Shown here: positions 1-39,591 of the stretch, piece after piece
Numbering within the stretch: the stretch's first letter is position 1
Layout of the letters: each line of letters begins with the position of its first letter
Source of the DNA: Candidatus Margulisiibacteriota bacterium
GTDB lineage: Bacteria; Margulisbacteria; Riflemargulisbacteria; GWF2-35-9
Assembly: GCA_028715625.1 (NCBI GenBank)
Contig: JAQURL010000020.1
Location: 1-39,591, forward strand
DNA length: 39,591 nucleotides
Reading direction: 5' to 3'
Notes under the pieces: generated by a model
Databases searched by the model: none
What the model saw: only the letters and a program-made list of their open reading frames with translations
Told to the model about the DNA's origin: nothing
Made by a program: the position numbers and the translations under genes

Positions 1-1
1 A

Positions 2-331
2 AAAAAGGAATTACAGTTGTCAGATGATGATTATCGCAAGATATTGCATAACATTGCAGGTGTTACAACCTCCAAAGACCTGGATGAACAAAAGTTCAGG
101 AAGCTTATGCATTATTTTGTTCGAAGCAAATACTACAAGCTCAACCAGAACGGATTGACGATAAAACAAAAATTGTATGTCCAGTATTTGGGTAACCAGC
201 TTAAATGGACAGAAGAACATCTGAATAATTTCATCAGGAAATATTATAAACAGAATAACCTTAATGAAATTTCCAAAAAAGATGCTTCAAAGCTTATAGA
301 ATCCTTAAAAAAAATAATTGAAAAACATTAA
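2..331 (+). CDS. GemA-like / DUF1018 phage-type protein, 5' truncated
   Basis: The product resembles the DUF1018 family, which includes Mu GemA (gp16) and related small phage regulators. What shows it is the family pattern KKELQLSDDDYRKIL near the N-terminus, then GVTTSKDLD, a central LTIKQKLYVQYL segment and a basic helical C-terminus. The frame is open from base 2, and residues before the TTG at 17 (KKELQ) fit the family consensus, so I read the gene as truncated by the window edge rather than starting at 17. A GGAA lies 8 nt before that TTG, so a start there is not excluded. The role of GemA-type proteins outside Mu is poorly defined. It may be the edge of a prophage or a domesticated phage gene; nothing downstream looks phage-like. 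Confidence 0.7.
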   Translation, partial: KKELQLSDDDYRKILHNIAGVTTSKDLDEQKFRKLMHYFVRSKYYKLNQNGLTIKQKLYVQYLGNQLKWTEEHLNNFIRKYYKQNNLNEISKKDASKLIESLKKIIEKH

Positions 332-344
332 AGTGAAAACATAA

Positions 345-372
345 TTGTTATAAATTTGGTAAATAGTATATT
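345..372 (+). promoter_or_regulatory. corA promoter (TTGTTA-N16-TATATT)
   Basis: A -35-like TTGTTA at 345-350 and a -10-like TATATT at 367-372 are separated by 16 bp. The ATG of corA follows only 8 nt after the -10, and no Shine-Dalgarno sequence lies between them. Transcription would start at or within a base or two of the ATG, giving a leaderless mRNA. Confidence 0.5.
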
Positions 373-380
373 ATTTAAAT

Positions 381-1466
381 ATGTTTAATAAAACTAAACA
401 AAAAAAACTTGTTGAAAATCCCGTAAAGAGTGAATGCGCTTTACATGCTGCCACTCTGAATACCGCTGGAAAACCCGGCGATTACGTTAAAATTACACTT
501 TTTAGCTACTCTGAAGATAAATTTGAAGAAAAAGAACTGAAAGAAGTTAGGGAATATCTTGATTACAAAGAAAAGAAGAGCATTTCCTGGATAAACATTG
601 ACGGGGTTCATGACCATAAAATAATAAAAGACGTGGAAGAAATGCTGGGCTTGCATCCTCTTGTTATCGAGGATCTGACCAATACTTCGCAAAGGCCGAA
701 ATATGAGGACTTCGGAGATTATATTTTTATACTGTTAAAAATGTTGGAGGATAATAAAGAAAGGAACGAAATAGACATTGAACAGGTTAGCCTGATAATA
801 ACCAAAGACCTGGTTGTTTCCTTTCAGGAAGATAAAGAAGGAGATGTTTTTGAATGTATCCGCGACAGGATCAGGAACAATCGCGGGAAAATAAGAGCCC
901 TGAAGGCAGACTATCTGGCCTATTCATTAATTGACGCAATAGTTGATTATTGTTTCAGTATTTTGGAAAAAATCGGAGAAACTATTGAAGAAATGGAAAC
1001 TGATATTATTAAAGATCCTGATATAAAAACAATAGAATCAATACATAAGTTAAAAAGAGAAATAACCTATTTAAGAAGATCAATCTGGCCCTTAAGAGAT
1101 GTTATAAATGAATTTTTAAGAGAGGAATCCAGTATCGTTTCAGAATCAAGCAAAGTATTTATACGGGATGTATACAATCATACAGTTCAATTAATCGATA
1201 TTATTGAGACATGCAGAGATATGGTTACGGTTTTACTGGATATTTATGTAACCAGCATAAATAATAAGCTGAATGAGATTATGAAAGTTTTGGCTGTAAT
1301 TGCTACGATTTTTATGCCATTAAGCTTTATTGCCAGTCTTTATGGTATGAATTTTAAATATATGCCCGAACTTGGCTGGCATTTCGGTTACCCCATGGCC
1401 CTAACCATCATGGCTGTTATTTTTATTTCTATGCTTGTTTATTTTAAAACCAAGAAGTGGTTTTAG
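381..1466 (+). CDS. corA: CorA-family divalent cation (Mg2+/Co2+) channel
   Basis: This is an inner-membrane pentameric Mg2+ (Co2+, Ni2+) channel subunit. The protein has 361 residues, close to the usual bacterial CorA of the Thermotoga type. A large cytoplasmic N-terminal alpha/beta domain is followed by long charged helices (about 190-290) and two C-terminal membrane helices. The signature YGMN, holding the GMN selectivity filter, is at residues 321-324 between TM1 and TM2, followed by the periplasmic loop FKYMPELGW, and the chain ends in a basic FKTKKWF tail. The start at 381 is supported by the promoter just upstream. The DUF486 gene begins 12 bp after the stop and may be co-transcribed. 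CorA is usually constitutive; no Mg2+-sensing leader can exist if the mRNA is leaderless. Confidence 0.95.
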   Translation: MFNKTKQKKLVENPVKSECALHAATLNTAGKPGDYVKITLFSYSEDKFEEKELKEVREYLDYKEKKSISWINIDGVHDHKIIKDVEEMLGLHPLVIEDLTNTSQRPKYEDFGDYIFILLKMLEDNKERNEIDIEQVSLIITKDLVVSFQEDKEGDVFECIRDRIRNNRGKIRALKADYLAYSLIDAIVDYCFSILEKIGETIEEMETDIIKDPDIKTIESIHKLKREITYLRRSIWPLRDVINEFLREESSIVSESSKVFIRDVYNHTVQLIDIIETCRDMVTVLLDIYVTSINNKLNEIMKVLAVIATIFMPLSFIASLYGMNFKYMPELGWHFGYPMALTIMAVIFISMLVYFKTKKWF

Positions 1467-1478
1467 TGAAGATAGTTT

Positions 1479-1808
1479 ATGGCTACCATTGTTTTACTGA
1501 CAATTTCTAACATCTTCATGACAGTGGCCTGGTATGGGCACTTGAGGTTTACGAAATCTCCTATATGGATAGCTATTTTTGTTAGCTGGATAATAGCCTT
1601 TGCCGAATACTGCTTCCAGGTGCCGGCCAATCGTATCGGATATGCACACTTTAACGCGGCGCAATTGAAGACCATCCAGGAAGTTATCAACCTGGTTATT
1701 TTTTCTTTTTTTTCAGTCCTTTATCTGAAAGAAAGCTTTAAATGGAACTATTTAGTTGGTTTTGCTTTAATTGCGGTAGCGGTGTTTGTAATTTTTAAGA
1801 AATGGTAG
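1479..1808 (+). CDS. DUF486 family small membrane protein
   Basis: This 109-residue, four-helix integral membrane protein matches the DUF486 family, which is distantly like the small multidrug / DMT transporters. Hydrophobic segments lie at about 3-20, 26-45, 68-82 and 88-106. The family pattern is visible in TVAWYGHLRF, AFAEYCFQVPANRIGY and the final VFVIFKKW. Family members are about this long, so the gene looks complete. It follows corA by 12 bp on the same strand and is probably in its transcript. No substrate is established for DUF486; a transport role is inferred only from its likeness to DMT proteins. Confidence 0.85.
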   Translation: MATIVLLTISNIFMTVAWYGHLRFTKSPIWIAIFVSWIIAFAEYCFQVPANRIGYAHFNAAQLKTIQEVINLVIFSFFSVLYLKESFKWNYLVGFALIAVAVFVIFKKW

Positions 1809-1843
1809 GGCTGCCTTAACCTAACCCCGGACCAAGGGCCAAT

Positions 1844-1866
1844 CCTCTCCTGAATGGAGAGGGTTT
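1844..1866 (+). terminator. Hairpin after the DUF486 gene, likely intrinsic terminator
   Basis: A perfect 7-bp stem, CCTCTCC (1844-1850) and GGAGAGG (1856-1862), encloses the loop TGAAT and is followed by GTTTT. It lies about 35 bp after the stop of the DUF486 gene. The T run is short, so it may be a weak terminator or part of a dispersed repeat. The rest of the gap to 1953 shows nothing else I can name. Confidence 0.5.
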
Positions 1867-1953
1867 TAACGAGCCGAATATCCTTCTCTACTTTATTTTT
1901 ATTGAAACGTCCCGGAAATTTTTTCGATAAGTTTATGATAAAAAGGTTTTAAA

Positions 1954-2838
1954 ATGCTAAACACTAAAATAATCGCTATTCTTGCAAATACAATACCAAT
2001 TCTGAAGCTACCCACAGCCAGGATTAGTCGTGAGCATTTTAACGGTATCCCACAGCAGCATCTGGAAACCTTTTGGGCTATGTTTTCCGAATATCCGGAA
2101 TTGCTGGATGAGGATGGCAATATTAACCTGACTTCAGATAATTTTTCTCAGATATATGATTGGCTTCAGGCAAAAATTGTTAGCACTGTTAAAATAACCA
2201 TAACAGACGAAATCAGGAAATTTACGCAGCGCTACAATAAGTTTTCATATAGTAGCTCCAGAAAAGAGTTAAGCGTTAAGGGTGAAATTACGGAAGAGGA
2301 AGCCGGTGAACTGGAAAGCCTGGAAATAAAGCAAACAGATAAAAAAGCTTTAATGGAACTGATTAGATTATCCGGAGAAATAATTCCCGGACAGGAAATT
2401 TATAACATGATACTTAAAGGACAACGACAAATATTCGACAAGATGATTTTAGGGGATCCGGGTAAAACCCTGGTGTTATTCTGGCAGGAAGGTTGCTACC
2501 CATGCAAGTCAGCTATCAGACAACTTGATGAGCATAAGAGCTATCTTTACGGTGATATTAAAATTTACATTGCTGCCATCGAAGACAACATTTTACCCCA
2601 TAAAGATTATAAGGATGTAATTAGGGGTACACCTGCTTTTTTATATTTTGAAAAAGGAGAACTTCAAAAAACTATATTGGGTTGCAGATCAATGAAAACG
2701 TATGCTGAGGAGTTTGATTTTGAGATTATCGGTCTGCCTGAGGATTTTTATGGTTATAAAGAGCCTGAAACCAAAACACAGGGAAAATCTGAAAAACAAC
2801 CATGGTATGTAAGACTTAAAAGATTTATTTATAGATAA
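1954..2838 (+). CDS. Thioredoxin-fold domain protein
   Basis: The 294-residue product has a C-terminal thioredoxin-like domain. A beta strand KTLVLFWQ leads into the redox motif CYPC (Cys181, Cys184), and the cis-proline region appears as RGTPAFLYFEKGEL. About 160 N-terminal residues are helical and charged and unlike any family I recognise. There is no clear signal peptide, although the first 20 residues are mildly hydrophobic, so a cytoplasmic location is likelier. It would act as a thiol-disulfide oxidoreductase or thiol-dependent adaptor of unknown partner. AAAAGG lies 7 nt before the ATG and supports this start. The 3' end overlaps the converging hydrolase gene by 14 bp, and the basic tail (VRLKRFIYR) comes from that overlap. 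Confidence 0.7.
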   Translation: MLNTKIIAILANTIPILKLPTARISREHFNGIPQQHLETFWAMFSEYPELLDEDGNINLTSDNFSQIYDWLQAKIVSTVKITITDEIRKFTQRYNKFSYSSSRKELSVKGEITEEEAGELESLEIKQTDKKALMELIRLSGEIIPGQEIYNMILKGQRQIFDKMILGDPGKTLVLFWQEGCYPCKSAIRQLDEHKSYLYGDIKIYIAAIEDNILPHKDYKDVIRGTPAFLYFEKGELQKTILGCRSMKTYAEEFDFEIIGLPEDFYGYKEPETKTQGKSEKQPWYVRLKRFIYR

Positions 2839-3661
2839 TTGTTTTTATCCAATCCAAGATATAGTTAAAAACCTTAGCTTTTTCTAGCTCATTATGCAGT
2901 TCATGATAGTAACCATTCCATAATCTAAAAACACAGAGCTTTCCGGCCTTTGAAGCGAATTCTTCGCTTGCGGGCGCGGATGTAATATGGTCTTCGCTGC
3001 CATGTAACAGGAGCAAGGGCAGGCATAAATTTGATGAATTTTTGATAGCCCATTCTCCAGCCTTCATGAATCCGGTATAGCAGCGCGCTGAAATGCGATC
3101 ATGTACCAGCGGATCAACCTTGTAAGCCTCAATAACCTGAGGATCATGTGATATAAAATCAACTTCCAGGCCAGAAGGCATGGTGAGTGACGGCCAACAG
3201 AAATTTATAAACTGGGCCAGCCATCGTTTCCAAAAAGCTGGCTTAAAGGCGAGCCGCAGCTCAGGGCTGGTGGCTATAGCTCCGGCCAGCTCGGGCTTGT
3301 AACGCAAAATATAGTTTATCGCCAGGTTGCCTCCCAGACTATGACCATAGAGAATAAAAGGAAGATCAGGGAATTTTTTACGGCAAATATCAATAAAAAT
3401 TTTCAGGTCCTTCATCCAGTTTGAATAAGAGGGCGTATGCCCGCGCTTTCCTTCGGACTTGCCATGCCCGCGAAGGTCAAAAGCCATAATACAAATATTG
3501 TTAGCCGTAAAAAAGGCGGCCAATTCTTCATATCTGCCGCTATGTTCACCAATCCCATGGACCAAAATAATAACAGCTTTCGGGGTTGTTTCCGGCAACC
3601 AACACCGTGCCGAAAGATTTATTCCGTCTTCAGCTTTAAAGGTAAAATCCTGGTTGTGCAT
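2825..3661 (-). CDS. Alpha/beta hydrolase, monoacylglycerol-lipase-like
   Basis: This 278-residue protein is a serine hydrolase of the Hydrolase_4 / serine aminopeptidase S33 group, the fold of monoacylglycerol lipases and lysophospholipases. The oxyanion region is HGIGEHSGRY (35-44), the nucleophile elbow is GHSLGG with Ser108, and the acid and base appear as Asp224 (HGSEDH) and His253 (YYHELHNE). No signal peptide is visible, so it is cytoplasmic. It is the last gene of the glpK-glpA operon, and its ATG directly abuts the stop of the DUF1667 gene. This suggests it frees glycerol from mono- or lysolipids for GlpK; that substrate is inferred from position and family only. Its 3' end overlaps the thioredoxin-fold gene on the other strand by 14 bp. 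Confidence 0.88.
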   Translation of the reverse strand: MHNQDFTFKAEDGINLSARCWLPETTPKAVIILVHGIGEHSGRYEELAAFFTANNICIMAFDLRGHGKSEGKRGHTPSYSNWMKDLKIFIDICRKKFPDLPFILYGHSLGGNLAINYILRYKPELAGAIATSPELRLAFKPAFWKRWLAQFINFCWPSLTMPSGLEVDFISHDPQVIEAYKVDPLVHDRISARCYTGFMKAGEWAIKNSSNLCLPLLLLHGSEDHITSAPASEEFASKAGKLCVFRLWNGYYHELHNELEKAKVFNYILDWIKTIIYK

Positions 3662-4003
3662 CTACTCTCCGGTTACAATCAGGGAGATATCCCCTAAAAG
3701 TTCTTTATTTTCAATAATCGCGCTCAAAACCGGTTTTATTTCGAAATGAAGGGTTTTAATTTTACGCATAAGAGCGGGTATTTCCTTTAAAGGCACTTTT
3801 TGAGCGGTTTTTACCGGGATTTGTTCTATACCGTTTGCTGTATTTAGTTTTACGCTGGTGGTAATTATTCTTTTCGGAGTAATGATCTCATCAAGGCAAA
3901 AGTCTATACCACGTTTGCATTTGGCGCCCGTTACCCGGCCATTTTCTACCCGGCACTCGCAGGAATTGGGACAAACAATACAGATTATTTTGTTATCAGT
4001 AAT
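3662..4003 (-). CDS. DUF1667 protein with apparent ATT start
   Basis: This 113-residue reading frame has no ATG, GTG or TTG in its N-terminal part, so standard ORF callers miss it. Translation from ATT at 4003 gives a cysteine-rich N-terminus, CIVCPNSCEC (Cys8, 11, 15, 17), then AKCKRGIDFC (Cys29, 36) and an IPVKTAQKVPLKEI segment, the layout of the DUF1667 family. That family routinely follows a GlpA-type dehydrogenase and an FAD/NAD oxidoreductase, as here. AAGGAG at 4015-4010 lies 6 nt before the ATT; an in-frame TAA at 4009 excludes starts further upstream. ATC at 4006 is the only nearby alternative and is too close to the AAGGAG. The cysteines probably bind an Fe-S cluster in an electron-transfer subunit of the glycerol-3-phosphate dehydrogenase complex. 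It overlaps the preceding gene by 8 bp and touches the following one. Confidence 0.85.
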   Translation of the reverse strand: MTDNKIICIVCPNSCECRVENGRVTGAKCKRGIDFCLDEIITPKRIITTSVKLNTANGIEQIPVKTAQKVPLKEIPALMRKIKTLHFEIKPVLSAIIENKELLGDISLIVTGE

Positions 4004-4907
4004 GATTTACTCCTTCTTTGTCAGCTATTTTTTTGCCCAGTTCTTCAGCCTCTTTTGTAGCTTTATCAGCCAGATCATGGATATAAGCCGCATTACCGAT
4101 TACAAAAAGGTTTTCATCGGGTTCCAGCCCTGCATCAACAAGCAGATCCTTTTCTGGAATAAGACCAACTGAAAAGAGGATGGTATCACAAGCCAGACTT
4201 TTTTCTGTTCCGTTTTGACGATCAATAAAACGAATACCTTCAACCCGGTTTTTTCCTGCTATCTCCAGAAGTTCATGTTCGCATAGCAAAGGAATATTGA
4301 AATCATCAAGGCACTGAATCTTGTTCCTGATAAGCCCGGACAAGTTTTTGTTTATTTCCAGCACAGCCAGGACTTTCGCTCCTTCCAACGTCAGTCGTCG
4401 CGCCATGATCAGCCCGATATCGCCGGACCCGACAAGCACAACCTTTTTGCCCGGCAGCAAACCATGCAGGTTAATCATTTCCTGGGCAAGACCGGCTGTA
4501 AAAATACCGGCCGGCCTGGTACCCGGAACAGTAAGCATCTCGCGGGTCCGTTCCCTGCAGCCCGTAGCCAGCACAAGGTACTTGCCCTGTGCGCTGAATT
4601 CACCGCTTCGGTTTATATAAGTTACAATGTTCGGACTTTCCACCTTCACAACAAAGCTGGATGTAACAATTTCGATATCAGCTTCCAGAAGAAGTTTTCT
4701 GTAGCGGGCAGCATATTCCGTCCCCGTAAGCTCCTCTTTGAAATAATGCAGGCCAAAACCAATATGGATACATTGGTTTAATATGCCGCCAAGTTTTGCC
4801 TGTCTTTCAATCAGAAGGATTTTTTTTAGCCCGGCCTGATAAGCACTGTAAGCTACTGCCATGCCTGCTGGTCCGCCGCCGATAACAATCAGATTATAAG
4901 ACAACAT
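3996..4907 (-). CDS. FAD/NAD-dependent oxidoreductase, partner of GlpA-like dehydrogenase
   Basis: This is a pyridine nucleotide-disulfide reductase-type flavoprotein of about 303 residues. The N-terminal FAD fold starts LIVIGGGPAGMAVAY, an LATGCRERTREML segment follows, and the NAD-binding site is VVLVGSGDIG. The C-terminus has VIGNAAYIHDLADKA, a degenerate form of the usual GD motif. The frame can also begin at 4946, but the ATG at 4907 places the FAD motif where the family has it, with GAGGTG about 10 nt upstream. The gene overlaps the end of the dehydrogenase gene by 14 bp. In other bacteria this protein, a GlpA-like dehydrogenase and a DUF1667 protein form a conserved trio, so I infer that it relays electrons from glycerol-3-phosphate oxidation to an NAD or other acceptor. 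It is cytoplasmic. Confidence 0.88.
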   Translation of the reverse strand: MLSYNLIVIGGGPAGMAVAYSAYQAGLKKILLIERQAKLGGILNQCIHIGFGLHYFKEELTGTEYAARYRKLLLEADIEIVTSSFVVKVESPNIVTYINRSGEFSAQGKYLVLATGCRERTREMLTVPGTRPAGIFTAGLAQEMINLHGLLPGKKVVLVGSGDIGLIMARRLTLEGAKVLAVLEINKNLSGLIRNKIQCLDDFNIPLLCEHELLEIAGKNRVEGIRFIDRQNGTEKSLACDTILFSVGLIPEKDLLVDAGLEPDENLFVIGNAAYIHDLADKATKEAEELGKKIADKEGVNHY

Positions 4908-6294
4908 TTGTGCCTGCACCTCTTTTGGTAATGTCTGAGTAAGCAATACCCAGTTCTTGCCTGAGTATAGTCATAATTTTCATGGTGCAAAACGAACCAT
5001 GACATCTACCCATCTGGCAGCGGGTGCGAAATTTGATGCCATCCAATGTTTTAGCGCCCCGGCGTACAGCTTCTTTAATCTCAGCCCTGGTAACCAGCTC
5101 ACAGCGACAAACAACTTCACCGTAATCAGGGTCTGCCAAAACCAGCTCATTTCTTTGCTCATGGGTCATATCCCGGAAGCGCGGTATTGCTTGGCGAAAA
5201 GGCTGGAAACTATCCTTATTTTCAGGTCGCAAAGTTTGTCTTATCATGCTTACAACCATTTCGGCTATGGCAGGTGCTGCGGTAAGCCCGGGAGACTGTA
5301 TGCCCAGGCAGTTGATAAAGCCCTCCTTGTCCTCTCTTATATGAAAATCATCTGTGGTGGCTACGGGCCGAAGCCCGGCAAAGCTGGCAATGATAGTTTT
5401 TTCGTGAATAGCGGCAATAAGTTCCTGAATGCTTTTAATGACTTTTTGTTTGCCTTCAACGGTTGTGCTTAGGTCGGTTTTATCCTGAACATCCTCGGCA
5501 GTGGGCCCGATCATGGTGTTATGGTCAACAGTTGGAATTATAAGGATACCTTTGGAGTGTTCTTTGGGTAATGGAAATATGACACGCCTGGTAATATATC
5601 CATGGTGCCTGTCTAATAAAAATTCCTGTCCTTTGCGGGGCAGGATATCTTCACACTTAACTCCAGCCAGCCTGGAAACCTCGTCAGCAAAGAGTCCTGC
5701 GGCGTTTATAACAAATTTTGTGCTGTAAATATCTTTGGAAGTTTTAATTTCCCAATAGAGGTCATTTCGTTGAATTCCTAATACTTTTTCCTCACATTTC
5801 ACAATTAATTCATTTGCCTGAGCATTTTCAATTAAAGCATATACAATTTCATAAGGATTGGTAATGCCGGCAGTTTCTCCGAGCAGAGCCCATTCTATAT
5901 CGGGAAGCAGGGCAGGTTCGTTTTGTATTAGCCAGTTCCTGTCTACGATAGAAACACCCGGTATGCATAGTTCCTGCGCATTATTGTAGAGCTCAAGAAG
6001 TTTCGTTTTTTCCGCGGAAGAGGCTACAATTAATTCTCCGACCCGATGTAGCGGGAAATTTAACTCAAGGGCAAGCTGGGAATATAATTCATTACCACGC
6101 ACGGCGAGCTTGGCTTTTAGTGTATCGGCAGGAGACTGAAACCCGGTGTGAACTATGCCGCTGTTGGATTTGGAAACACCAAAGGAACATTCAGGTTCTT
6201 TTTCCAGCAGAACAACGTCCAGCTTGAATTTGCTGAGTTCACGGGCAATACAAGCTCCGACAATTCCTCCCCCGATAATAATAACATCAAACAT
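4894..6294 (-). CDS. glpA: FAD-dependent glycerol-3-phosphate dehydrogenase, GlpA/GlpO-like
   Basis: The enzyme oxidises sn-glycerol-3-phosphate to dihydroxyacetone phosphate. The 466-residue protein begins with the FAD-binding motif IIIGGGIVGACIAREL (GxGxxG at 8-13), continues with a DAO-fold region, and ends with a BFD-like [2Fe-2S] domain. Its cysteines are CRC (396, 398), then C426, C431 and C436. That C-terminal domain is the mark of the anaerobic GlpA type rather than the aerobic GlpD type. No GlpB or GlpC is present; instead an FAD/NAD oxidoreductase and a DUF1667 protein follow, overlapping. The start at 6294 shares a base with the glpK stop, so the two are translationally coupled. 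Some family members act on L-2-hydroxyglutarate, but the glpK neighbour favours glycerol-3-phosphate. Confidence 0.88.
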   Translation of the reverse strand: MFDVIIIGGGIVGACIARELSKFKLDVVLLEKEPECSFGVSKSNSGIVHTGFQSPADTLKAKLAVRGNELYSQLALELNFPLHRVGELIVASSAEKTKLLELYNNAQELCIPGVSIVDRNWLIQNEPALLPDIEWALLGETAGITNPYEIVYALIENAQANELIVKCEEKVLGIQRNDLYWEIKTSKDIYSTKFVINAAGLFADEVSRLAGVKCEDILPRKGQEFLLDRHHGYITRRVIFPLPKEHSKGILIIPTVDHNTMIGPTAEDVQDKTDLSTTVEGKQKVIKSIQELIAAIHEKTIIASFAGLRPVATTDDFHIREDKEGFINCLGIQSPGLTAAPAIAEMVVSMIRQTLRPENKDSFQPFRQAIPRFRDMTHEQRNELVLADPDYGEVVCRCELVTRAEIKEAVRRGAKTLDGIKFRTRCQMGRCHGSFCTMKIMTILRQELGIAYSDITKRGAGTNVVL

Positions 6295-7751
6295 TATCTG
6301 GTTTTGGCCTGTCGGACAGCATGCTGCCAGCCCGAAAGAAGTTTTTGACGGAGATTTGTTTCCATATGAGGAGTAAAGGACGTATCAATAGTTTTGGTTT
6401 TTTTCAGCTCGGCGGTGTTTTTCCAGAATGAGCAATTCAGGCCCGCGAGCATGGCAGCGCCCAGGGAAGTTGATTCAATCACAATGGGCCGCAGGATGGT
6501 TTTATTTAAGATGTCAGACTGAAATTGCATTAAAAAATTATTGGCAACAGCTCCACCATCAACTTTCAATTCTTTTATAGGAATTTCTGATTCGCTTTCC
6601 ATAATATTGACAACATCCGCACTCTGATAGGCCATTGACTCCAGTGCAGCGCGAACAAGATGTTTTTTATTGGAACCGCGCGTGAGACCGGCAATAATCC
6701 CCCTGGCCTGCATATCCCAGTGCGGTGCGCCCAGTCCTACAAAGGCTGGCACTATATAAACGCCATTATTATCGGCGACAGATACGGCAATTTGTTCGCT
6801 GTCAGAAGCTTTTTGCACCAGGCCTAGCTCATCCCTAAGCCACTGTATAACAGCGCCTCCTATAAAGATTGAACCTTCCAGGGCAAAACAGGGATGACCG
6901 AGTTCATTAACAGCCAGCGTGGTAATGAGACCTTGTTTGGAAAGAAAAGGTTTATCCCCCGTGTTCATCATAATGAAACAACCAGTGCCATAGGTGTTTT
7001 TAATTTCACCGGGGTAAAAGCAGGTCTGTCCGAATAAAGCAGCCTGCTGGTCTCCGGCAACCCCTGAAACACGAGTTCCTTTAAGGGCTGGAATGGTTTC
7101 AATGTAGCCGAAATCAGCGCAAGAATTTTTTACATCAGGCAGAATATGCTCGGGGACCTCAAATAACGACAACAATTCGCTATCCCAATTTTTGGAAAAG
7201 ATATTATAAAGCATAGTCCGGGACGCGTTGGTATAGTCTGTGGCATGGACATTTCCATTTGTCAGTTTCCAGATTAGCCAGGTGTCGATTGTCCCAAAAA
7301 GCAGGTCTGAAATGTTCAGGTCCGGAATGTTTTTTAAAATCCACATTATTTTAGTGGCACTGAAATAGGCATCCAGAGGCAGGCCGGTTTTTTGTTTAAC
7401 CATATCCTGATGTTCGCGCAAAGAATCACAGATAGACGCTGTACGTCGGCATTGCCAGACAATAGCGTTATAAACGGGCAGGCTGGTTTTTTTATCCCAG
7501 ATAACCGTGGTTTCACGCTGATTGGTAAGCCCGAGAGCCAATATTTTATCAGGATAAGCAGAACTGACTTCATTAACGGTTTCTACAACCGTATTCCAGA
7601 TTTCCAGAGGGTCATGTTCCACCCAGCCGGGTTTCGGGTAAATCTGGGTAAACTCACGGTATGCTTTTTTTAAAATGCGGCCTTCTTTATTATAAAGAAC
7701 GGTGGTAGTCCCGGTTGTTCCTTGGTCAATTGCGAGAATCGTCATGAACAT
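6294..7751 (-). CDS. glpK: Glycerol kinase
   Basis: This FGGY-family kinase phosphorylates glycerol with ATP to sn-glycerol-3-phosphate, trapping it in the cell. The 485 residues compare well with the usual 495-500. The phosphate-binding AIDQGTTGTTTVLY lies at the N-terminus, and the motifs KPGWVEHDPLEIW, GLTNQRETTVIWDK, GVAGDQQAALFGQ and LKVDGGAVANNFLMQ follow in order. Two starts are possible, ATG 7751 (MFMTI) or ATG 7745 (MTI). Neither has a Shine-Dalgarno sequence, and TATCAT ends 6 nt before 7745, which would suit a leaderless start there. It is the first gene of the operon running to the hydrolase at 2825. No glpF glycerol channel is present. The P-type ATPase gene ends 54 bp upstream on the same strand. 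Confidence 0.96.
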   Translation of the reverse strand: MFMTILAIDQGTTGTTTVLYNKEGRILKKAYREFTQIYPKPGWVEHDPLEIWNTVVETVNEVSSAYPDKILALGLTNQRETTVIWDKKTSLPVYNAIVWQCRRTASICDSLREHQDMVKQKTGLPLDAYFSATKIMWILKNIPDLNISDLLFGTIDTWLIWKLTNGNVHATDYTNASRTMLYNIFSKNWDSELLSLFEVPEHILPDVKNSCADFGYIETIPALKGTRVSGVAGDQQAALFGQTCFYPGEIKNTYGTGCFIMMNTGDKPFLSKQGLITTLAVNELGHPCFALEGSIFIGGAVIQWLRDELGLVQKASDSEQIAVSVADNNGVYIVPAFVGLGAPHWDMQARGIIAGLTRGSNKKHLVRAALESMAYQSADVVNIMESESEIPIKELKVDGGAVANNFLMQFQSDILNKTILRPIVIESTSLGAAMLAGLNCSFWKNTAELKKTKTIDTSFTPHMETNLRQKLLSGWQHAVRQAKTR

Positions 7752-7805
7752 ATGATAACAAGAAAAACAAGAAAAATGGAAGAATTAGATTTTTAAACTT
7801 GCCGG

Positions 7806-10436
7806 TTATTTAATAAAGGCGGTGAACAATCTGAAAAACGGAGAGATAACAGAAAGTCCCAAAATAAGCCCCCATACCCGGATATCCATAATCGATACCG
7901 TATTAAAAATCAGATTGAACCATGGAGCATAGACCATAACCAGAATTAATCCCAGACTGAAAACGAAAAATGTTTTTAACAACATATTGGGAGCAGCGAT
8001 TTTTTGCCAGAGATTACCGTCACGTAAAACAAAAATATAAAACTGAGGAGATAAAAGAGTAACAATAAAGGATGCGGTGATAGCTACATCTTTATTTTTT
8101 GTCAGATGGAAGGTTAACAGATAGCCGGCCATTATTGCCAAACCGAAAATTGTACCGTCAATTAACATACGAATCCTTTCAGAGGTATAAATTAACGGGT
8201 CACCTGCTTTTACAGGTTTTTGTTTCATAATATGTTCGGTTCCAGGGTCAATCGAGATACCCACGCTGGGAAAAGATTCCTGGATAACATTGGACCAGAG
8301 GATTTGCAGGGGTGTTAAGGGCAGGGGATATCCTAACAACGGCATAACTATGATGGCCAAAATTTTTCCAAGATTATTAGTTATAAGATAGGTAATAAGT
8401 TTTTTCAGGTTTTGGTAGATGATGCGACCTTCTTTAATAGCATTTACAATAGTTGAAAAGTTATCATCCGTCAGAATAATATGGGCGGCTTCCTGCGCTA
8501 CCTGAGTACCTGCCCGACCCATGGCAATTCCGACATCCGCCCTCTTTAAAGCAGGCGCGTCATTTACACCGTCTCCGGTCATGGCAACAACATGGCCCAG
8601 AGATTTCAGTTCACTTATAATTAGCAGTTTATCCAGAGGGGCAACTCTAGCATAGACACGGGTGTTTTCGATTGCTTTTTGTCTGTCAGCGGCAGTTAAG
8701 CTTTCCAGTTCCTTTCCCTCCAGACATTCATCAATAGTTGTGGCTATTCCCACACTTTCGGCAATTGAAAACCCGGTTTTTTTGCTATCGCCGGTAATCA
8801 TAACCACATTGATGTTGGCTGCCTTGGCCGTCCTTATAACCCCCAGGACCTCATCCTTGGGTGGGTCATAAATTACAGCGCAACCTAAAAAAATCAGTTT
8901 GTTCATATGTTGTTCTATTTCTGAACGGTTTTCACCCAGAGGTTTTTTGGCAAAAGCAATCAATCTGTAACCTTTTTCGGATTTTTGCATAAGTTCTTTT
9001 AAAATATGCTGCTTCTCGTGCGTATCCAATAATTTTTGGTTATTTTTGATTGAGATAAAATTGCAGAGGTCCAAGATTTTTTCCGGCGCACCTTTAACAA
9101 TAAGTTCCTTTTGTTTATCTTTAGAAATAATAATATTGGCAGAGAGCATTTTTTCAGAAGAAAACGGCAATACTTCCAAGCTTTCATAGGTGGCAAATTG
9201 CGATTTTTTAAAGCCCAGTAAATAGGCGATTTTAATTAAACTGATTTCTGTAGGATCTCCAATTTCTTTTACGAAATTGCCTTCGCTCTCTTCAACCTCG
9301 GCAGTGGAGCAAAGATGAGAAATCAGGAAAATTTCATTGAGAAGCTGAGTTTCACCTTCTGCCAAAAGACTGAGTAGTTCGGCAGATGTATAAAAATTAT
9401 GCTCCAGAAAAAGTTCTTTAACTGTCATGTTATGTTTGGTAATGGTTCCGGTCTTATCTGAGCAAATGAAGTCAACATTTCCAAGCGTTTCTACCGAGGA
9501 TAGTTTTTTTATAATAACAGAATTTTTAGCCAGACGGTTCACGGCCATGGATAAGCTGATAGTAATGGAGGCCGGAAGACCTTCCGGAAATACAGCGACC
9601 ATTATACTTATGGATGTAAGCAAGGATACTTCCAAACCGAAATTGCGAAATAAACCTAAAAAGAAGACAGCGCCGGCAGAAGCCAGAGCAATTTTTACCA
9701 GAATATTGATTTCCTTGTCGATTTTTTTTTGTAGTGGAGTTTTTTCCTGTTTGGCATCGGAAATATTTTTAGCTATTTTCCCTACTTCTGTATCCCTGGC
9801 GGTTTTAATAGCCACTGCTTTTCCCGTACCACCCACAACCTTACTGCCGGTAAAAACAATATTCATCATTTCATAAAGCTGAACATGGCCCTCTTTGAGA
9901 GCGGCAGACATTTTGGCTACAGGTTCGCTTTCGCCTGTTAAATGAGATTCATCTACCAGCAAATTGTTTGCTTCTATTATTCTTGAGTCACAGGGAATAA
10001 TATCACCGGCCTCAAAAACCAGAATATCTCCTGGCACAATAAATTTTACGGAAAGAATCTCCAGGTTATTGTCGCGAATTACCTTGGCTTCAGGCGTAAG
10101 CATTTTTTTTAGAGCATCAACCGCTTTTTCTGATTTTCCTTCCTGGAAAAGGCTTATCAAGGTGTTAATTATTACTACACCCAGAATAACAGTGGCATCC
10201 AGCAAATCTCCTACAAATAAGGCCAGGATGGAAGCGATAAATAAAATTATGACGATAGGCTCCAGCAGTTGGTCCAGCAACTTCTCAAAGAGATTTTTTT
10301 TCTTCAGATCAGGAATTTCGTTCAGACCGAATTCAGTTAGTTTTTTTTGTATGCTTTTTTGATTTAATCCCTGTGGTGAGGAATTAAGAATTTCGTAGAT
10401 CTCGGAAATATCGCGGCTACTAAAATTGCTCAGCAT
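7806..10436 (-). CDS. P2-type cation-transporting ATPase (calcium-ATPase-like)
   Basis: This is an 876-residue P-type ATPase with all catalytic motifs: TGES (167-170), the TM4 PEGLP (Glu285), the phosphorylation site DKTGT (Asp327), KGAPE (448-452), MITGD (546-550) and TGDGVND (620-626). The N-terminal cation-ATPase domain and about ten membrane helices fit the SERCA/PMCA/Na,K (P2) group. The ion site is unusual. In TM5 Asn688 is kept, but the position of SERCA Glu771 is Lys691. In TM6 the SERCA pattern NxxTD reads NVIQE (Asn716, Gln719, Glu720). The related Listeria LMCA1 has an Arg at the Glu771 position and exports one Ca2+ per ATP. Ca2+ export is therefore likely but not proven. The gene diverges from trkH across 72 bp and has its own promoter, apparently leaderless. 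Confidence 0.9.
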   Translation of the reverse strand: MLSNFSSRDISEIYEILNSSPQGLNQKSIQKKLTEFGLNEIPDLKKKNLFEKLLDQLLEPIVIILFIASILALFVGDLLDATVILGVVIINTLISLFQEGKSEKAVDALKKMLTPEAKVIRDNNLEILSVKFIVPGDILVFEAGDIIPCDSRIIEANNLLVDESHLTGESEPVAKMSAALKEGHVQLYEMMNIVFTGSKVVGGTGKAVAIKTARDTEVGKIAKNISDAKQEKTPLQKKIDKEINILVKIALASAGAVFFLGLFRNFGLEVSLLTSISIMVAVFPEGLPASITISLSMAVNRLAKNSVIIKKLSSVETLGNVDFICSDKTGTITKHNMTVKELFLEHNFYTSAELLSLLAEGETQLLNEIFLISHLCSTAEVEESEGNFVKEIGDPTEISLIKIAYLLGFKKSQFATYESLEVLPFSSEKMLSANIIISKDKQKELIVKGAPEKILDLCNFISIKNNQKLLDTHEKQHILKELMQKSEKGYRLIAFAKKPLGENRSEIEQHMNKLIFLGCAVIYDPPKDEVLGVIRTAKAANINVVMITGDSKKTGFSIAESVGIATTIDECLEGKELESLTAADRQKAIENTRVYARVAPLDKLLIISELKSLGHVVAMTGDGVNDAPALKRADVGIAMGRAGTQVAQEAAHIILTDDNFSTIVNAIKEGRIIYQNLKKLITYLITNNLGKILAIIVMPLLGYPLPLTPLQILWSNVIQESFPSVGISIDPGTEHIMKQKPVKAGDPLIYTSERIRMLIDGTIFGLAIMAGYLLTFHLTKNKDVAITASFIVTLLSPQFYIFVLRDGNLWQKIAAPNMLLKTFFVFSLGLILVMVYAPWFNLIFNTVSIMDIRVWGLILGLSVISPFFRLFTAFIK

Positions 10437-10444
10437 GTAAGTTC

Positions 10445-10473
10445 ATTTTAGCAAATTGTATTTTGACGGTCAA
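10445..10473 (-). promoter_or_regulatory. P-type ATPase promoter (TTGACC-N17-TAAAAT)
   Basis: On the minus strand TTGACC (10473-10468) and TAAAAT (10450-10445) are separated by 17 bp. The ATG of the ATPase gene follows 8 nt after the -10, with no Shine-Dalgarno sequence, so the mRNA would be leaderless. Confidence 0.55.
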
Positions 10474-10475
10474 AA
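10461..10475. promoter_or_regulatory. Perfect inverted repeat over the -35 of the divergent promoter, candidate operator
   Basis: TTTTGAC (10461-10467) and GTCAAAA (10469-10475) form a perfect 7-1-7 palindrome in the 72-bp gap between the P-type ATPase and trkH genes. It covers the ATPase -35 box. A dimeric regulator bound here would block the ATPase and could also affect trkH. No regulator gene lies nearby. Confidence 0.4.
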
Positions 10476-10508
10476 CGTTGAACAAATGTTTTTTTTGGAG
10501 TATCATTC

Positions 10509-11912
10509 ATGCTTGTTGTTCATATGCTAAACAAATTATTCATGCCGGTAAAATTCATTTTAAAGAAAACCTCGGTTATTAGTGAAACAGGGTTGGGGAA
10601 AAAAGACCAAATAAACCCGGTAACGCTTACTATCGTAGGTTATTTGTTTTATATAGTATGCGGGCTCGCAATCCTATCTTTGCCCTTTATGCAAAGCAGA
10701 TATATAAATATGATTGATAATCTTTTTATTACAACCTCAGCAGTTTCTGGTGCAGGGCTTGTAACTGTTTCAATAGCAGGATCTTATAGCTTCTTTGGGC
10801 AGCTTGTAATACTGATTTTAATTCAGTTGGGCAACATTGGTTTTATGACCTGGAGTTCTTTTATCATCTTAACCAGGCGAAAGGATTTACCGACAGAAGT
10901 GGCCAGTGTAAACAAAACGGTGTTTAGTGTGCCGGAAACTTTCAAAATAGAAACATTTATAAAAGCAGTGATATTTTTTACTTTTCTTATTGAATTGTGT
11001 GGCAGCATATTGCTTTATTTTGTTTTTTTGAAAGAAGGTGTTCCAAACCCGGTATGGCATGCAGTGTTTCATAGTGTTTCTGCTTTTTGTACTGCAGGGC
11101 TCAGTACCTTTAACAATAATTTTATGAACTACAGGAGCCATCTATGGGTTAACGCAACCATATCTTTATTAAGTCTGCTGGGAGCTTTGGGCTTTATAGT
11201 TTTTATTGATCTATGGCTGAAACTTACAGGTAAAATAAAAAAAATTACTTTTACCAGCCAGATAATTCTCAAGACTACAGTTTTTTTGGTAACCATAGGG
11301 ACTCTTTTAATGTATTTTACAGAACCTTCACTTCATAATTATCCCTGGAAAGAAAAATTGTTGATATGTTTTTTCCAGGTTATTTCAGCCCACTCAACAG
11401 CGGGATTCAATACTGTGGGGATGGCTACATTTTCACGAGCGACCTTACTGCTTTTGACTATGATGATGATAATAGGGGCTTCTCCTTCTGGCACGGGAGG
11501 GGGGATCAGGACAACTTCCTTTACTGCTATTCTTGGTTTAATGAGGAGTGTATCAAGGGGAGAAACAGAGATTAGATTCCTTGGGAGAGAAATCCCCAGA
11601 GAACGTGTGCTGACTGCTGCTGCCAGCGGGGCGTTGTATTTTATGTTTTTTTGCTTGGGTATATATTTATTGTCATTAACAAGTTCGTTTGATATTATTG
11701 ATATTATCTTTGAATGCGCTTCAGCATTAAGTACAGTGGGATTAAGCACGGGAATTACTTCCAGCCTTAATAATGCAGGGAAATTGATTGTTATTTCATT
11801 AATGATAATAGGCAGAGCCGGGCTTATTACTTTTGGTGCGGCAATGTTTTTAAAGCCCAATGTTAATTTGTTTAACATCAAAAAAATAAAAAAAGAAGAT
11901 TTGGCAGTATAA
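10509..11912 (+). CDS. trkH: TrkH/KtrB-type potassium (or sodium-coupled potassium) transporter
   Basis: This 467-residue membrane protein is the channel-like subunit of a Trk/Ktr K+ uptake system. The four pseudo-repeats are visible through their filter loops: TTSAVSGAGLVT, HSVSAFCTAGLST, QVISAHSTAGFNT and ECASALSTVGLST, each with its conserved filter Gly. The TM loop motif GASPSGTGGGIRTTS is typical of KtrB. TGGAG lies 9 nt before the ATG at 10509; a second ATG at 10524 is also possible. No KtrA/TrkA nucleotide-binding gate subunit lies next to it, so it must be encoded elsewhere or be absent. It diverges from the cation ATPase gene and is followed by a small membrane protein gene after 73 bp. 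Confidence 0.93.
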   Translation: MLVVHMLNKLFMPVKFILKKTSVISETGLGKKDQINPVTLTIVGYLFYIVCGLAILSLPFMQSRYINMIDNLFITTSAVSGAGLVTVSIAGSYSFFGQLVILILIQLGNIGFMTWSSFIILTRRKDLPTEVASVNKTVFSVPETFKIETFIKAVIFFTFLIELCGSILLYFVFLKEGVPNPVWHAVFHSVSAFCTAGLSTFNNNFMNYRSHLWVNATISLLSLLGALGFIVFIDLWLKLTGKIKKITFTSQIILKTTVFLVTIGTLLMYFTEPSLHNYPWKEKLLICFFQVISAHSTAGFNTVGMATFSRATLLLLTMMMIIGASPSGTGGGIRTTSFTAILGLMRSVSRGETEIRFLGREIPRERVLTAAASGALYFMFFCLGIYLLSLTSSFDIIDIIFECASALSTVGLSTGITSSLNNAGKLIVISLMIIGRAGLITFGAAMFLKPNVNLFNIKKIKKEDLAV

Positions 11913-11985
11913 AGCTTTTGAAATTTTTTAGAAAGGAGATAATTAAATAAAATCATTCTGTAAGAATTAGACAGGAGGAATTAAC

Positions 11986-12231
11986 ATGATCATTTTACAT
12001 TATTTATCTATTATATTAGAATTCGCGGTAGCAATACTGGGCATTTTACTGGCTACAAAAAAGAAAAAGGATTTCGGCTGGTTTATAGCATTAACTTTCG
12101 CCATATATGTATTTTATGATTTGGTTTATGTGCTGAATATTAATATGCCGATCGAATCTTTATATGTTGTTTTTTTTCTGGCAACCGCATCCATTCTCTG
12201 GGCTGTATGGAATATTTATAAAGAAAAATAA
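11986..12231 (+). CDS. Small three-helix membrane protein, unknown
   Basis: I do not recognise the family. The 81 residues form three hydrophobic segments (about 4-21, 31-49 and 58-74) separated by a lysine-rich cytoplasmic loop (KKKKDF) and a short acidic turn, ending in the charged NIYKEK. A strong AGGAGG lies 7 nt before the ATG, so it is very likely translated. It sits between trkH and the DedA gene on the same strand, 6 bp before the DedA start. A role as an accessory membrane subunit is possible, but nothing in the sequence shows it. Confidence 0.7.
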   Translation: MIILHYLSIILEFAVAILGILLATKKKKDFGWFIALTFAIYVFYDLVYVLNINMPIESLYVVFFLATASILWAVWNIYKEK

Positions 12232-12237
12232 AACATT

Positions 12238-12855
12238 GTGGGCATAACTGAGTTTTTGGCAGGTTATATTACAGCGTTTATTTCTGCGACTGGTTATCTG
12301 AGCGTATTTATGCTTATGGTTATGGAAAGCATGGTGCTTCCTGTGCCCAGCGAAGCGGTTATGCCCTTCGCAGGCTTTTTGATAGCCACAGGACAATTCA
12401 GCTTTTCTCTGGTACTTATCATCAGCACCCTAGGAAGTATCACTGGTTCCCTGGTTTCTTACTTTATAGGCGCTTATGGCGGGAAACCGTTTTTGAACAA
12501 GTTCGGCAGATTTTTTTTATTAAACAATCATGATCTGGAAGTGACTGAAAAATTTTTCCAGAAATATGGTCAGCCAACTATATTTTTTACCAGATTTATA
12601 CCGGTTATCAGGCATTTGATTTCCTTGCCGGCCGGATATGCACGTATGAACATTTTTAGGTTTTCAATTTATACAATACTGGGAGCCAGTTGCTGGAATA
12701 TGTTCCTGGCGGTTTGCGGATTTTATTTAAAACAAAACTGGGAAGAGGTTATGAAGTACAGCAAGTATGTAGATATAGCCGTTATTGCACTGATCATAAC
12801 AGCACTGGGCTGGTTTGTTTATAAGCATCTGCAGCTAATGAAAAAAAAGAAATAA
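12238..12855 (+). CDS. DedA family membrane protein
   Basis: The 205-residue protein belongs to the DedA/VTT (SNARE-associated) family of inner-membrane proteins, thought to flip or transport lipid carriers and support membrane homeostasis. Visible family marks are the re-entrant loop region VPSEAVMPFAGFL, GSLVSYFIGAYGGKP and the strongly conserved FTRFIPVIRHLISLPAGYARM with the key Arg residues. The only start near the family position is GTG at 12238, with weak purine-rich sequence before it (AAAGAAAAA), so translation may be coupled to the small membrane protein gene ending 6 bp upstream. The chain ends in a lysine-rich tail. The lipid substrate cannot be told from sequence. Confidence 0.9.
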   Translation: MGITEFLAGYITAFISATGYLSVFMLMVMESMVLPVPSEAVMPFAGFLIATGQFSFSLVLIISTLGSITGSLVSYFIGAYGGKPFLNKFGRFFLLNNHDLEVTEKFFQKYGQPTIFFTRFIPVIRHLISLPAGYARMNIFRFSIYTILGASCWNMFLAVCGFYLKQNWEEVMKYSKYVDIAVIALIITALGWFVYKHLQLMKKKK

Positions 12856-12872
12856 TTGTTTGTTTTAAACTA

Positions 12873-12901
12873 TTGAACTAAACGTTTTTTTAACATAAAC
12901 T
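12873..12901 (+). promoter_or_regulatory. Candidate hppA promoter (TTGAAC-N17-TAAACT)
   Basis: TTGAAC (12873-12878) and TAAACT (12896-12901) are spaced by 17 bp in the 82-bp gap before hppA. The predicted leader of about 30 nt carries AAGGGAG 7 nt before the hppA ATG. Both hexamers are only four-of-six matches, so this is a modest call. Confidence 0.35.
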
Positions 12902-12937
12902 TTAAGAGGACTAAAATTTTAGAAAGGGAGTGTTTTG

Positions 12938-15328
12938 ATGAAAATTATGAGGAAGTTTTGGTTGAGTGCATTGATATTATATTTATCAGGAGGCTTATTC
13001 GCCGGAGAGGCGGATCTTATTCTGCCGGATTTAAAAAGTGTTTCTTTTTTAAACATTGATGGTCGTACAATTCTGTTTTATGGACTCTTAATCTGTATTT
13101 TTGGCTTTTTATTCGGGTATGTTCAATACTTGCAGATAAAAAAGATTAATATCCACAAATCCATGAGGGATATTTCCGAGCTGATTTATGTAACATGTAA
13201 AACTTATTTAATAACTCAGGGCAAGTTCCTCTTGATCCTGGAATTTCTGGTTGGCCTTATTATTGTTGCTTATTTTGGACTGGTTACTCACTTTACCGTG
13301 TCCAAGATTGTTTTAATCCTTGCCTGCAGTCTGATTGGTATTGCCGGAAGCTACATAGTTGCCTGGTTTGGTATGAGGATAAATACCCTGGCAAATTCAC
13401 GTTCCGCTTTTTCCAGCCTTAGAGGAAAGCCTTTTTTAACCTATGCGATACCCATTAAAGCCGGAATGAGCATCGGAATGCTTCTAATCAGTATTGAACT
13501 TTTTGTAATGATTTGTATTCTTCTCTTTATTGATAAAAACTACGCAGGGCCATGTTTTATCGGCTTTGCCATCGGTGAATCTTTAGGTGCCTCCGTGCTA
13601 AGAATAGCGGGCGGTATTTTTACAAAAATAGCCGATATCGGTTCAGACTTGATGAAAATAGTATTTAATATAAAAGAAGACGATGCCAGAAATCCAGGAG
13701 TTATTGCCGATTGTGTTGGTGATAATGCCGGAGATTCTGTTGGGCCAACCGCTGATGGATTCGAAACATATGGCGTTACAGGAGTTGCGCTTATTTCCTT
13801 TATTCTCGTTGCGGTTTTCGAGCCGGCAATGCAGGCCAAGCTTTTAGTCTGGATATTTGTAATGCGCCTGGCTATGATTATTGCCAGCGCAACCTCATAT
13901 TGGCTGAATGATTATATTGCCAAAATATTATATGGCAATAAAACCAAAATGAATTTTGAGCATCCGTTAACATCTTTAGTTATAATAACTTCTGCTGTTT
14001 CCATTGTTTTAACTTATCTGGTGACCTTTGTTCTCATCAAAAATTTGGGTGATGGTACCTTATGGTGGAAGCTTGCCAGCATTATTTCCTGCGGCACCAT
14101 TGCCGGCGCTTTGATTCCTGAGCTGGTTAAAGTTTTTACATCCACAAATTCCTCCCATGTTCAGCATGTATTAAATTCATCCAAACAGGGAGGATCATCT
14201 CTTAATATATTATCAGGACTAACTGTGGGTTATTTTAGCGCTTATTGGATCGGCATGGCGATATTGTCGCTAATGGTTGTGGCTTATTTTATAAGCCTGA
14301 TGGGGTTTGCGCCATATATGCTGGCTCCTGCAATATTTGCTTTTGGTCTCGTGGCTTTCGGATTTTTGGGCATGGGTCCGGTGACCATTGCAGTGGATTC
14401 TTATGGTCCGGTAGCAGATAATGCACAATCGATTTATGAATTGTCTTTAATTGAAACAATACCCAACATCAAAGAAGAGATTAAAAAGGACTTCGGTTTT
14501 GATCCTGATTTTGAAAACGGCAAGAAATTTTTGGAAGAAAATGATGGCGCGGGCAACACTTTTAAAGCTACGGCAAAGCCTGTACTTATCGGGACAGCGG
14601 TCGTTGGCGCTACTACCATGATTTTTTCTATTATTGTAATTTTAACCCAAAAATTAAATCCGTCACTATTGGCCAATCTTTCGATAATGCATCCGCCATT
14701 TCTTTTCGGAATGATTGTAGGCGCTGCCATGATCTTTTGGTTCAGCGGCGCATCTATTCATGCTGTTTCAACTGGCGCATATCACGCTGTAGAGTTTATC
14801 AAAAAAAATATCAAGCTGGATGGAAGTTCAGACAAAGCTTCGATAGACGATAGCAAAAAGGTTGTGGCAATTTGTACTAGGTACGCACAAAAGGGTATGG
14901 TTAATATTTTCCTGGCAGTTTTTTTCAGTACTCTAGCCTTTGCATTAGTTGAGCCATACTTTTTTATTGGCTATCTGATTTCTATAGCAATTGTTGGTTT
15001 GTATCAAGCTATTTTTATGGCAAACGCAGGCGGTTCATGGGATAACGCAAAAAAAATCGTAGAAGTTGAGCTTATGGCTAAAGGAACAGAACTTCATGCC
15101 GCGACTGTTGTAGGCGATACTGTAGGCGATCCGTTTAAAGATACAACCTCAGTATCCATCAATCCGATTATTAAGTTTACAACTTTATTCGGTCTGTTAG
15201 CTATTGAACTAGGACTTGGTCTGCAAAGAGTTGTGGATGTAGGCGTAGCTGCTATATTGTTTATAACAGCATTGTTTTTTATTCTCAGATCCTTTCATGA
15301 AATGAGGATCAGAAGTAGCGCTTCTTAA
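12938..15328 (+). CDS. hppA: Membrane pyrophosphatase, K+-independent type, divergent subfamily
   Basis: This 796-residue integral membrane enzyme couples hydrolysis of PPi to pumping of H+ (or Na+). The core motif DDARNPGVIADCVGDNAGD and the C-terminal VVGDTVGDPFKDT carry the Asp ladders that bind Mg-PPi. Lys543, in GNTFKAT, occupies the position that is Lys in K+-independent and Ala in K+-dependent enzymes. Several normally strict motifs differ. DVGADLVGKVE appears as DIGSDLMKIVF, one residue shorter and without the final Glu, and GMAADLFE appears as GPTADGFE. An N-terminal signal-like segment ends near GLFAGEA. The ATG at 12938, with AAGGGAG 7 nt upstream, is preferred over the TTG just before it. 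It lies immediately before the ech hydrogenase operon, separated by a hairpin. Confidence 0.93.
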   Translation: MKIMRKFWLSALILYLSGGLFAGEADLILPDLKSVSFLNIDGRTILFYGLLICIFGFLFGYVQYLQIKKINIHKSMRDISELIYVTCKTYLITQGKFLLILEFLVGLIIVAYFGLVTHFTVSKIVLILACSLIGIAGSYIVAWFGMRINTLANSRSAFSSLRGKPFLTYAIPIKAGMSIGMLLISIELFVMICILLFIDKNYAGPCFIGFAIGESLGASVLRIAGGIFTKIADIGSDLMKIVFNIKEDDARNPGVIADCVGDNAGDSVGPTADGFETYGVTGVALISFILVAVFEPAMQAKLLVWIFVMRLAMIIASATSYWLNDYIAKILYGNKTKMNFEHPLTSLVIITSAVSIVLTYLVTFVLIKNLGDGTLWWKLASIISCGTIAGALIPELVKVFTSTNSSHVQHVLNSSKQGGSSLNILSGLTVGYFSAYWIGMAILSLMVVAYFISLMGFAPYMLAPAIFAFGLVAFGFLGMGPVTIAVDSYGPVADNAQSIYELSLIETIPNIKEEIKKDFGFDPDFENGKKFLEENDGAGNTFKATAKPVLIGTAVVGATTMIFSIIVILTQKLNPSLLANLSIMHPPFLFGMIVGAAMIFWFSGASIHAVSTGAYHAVEFIKKNIKLDGSSDKASIDDSKKVVAICTRYAQKGMVNIFLAVFFSTLAFALVEPYFFIGYLISIAIVGLYQAIFMANAGGSWDNAKKIVEVELMAKGTELHAATVVGDTVGDPFKDTTSVSINPIIKFTTLFGLLAIELGLGLQRVVDVGVAAILFITALFFILRSFHEMRIRSSAS

Positions 15329-15343
15329 TATTTGAGAACTGAA

Positions 15344-15398
15344 TAATACGCTCTTTACATTATTGTAAGAGCGTATTAGAATTTCGTTTGTTTTTTTT
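15344..15398 (+). terminator. Strong hairpin between hppA and echA
   Basis: TAATACGCTCT (15344-15354) and AGAGCGTATTA (15368-15378) pair perfectly. The stem extends through TACA/TGTA past a single bulged T to a 4-nt loop. A run of eight T follows at 15391-15398, about 12 nt after the stem, which is further than in a textbook terminator. It probably ends hppA transcription or acts as a 3' stabiliser. The remaining 78 bp to echA must hold the ech promoter, but I could not pick convincing hexamers. Confidence 0.6.
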
Positions 15399-15476
15399 AA
15401 AGTCATCGGTTTTTAAGATGTTTTCAAAACACTTGGAATCAGATAATGTCAATTTTAATTTAAGATAGGATATCGT

Positions 15477-17363
15477 GTGGAATTAATTGTTTTTTTGCTG
15501 TGTTTTCCTTTTGCCGTTTCGTGGTTATTTTTAATATTTAGAAACAACTTTATCCGCAACATATTAGTTCTTGTTTCATCGGCCGTTATCATCGTTGCTT
15601 CTTTATCAATTCTCTTCGTTCATTTTGGCCAGGGACAATATTTTCACGCAGAATTTCCCTGGACAGAACAATTTATTTTTTTTGGCGAGCTGGTAATAAC
15701 AATTATTTTGCTGGGATTAAGCTTAAAGCACAAAAAATATTTTGCTTTGTTATTAGTTATTATTCAGACAGCAATAATTTTCTGGTTTGAGACAAGTTAT
15801 GGCAAGATGGTACACCCCATGTACAATCTCTATATTGATAAATTATCAATAGTTATGGCGCTTATAATTGGAATAATCGGCAGCTTAATCTGCATTTATT
15901 CCATCGGATATATGCAAGAACTGCATGAACATACGGATGATAAATTAAAAGACAAAAGACCGTTATTCTTTTTTATAAATTTTTTGTTTTTAGCGGCAAT
16001 GTTTGGAATTGTTTTTGCAAACAATTTACTGTGGTTTTATTTTTTCTGGGAAATAACAACAGTATCTTCATTTATTTTAATAGGCTATAAAGGCAATGCG
16101 GAATCTATTCGTAACTCCTTTCATGCTCTGACAATCAATCTTTTCGGTGGTATTTTTTTTATTTTCGGAATAATTTATTTATTTTTAAATACCGGCGTTG
16201 TTGAGCTGGACCAAATGCTGATTATGGATAAAACACTGGTCTTGTTGCCGGTAATTTTTTTCTGTATCGCCGGTTTCACAAAGTCAGCGCAACTACCTTT
16301 TTCCAGCTGGCTCTTAGGTGCCATGGTAGCGCCCACTCCTGTATCAGCCTTGTTGCATTCCAGCACGATGGTCAAGGCCGGTGTATTTCTGGTGGTCAAG
16401 ATGGCTCCTTTACTGCTAAACAGTTTTGCGGGCTTAATGGTGGCTTCGGTGGGAGGTCTTACTTTTCTGATTGCTTCTTTAATTGCAATATCACAAAGTG
16501 ACGCCAAGAAAGTGTTGGCTTATTCAACAATTGCCAACCTCGGCCTGGTAATAATGTGCGCCGGAATAGGAACTTATGAAGCCATCTGGGCAGCCGTGCT
16601 GTTGATAATTTTTCACGCAATTGCCAAAGGTTTATTATTCCTGTGCGTTGGTGTAGTAGAACATCGAATCGGCAGCAGAAATATAGAAAACATGGATGGA
16701 CTTATTTTTTATATGCCCAGGGTAAGCTGGATGCTTTTGGTCGGGATGGCCGGTATGTTTCTGGCGCCATTCGGGATGCTTATTAGCAAATGGGCCGTGC
16801 TCAGGGCTGTTGTTGACGCAAATCCCGGTTTATCGGTTATTTTAATATTCGGCGGTTCGGCAACTTTATTTTTTTGGGTAAAATGGATGGGGAAAATATT
16901 AACCGTGTTACAGGAACGGCCTGATAATGAGGCCCAGGTTAAGCTTTCCGAGTGGACCGCTTTATACGTCTTAACCACCCTGACTATAGCTGTTTGTTTT
17001 TTCTTTCCGGTGGTATCACATCAATTTATTGAGCCATATCTGGTTACAATATACGGACATGCGACAACCATGAACCGCGGCAATATAATAATTATGACAA
17101 TTATGATGGGCCTGGTAATCCTTTTTCGTTTCAGTATGCCCAGCAAAAAAGACCGGTTTAAAGTTAAAATTGTTGATGCCTACTTGTCCGGTCTGAACGC
17201 TAATAGTAGCATTCAATATACAGCCCCTATGGGAGTTATAAAAGATGTACAGTTTAAAAACTACTATTTAGGAAAATATTTTGGCGAGCAGCGTTTAAAC
17301 AAACTGGGTATTATTGTGACAAGTATGATACTGGTTATTATGGTGGTGAGTATAGCAGCATGA
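15477..17363 (+). CDS. echA: Ech hydrogenase subunit A (NuoL/Mrp-antiporter-like)
   Basis: This is the large ion-translocating membrane subunit of an energy-converting [NiFe] hydrogenase, homologous to NuoL and MrpA/D. The 628 residues form about 15-16 helices. The antiporter family marks are the TM5 glutamate in FFWEITTVSSF (Glu192), Lys269 in GFTKSAQLPFSSWL, and PTPVSALLHSSTMVK (286-300). It starts at GTG 15477 with AGGA about 7-8 nt upstream. Its stop overlaps the ATG of echB (ATGA), so it heads a six-gene operon in the canonical echABCDEF order. Whether H+ or Na+ is pumped cannot be read from the sequence. It could be mistaken for complex I subunit L, but the catalytic genes downstream are hydrogenase-type. 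Confidence 0.92.
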   Translation: MELIVFLLCFPFAVSWLFLIFRNNFIRNILVLVSSAVIIVASLSILFVHFGQGQYFHAEFPWTEQFIFFGELVITIILLGLSLKHKKYFALLLVIIQTAIIFWFETSYGKMVHPMYNLYIDKLSIVMALIIGIIGSLICIYSIGYMQELHEHTDDKLKDKRPLFFFINFLFLAAMFGIVFANNLLWFYFFWEITTVSSFILIGYKGNAESIRNSFHALTINLFGGIFFIFGIIYLFLNTGVVELDQMLIMDKTLVLLPVIFFCIAGFTKSAQLPFSSWLLGAMVAPTPVSALLHSSTMVKAGVFLVVKMAPLLLNSFAGLMVASVGGLTFLIASLIAISQSDAKKVLAYSTIANLGLVIMCAGIGTYEAIWAAVLLIIFHAIAKGLLFLCVGVVEHRIGSRNIENMDGLIFYMPRVSWMLLVGMAGMFLAPFGMLISKWAVLRAVVDANPGLSVILIFGGSATLFFWVKWMGKILTVLQERPDNEAQVKLSEWTALYVLTTLTIAVCFFFPVVSHQFIEPYLVTIYGHATTMNRGNIIIMTIMMGLVILFRFSMPSKKDRFKVKIVDAYLSGLNANSSIQYTAPMGVIKDVQFKNYYLGKYFGEQRLNKLGIIVTSMILVIMVVSIAA

Positions 17364-18211
17364 ATTTATTAATTATATTTATTATTTATTTGATATTTGC
17401 TCCGGTAATTGGCGGAATCGTGACTGGTGTAGACAGAAAGATTACTGCCAGAATGCAGCGAAGGTACGGACCGCCCATAATGCAGCCCTTTTATGATGTG
17501 TATAAATTGTTTCAAAAAGAAAACATGGTGGTTAGAAGATCACAAAATGTATATATATTTTTTTATTTGCTCTTCATTGTTTTTACCGGTGCGCTATTTT
17601 TTACTGGTGAGGATTTTCTTCTGGTCATTTTTTCTTTAACCTTGGCCGCGATCTTTTTTATTCTGGCCGGATATAAAGGCAGTTCGCCATACAGTTATAT
17701 CGGAGCGGAAAGAGAACTGCTGCAGCTTATGTCTTATGAGCCGATGGTTATTTTAACAGCTGTGGGAATGTATATGGTAACAAAAACATTTTATATAGCA
17801 AATATTATCGCCTTCCCGGAACCGCTGATCATATATTTGCCCGGCATATTCGTTGGTTTCGCGTATGTTCTTACAATTAAATTAAGGAAATCACCCTTTG
17901 ATTTGTCTACATCACATCATGGTCATCAGGAAATTGTGAAGGGGATAACCACTGAGTTTTCAGGTTCAGCCTTGGGCCTTATTGAAATAGCTCACTGGTA
18001 CGAAGTAGCTTTTTTGATAGGTTTTATATATTTATTCTATGCCGTGACTCCGGTTATCGGTATATTATTGGTTCTGGCAGTTTATTTCCTGGAAATTTTT
18101 ATTGACAATGTTTTCGCCCGGTTAAGATGGCAATATACCTTAAGTTCTTCCTGGATAATCGCTATTATTCTGGGGCTTGGCAATATTATTGCCTTAACAA
18201 TTTTTAGATAG
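17360..18211 (+). CDS. echB: Ech hydrogenase subunit B (NuoH-like)
   Basis: The 283-residue membrane protein matches NuoH, HycD and EchB, the subunit that links the peripheral catalytic arm to the membrane arm. The cytoplasmic loop signature is present as ARMQRRYGPPIMQPFYDVYK (RRYGPP at 34-39), and a second conserved loop reads RKSPFDLSTSHHGHQEIVKG, like the NuoH loop with its conserved acidic residues. About eight hydrophobic segments are seen. It overlaps echA by 4 bp (ATGA) and is followed by echC after 14 bp. Length is normal for the family. Confidence 0.93.
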   Translation: MNLLIIFIIYLIFAPVIGGIVTGVDRKITARMQRRYGPPIMQPFYDVYKLFQKENMVVRRSQNVYIFFYLLFIVFTGALFFTGEDFLLVIFSLTLAAIFFILAGYKGSSPYSYIGAERELLQLMSYEPMVILTAVGMYMVTKTFYIANIIAFPEPLIIYLPGIFVGFAYVLTIKLRKSPFDLSTSHHGHQEIVKGITTEFSGSALGLIEIAHWYEVAFLIGFIYLFYAVTPVIGILLVLAVYFLEIFIDNVFARLRWQYTLSSSWIIAIILGLGNIIALTIFR

Positions 18212-18225
18212 AGGTTTTATAAATA

Positions 18226-18675
18226 ATGAAAATGATAAAAAAATCACCATGGGTTATACATTATGACGCGTCAAGTTGTAACGGCTGCGACATAGAAGTG
18301 CTAGCCTGCCTGACACCGATGTATGATATAGAACGTTTCGGTATTATCAATACCGGCAACCCCAAGCATGCTGACATTTTTTTAATAACAGGTTCTGTTA
18401 ATGAGCAAAATAAAGATGTGGTTCTGAATATCTATAACCAGATGCCGGAACCAAAGGTGGTAGTGGCAATTGGAATATGCGCCACATCCGGGGGAATATT
18501 CAGGGAATGTTATAACGTAATCGGTGGACCGGACAAGATAATCCCTGTCGACGTATATGTACCGGGATGCGCTGCCAGGCCGGAATCTATTATTGACGGT
18601 GTAGTTAAAGCGCTTGGTCTCTGGGAAAAAAAGGCTGTTGATTTTAAAAAAAGCAAAAAGAGGAATATAAAATGA
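18226..18675 (+). CDS. echC: Ech hydrogenase subunit C ([NiFe]-hydrogenase small subunit, NuoB-like)
   Basis: This 149-residue cytoplasmic-face subunit holds the proximal [4Fe-4S] cluster that passes electrons to the [NiFe] site. The ligands are visible as SSCNGCDIE (Cys18, Cys21), GICATSGG (Cys85) and VPGCAARPE (Cys115). It has no twin-arginine signal, as expected for group 4 enzymes. AGAGG lies 11 nt before the ATG. The lysine-rich tail overlaps echD by 4 bp (ATGA), so translation is coupled. Confidence 0.94.
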   Translation: MKMIKKSPWVIHYDASSCNGCDIEVLACLTPMYDIERFGIINTGNPKHADIFLITGSVNEQNKDVVLNIYNQMPEPKVVVAIGICATSGGIFRECYNVIGGPDKIIPVDVYVPGCAARPESIIDGVVKALGLWEKKAVDFKKSKKRNIK

Positions 18676-19067
18676 TTGAAGATCAAAAAATGCTGGATAT
18701 AAATTTAACCGATTTAAATACATTGATTCAAACCTGTTTTGATGAACTTTACAGGCTGGTGCAGATCGGTTGTACAAAAACCGGTGAAGGATATGAGGTT
18801 AATTATTCTTTTGATAAAAATTATAAATTTGTGAATTATAAAATCAAACTTAAATCTAATGAAGAAGAAATCCCCAGTATAACCGGAATTTATTGGAATG
18901 CATTTCTTTATGAAAATGAACTGCATGATTTGTTCGGACTGAAAATAAAAGGTATTAATGTGGATTTTCAGGGCAAGCTCTATAAGCTAGCCCAGCCTTT
19001 TCCATTTTCATGTGGTCCTGAGATAAAGATTGTTGAAAAGAAGGAAGAGAAAAAAAATGAGCAATAG
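18672..19067 (+). CDS. echD: Ech hydrogenase subunit D (NuoC-like)
   Basis: This small hydrophilic subunit of 131 residues is related to the NuoC / 30-kDa subunit. The conserved core is GIYWNAFLYENELHDLFGL, which contains the family's E-x-x-D-x-F-G pattern. The N-terminal part is poorly conserved, as is usual for EchD. It overlaps echC by 4 bp and echE by 11 bp. It is thought to be a structural link between the catalytic module and the membrane; no cofactor ligands are seen. Confidence 0.88.
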   Translation: MIEDQKMLDINLTDLNTLIQTCFDELYRLVQIGCTKTGEGYEVNYSFDKNYKFVNYKIKLKSNEEEIPSITGIYWNAFLYENELHDLFGLKIKGINVDFQGKLYKLAQPFPFSCGPEIKIVEKKEEKKNEQ

Positions 19068-20136
19068 AACCGTAGTTCCCTTTGGTCCGCAGCACCCGGT
19101 TCTACCCGAACCTATTCATTTGGACCTGGTACTGGAAGACGAACTGGTTGTTGAGGCCATACCTTCTATAGGCTTTATACACAGAGGCTTGGAAAAGCTT
19201 GTGGAGAAAAAAGATTTTATCGAATTTGTATATGTGGCGGAAAGAATATGCGGTATATGCAGTTTTATTCATGGCCAAACCTATTGTCAGGGCATAGAAG
19301 AACTGATGAAAATACAGGTGCCGGACAGAGCGCTGTTCCTGCGTACAATTTGGGGCGAAATGTCCAGAATACACAGCCATACACTGTGGCTTGGGCTTAT
19401 GGCCGACGCTTTCGGTTTTGAAAGTTTATTCATGCACAGCTGGCGTATCAGAGAAAGACTGCTGGATATCATCGAGGAAACAACCGGAGGCAGAGTTATT
19501 TTCGGCTCCTGCAAAATCGGTGGTGTGAGAAGAGATATAAACAGTGAAGTGCTGCAAAGAATACAAGGCGAGCTGAATCAAATGGAAAAAGAAATGAAAG
19601 AAATTGCCAATGTATTTATAAAGGACAAATCGGTTAAAAACAGATTGGTCGGAATAGGCGTATTAAGCAGGTCCGAAGCATTGATGCTGGGTGCTGTCGG
19701 GCCCATGCTCAGGGCCAGCGGCGTATCTCAAGACATGCGCAAACTTGGCTATGCTGCCTATAAAAATGTAGAATTTGAACCCATAACCAGCGAAGACGGT
19801 GACAGTTACGCAAGATGTGTAGTGCGTATTAAGGAAGTATTTCAATCCTTTGATATTATCAGACAATGCATTCAAAAAATTCCCGCAGGTCCGGTGGATA
19901 TAAAGGTTACCGGCAACCCCAGCGGCGAATTTTTTTCCAGAACAGAACAGCCCAGAGGGGAAGTAGTTTATTACCTAAAGGCTAACGGCACCAAGAACTT
20001 GGAGCGCATGCGTGTTAGAACGCCGACTTTTTCCAATATTCCTTCAATTGTAAAGGTAATTCCCGGCTCACAACTGGCCGATATCCCTGTATTACTGCTG
20101 ACCATTGATCCTTGTATCAGCTGTACGGAAAGGTAA
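19057..20136 (+). CDS. echE: Ech hydrogenase subunit E ([NiFe]-hydrogenase large subunit)
   Basis: This is the catalytic subunit of 359 residues, carrying the [NiFe] centre. The N-terminal nickel motif is RICGIC (63-68, Cys65 and Cys68) and the C-terminal motif is DPCISCTER (351-359, Cys353 and Cys356). All four Ni ligands are therefore present, which separates it from NuoD, where they are lost. The chain stops exactly at the Arg of DPCxxCxxR, so there is no C-terminal extension for an endopeptidase to remove, as has been reported for the CO-linked hydrogenase CooH. The ATG at 19057, with GGAAGAG upstream, is preferred over the TTG at 19030. It reduces protons to H2 with electrons from ferredoxin via EchF and EchC. 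No hyp maturation genes are in the window. Confidence 0.95.
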   Translation: MSNRTVVPFGPQHPVLPEPIHLDLVLEDELVVEAIPSIGFIHRGLEKLVEKKDFIEFVYVAERICGICSFIHGQTYCQGIEELMKIQVPDRALFLRTIWGEMSRIHSHTLWLGLMADAFGFESLFMHSWRIRERLLDIIEETTGGRVIFGSCKIGGVRRDINSEVLQRIQGELNQMEKEMKEIANVFIKDKSVKNRLVGIGVLSRSEALMLGAVGPMLRASGVSQDMRKLGYAAYKNVEFEPITSEDGDSYARCVVRIKEVFQSFDIIRQCIQKIPAGPVDIKVTGNPSGEFFSRTEQPRGEVVYYLKANGTKNLERMRVRTPTFSNIPSIVKVIPGSQLADIPVLLLTIDPCISCTER

Positions 20137-20138
20137 TT

Positions 20139-20453
20139 ATGTCAATTTTTACATTCTGGAAAACAATCCTGAAAAGCTTGATAAGCAAACCCGCCACACT
20201 GATGTATCCATTTATACCCAGAAAGTTTTATCCCAATACCAGAGGAAGCATAAAAAACAAGATAGAAGCCTGTATTTATTGCGGGCTATGCCAGAGAAAA
20301 TGCCCCACAACAGCGATTGTGGTAAGCAAACCGGACAAGAAATGGCAGATAGACATTATGCGTTGCGTAACTTGCAATGCCTGCGTGGATGTGTGTCCTA
20401 CAAAATGCCTGAGCATGGAAAATCAGTACTCAACACCAGTAGCCAAAGAATAA
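20139..20453 (+). CDS. echF: Ech hydrogenase subunit F (2x[4Fe-4S] ferredoxin-like)
   Basis: This is the electron-entry subunit of 104 residues, related to NuoI. Two CxxCxxCxxxC motifs are present: Cys45-48-51-55 in CIYCGLCQRKCP and Cys76-79-82-86 in CVTCNACVDVCP. The basic N-terminus (SLISKPATLMYPFIPRKFYP) matches NuoI/EchF proteins that dock on the complex. The ATG at 20139 follows the echE stop by 2 bp and has AAAGG upstream. It probably accepts electrons from soluble ferredoxin. It ends the ech operon; I see no clear terminator before the converging gene that ends at 20483. Confidence 0.93.
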   Translation: MSIFTFWKTILKSLISKPATLMYPFIPRKFYPNTRGSIKNKIEACIYCGLCQRKCPTTAIVVSKPDKKWQIDIMRCVTCNACVDVCPTKCLSMENQYSTPVAKE

Positions 20454-20482
20454 ATCAAAAAAATTAATCTAAGCCGGACTTT

Positions 20483-20803
20483 TTATAATATCGATAATTT
20501 AAAATAATTATTACTAATTAGGTCTAGCCTTAGTTTTGGAGGATTACCTTTTGGCCAGGGAGCAATATTGTTCTCAATCAACCATTTACCTACTTCTACG
20601 CTTATTAATTCATGACAGGAGTTATTCCAGAATGATTTTTTATTAGTTTTTATCAATACGGTTATGTTATCATTCAACTCAACACGGATATTATCCCAGT
20701 TAGAGTTAAAGTATTTATCCCTATCCTGAATTGCGACTTTTAGCCCATATCCTATTGGGTCAAAAACATTACCATTTCCGCCCTTCCAACATGTTACGAT
20801 CAT
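20483..20803 (-). CDS. Conserved hypothetical protein, 106 aa
   Basis: I do not recognise a named family. The protein is small, soluble and mixed alpha/beta, starts CWKGGNGN and ends with the striking APWPKGNPPKLRLDLI motif. I believe short proteins with an APWPKGNPP-type C-terminus occur scattered across unrelated bacteria, but I cannot check this here. It lies alone, converging on the ech operon and diverging from the radical SAM gene. A perfect TATAAT sits 6 nt before the ATG with no Shine-Dalgarno sequence. The isolated position would fit a mobile accessory gene; no function is inferred. Confidence 0.7.
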   Translation of the reverse strand: MIVTCWKGGNGNVFDPIGYGLKVAIQDRDKYFNSNWDNIRVELNDNITVLIKTNKKSFWNNSCHELISVEVGKWLIENNIAPWPKGNPPKLRLDLISNNYFKLSIL

Positions 20804-20809
20804 AATTGT

Positions 20810-20815
20810 ATTATA
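20810..20815 (-). promoter_or_regulatory. TATAAT -10 box of the 106-aa hypothetical gene
   Basis: A consensus TATAAT on the minus strand ends 6 nt before the ATG at 20803, implying a leaderless transcript. I could not find a good -35 at 16-18 bp. Confidence 0.4.
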
Positions 20816-20904
20816 CTGTTTGTAATCGATTAGTGATACACAAAATATAATTACTTATTTTGAGATTGGCATCATTTAGCATTCTATATTTAAAAGCTAC
20901 AGAC

Positions 20905-20910
20905 TATAAT
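20905..20910 (+). promoter_or_regulatory. TATAAT -10 box of the radical SAM gene
   Basis: A consensus TATAAT ends 8 nt before the ATG at 20919. The intervening bases include AAGG 4 nt before the ATG, but they would mostly lie upstream of the transcription start. The -35 region is weak. Confidence 0.4.
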
Positions 20911-20918
20911 TAAGGTTA

Positions 20919-22457
20919 ATGAAAATCTTGATTGTTTTCCCGCCTTTTGCCAATCCTACCTATATTCCTTATTCGTTACTGGATTTGCGAGGTTATGTAA
21001 AAAAAAGGACCGGGATTAGTGTTGATTTTTTTGACTGGAATATAGCATTATTTCGCAAACATATTCAGGAAAAGGCAGCTGATTTAACAAACCTTGATAA
21101 TTATTACAGGCAAACCGTCGATGTAATAAACAAGTGGTTTTTGCTTCAAAAGGAGCTGCATAGCCAGGTTTTAGCTTATTTACAAAACGAAAACGAGATA
21201 ATAAATCCAGAAATTTTTGAATTTATCAGGGAAACAACTATTGATAGCTATGATTGCGTGGCATTTTCTTTGAATTTTCATCAGCGGGACGAATACAGCC
21301 AGTTTTATATGACAGTGGCTGCTGCGAAAGCGGTTAAATCGTTATTCCCAGAAAAAAAAGTATTGCTGGGAGGAGCGTTGCTGAACCATATAGAACCCCG
21401 GGAACTGCTGAATACTTTTCCTTTTCTGGATATTATTTTTCTCAAAGAAAGCGAGGAAAGTTTTTCCGAGTTTGTTAGCGGCCACCCGTTGGAAAGAATT
21501 CCTAATATTTTTTATCGCAAACAGACTGTTGTTAGAAATCCGGAGAAGAATAATGTTTTGAGAGATTTGGTTTATTTGCCGGATCTATCTCAGCTTAATA
21601 TGAGCAGGTACTTTAATCCCAAACCTGTTATCACCATACAATTTAAACGAGGCTGTCCCTGGCAAAAGTGCACTTTTTGTTCTCAAAACCTGTCTTATTT
21701 CCAATATGAAAAAAAAAAGTCGGCACAGATATTCATTAATAAACTGGAATGTCTAAACAAACAGGGAGTGCGATTTTTTTATTTTTCAGACCAAATGATC
21801 AGTCCGGCAGATGCTAAAGAGATTTGTCAGCTTATAGAAAAGCAAGGACTGAATATAAGGTGGGCAATTATGGCTTTGCCGCAGAAAGGATTTAACAAGG
21901 AATTATTAACAAAAATGAAGAGGGCAGGTTGTGTCTGGATTACCTGGGGCATAGAATCTGCCAGCAGGAGAATATTAAAAACGATGAATAAACCCCTTAA
22001 AATTGAGGTCGCCAGACAAAACATAATAGAAACATATCAGACAGGCATGAAAAACGTTCTGCTGATGATTTACGGCTTTCCCGGAGAAACAGAAGATGAC
22101 CTTCAGCAATCACTGGTGTTTCTGCAGGAGCAGGAGCCTTATTATTATGACAACTCCATGAGCCCGTTTCATTTATGCAAAGGTTCAGAAATATTTAATC
22201 ATCCGGATAATTTTAAAATCAGCATAAAAGAACCTTTGGCTATTTATGAGGATAAAAACGGCGGAATCAATTCCAATATATATTTTTATACTGATAATTC
22301 GGGAATCAGTATAGATTATGAGAAAATTTTACCTGAACCCAGAAGAACCTTTCCCTTCGCCGAGCATATGCTTATTTATTCAGGACAGTCAGACTATTGT
22401 CCAAAAATAATCCCTAATAAGTCATTGCGAGCGAAGCGTGGCAATCTACATGTCTAG
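20919..22457 (+). CDS. B12-binding-domain radical SAM protein
   Basis: The 512-residue protein has an N-terminal Rossmann-like domain of the cobalamin-binding type (MKILIVFPPFANPTYIP at 1-17). No clear DxHxxG cobalamin motif is visible. A radical SAM domain follows. The cluster motif is RGCPWQKCTFC with Cys246, Cys251 and Cys254, the CX4CX2C spacing seen in some B12-type members in place of CX3CX2C. Further radical SAM marks are FYFSDQMI and WGIESASRRILKTMNK. The substrate is unknown and no partner is adjacent; lipid, cofactor or peptide modification are all possible. The last 12 or so codons (SLRAKRGNLHV) come from a palindromic repeat that begins at 22421, so the native C-terminus was probably replaced or extended. 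Confidence 0.85.
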   Translation: MKILIVFPPFANPTYIPYSLLDLRGYVKKRTGISVDFFDWNIALFRKHIQEKAADLTNLDNYYRQTVDVINKWFLLQKELHSQVLAYLQNENEIINPEIFEFIRETTIDSYDCVAFSLNFHQRDEYSQFYMTVAAAKAVKSLFPEKKVLLGGALLNHIEPRELLNTFPFLDIIFLKESEESFSEFVSGHPLERIPNIFYRKQTVVRNPEKNNVLRDLVYLPDLSQLNMSRYFNPKPVITIQFKRGCPWQKCTFCSQNLSYFQYEKKKSAQIFINKLECLNKQGVRFFYFSDQMISPADAKEICQLIEKQGLNIRWAIMALPQKGFNKELLTKMKRAGCVWITWGIESASRRILKTMNKPLKIEVARQNIIETYQTGMKNVLLMIYGFPGETEDDLQQSLVFLQEQEPYYYDNSMSPFHLCKGSEIFNHPDNFKISIKEPLAIYEDKNGGINSNIYFYTDNSGISIDYEKILPEPRRTFPFAEHMLIYSGQSDYCPKIIPNKSLRAKRGNLHV

Positions 22458-22515
22458 ACACGAGGATTGCTTCGTCGTTTACTCCTCGCAATGACAGAAA
22501 AAATATTTTTGGACA
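22398..22515. repeat. MITE-like palindromic repeat with nested inverted repeats
   Basis: An inner pair, GTCATTGCGAG (22421-22431) and CTCGCAATGAC (22485-22495), is a perfect 11-bp inverted repeat of the GTCATTGCGAGCGAAGC class found dispersed in many bacterial genomes. An outer pair, TGTCCAAAAATA (22398-22409) and TATTTTTGGACA (22504-22515), is a perfect 12-bp inverted repeat around it. In the centre TGTCTAGACA (22451-22460) is itself palindromic, flanked by GCAATC/GATTGC. The left arm encodes the end of the radical SAM protein and its stop codon. No other copy is in this window. The outer pair may be the element's true ends or an older terminator stem into whose loop the repeat jumped. The remaining 88 bp to 22603 show nothing further. 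Confidence 0.75.
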
Positions 22516-22603
22516 TTTGCTATCAATTAATCAAATGATTCTATTTTTCAAAGGAAAAACAGGTTTAAAGTGAATTGATTTTAAATTAGTTCAAGGCATG
22601 TCC

Positions 22604-23794
22604 CTAGAGGACTTCAACAAAAATTGTTTTCAAATAACGACCTTCCGGGAAGGATAATTTCTCAGTATGATCAAAAGCCTGCCCCATACAGGCTATAACA
22701 CGAGTATCACGTCCGGCCTTACCGCTGGCCATACGTAGCATGTTTTTAAAATCATCGAGCGTAACACGACCGGAACAAGAGCTGGATGCCAATAAACAGG
22801 AGGTTTTCAGTAGCTCAAAACATTTTTTGTTTAAATCCTCATAGGCCTTGATGGCTTGTTCTACTTTAGCTTTGGATTTGGCAAAAGCAGGTGGGTCACA
22901 AACAATAAAGTCAAAATCTGCAGATTTGTTAAGGCTGTGCAGATAGTCAAAAACATCGGCTTTTATAAATTCATACTTTTTTGAAGCCGGATCGAGTTTG
23001 TTTAGCTTGAAGTTTGCGATGGCCAGCTCCAGAGCGGCTTCTGACGTGTCTACCGAAACAACGGATTCAGCCCCGGCCAGAGCAGCATAGACGCTAAAAG
23101 CTCCTGAATAACAAAAAAGGTTTAACACTTTTCGTTTGCTGCAAATCATGCCGAATTGCAGCCGGGCATCACGCTGATCCAGAAAAAAGCCTGTCTTCTG
23201 GCCACTCAAAACATCAGCCAGAAACGAATAGCCATTTTCCAGAAAGTCCACCGGACTATCTATCTGCCCCAGATGGACCTGAACCGGATAATCTTGAAGG
23301 CCTTCTTCTTTTCTGGCAGAAACATCTGAACGCTCAACAATGGCTGCAGGCCGGAAAGCTTTCTTAATCGAAGAAATTATTAGAGGACGTAAATGTTCCA
23401 TTCCGGCAGTATGTATTTGAAAAACAAAGGTCTGGTCATAGCGATCAATAATGAGGCCCGGAAAACCATCGGCATCGCTATGCACCAAACGGTATCCGTT
23501 GGTTTGCGACGGTAAATATTTCTGCTTCATTTTATCAAGCAAAACCAGCTTGTTAACAAAAAATGTTTCATTAATTTGTTCATCAGCTGTGCTGATAATA
23601 CGTATGCGAATGGAGGTTAGTGGATTATAAGTACCGATTCCCAGAAAGCTGTTATCGGCAGCCATGACCCTTACCAGAACACCGGGTTGTGCTTGAATAT
23701 CGCCGATAAGGGCATTGGAGAACACCCAGGGGTGTCCAGCTCTTATCGGTGTCTCTCTGTGGGCCCTGAGCTTAATAATCGGCATATCAGACAT
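22604..23794 (-). CDS. rlmI: RlmI-like 23S rRNA (cytosine-5) methyltransferase
   Basis: This 396-residue SAM-dependent methyltransferase has the RlmI layout: an N-terminal PUA domain (about 5-80, with HPWVFSNAL), a linker domain, and a C-terminal Rossmann methyltransferase. The SAM-binding motif is VLNLFCYSGAFSVYAA, followed by the acidic VVSVDTS, and the catalytic-loop motif is CDPPAFAKSK. Escherichia coli RlmI methylates C1962 of 23S rRNA, and that is the likely role. The start at 23794 or the in-frame ATG at 23785 are both possible. TATAAT ends 7 nt before 23794 and no Shine-Dalgarno sequence is present. It diverges from pyk across 56 bp. Confidence 0.9.
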   Translation of the reverse strand: MSDMPIIKLRAHRETPIRAGHPWVFSNALIGDIQAQPGVLVRVMAADNSFLGIGTYNPLTSIRIRIISTADEQINETFFVNKLVLLDKMKQKYLPSQTNGYRLVHSDADGFPGLIIDRYDQTFVFQIHTAGMEHLRPLIISSIKKAFRPAAIVERSDVSARKEEGLQDYPVQVHLGQIDSPVDFLENGYSFLADVLSGQKTGFFLDQRDARLQFGMICSKRKVLNLFCYSGAFSVYAALAGAESVVSVDTSEAALELAIANFKLNKLDPASKKYEFIKADVFDYLHSLNKSADFDFIVCDPPAFAKSKAKVEQAIKAYEDLNKKCFELLKTSCLLASSSCSGRVTLDDFKNMLRMASGKAGRDTRVIACMGQAFDHTEKLSFPEGRYLKTIFVEVL

Positions 23795-23801
23795 AAGCGC
23801 T

Positions 23802-23807
23802 ATTATA
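23802..23807 (-). promoter_or_regulatory. TATAAT -10 box of rlmI
   Basis: A consensus TATAAT on the minus strand ends 7 nt before the rlmI ATG, suggesting a leaderless mRNA. In the same 56-bp gap a TATTAT (23838-23843) lies 7 nt before the pyk ATG on the plus strand, and pyk also lacks a Shine-Dalgarno sequence. Neither has a convincing -35. Confidence 0.4.
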
Positions 23808-23850
23808 ACATCATGTACAATTAATATAACATTCTGTTATTATAAACCCG

Positions 23851-25284
23851 ATGGATATTAAAGAGTTTAATCATACAAAGATTATAGCTACTTTAGGCCC
23901 TGCCACGGAAAGCCCGGAAAAAATTCGTGAACTGATAAAGGCCGGGGTAGATGTGTTTCGTTTAAACACCTCACACGGGACCATGGAAGAACATGGCTTA
24001 AGAGTAAAAAATATCCGAAAGATTTCCGAAGAGACAGAAGAGCATTTAACTATTCTGGTAGATTTGCAAGGCCCGAAAATCAGGGTAGGAAATATGGCTG
24101 CAACGATTATGTTAAAAGATAGCGAGGAAGTAACGCTGATCTATGCCAACTCTTCAACTGACCCTAAAATTATTCCGGTTGATTACGAGGGACTTTTTGA
24201 TGGCCTGAAGCCTGGAGAGCGCATACTTTTAAATGATGGTCGGATTGAGCTGAAAATTAAAACTGTCAAAGAAAAAAGTGTTTTGGCCATTGTGATAAAC
24301 GGCGGTGAGCTATCTTCCAGAAAAGGAATTAATGTGCCAGGTGCTACCTTCCATATTCCGGCTGTTACAGAGAGGGACAAAACTTTTATTAAATTCGCCG
24401 TGGAACATAATGTGGATTACATTGCTCAATCTTTTGTGAGAACTGCGGGAGATGTACTGGAAGTCAGAAAAGAAATGGCCGCTTATCATGCTTATATTCC
24501 GGTCATCGCCAAGATAGAGAAGCCACAAGCGATTGAAAATATTGACGATATTATTAATGTCGCGGACGGCATTATGGTTGCCAGGGGAGACTTGGGTGTA
24601 GAGATGTCTCCGGAAGAGGTCCCATTGTTGCAAAAAATGATAATTCAGAAATCCAATCTGGCCATGAAACCAGTGATTGTGGCGACCCAAATGCTGGAAT
24701 CAATGATAGAAGAACCTGTGCCCACTCGGGCGGAAACCAATGATGTGGCCAACGCTATTCTGGACGGTGGTGATGCTGTAATGCTTTCTGCAGAGACAAC
24801 AGTGGGAAAGTTTCCAATAAAAGCAGTGGAAATGATGAATAAAATCGCAGCAACCATTGAGAGCAGTCCTGTTTATGAGGAAATGTATAAAATTTACGCT
24901 CAAATGGATAATCATAATAGTAAGGAACATAAAAGGGATATCCAGATTACCCGTTTATTTAATGATCTTGATATTAAGGCTATTATTGCTATAACTACCA
25001 GCGGATATACGGCACGATTGTTATCCAAAGCTAAAGTGCTGCCCCCGATCATCGCGGTTAGTAATGACCAGACGCTTTGCTGCCAGCTGAACCTGCTCTG
25101 GGGCGTTATACCCTATAAAACAAATTTGAAGCTGGAATTCAGCGAATCATTCTTGCATAGTATAACTGGCGAATTAAAAAAAGATAAACTTTTAAAAGCC
25201 AGGGATAAAGTTATAGTATTAGCTGGACTGCCTTATTTTTCTATAAATAAAACAACACATATCCGCTTTCTGGAAATAAATTAA
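23851..25284 (+). CDS. pyk: Pyruvate kinase
   Basis: The enzyme transfers phosphate from PEP to ADP, giving pyruvate and ATP in the last step of glycolysis. The 477 residues match the standard catalytic length with no extra PEP-utiliser domain. Motifs in order are TKIIATLGPAT, FRLNTSHG (usually RLNFSHG), ILVDLQGPKIR, VIAKIEKPQAIENID, GIMVARGDLGVEM and MLSAETTVGKFP. The C-terminal regulatory-type domain is present (IIAITTSGYTARLLSK). The start at 23851 has no Shine-Dalgarno sequence. It would feed pyruvate to fermentation, whose reduced ferredoxin Ech can oxidise. Confidence 0.97.
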   Translation: MDIKEFNHTKIIATLGPATESPEKIRELIKAGVDVFRLNTSHGTMEEHGLRVKNIRKISEETEEHLTILVDLQGPKIRVGNMAATIMLKDSEEVTLIYANSSTDPKIIPVDYEGLFDGLKPGERILLNDGRIELKIKTVKEKSVLAIVINGGELSSRKGINVPGATFHIPAVTERDKTFIKFAVEHNVDYIAQSFVRTAGDVLEVRKEMAAYHAYIPVIAKIEKPQAIENIDDIINVADGIMVARGDLGVEMSPEEVPLLQKMIIQKSNLAMKPVIVATQMLESMIEEPVPTRAETNDVANAILDGGDAVMLSAETTVGKFPIKAVEMMNKIAATIESSPVYEEMYKIYAQMDNHNSKEHKRDIQITRLFNDLDIKAIIAITTSGYTARLLSKAKVLPPIIAVSNDQTLCCQLNLLWGVIPYKTNLKLEFSESFLHSITGELKKDKLLKARDKVIVLAGLPYFSINKTTHIRFLEIN

Positions 25285-25303
25285 TATTTTCTAAGTAGCC
25301 ATA

Positions 25304-25333
25304 TTGAATGGACGGCTAATCCTGTGTGATAAT
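25304..25333 (+). promoter_or_regulatory. potABC promoter (TTGAAT-N18-TGtGATAAT)
   Basis: TTGAAT (25304-25309) and GATAAT (25328-25333) are spaced by 18 bp, with a TGn extended -10 directly before the second. The GTG at 25326 falls inside this element, so the ATG at 25344, 10 nt after the -10, is the more likely start of potA. Confidence 0.5.
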
Positions 25334-25343
25334 CAATAATAAG

Positions 25344-26456
25344 ATGATTGGCAGTCAGATAAGAATTGAGAAGATTAACAAATTTTTCGGTTCATTTCAG
25401 GCCTTAACCGATGTTTCTCTGGAAATTCAAAAAGGCGAATTTTTTTCGCTACTCGGACCATCAGGTTGCGGCAAGACAACTCTTTTAAGGTTAATCGCCG
25501 GGTTTGAATCGGCTTCCAGCGGACAGATTTATCTGGGTGAACAGGAAGTAGGACCAATTCCAGCTAATAAAAGACCAGTAAATACTATATTTCAGAACTA
25601 TGCTTTATTTCCGCATTTGACTGTGTTTGAAAATGTCGCCTTTTCATTGCGTTTAAAAAAAGCCGAAAAATTTTTAATTAAAGAAAAAGTCGGCAGTTAT
25701 TTGGAACTGGTGAGGTTAAAGGACCAGGGGCATAAATTCCCGGCTCAGCTTTCCGGAGGACAAAAACAGCGGGTGGCCATAGCCAGAGCGCTGATTAACG
25801 AGCCCAAAGTTTTACTTTTAGACGAGCCTTTAAGCGCCCTGGACGCAAAACTAAGGCAGCAGCTTCTGATGGACCTGGATACAATACATCATCAAGTCGG
25901 GATTACCTTTATCTATGTTACTCATGACCAACAGGAAGCGCTGGGAGTATCAGACCGTATAGCGGTTATGGACCAGGGCCAGGTCCTGCAGGTAGGCTCG
26001 TCAGCAGAAATTTATGAGCATCCGGCCAATGAGTTTGTAGCCAATTTCATCGGTGAAACCAATATTCTGGAAGGGGAAATAACAGAAGAAATTGGGAAAG
26101 GGCAATTCAAAATAAGAATCGAGGCATACGGCCTGCTTTTAGTAGAAACAAATAAGCCTTTGGAAAAGGGACAACATTTAAAAATTTCCATACGCCCTGA
26201 AAGAGTGCAAGTTTCCAAGAAGGAACAGTCTGCTGCAAACAGCAAAGCAGTAAATACGATAAATGGTCTGATAGAGGAAATTATTTATGGCGGCTACAGC
26301 AGTAAGATGTTTGTTAAAACCAAGGACAGCAAACTTTTTAAGGTAGAATATATTAACAGTCTAAGCGACGACCCCATGAGCCTGTTTCGCCGCAACGATC
26401 CGGTTTTTATATCCTGGTCGGCAGATACCGGACATATTATTGAGGTCAGAGGCTAA
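25344..26456 (+). CDS. potA: Spermidine/putrescine ABC transporter ATP-binding protein
   Basis: This is the ATPase subunit of a polyamine-type importer, about 370 residues. The Walker A is GPSGCGKTT, the ABC signature LSGGQKQR, the Walker B LLLDEPLSALDAK, and the H-loop THDQQEAL. A C-terminal TOBE domain (about 280-365) is present, with the usual PEJVQ-like strand seen as IRPERVQVS. The start at 25344 is chosen because the alternative GTG lies in the promoter. PotB begins right after the stop. Specificity for polyamines comes from the family and the PotD partner. Confidence 0.93.
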   Translation: MIGSQIRIEKINKFFGSFQALTDVSLEIQKGEFFSLLGPSGCGKTTLLRLIAGFESASSGQIYLGEQEVGPIPANKRPVNTIFQNYALFPHLTVFENVAFSLRLKKAEKFLIKEKVGSYLELVRLKDQGHKFPAQLSGGQKQRVAIARALINEPKVLLLDEPLSALDAKLRQQLLMDLDTIHHQVGITFIYVTHDQQEALGVSDRIAVMDQGQVLQVGSSAEIYEHPANEFVANFIGETNILEGEITEEIGKGQFKIRIEAYGLLLVETNKPLEKGQHLKISIRPERVQVSKKEQSAANSKAVNTINGLIEEIIYGGYSSKMFVKTKDSKLFKVEYINSLSDDPMSLFRRNDPVFISWSADTGHIIEVRG

Positions 26457-27329
26457 GTGCGTAATAAATCCGGTTATTTTTATACATTACCCCTGGTTTT
26501 GTGGTTGAGCGTATTTTTTTTAATACCGCTGGGCATAATCATGACCTATAGTTTTTTGCAAAAAGGTACTTACGGAGGAGTGTTGCTTCAATTTTCCCTG
26601 GAGGCGTATCGCTCACTGCAACGTTTTACAATTCTACAGATATTCTGGAACACACTGTATATGGCCGTGTTGGCTACAGTAATTATAATTTTTTTAGCTT
26701 TACCTGCAGCGTATTATATTGCCCGCAGCAAACATAAAAATTTTTTATTGTTCCTGATAATTATTCCTTTCTGGATAAACTTTCTAATCAGGATATATGC
26801 CTGGATTGCCATTTTGGGGAACAACGGTTTCCTTAATCAACTGATTAATAAGCTGCAAAATGAGGGTCCACCGATACAATTTTTATATAATCCCTTTGCC
26901 GTAATCATTGTTCTGGCCTACACCTATCTTCCATTCGCGATATTGCCGCTGTATTCGACAATAGAAAAATTTGATTTTTCTTTACTGGAAGCCGCCCGTG
27001 ACCTTGGGGCAACCAAGTTTGAAGCTTTCAAAAAGGTTTTGATACCTAATATTATGACCGGAGTATTTGCGGCTATATTGTTTTCCTTTATTCCGGCTTT
27101 TGGAAATTATGCTGTTCCTCAACTGGTCGGAGGGACCAGCTCCTATATGCTGGGCAACATCATTGCCAGAGAGCTTACGGTAACTCGCAACTGGCCTTTG
27201 GCAGCGGCTATGTCTACTGTATTAACCCTGATAACGATAATCGGGATAATTTTATTTATGATTCAGGGCAGGAAAACGCAACTAAAAGAAACCAGCATGG
27301 ATACAGGCAAGGGGAAAGTAAGTTTATGA
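26457..27329 (+). CDS. potB: Spermidine/putrescine ABC transporter permease
   Basis: This 290-residue inner-membrane permease has six predicted helices and the ABC coupling loop EAARDLGATKFEAFKKVLIP, typical of PotB. The start is GTG at 26457, directly after the potA stop, implying coupled translation. The end overlaps potC by 4 bp (ATGA). The N-terminal helix is preceded by the short basic segment RNKSG. Confidence 0.93.
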   Translation: MRNKSGYFYTLPLVLWLSVFFLIPLGIIMTYSFLQKGTYGGVLLQFSLEAYRSLQRFTILQIFWNTLYMAVLATVIIIFLALPAAYYIARSKHKNFLLFLIIIPFWINFLIRIYAWIAILGNNGFLNQLINKLQNEGPPIQFLYNPFAVIIVLAYTYLPFAILPLYSTIEKFDFSLLEAARDLGATKFEAFKKVLIPNIMTGVFAAILFSFIPAFGNYAVPQLVGGTSSYMLGNIIARELTVTRNWPLAAAMSTVLTLITIIGIILFMIQGRKTQLKETSMDTGKGKVSL

Positions 27330-28120
27330 GTAAACGAATAGATTTGACCAAAAGAGGGCTTTATTCAACCGGAATGTTTCTGGTGACGATAATATTTTTT
27401 TATGCGCCCTTGTTGTTACTTACGATTTTTTCCTTTAACGAATCCAAAACTATGGTCTGGAAAGGCTTTTCCTTAAAATGGTACGAAACTTTTATCTACA
27501 GCTCACCGCAATTATGGCTGGCCTTTGAAAAAAGCCTCCTTATTGCCTTATCATCGGCTTTTGTTTCTACGATTATCGGTACCCTTGGTGCTATAGGTTT
27601 GTATCGATATTCTATAAAATTTAAAAAACCCATAGAACTGATAACACTGATCCCCTTGCTGCTTCCTGAGATTATCATGGGGGTTTCTCTGCTTATTTTT
27701 TTCGCGGGGACAGGAGTAAAACTCGGACTATTTACAATTTTTCTGGCGCATACCACATTCTGTCTGCCTTTTGTTTTTTTAATCATGATGTCGCGTTTGG
27801 AAGAATTTGATCAGTCTATAATAGAGGCAGCCTATGACTTGGGCGCTATGGAAACGGATGTGCTTTTCAAAATAATACTACCAATGTCCGTGCCGGCAAT
27901 TATCGCTTCTTACCTAATAAGCATGACGCTATCACTGGAAGACTTTGTAATAACCTTTTTTGTTGCAGGGCCAGGAGCAACTACGCTGCCGCTTTATATA
28001 TATTCTATGATCCGCTTTGGGGTATCTCCGGTAATTAATGTTTTATCTGTTTTTATTATTGTGGCTTCGGTACTTCTGACCCTGCTGACCCTGCGTTTTT
28101 CCAAATATTTATTTAAATAA
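27326..28120 (+). CDS. potC: Spermidine/putrescine ABC transporter permease
   Basis: This is the second permease subunit, 264 residues, with six helices and the coupling loop EAAYDLGAMETDVLFKIILP. The SLEDFVITFFVAGPGATTLPLY segment is typical of PotC. It overlaps potB by 4 bp. The gap to potD is 76 bp and holds a separate promoter, so potD may be expressed in excess of the transporter. Confidence 0.93.
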   Translation: MSKRIDLTKRGLYSTGMFLVTIIFFYAPLLLLTIFSFNESKTMVWKGFSLKWYETFIYSSPQLWLAFEKSLLIALSSAFVSTIIGTLGAIGLYRYSIKFKKPIELITLIPLLLPEIIMGVSLLIFFAGTGVKLGLFTIFLAHTTFCLPFVFLIMMSRLEEFDQSIIEAAYDLGAMETDVLFKIILPMSVPAIIASYLISMTLSLEDFVITFFVAGPGATTLPLYIYSMIRFGVSPVINVLSVFIIVASVLLTLLTLRFSKYLFK

Positions 28121-28151
28121 AGCTCTATATTTATAATGTTTTCCGCTTGAA

Positions 28152-28180
28152 TTGGGATATTCTAATATTTATTGTATAAT
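28152..28180 (+). promoter_or_regulatory. potD promoter (TTGGGA-N17-TATAAT)
   Basis: TTGGGA (28152-28157) and a consensus TATAAT (28175-28180) are spaced by exactly 17 bp in the potC-potD gap. An imperfect inverted repeat, TCCGCTTGAA (28142-28151) and TTAAGCGGA (28181-28189), brackets the promoter and could be an operator or part of a potC terminator. GGAG lies 6 nt before the potD ATG. Confidence 0.55.
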
Positions 28181-28196
28181 TTAAGCGGAGCCTGTA

Positions 28197-29225
28197 ATGA
28201 ATAAATTCTTTTATTTGTTAGCCTTTTCCTTGATATTATTGATCCTGACTAATGTCGGCTGTAGCAAAAAAGTGCAGAACACACTATATATTTATAACTG
28301 GACTTACTACATTCCTGAAAATATTATTAAGGATTTTGAACAGAAATTTAAAGTAAAGGTTGTTTATGACGTATATTCATCCAACGAGGAGATGTTTGCC
28401 AAACTGAAAGCCGGCGGAAAAGGTTATGATCTGGTATTCCCTTCAGGTGATTTTGTGAAAATTATGATCAAGGAAAAGATGTTGGAAGCCATAGATAAAA
28501 GTAAAGTTCCCAACTTTCAATATATGGATACTCAGATCCTGAAAAAAATCAATTATGATCCGGGTTGTGCCTACAGCGTGCCTTATATGATGGGGACAGC
28601 GGGGATTGCTGTAAATAAAAAGTTCGTAAAAAATTATGAACACAGTTCCAATATTTTCAAACGAAGAGATCTTCAAGGAAAGATGACTTTGCTGGACGAT
28701 ATGCGCGAAGTTATGGGGCTAGCCTTAAAAAATCTGGGATATTCTGTAAATACTACCAACAAAGAAGAATTGGAAAAGGCCAAAACGCTTATTTTGGAGT
28801 GGAAGAAAAACATCTTGAAGTTTGACGCCGAATCTTTTGCCAAAGGGTTTGCCGCCGGTGAATTCTGGGTGGTACAGGGTTATGCTGAAAATATATACCT
28901 GGAACTGGATGAGAATCAACAACAGGACGTGGACTATTTTATCCCCAAGGAAGGATCAGCCATGTATATAGACAGTATGGTAATTTTAAAAGATGCAACA
29001 CATATAGAACTGGCTTATAAGTTTATTAACTATATTCTGGAGCCTCAGGTTTTTGCGCAGATACTGGATTATTTACGGCTTCCTGCTATTAATACCGAAG
29101 CCAGGAAATATGTAAAAAACCAGCCGCACTATCAAGTGAATGACTTAATGAATTGTGAGATCAAGGAAGACTTAGGCCAGGATGTTGAGCTTTATAACAG
29201 GATCTGGGAAGAAATACGGATGTAA
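28197..29225 (+). CDS. potD: Spermidine/putrescine-binding lipoprotein
   Basis: This 342-residue extracytoplasmic solute-binding protein delivers polyamine to PotABC. The N-terminus is a lipoprotein signal with a hydrophobic core ending in TNVGC (Cys about 22), so it should be lipid-anchored. The PotD/PotF signature YIYNWTYYIPE follows directly. Other family marks are GYDLVFPSGDF and VPYMMGTAGIAVNK. GGAG 6 nt before the ATG supports the start. Related proteins bind spermidine, putrescine or other cations, and the exact ligand is not decided here. Confidence 0.93.
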   Translation: MNKFFYLLAFSLILLILTNVGCSKKVQNTLYIYNWTYYIPENIIKDFEQKFKVKVVYDVYSSNEEMFAKLKAGGKGYDLVFPSGDFVKIMIKEKMLEAIDKSKVPNFQYMDTQILKKINYDPGCAYSVPYMMGTAGIAVNKKFVKNYEHSSNIFKRRDLQGKMTLLDDMREVMGLALKNLGYSVNTTNKEELEKAKTLILEWKKNILKFDAESFAKGFAAGEFWVVQGYAENIYLELDENQQQDVDYFIPKEGSAMYIDSMVILKDATHIELAYKFINYILEPQVFAQILDYLRLPAINTEARKYVKNQPHYQVNDLMNCEIKEDLGQDVELYNRIWEEIRM

Positions 29226-29227
29226 GT

Positions 29228-29353
29228 TTATAAGAAGGAAGGAAATACAAATTCATTAATAAATTGACGAAACGCCTTTAACATTTGGGGTTTGGCTGAA
29301 TCCATCAAGCTTTCCGAAAGATGCTGTACATCCTCTAAAATATCCAGTTCCAT
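29228..29353 (-). CDS. Possible small ORF, 41 aa, unknown
   Basis: On the minus strand an ATG at 29353 opens a 41-residue frame that starts MELDILEDVQHL and ends FVFPSFL. It is amphipathic and looks protein-like, with coding-type codon choice, and lies 55 bp after the lipoprotein gene on the same strand. The frame is open about 10 codons upstream of the ATG, and no good Shine-Dalgarno sequence is seen. It may be a real small gene or the tail of a decayed larger one. Confidence 0.3.
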   Translation of the reverse strand: MELDILEDVQHLSESLMDSAKPQMLKAFRQFINEFVFPSFL

Positions 29354-29408
29354 ATAATAAAAATATTCCCGTTTAACGGAAAATTAAACATTTTTTGAGC
29401 TAAATGGT

Positions 29409-29984
29409 TTAAGGTATAACCTTCAAATCGCTGATAAGCCATACTCCCGAACCCTTCAGGGTGGGAGAAATACTTATACCTTCAACAGCAGTGAGCGTAA
29501 ACCCGTCCATAGGTGCTTTATCCGGCTGCCAGTCCTGACGATGTTTGAATTCATTTAAAGGAATTGTGATGATTTTCCAATCCTGGAAGTTTATAGGAAC
29601 AAGCTTGATAAAACGTTCGCCGCCATTGTCGGTAATTTCTATTCGGGCAATATTACTTGAGGAATCACCTTTAATTCTAAGAACAACACTATTTTTGATA
29701 TTCCAGGAATATTTTTTGCTGAAAGATTTTCCGATGCCGCCCCAGTCTCCAAGTTTAAACGATAATTTCAGACAGGGGGAATTATCAATCATAACCTGCC
29801 CAACTTCAATAGAAGAATTTTTGCTAAAAAAAGCGGTCCATTCGGAAATATCTTTAAAATCTTCCTGATATAAAGCAACAGACTGGACTGATTCGACATT
29901 CATATTTTGAATAGTTAAAGGTTTTTGGCAGCCAGAAATAAACAATAAAGATGTCAGTAGAAAAGTGGTTAAAATTTTATACAT
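29409..29984 (-). CDS. Lipoprotein with CIA30/carbohydrate-binding-like beta domain
   Basis: The 191-residue protein has a lipoprotein signal peptide with lipobox FISGC (Cys about 19). The rest is a single beta-rich domain of the jelly-roll type seen in CIA30 and CBM-like proteins: LYQEDFKDISEWTAFFSK near the start, SVVLRIKGDSS, WKIITIPLNEF and a final GVWLISDLKVI. Such domains bind carbohydrate or act as surface adhesion modules; the ligand here is unknown. AAGGAG lies 8 nt before the ATG. It diverges from the TolC-type export operon, so it may be a cell-envelope accessory to that system, though nothing proves this. Confidence 0.75.
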   Translation of the reverse strand: MYKILTTFLLTSLLFISGCQKPLTIQNMNVESVQSVALYQEDFKDISEWTAFFSKNSSIEVGQVMIDNSPCLKLSFKLGDWGGIGKSFSKKYSWNIKNSVVLRIKGDSSSNIARIEITDNGGERFIKLVPINFQDWKIITIPLNEFKHRQDWQPDKAPMDGFTLTAVEGISISPTLKGSGVWLISDLKVIP

Positions 29985-30021
29985 AAGTTCAGCTCCTTGT
30001 ACCTTTAGTTTTATCAGCCAG

Positions 30022-30030
30022 ATTATAGCA
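30022..30030 (-). promoter_or_regulatory. Extended -10 (TGCTATAAT) of the lipoprotein gene
   Basis: On the minus strand TGC precedes a consensus TATAAT (30027-30022). The implied leader of about 30 nt contains AAGGAG 8 nt before the ATG, so this gene, unlike its neighbours, has a normal leader. Confidence 0.45.
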
Positions 30031-30065
30031 AATACAGTATATATTTAAAATATCAAATATAAATG

Positions 30066-30094
30066 TTGTTATCCATGGAACTAAGAGCTAGAAT
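30066..30094 (+). promoter_or_regulatory. Promoter of the TolC-MacA-MacB-like operon (TTGTTA-N17-TAGAAT)
   Basis: TTGTTA (30066-30071) and TAGAAT (30089-30094) are spaced by 17 bp. The ATG of the TolC-like gene is 18 nt after the -10, giving a leader of about 12 nt with no Shine-Dalgarno sequence. Confidence 0.45.
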
Positions 30095-30112
30095 TAATTG
30101 TAAAACAAACAG

Positions 30113-31354
30113 ATGCAAAGATACAGAACTATTTTTTTAGCCTTTATTATGCTGGGAATAGGATTTTCACAAACATTAACGTGGGAAGACTGTGTGAAAA
30201 GCAGTGTTAAATATAACTCCGATTTAATTATTGCCAGAGAAAAAATAAAGCAAAGTCAGCTTAATGAAAAATCAGCAGAAAGTGATTTATTACCTCAACT
30301 CGGAAGCACTTTTTCAGTAAAACGTTCTAAATCCACCCTGGGTACGCAGGATAATTTTTCTGGCCAATTAAGTATAAGCCAGTTACTTTTTGACTGGGGT
30401 AAAACATCTTATAACCTGGAGAAAGCTCAAAGGAGCACAATGTTTTATAAATACAGCTACGTTTATAATTCAGCCAGTACGCGTTCTGATTTGCGTAAAG
30501 CTTTCATTAACCTGCTTAATTATCAGGAACAACTGAAGCTAAACAGTTCTATAGAAGCCAGCAGAAAAAAGCAGTATGAGTTGATTACCTTGCGTTATGA
30601 ATCCGGGCGTGAACATCGCGGGGCACTGCTGACAGCACAGGCTGATTTGAGCCAGGCAACTGCGGCTGTTCAGGCAACAATAAGAAATCTGGGGTTGGCA
30701 CAACAAAAGTTAGCCTTGGAAATGGGGCTGGATAGCTGGAATGAACTTGAAGCAACGGGGAATTTTATAGTGCAAAATTATGAAGCTGTGGATTTTGAAA
30801 AGATTGCAAAAGAGCATCCGAACTTGCTGCAATATGAGTGGGATAGGAAAAGCAAAGAATCAAGCCTGGAAGCAGCCAGAGCCGGAGAGTTGCCTTATAT
30901 TTATGCCAGCTTGAGTTATGGTCTTAACGATAATCAGTTCTTTCCCCAGAATGACAGCTGGTCTATGGGCATCAATGCGTCCTATACTATATGGGACTGG
31001 GGCAGCCTTGCTTCTCAAACAGGAATTGCGCAGTCGCAGTATGATCAAGCAGTGGAATATGAGAAAAGTGTATATAAAAATGTTTTATATAACCTCAAGG
31101 AAGCATGGATAAATCTGATCAATGCACGGGATAATGTGGATATAAGCAAAAAATATCTGGAAGCCAGCGATGTGAGATCACAAATCGCTGACGTTCAGTA
31201 TTCCACAGGGCAAATTGGTTATGACAACTGGATTTTAATCATTAACGATAATATTAATATGAAAAAAAATTATCTTTCCGCAGAAGCCGGCCTTTTGACT
31301 GCCGAGGCGGCATGGATTATGGCTAAAGGAGGAACACTGGAAAATGAAGAATAA
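30113..31354 (+). CDS. TolC-family outer membrane efflux protein
   Basis: This 413-residue outer-membrane channel subunit starts with a signal peptide (about 1-20, ending near GIGFSQ). Two OEP repeats of long amphipathic helices and short beta segments follow, rich in Ala, Gln and Tyr (for example YESGREHRGALLTAQADLSQA and its counterpart YSTGQIGYDNWILIIND). It would form the periplasm-spanning exit duct of a tripartite exporter. Its end overlaps the adaptor gene by 11 bp, and the ABC component follows. The substrate is unknown. Confidence 0.88.
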   Translation: MQRYRTIFLAFIMLGIGFSQTLTWEDCVKSSVKYNSDLIIAREKIKQSQLNEKSAESDLLPQLGSTFSVKRSKSTLGTQDNFSGQLSISQLLFDWGKTSYNLEKAQRSTMFYKYSYVYNSASTRSDLRKAFINLLNYQEQLKLNSSIEASRKKQYELITLRYESGREHRGALLTAQADLSQATAAVQATIRNLGLAQQKLALEMGLDSWNELEATGNFIVQNYEAVDFEKIAKEHPNLLQYEWDRKSKESSLEAARAGELPYIYASLSYGLNDNQFFPQNDSWSMGINASYTIWDWGSLASQTGIAQSQYDQAVEYEKSVYKNVLYNLKEAWINLINARDNVDISKKYLEASDVRSQIADVQYSTGQIGYDNWILIINDNINMKKNYLSAEAGLLTAEAAWIMAKGGTLENEE

Positions 31355-32318
31355 AAAATGGATTGTCGTGCTTATCAGTATAATTGTTGTTGTGGCTGGC
31401 GGATATTATGTCTATAAAACAAAAATACAGAAACCTAAAACCGATTATCAGATCAGTTATATTAAACCTGCTTATAATGATATGCTTATTTATGTTTCAA
31501 CAACAGGCATGGTACAACCGGAAGACCGGATTGTTATAAAACCGGATATTCCCGGAAGAATAGATAAAGTGCAGGTAAAAGAAGGCCAGCATGTACAAAG
31601 CGGTCAGACTCTTATTCTTATGAGCTCGACAGACAGGGCGTCTCTGCTGGATGCAGCAAAATTAAAAGGCAGCAGTGTATATAAGTATTGGGAAGATGTT
31701 TATAAACCGATTCCTTTGCTAGCTCCTATAAACGGGGAGGTAATCGCTGTTAACTTCAATGCCGGCCAGGCCGTGGGGCTTTCCGATGAACTTATTGTTT
31801 TATCTGATCATTTGATTGTAAAAGCACAGGTTGATGAAACAGATATCGGCAAAATTAAACTAGGACAAAAAACCAATATTTATCTGGATGCTTACCCGAA
31901 CGATATTGTTACAGGTAAAGTAATACATATTTCTTATGAATCAACAGTTGTTAATAATGTCACAATTTATGAGGTTGAAATAATTCTGGATAAAACCCCG
32001 GCATTCTTCCGTTCGGGAATGAGTGCCAACATCAATATCCTGGTTAAAGACAAAAAACACGTTCTGACCCTCCCCTTAACCGCTATACAAGAGGAAGGTA
32101 ATAAAAAATTTGTATTGGTGCAAAATGGGAAAAATCCAGCTGAAAAAGTACGAATAAAGATAGGTCTTATGGATGACACAAAAGCGGAAATTATTTCAGG
32201 ACTTAATGAAAACAATCAGATAGAAATAAAAACTAAAAAATATAACAGTAAAAAGAAGGTTAACGGCAGCCCACTGTCAATTAAACGTCCTGGCGGCGCT
32301 GGCAGCAAAGCCCATTAA
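31344..32318 (+). CDS. HlyD/MacA-family periplasmic adaptor, hairpin-less
   Basis: The 324-residue membrane-fusion protein has an N-terminal anchor helix (about 5-22), a lipoyl (biotinyl-like) half with IDKVQVKEGQHVQSGQTLIL, a second lipoyl half with LLAPINGEVIAVNFNAGQ, then the beta-barrel and membrane-proximal domains. Only about 25-30 residues separate the two lipoyl halves, where MacA-type adaptors carry an alpha-helical hairpin of roughly 60-100 residues that reaches TolC. The frame is intact, so this is a natural short form rather than a broken gene. It lies between the TolC-like and MacB-like genes and overlaps the former by 11 bp. Confidence 0.88.
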   Translation: MKNKKWIVVLISIIVVVAGGYYVYKTKIQKPKTDYQISYIKPAYNDMLIYVSTTGMVQPEDRIVIKPDIPGRIDKVQVKEGQHVQSGQTLILMSSTDRASLLDAAKLKGSSVYKYWEDVYKPIPLLAPINGEVIAVNFNAGQAVGLSDELIVLSDHLIVKAQVDETDIGKIKLGQKTNIYLDAYPNDIVTGKVIHISYESTVVNNVTIYEVEIILDKTPAFFRSGMSANINILVKDKKHVLTLPLTAIQEEGNKKFVLVQNGKNPAEKVRIKIGLMDDTKAEIISGLNENNQIEIKTKKYNSKKKVNGSPLSIKRPGGAGSKAH

Positions 32319-32321
32319 TTT

Positions 32322-34250
32322 ATGTTCGAACTGAAAAATATTATTAAAGAATACAATAATGGAGAAATAAGTTTCAGGGCACTAAACAATGTTTCATTAA
32401 AGATTGATGCGGGTGAGTTTGTAGCGATTATGGGCCCTTCCGGGTCTGGCAAATCTACTCTGTTACATATCCTGGGTTTTCTGGATAAACCGGATAGCGG
32501 ACAGTACATTCTTGATGGACAGAATACTTCTCATTTTACCGATACCCAGTATGCCCAACTTAGAAAAGATTATATCGGCTTCGTTTTTCAACAGTTCCAT
32601 TTATTACCCAGAATCACGTCTATTCAGAATATTCATCTGCCCTTGATTTATTCCGGAAAAAAGCAGTTAAAACGCAGGGCTTATGAACTTTTGGAACAGG
32701 TAGGCTTGAAAGGCAAGGAAACCAACAACCCCAACGAGTTGTCCGGTGGAGAACGTCAAAGAGTTGCAATAGCGCGGTCGCTTGTTAATGATCCGCTTGT
32801 AATAATGGCTGACGAACCTACGGGCAACCTGGACAGTAAAAGCGAAAAAGATATCCTGAAAATTTTACAGGATTTAAATGATCAGGGTAAAACAATAATT
32901 GTTGTCACGCACGAAGAAGATATTGGTAAGCAAGCGAAACGTATTATACGCCTGAAGGACGGAGAGATCGTTTCTGACGAGGTTCAGGTTAAAACAAAAA
33001 TCGCGAAAAAGGGACATTTATCCGAATCGAAAGGCAAGAAACCTACAGGTAGCACCATACAATTTATGGACTATATTAAACAATCTTTTCAGATGATCTT
33101 TGCAAACAAGGTTCGTTCATTTCTTTCCATGCTCGGTATCGTGATCGGGGTTTGTACGGTTGTGGCAATGTTGGCGCTGGGTGCAGGAGCGAAAGTTTCC
33201 ATTTCCTCATCATTATCCAGAATGGGTACGAATTTGTTGATGGTTGTACCTAACAGAGGACAGGGAACAGTTCCGGTAAAATTTACCATAAAAGATGTTG
33301 ACGCTTTGAAAGGGCTTCCAATGATAAAGCGGGTTGCACCGCAGGTCTCAGGAGGAGTAACCCTCATTGCCGGAAATAAAAACTTGAGTTCTTATATACA
33401 GGGTTCGACTATAGAATCAGAGCAAATGCGTAATCGAACACCTGAATATGGGCGGTATTTTAATCAGGAGGAAATACAGAACCGTGAAAAAGTAGCGGTT
33501 ATAGGCAAAACCGTGGCCACTGAATTGTTCGGTGACAACGATCCGTTAAATCAGATTCTGAAGATCAATAAGATTAATTTCAGGATAATTGGAGTGCTTC
33601 CGGCGTTAGGCGGTGGAACAGGGCTCAGGGATCAGGATAATGTGGTTTATTTGCCATTATCGACTGCAATGTTTAGAGTGCTTGGCAAACAGTATTATGA
33701 TCAGCTGGATGTTGAGGTAAAGGATATAAAACAGGTTAGCGATGCGCAAACTGCTGTAACACAATTGATTACTAAAATGCATAACCTGACTCCGGAACAG
33801 AAGGATTCCATACGCATAATGAATATGGCAGAATTACAGGAAGCATTAATGAGCACGGTTAAAAGCCTGACGTTTTTATTGGGATTTATTGCATCCCTGT
33901 CACTTTTGGTTGGCGGTATCGGAATTATGAATATCATGCTGGTATCTGTTACTGAAAGAACACGAGAAATAGGCCTCAGAAAGGCGATCGGAGCCAGAAA
34001 GATAGATATTCTTATGCAGTTTATTACCGAAGCAGTGATTATGACTTTTACCGGGGGCATGTTAGGGATCCTTTTAGGGGTGGCAATTGCTACCATTCTT
34101 TCCAAAGTAGCAGCATGGACAATAGTTATTACGCCATCTGCCATAATTATTTCTACCTCATTTTCCATAACAATAGGGCTTATCTTTGGGATCTGGCCTG
34201 CTAAAAAGGCATCAAACCTCAATCCGATTGAAGCATTGAGGTACGAATAA
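32322..34250 (+). CDS. macB: MacB-like ABC exporter, fused ATPase and permease
   Basis: The 642-residue protein combines an N-terminal ABC ATPase with a MacB/FtsX-type permease. The ATPase has Walker [10 protein letters not shown] (38-46), signature LSGGERQR, Walker [15 protein letters not shown] and the H-loop THEED. After a charged linker (about 225-250) come TM1 ([19 protein letters not shown]), a large periplasmic domain (about 290-510) and three C-terminal helices with the conserved [12 protein letters not shown]. Length is close to E. coli MacB (648), which exports macrolides, heat-stable enterotoxin and lipids. It follows the adaptor by 3 bp. It could export a peptide, lipid or lipoprotein; the substrate is unknown. 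Confidence 0.92.
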
Positions 34251-34255
34251 AGTTA

Positions 34256-34290
34256 TCTGGAAGTAGTTGTTTCCAGACTATTTTACTTTT
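34256..34290 (+). terminator. Hairpin after macB, candidate terminator
   Basis: TCTGGAA (34256-34262) and TTCCAGA (34271-34277) form a 7-bp stem with an 8-nt loop, followed by the T-rich CTATTTTACTTTTT. It lies 6 bp after the macB stop and just past the end of the converging small gene, so it may serve both strands. Confidence 0.5.
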
Positions 34291-34525
34291 TGGATCTTTT
34301 TTTTAATTCTTCTTTGCGTTTGGCCAGAGCTGTCATCAGAAAAATATTCATAAACAAACCGGGTATCAGGTTCATCCTGGATGCGGTAATCACAGAATTT
34401 AACAAAGGATTTGTCTGGAGATTAAATTCTTTCGAAGTACCTTCGGTTTTTTTAGAAACTGCATTCGAGTCAGCCTTTTTCCCAGATTCATAAACATTAT
34501 TCAGAGAAACAGAATTAATATTCAA
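34283..34525 (-). CDS. Small hypothetical protein, 80 aa, with one hydrophobic segment
   Basis: I do not recognise this protein. The first 45 residues are polar and Ser/Lys/Asn-rich and probably disordered. A hydrophobic segment (about 50-67, MNLIPGLFMNIFLMTAL) and a strongly basic tail (AKRKEELKKRSKK) follow, which could be a membrane or membrane-binding helix with a cytoplasmic C-terminus. It is the last of three genes on the minus strand, 2 bp after the 247-residue gene, so co-expression is likely. Confidence 0.6.
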   Translation of the reverse strand: MNINSVSLNNVYESGKKADSNAVSKKTEGTSKEFNLQTNPLLNSVITASRMNLIPGLFMNIFLMTALAKRKEELKKRSKK

Positions 34526-34527
34526 AT

Positions 34528-35271
34528 TTATCCCCAGGTGTATTTTTTTATAAGCTTGGTTTGCTTGTTTTCACTTTTAACTAAGCGACCAGAATTGTTA
34601 TTCAGTCCCTGAGCTAAAAGACGGTCAAAACTATCAATCGTTTGTATTTCAAGGGGCTGACTACTTAAATTTTCATTAAAGAAATGTTGAATGGAAAAAT
34701 CATTAGATGTAAAAGCATTGTCGCCAAGCATGGAACAGAGTCTGGAATAATTTTTGATAAACAGACCATAAATTTTTTCGTAAGCGTCTTTATAAGCATA
34801 GATAAAAATTTCAGGAGATAATTCGTGTTCCGTAGTGACTTTGACAGTAAAAGAACTCATCATCAGATTGGTTTCAATACAAACAAGTTTGTCTTCATCT
34901 GCTGCTGTAATAACTTCTTTTTGCATAAGAGAACCAAGGGTATCAATTTTTTCACTATTACTTTCTACCAGATTTTCCATCCAGAGTTTGGACTGCAGCA
35001 TTGATTCCATTTGAGTGCTCAAAACTTTTTTAATGTGCGGTTCAATTTTTTGCAGCATAAGCACATAATCCCGCATGAGCCCGGCGATTTCCATACAAAG
35101 CTCAGTTGTCGGGTAATCCCTGTCTATTAATTGAATACTCAGGAGCTCAAAGGTCCGGTTCATGTTGAGAACAAGATGAGTGCCTTTTAAGGAAACAAGG
35201 CTGGAGCCCAATTTTTCGGAGACCCGCCGGGTCATAGCTTCGAGCTGGGCGATCTCGGTTTCTATAGACAT
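34528..35271 (-). CDS. Hypothetical helical protein, 247 aa
   Basis: I do not recognise a family. The sequence is mostly alpha-helical and soluble, without signal peptide or membrane segment. An N-terminal helix of the SIETEIAQLEAMTRRVSEKL type suggests a coiled coil, and a Met-rich middle (KVLSTQMESMLQSKLWMENL) another. The C-terminal 50 residues are polar. GGTGGA lies just before the ATG, and the start directly abuts the end of the 390-residue gene, implying coupled translation. The organisation resembles small cytoplasmic partner proteins of secretion or surface systems, but this is only an impression. Confidence 0.65.
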   Translation of the reverse strand: MSIETEIAQLEAMTRRVSEKLGSSLVSLKGTHLVLNMNRTFELLSIQLIDRDYPTTELCMEIAGLMRDYVLMLQKIEPHIKKVLSTQMESMLQSKLWMENLVESNSEKIDTLGSLMQKEVITAADEDKLVCIETNLMMSSFTVKVTTEHELSPEIFIYAYKDAYEKIYGLFIKNYSRLCSMLGDNAFTSNDFSIQHFFNENLSSQPLEIQTIDSFDRLLAQGLNNNSGRLVKSENKQTKLIKKYTWG

Positions 35272-36444
35272 TTATCCACCCTGAACCAAAGGAAAGCCGT
35301 ATTGATAAAGCCCTTTTTTCTTGTTAAAGAGTTCTTCTTCCAGTTTCTTCATAGTTTCATCAATAGCTTTCAAAGCATCTTTGACTTTAGCTCTTCCAGA
35401 CGTGATTTCGGTTAATGTTTTTTGAACATCCGGATCATTTTTTAATTTAGGAAGTGTACTAATAGCTGCCTCTGTATAAAGCTGCGCATCTCTTAGGCGC
35501 TGTTCTTTTGCCAATAAGTCGATTTGAGCGTTTTTAGCTTTCATATAAGGCAAGTTGCAGGAGCGGTAAAGGGCCAGTAGTTCATCACGTTGGTTTTTGT
35601 CTTTTACCTTTTCTATAATCAGTTTATCTGCATCCGTCTTAAAAATTAAATTTATGCTGCCATTAATATCATTTGAATTTTCAAAATATTCACCAATATT
35701 ACTGATAATTTCTGGGGCGACTTTCTTTATGTCGGCTATTTTCAACTCTGTTACTGACTTGTCTTCCAATGTGCCAGGAAATGCTTTGGTTGCCTCAGAA
35801 ATAATGGTTGAAGGATCAGTGGAATAATTACTCTTTGTATCTTGAGTTTTTAAGTATGAGCCGATAGATTTTCTGGCTGCATCTTTTTGTAATATATCTA
35901 TTTTTGATTTTACAAAACCTTCATTATTCCCGCTTATATCATTATTAACACGAGCCTTCATTTCCTCTTTTATTTTCTTATCTATTTGTTCAGTAGGGGT
36001 ATCGGTTTTTATATCTTTGAATAACTGGTCCTGAATATTTGTAATGGTAGACTGTGTGATTTTATCACTATCAGGAAGCGGAGCAGATTTTGCTTTGCTC
36101 TCGATAGCTCCCTTGATTTTCGCGCCCAATGAAGATTTTGCTATTGAAAGTTTAGAAAAACACACCAATAGTGTGTTTTTTATAAACTTTTCAGATATAG
36201 TTTCTGATTTCCTTGTAAGATTACCCTCTTTTGATAAGTATTTTAACTCTACCAGTGCTGAGAGAAATTTGTCTATATTTAGTGCTTTATCTTTACCTTT
36301 TATGGATTTGTCTTCATTAATAATTTTTTTAATTTCATTTACTATTTCTGAATTGCCAGGTAATGATAAATTGTCTTTTTTAACATCACCCCAGACGATA
36401 TCGCGGAATGAACTATTTATATTCCCTGCTAGCGTAGCTACCAT
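35272..36444 (-). CDS. Hypothetical Lys/Ser/Asp-rich protein, 390 aa
   Basis: I do not recognise this protein. It has no signal peptide and no membrane helix. Residues 1-110 are mixed, 110-230 are very polar and probably flexible, and the final 120 residues look like a long helical coiled coil (LLAKEQRLRDAQLYTEAA, then AIDETMKKLEEELFNKKK) ending in a short aromatic tail. A perfect AAGGAGG lies 7 nt before the ATG, the strongest ribosome site in the window, so high expression is expected. It heads the three-gene unit down to 34283 and diverges from the response regulator gene across 83 bp. Confidence 0.7.
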   Translation of the reverse strand: MVATLAGNINSSFRDIVWGDVKKDNLSLPGNSEIVNEIKKIINEDKSIKGKDKALNIDKFLSALVELKYLSKEGNLTRKSETISEKFIKNTLLVCFSKLSIAKSSLGAKIKGAIESKAKSAPLPDSDKITQSTITNIQDQLFKDIKTDTPTEQIDKKIKEEMKARVNNDISGNNEGFVKSKIDILQKDAARKSIGSYLKTQDTKSNYSTDPSTIISEATKAFPGTLEDKSVTELKIADIKKVAPEIISNIGEYFENSNDINGSINLIFKTDADKLIIEKVKDKNQRDELLALYRSCNLPYMKAKNAQIDLLAKEQRLRDAQLYTEAAISTLPKLKNDPDVQKTLTEITSGRAKVKDALKAIDETMKKLEEELFNKKKGLYQYGFPLVQGG

Positions 36445-36490
36445 ATTATATCCTCCTTATTACTCATCTAATATTATTCCCCAAAGGGAA

Positions 36491-36519
36491 TTGTTTTAAA
36501 CACAAATAAAAAATATAAT
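36491..36519 (+). promoter_or_regulatory. Response regulator promoter (TTGTTT-N17-TATAAT)
   Basis: TTGTTT (36491-36496) and a consensus TATAAT (36514-36519) are spaced by 17 bp. The ATG follows 8 nt later with no Shine-Dalgarno sequence, the clearest leaderless arrangement in the window. Confidence 0.6.
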
Positions 36520-36527
36520 GGTTATTA

Positions 36528-36905
36528 ATGAAAACCCAGAAAATATATATAATTGACGACTCCGAATATATTGCCCTGATGTTGAAAAAGGTTCTTTTTG
36601 ACCTAGATTATGTTACTCTGGGAATTTCCACCAAAGAAGATCATGCCCTGGATAACGTCAGGAGGTTAAAGGATGAAATAGATATCATCACCCTGGATAT
36701 TTATATGGGCAAAACTGACGGTATGTCATTAATACCCAAGCTGTTGGCTATTAATCCGAAGTTTAAAATAGTGATGGTCAGCTCCAACCGTGACGAAAAA
36801 ACAATTATTAAATGTATTCAAATGGGCGCAAAGCACTACATCCTAAAACCTTTTCATATGGAAGATATCAGAAAGATTATTCAAAAAATTTCTCAGGCAC
36901 CCTGA
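36528..36905 (+). CDS. CheY-like stand-alone response regulator
   Basis: This 125-residue receiver domain has no output domain. The acidic pocket is Asp10-Asp11 (IIDDSEY), the phospho-acceptor Asp57 (TLDIYMG), the switch Ser85 (MVSSN) and the conserved Lys107 (ILKPF). All key residues are present, so it should be phosphorylated by a histidine kinase, which is not encoded nearby. It probably acts through protein contacts, as CheY does. It diverges from the three unknown genes and converges on the FecR-domain gene with only 6 bp between them. A link to the neighbouring unknown operon is suggested by position only. Confidence 0.93.
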   Translation: MKTQKIYIIDDSEYIALMLKKVLFDLDYVTLGISTKEDHALDNVRRLKDEIDIITLDIYMGKTDGMSLIPKLLAINPKFKIVMVSSNRDEKTIIKCIQMGAKHYILKPFHMEDIRKIIQKISQAP

Positions 36906-36911
36906 GAATTA

Positions 36912-37688
36912 TTACAGTTTTAATTTTTTTAGAAATTTTTTAAGGATACTAAAAAGATCAGTTTGGCCAGTTTTTTCCTGGGTGGAGGTTTGGCTGGCAG
37001 TAATCTTTTCCAGTTGCTTTTTGTATTCGTTCTGAATTTTGGTTTTTTCGTCCTGTGTAATAATCAGAGAAGAATTCAGGATATTGTTCAAAGCACTCAG
37101 GCTCTGGTTGGACAATGGTTTGGTTTCCTGGATAGTTCCGGAGTTATTAATATATATTTCCGTACCTTTTTTTACCTGCACTGTTTGCTTGTCTGTTGCA
37201 ACCTCAACAGTGCCTTCATAAGTAGAAATATTACCCTCTGGCCCCTCCACCGAAAAGAAGGTGCCTTTTATAGAGATTGAAGCATGGGCTGTTTTGATAA
37301 TAAATTGTTCATTGGCAGGGGATTTGGTTATAGCCTTAATCCATATTTTGCCCAGCATTACCCGGACTGTACGGAAATAATCCTTTTGTGGATCAAGTTT
37401 TATGGCGTTTAGGATAATATCGGAATTGGGGTCTAGCCTCACGGTATGCCCAGAGGTAAATTGTATTTCGCAATAAGAGTTGGTAATAGTTTTAAGTTCG
37501 TCATAATTATAAAATTTTGATGTAGGCTTTACTTCCTGCCAATAAAAAGAGTCTTTGCCACGATAAAGTACGGTGCCGTCAAAAGTAATAATCTGGGCTA
37601 TTAATGGCGGTTCCAGGGAGTCAAAATTAACTTCGGCATAGAGCATGGAAAACGCAGCCAGAATTAAAATAAATATAAAATTTTTCAT
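36912..37688 (-). CDS. FecR-domain secreted protein
   Basis: The 258-residue protein has a signal peptide (about 1-18, ending SMLYA) and a FecR-type beta domain (about 30-190): a GTVLYRG strand, then YDELKTITNSYCEIQFTSG, VRLDPNSDI and the typical FIIKTAHASISIKGTFFSV followed by YEGTVEVA. Unlike FecR itself it has no membrane anchor with a sigma-factor partner. A polar coiled region and a lysine-rich tail end the chain. Such domains are common in periplasmic or surface scaffold proteins. It is the third gene of a minus-strand group with the barrel protein and the FlgD-like protein, 44 bp after the former. Confidence 0.85.
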   Translation of the reverse strand: MKNFIFILILAAFSMLYAEVNFDSLEPPLIAQIITFDGTVLYRGKDSFYWQEVKPTSKFYNYDELKTITNSYCEIQFTSGHTVRLDPNSDIILNAIKLDPQKDYFRTVRVMLGKIWIKAITKSPANEQFIIKTAHASISIKGTFFSVEGPEGNISTYEGTVEVATDKQTVQVKKGTEIYINNSGTIQETKPLSNQSLSALNNILNSSLIITQDEKTKIQNEYKKQLEKITASQTSTQEKTGQTDLFSILKKFLKKLKL

Positions 37689-37732
37689 AGTATCAGCCTT
37701 TTAATAATACTACTAAATAAACCTGAAAAACG

Positions 37733-39025
37733 CTACTGATGGGTAGTTTTAATTATTAAATTAATCTCTTTGATATTATTTTTTTTAGTTAGTTCAATAA
37801 CCTTATTATTAATCTTTACATTATATTCATAAAGGTTACCGGACCTGTCATATATTTTTAAAAGAAAAGTTTTCTTTTCATACAGGTTTAACTTAATTTT
37901 TTCATAGAATTTCTGGTCACTTCTTATGGCTATGTCAGTATTATCCCATTTTAATAGTTTAATATTTTTAGCCAGACCCTTAATTATTATTTTGTTATCG
38001 ATAATATCAAAATTAATCGTCAGTGACACGGGTAGTTCTTTGATTTCATTTATTGACAGTTCATTGTAAAGAGATGAAGAAGAAAAGTCCCGGACAGGAG
38101 TCGGGTTAGCCCTGACCGATTCTTTGTCGGTCACAGGCTTTGCCTGCTGGTCAAGGGCCCAGGTAAGGCCGAATCTGTGCACACCACCCAGGTATTCGGA
38201 TCCGCTGTTATAGCAGGCGAAAGAATAATCCAGGGAATAGTCTCCCAGGCACAAACTCAAGCCGGCGTTACATGTGTCCTGATTTATTCCAAGCCTGAAT
38301 ATCAGGTTCTCATTTAGTATTCTGCTTTCCAGCCCAGCCATATATTGCCAGATATCATCCTGATATTTAATTCCAAAGTTAATATTTGAGCTATCCAGTG
38401 CATAACCTAATCCTAAAGTATAAGCCGGGGAGGGCTTTTCCCGCTCAGTTTCCCACAAATAGCCGCTAGCCAGCAGATTGTATGCGGTAAAGGAAAGGTT
38501 TATATTGGAATTTAAATAATAAATAAGCCCCAGGTCGGTTCCACAACAAGAGGCCGAGGTTATATCAAGATATTTGTATGCATATTTTATATTTAAACCC
38601 ACAGACAAATTTTTATTTAGCTTAGCAGCGGTACTCATCATGGCTAGAGATGTAAAATATGAGTAGTTTCTACCCGAAGGAATTACCTGCAGAAAGTTTT
38701 CATCATAGTAAGTACCGACAATACGATTGCTTAGACCGGAATAAAAGACGGTAAAACCAAAAGAAAATGATTCTGATGGATATGCCAGCGACATATAGTA
38801 TTCATTCAGTTCATTAAATTTTTTATTATTGACCATACATAAAGAACCGGATTTAACATAACTCAACGCTGCAGGATTATAAAAAGCGCTTTCACTGTTA
38901 TAAATATTAAAATAAGCGTTGCCCATTGCCAGAGAATTAATACCGATGCCATTTGCCAGAAAATGTTCATAATCAACAGCCATCAGCAGATCAAACAATA
39001 CCAAGAAAAGTATTAAATTTTTCAT
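37733..39025 (-). CDS. PorV/PorQ-like outer membrane beta-barrel with C-terminal beta domain
   Basis: The 430-residue protein has a signal peptide (about 1-16, ending LLMAV), then the pattern of the FadL-related PorV/PorQ/UPF0164 barrels: GINSLAMGNAYF and ESAFYNPAALSYV close to the N-terminus, followed by many alternating aromatic beta strands to about 290. A linker (TDKESVRANPTPV) leads to an extra 110-residue domain of beta character (ITINFDI-like strands, LKIYDRSGNLYEY). PorV-type proteins help export or anchor surface proteins in type IX systems, but similar barrels exist in phyla without that system. The ATG overlaps the stop of the upstream FlgD-like gene (TAATG), so expression is coupled. 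Confidence 0.8.
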   Translation of the reverse strand: MKNLILFLVLFDLLMAVDYEHFLANGIGINSLAMGNAYFNIYNSESAFYNPAALSYVKSGSLCMVNNKKFNELNEYYMSLAYPSESFSFGFTVFYSGLSNRIVGTYYDENFLQVIPSGRNYSYFTSLAMMSTAAKLNKNLSVGLNIKYAYKYLDITSASCCGTDLGLIYYLNSNINLSFTAYNLLASGYLWETEREKPSPAYTLGLGYALDSSNINFGIKYQDDIWQYMAGLESRILNENLIFRLGINQDTCNAGLSLCLGDYSLDYSFACYNSGSEYLGGVHRFGLTWALDQQAKPVTDKESVRANPTPVRDFSSSSLYNELSINEIKELPVSLTINFDIIDNKIIIKGLAKNIKLLKWDNTDIAIRSDQKFYEKIKLNLYEKKTFLLKIYDRSGNLYEYNVKINNKVIELTKKNNIKEINLIIKTTHQ

Positions 39026-39591
39026 TACTTGACCACCAAAAGCAAAAATTTGTTTATTTTAGCTTTATCATTGTTAATAATCTGATAAACAAAATATAAA
39101 CCGGTCGATAATTTTTTATTATTGTTATTAAAGCCATTCCAGAGAATATGATTTAATCCCTGCTGTCCACCTGAATCACCCGATGTGTATGAAAAGTCTT
39201 TTTCCAGCTGTCCACCGACGTTATAAACTTTTATCTGAATATCCGCCGGCTCTTTCAGTTCGTAAGTTATATGGACATCAGACTTGTTAATGTTTACGGG
39301 ATTGGGCCCTAGCATAAAGTTATAGCCCGCAGAACTTTCCGGCAAAGTCAGCTGATAACTGGCAGTGACAATATTGCCGATCATATCCAGGAATTCTATA
39401 TGTAAAACGTACGAACCGGGACTTAGACCTGATGCGCCGGAAAGATCAAACAAGACCACGGCATCCTGGCTGCTGTCGAGGTTCCCGGAGATATTGCTAT
39501 TAAACGAATTGTCTTCTTTGCTGAAGGAAATGTTCCAGGTTGCCAGACCGCTATCGGCAGTTTGTATGTCTGTGGCAAGATCGGAAGAGCA
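39025..39591 (-). CDS. Surface protein with FlgD-Ig-like / sorting-type C-terminus, partial
   Basis: The frame is open to the window edge, so the N-terminus is missing; the GTG at 39459 is an internal codon, not the likely start. The visible part has a beta-sandwich segment (SPGSYVLHIEFLDMIGN) and then a C-terminal FlgD-Ig-like domain. That domain shows VHITYELKEPADIQIKVYNV, a HILWNGFNNNNKKLSTGLYF core and a final KFLLLVV strand, the pattern shared by FlgD-Ig and type IX sorting domains. It is probably secreted or surface-exposed. It overlaps the barrel gene by one base. The last 14 bases of the window (39578-39591) look like sequencing adapter, so the first four to five codons seen here are not genuine. 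Confidence 0.75.
   Translation of the reverse strand, partial: CSSDLATDIQTADSGLATWNISFSKEDNSFNSNISGNLDSSQDAVVLFDLSGASGLSPGSYVLHIEFLDMIGNIVTASYQLTLPESSAGYNFMLGPNPVNINKSDVHITYELKEPADIQIKVYNVGGQLEKDFSYTSGDSGGQQGLNHILWNGFNNNNKKLSTGLYFVYQIINNDKAKINKFLLLVVK
39578..39591 (+). other. Illumina adapter remnant at the contig end
   Basis: AGATCGGAAGAGCA is identical to the first 14 bases of the common Illumina TruSeq-type adapter. Its position at the extreme end of the window suggests untrimmed adapter carried into the assembly rather than genomic sequence. Confidence 0.85.

What the first reader, a model, noticed from the sequence alone, without database searches (positions are those of the whole stretch)
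34283..36905. Unrecognised three-gene operon divergent from a lone response regulator
The 390-, 247- and 80-residue proteins are packed with 0-2 bp gaps, match no family I know, and are led by the strongest ribosome site in the window. One is coiled-coil-rich, one helical, one small with a hydrophobic segment and basic tail. A CheY-like regulator with a strong promoter diverges from them. The set looks like an undescribed cytoplasmic or membrane-attached system, possibly tied to secretion, motility or surface assembly given the adjacent FecR/PorV/FlgD-like genes.
Basis: inference. Interest (0 to 1): 0.65.

Follow-up and report, generated by a model that had tools for sequence, protein, structure and literature searches.

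The report
Chaperone-and-cargo operon with shared promoter
In an uncultured bacterium related to cyanobacteria, three unnamed genes form one operon that probably makes a protein-handling helper and the proteins it handles, and that operon carries a promoter signal shared with about thirty other sites in the genome.

Summary
The three-gene operon is real: 390, 247 and 80 codons with gaps of 0 and 2 bp, all coding-like. It lies in a Candidatus Margulisbacteria genome (Marinamargulisbacteria side; relatives named).

The 247-aa protein is the conserved part. Divergent homologues (17-26% identity) occur in 6 of 7 genomes of its order, including a paralogue in the same genome, and convincingly nowhere else in the phylum. 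Each homologue with readable downstream sequence is followed within -8 to +15 bp by another gene, which varies between loci; the 390-aa protein has no homologue in the class.

Two independent lines suggest the 247-aa protein is two YbaB-like domains in tandem. That is the fold of the ESX-1 chaperones EspH and EspL.

Seven of nine family operons, the window's included, start with the same SigB-like promoter, GTTTRR-N13/14-GGGMAYA. It occurs 35 times in this genome against 1 in a reversed control.

Best reading: a cargo-plus-chaperone operon in a SigB-type regulon, perhaps feeding one of the genome's two flagellar-type export systems. The export route is inference. The CheY-like neighbour is not conserved and is probably unrelated.

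The parts
36475..36501 (-). SigB-like promoter GTTTAA-N14-GGGAATA, 30 nt before the operon's first ATG
   Evidence: 35 hits genome-wide against 1 for the reversed pattern
36452..36458 (-). Shine-Dalgarno AAGGAGG, 7 nt before the ATG of the 390-aa gene
35272..36444 (-). 390-aa protein, first gene; charged and soluble, no signal peptide seen; putative cargo or partner; no homologue in the class
34528..35271 (-). 247-aa protein, conserved family of one order; putative tandem YbaB-like chaperone
34957..35271 (-). N-terminal YbaB-like half (residues 1-105; modelled helix, three strands, long helix)
34726..34956 (-). C-terminal YbaB-like half (residues 106-182; modelled helix, three strands, long helix)
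34283..34525 (-). 80-aa protein, TTG start, weakly hydrophobic stretch and basic tail; putative small cargo
34319..34375 (-). codons 51-69 of the 80-aa gene: hydrophobic stretch MNLIPGLFMNIFLMTALAK (Kyte-Doolittle 1.34)
34255..34278 (-). terminator-like hairpin after the operon (also read on the + strand)
36528..36905 (+). CheY-like response regulator, divergent neighbour; not conserved beside the family, probably not part of the unit

Best explanation
The operon encodes a dedicated chaperone (the 247-aa protein, probably two YbaB-like domains in tandem) together with the proteins it looks after (the 390-aa and 80-aa products), co-expressed from a SigB-like promoter as one unit of a regulon of about 30 promoters. 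The chaperone would bind its freshly made, translation-coupled partners and keep them soluble and stable until they are handed on. The likeliest destination is one of the two flagellar-type (type III) export systems in the genome. Shown: the operon, the conserved family with variable downstream genes, and the shared promoter. Supported but not proven: the YbaB-like fold. Inferred: chaperone activity, cargo identity and export route.
For: Family conserved across one order and absent elsewhere in the phylum, while the 390-aa partner has no homologue in the class and another cargo domain is confined to one genus. All eight family genes with readable downstream sequence are followed within -8 to +15 bp by a gene that varies between loci; three of these encode proteins with hydrophobic hairpins and no evident signal peptide. 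Two low-confidence models both give a helix-three strands-helix module twice; YbaB structures are Foldseek's most probable hits for both. Each half matches a YbaB profile better than 149 of 150 (N) and 150 of 150 (C) block-shuffled controls. [quoted passage not shown] EspL stabilises EspE, EspF and EspH without altering their transcription (PMC6319747). Promoter shared by 7 of 9 family operons. Non-Sec regulon proteins have polar N-termini compared with background (p = 3e-5). Two FlhA-type and two FliF-type genes in the class genomes.
Against: No PF02575 (YbaB) match for any family member. Models have pLDDT below 60 and YbaB Foldseek E-values of 0.18 or worse. The window's own 390-aa protein has an ordinary N-terminus, and the 80-aa protein is only mildly polar. 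Family pI varies from 5.3 to 9.3, unlike acidic type III chaperones. Two family operons (L033, L034) lack the promoter. Two genomes (G001, G007) have both export systems but no family member. No family gene was seen inside an export gene cluster. The first gene, 390 aa, precedes rather than follows the chaperone.
Confidence: 0.45

Rival explanations
1. The operon builds a cytoplasmic or membrane-attached scaffold: the helical proteins assemble with each other and the 247-aa protein is a structural subunit, with no export.
For: Many regulon products are long and without known domains; the 390-aa protein is soluble and charged with an ordinary N-terminus.
Against: A structural assembly should keep its subunits together, yet partners differ from locus to locus while the 247-aa family persists.
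Confidence: 0.25
2. The 247-aa protein is a DNA-binding regulator like canonical YbaB/EbfC, and the neighbouring genes are its targets or bystanders.
For: YbaB-like fold signal; YbaB/EbfC proteins are reported to bind DNA (cited in PMC6319747).
Against: The genome already has a canonical YbaB at C43:6071-6286. Family pI is not consistently basic. Tight gene coupling with variable partners fits protein binding better. EspL, also predicted as DNA-binding, did not alter transcription of the genes whose products it stabilises.
Confidence: 0.15
3. The operon and the divergent CheY-like response regulator form one signalling-output unit.
For: Divergent arrangement in the window; other response regulators occur elsewhere in the same regulon.
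Against: The response regulator is absent beside all eight other family loci, and its gene does not have the regulon promoter.
Confidence: 0.05

Closest known systems
[quoted passage not shown]
   Same: YbaB-like proteins (EspH, EspL) encoded with the secreted proteins they bind or stabilise
   Different: Type VII system and, as described in those papers, one YbaB-like region. Here there are two such halves in one chain, and the class genomes show no EccC/EssC-type ATPase, only one FtsK-type match over the cut-off each
YbaB/EbfC nucleoid-associated proteins (PF02575)
   Same: Predicted helix-three strands-helix module; YbaB structures rank best by probability among PDB folds
   Different: No PF02575 match, duplicated module, own paralogous operons; a canonical YbaB is present separately
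Type III secretion chaperone/cargo and chaperone/translocator gene pairs
   Same: Chaperone-like gene directly coupled to variable cargo; three cargos carry hydrophobic hairpins without evident signal peptides
   Different: No match to any type III chaperone family; protein larger (157-247 aa) and not consistently acidic; no family gene seen in an export gene cluster
SigB general-stress regulon of Bacillus
   Same: Promoter GTTTAA-N14-GGGAAT against the SigB consensus GTTTAA-N15(+/-2)-GGGTAT
   Different: Targets here include surface, chemotaxis-type and unknown proteins; the sigma factor is not identified

Membership tests
YbaB/EbfC family (PF02575) | Match to the family profile above its cut-off | tested here: not met
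   No PF02575 hit for the window protein (E<=10) or any of nine family members (E<=1)
YbaB/EbfC family (PF02575) | Helix-three strands-helix fold | tested here: inconclusive
   Two models, pLDDT 57.5 and 59.6, with that topology twice; YbaB hits E 0.18 or worse, probability up to 0.94; profile halves beat shuffles
YbaB/EbfC family (PF02575) | Single domain of about 100 aa | tested here: not met
   157-247 aa, two modelled modules
Type III secretion chaperones | Gene directly beside variable cargo | tested here: inconclusive
   Eight of eight loci with readable downstream sequence have a closely coupled variable gene, gaps -8 to +15 bp; that these are exported cargo is not shown
Type III secretion chaperones | Small and acidic | tested here: not met
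   157-247 aa, pI 5.3-9.3
Type III secretion chaperones | Binds its cargo and is needed for its export | not testable with these tools
   Needs pull-down and secretion assay
Type VII (ESX) Esp chaperones | Presence of an EccC/EssC-type ATPase in the genome | tested here: not met
   One FtsK/SpoIIIE match over the cut-off per genome, in open frames of about 550-780 aa, as for FtsK
SigB-type regulon | GTTTAA-N14-GGGWAT-type promoter well above chance | tested here: met
   35 vs 1 control in the own genome, 9-24 vs 0-3 in seven relatives; consensus from PMC9847131
SigB-type regulon | Recognised by a SigB/SigF-type sigma factor | not testable with these tools
   Candidate group-3 sigma factors exist (L054:17031-17861, L029:1402-2130, L030:10962-11555), none linked to the motif

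The most novel reading that the evidence does not exclude
Marinamargulisbacteria use a second, motor-less flagellar-type type III apparatus to export a large set of proteins, switched on as one SigB-type regulon, and service some cargos with a new chaperone class made of two fused YbaB-like domains. The window operon is one such chaperone-cargo unit.
Probability: 0.22. Interest if true: 0.82.

Novelty: new variant of a known kind. Interest (0 to 1): 0.55.

Why it matters
Very little is known of how Margulisbacteria meet other cells, although one member lives inside placozoan cells (PMC6784892). If the reading is right, the chaperone family and the shared promoter give a handle for listing candidate exported proteins of an uncultured lineage from sequence alone, and they extend YbaB-type chaperones from type VII to another secretion setting. 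The regulon by itself, found because this operon carries its promoter, is a concrete and testable result.

Tried and rejected
Similarity between the window's 80-aa protein and the 79-80-aa proteins after L033/L034: a shared KKTEG looked suggestive, but shuffles reach the score 744 and 277 times in 2000; dropped.

A SigD/FliA (sigma-28) promoter: spacing and -10 do not fit the sigma-28 consensus as I know it; the SigB form does.

Type VII export: no EccC/EssC-type ATPase. Injectisome with a short SctJ: the FliF-type genes are of flagellar length.

Phage or defence origin: no convincing PHROGs or PADLOC match; best PHROGs hit E 0.0027 over 30 residues of a family of unknown function. Rfam: nothing in 34200-37700.

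PDB sequence search with the family profile: nothing below E 0.3. The interferon-gamma hits of the 390-aa protein (E 0.02) are taken as chance.

VIA-align ranked YbaB only at Z 3-4, within noise, with other folds above it, so it neither supports nor excludes.

The first genome-contig scan with the window protein found nothing. A shared cargo domain was found only in one genus. Literature searches found no description of a type III secretion system or of this family in Margulisbacteria.

Full report
WHAT IS THERE. Three ORFs of 390, 247 and 80 codons lie head to tail on the - strand at 36444-34283 with gaps of 0 and 2 bp. Each has the codon usage of the other window genes in its own frame and in no other. 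The first has AAGGAGG at 7 nt; the last starts with TTG. A terminator-like hairpin follows at 34255-34278. The operon is flanked by a TolC/MacAB-type export operon on one side and by a CheY-like response regulator and FecR/PorV-like genes on the other (the TolC/MacAB naming is by eye).

WHERE IT COMES FROM. The window is contig 20 of a 2.6-Mb draft genome. Close relatives with the same gene family are uncultured Candidatus Marinamargulisbacteria. NCBI places this class in Candidatus Margulisiibacteriota, near the cyanobacteria.

A CONSERVED HELPER AND VARIABLE PARTNERS. A search with the 247-aa protein found divergent homologues. A profile of five found nine copies in 6 of the 7 genomes of the order, two of them in the window's own genome (a further E 0.03 hit in G001 vanished with the larger profile), and none of significance in the rest of the 74 genomes of the phylum (the single other hit, E 0.004, lies in a 1037-aa frame and is taken as chance). 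In contrast the 390-aa protein has no homologue in the class. Reading the loci, the gene after the family member varies: 363 aa with a hydrophobic hairpin plus a 305-aa protein (L007), 171 aa with a hairpin (L008), 698 aa with a hairpin (L009), 198 aa (L032) and 94 aa (L031), which share a domain found only in that genus, and 79-80 aa (L033, L034, alike in those two species of one genus). Gaps run from -8 to +15 bp in all eight cases that can be read; L010 is cut by its contig end. In the window the 80-aa gene occupies this place and the 390-aa gene precedes the family gene. That is the pattern of a chaperone beside its cargo, though it is not proof.

WHAT FOLD. No family library recognises the 247-aa family. 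A second model, of a relative and from the same four sequences, agrees (pLDDT 59.6). For both, YbaB structures (1pug, 3f42, 1ybx, 1j8b, 5yrx) are the most probable Foldseek hits (up to 0.94), but no E-value is significant. As a separate test I compared each half of the nine-member alignment with a YbaB profile made from sequences of this phylum. The C half scores 25.3 (P 0.0006; 0 of 150 block-shuffled controls as high) and the N half 19.0 (1 of 150), both on the same part of YbaB. I take 'two YbaB-like halves' as likely, not shown. VIA-align adds nothing. By membership test it is not a YbaB: it fails the PF02575 profile and the single-domain architecture, and the genome has a proper YbaB elsewhere.

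WHY A CHAPERONE. In mycobacteria, EspH and EspL are YbaB-like proteins encoded with ESX-1 substrates. [quoted passage not shown] EspL stabilises EspE, EspF and EspH without a change in their transcription (PMC6319747). The present genomes have no type VII ATPase, so only the principle carries over.

A SHARED PROMOTER. Lining up the upstream regions of the family operons showed the same element in seven of nine: GTTTRR, 13 or 14 bases, GGGMAYA, ending 20-32 nt before the first gene. Three of the seven are close relatives, so there are about five independent cases. In 670 kb of fetched DNA a somewhat looser form had only 13 distinct hits, seven of them these. Genome-wide the pattern occurs 35 times in the window's genome against 1 for the reversed control, and 9-24 against 0-3 in the seven other genomes of the class. 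Free positions are also biased (A at -2, T at -1 before GTTT). The B. subtilis SigB consensus is GTTTAA-N15(+/-2)-GGGTAT, with a spacer of 14 apparently best (PMC9847131). So the operon belongs to a large regulon of a SigB-like sigma factor. Its other members include PorV-type outer-membrane proteins, subtilases, Ig-repeat surface proteins, response regulators, a calpain-type protease without signal peptide, and many long proteins without known domains. Non-Sec products have N-termini richer in S, T, N, Q, G, P and poorer in hydrophobic residues than background genes (p about 3e-5 and 1e-5, n = 65 vs 168). The set includes related genes from several genomes, so these p-values are optimistic. 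This is compatible with type III export but is a weak, composition-only argument, and the window's 390-aa protein does not share the bias.

WHICH EXPORT ROUTE. Every genome of the class has two FlhA-type genes (two genomes show a third, fragmentary match) and two FliF-type genes, and in seven of eight genomes four FliM/FliN-type genes. The second set in the window's genome has rod, ring, FliF, FliH and FliI genes, but its FliG is 202 aa and matches only the start of the FliG N-terminal domain, while the first set's FliG is complete. Short FliG genes recur in the second set of two other genera, judged by length only. A motor-less, flagellum-derived exporter is therefore conceivable. No family gene was seen in that cluster, two genomes have both sets and no family member, and no experiment links them; the route is inference.

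WHAT THE NEIGHBOURS SAY. The response regulator resembles the CheY of the chemotaxis cluster (alignment) but is found beside none of the other eight family loci. It is probably an unrelated neighbour.

VERDICT. Real operon, real new family, real regulon. Chaperone-plus-cargo is the most likely function at about 0.45; type III export of the cargo is less certain.

Noticed in passing
G000 genome-wide; e.g. L177-L203: A SigB-like promoter pattern, 35 hits against 1 control in this genome, marks a regulon of surface, chemotaxis-type and unknown proteins conserved across the class.
   Followed up: partly
L054:10994-19999 and L030:8075-11555: A second flagellar-type export gene set whose FliG matches only the FliG N-terminal domain; its FlhA lies on another contig beside a FliA-like sigma gene.
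   Followed up: partly
L221:3088-4137: Calpain-family cysteine protease (PF00648, E 6e-32) with a polar N-terminal extension and no evident signal peptide, behind the regulon promoter in a related genome.
   Followed up: no
L032:13356-15422: Serine dehydratase alpha-chain domain (PF03313) behind a hydrophobic N-terminal region, next to a putative cargo gene.
   Followed up: no
L007:15245-15880 and L034:1560-1916: Small proteins ending in DIEAILNALD / DLESMLNSL, like the CheY-binding motif of FliM, kept beside a pyruvate:ferredoxin oxidoreductase gene and an RpoD-like sigma gene in two families of the order (by eye).
   Followed up: no
L201:1134-2171 and L029:7875-8576: C-terminal ends look alike by eye (PGxLxxMQTxLxxMK) and recall secreted filament subunits; Pfam has no match.
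   Followed up: no
window 36476-36491: A perfect inverted repeat ATTCCCCAAAGGGAAT overlaps spacer and -10 of the operon promoter; found at no other family locus.
   Followed up: partly
window 29364-29389: A second hit of the promoter pattern on the - strand with no gene of that strand downstream for kilobases.
   Followed up: no
L008:14934-17830 and L009:7574-12992: In two families of the order the chaperone-hairpin gene pair lies close to the same rlmN-HAD gene pair, suggesting an old shared position (by eye).
   Followed up: no
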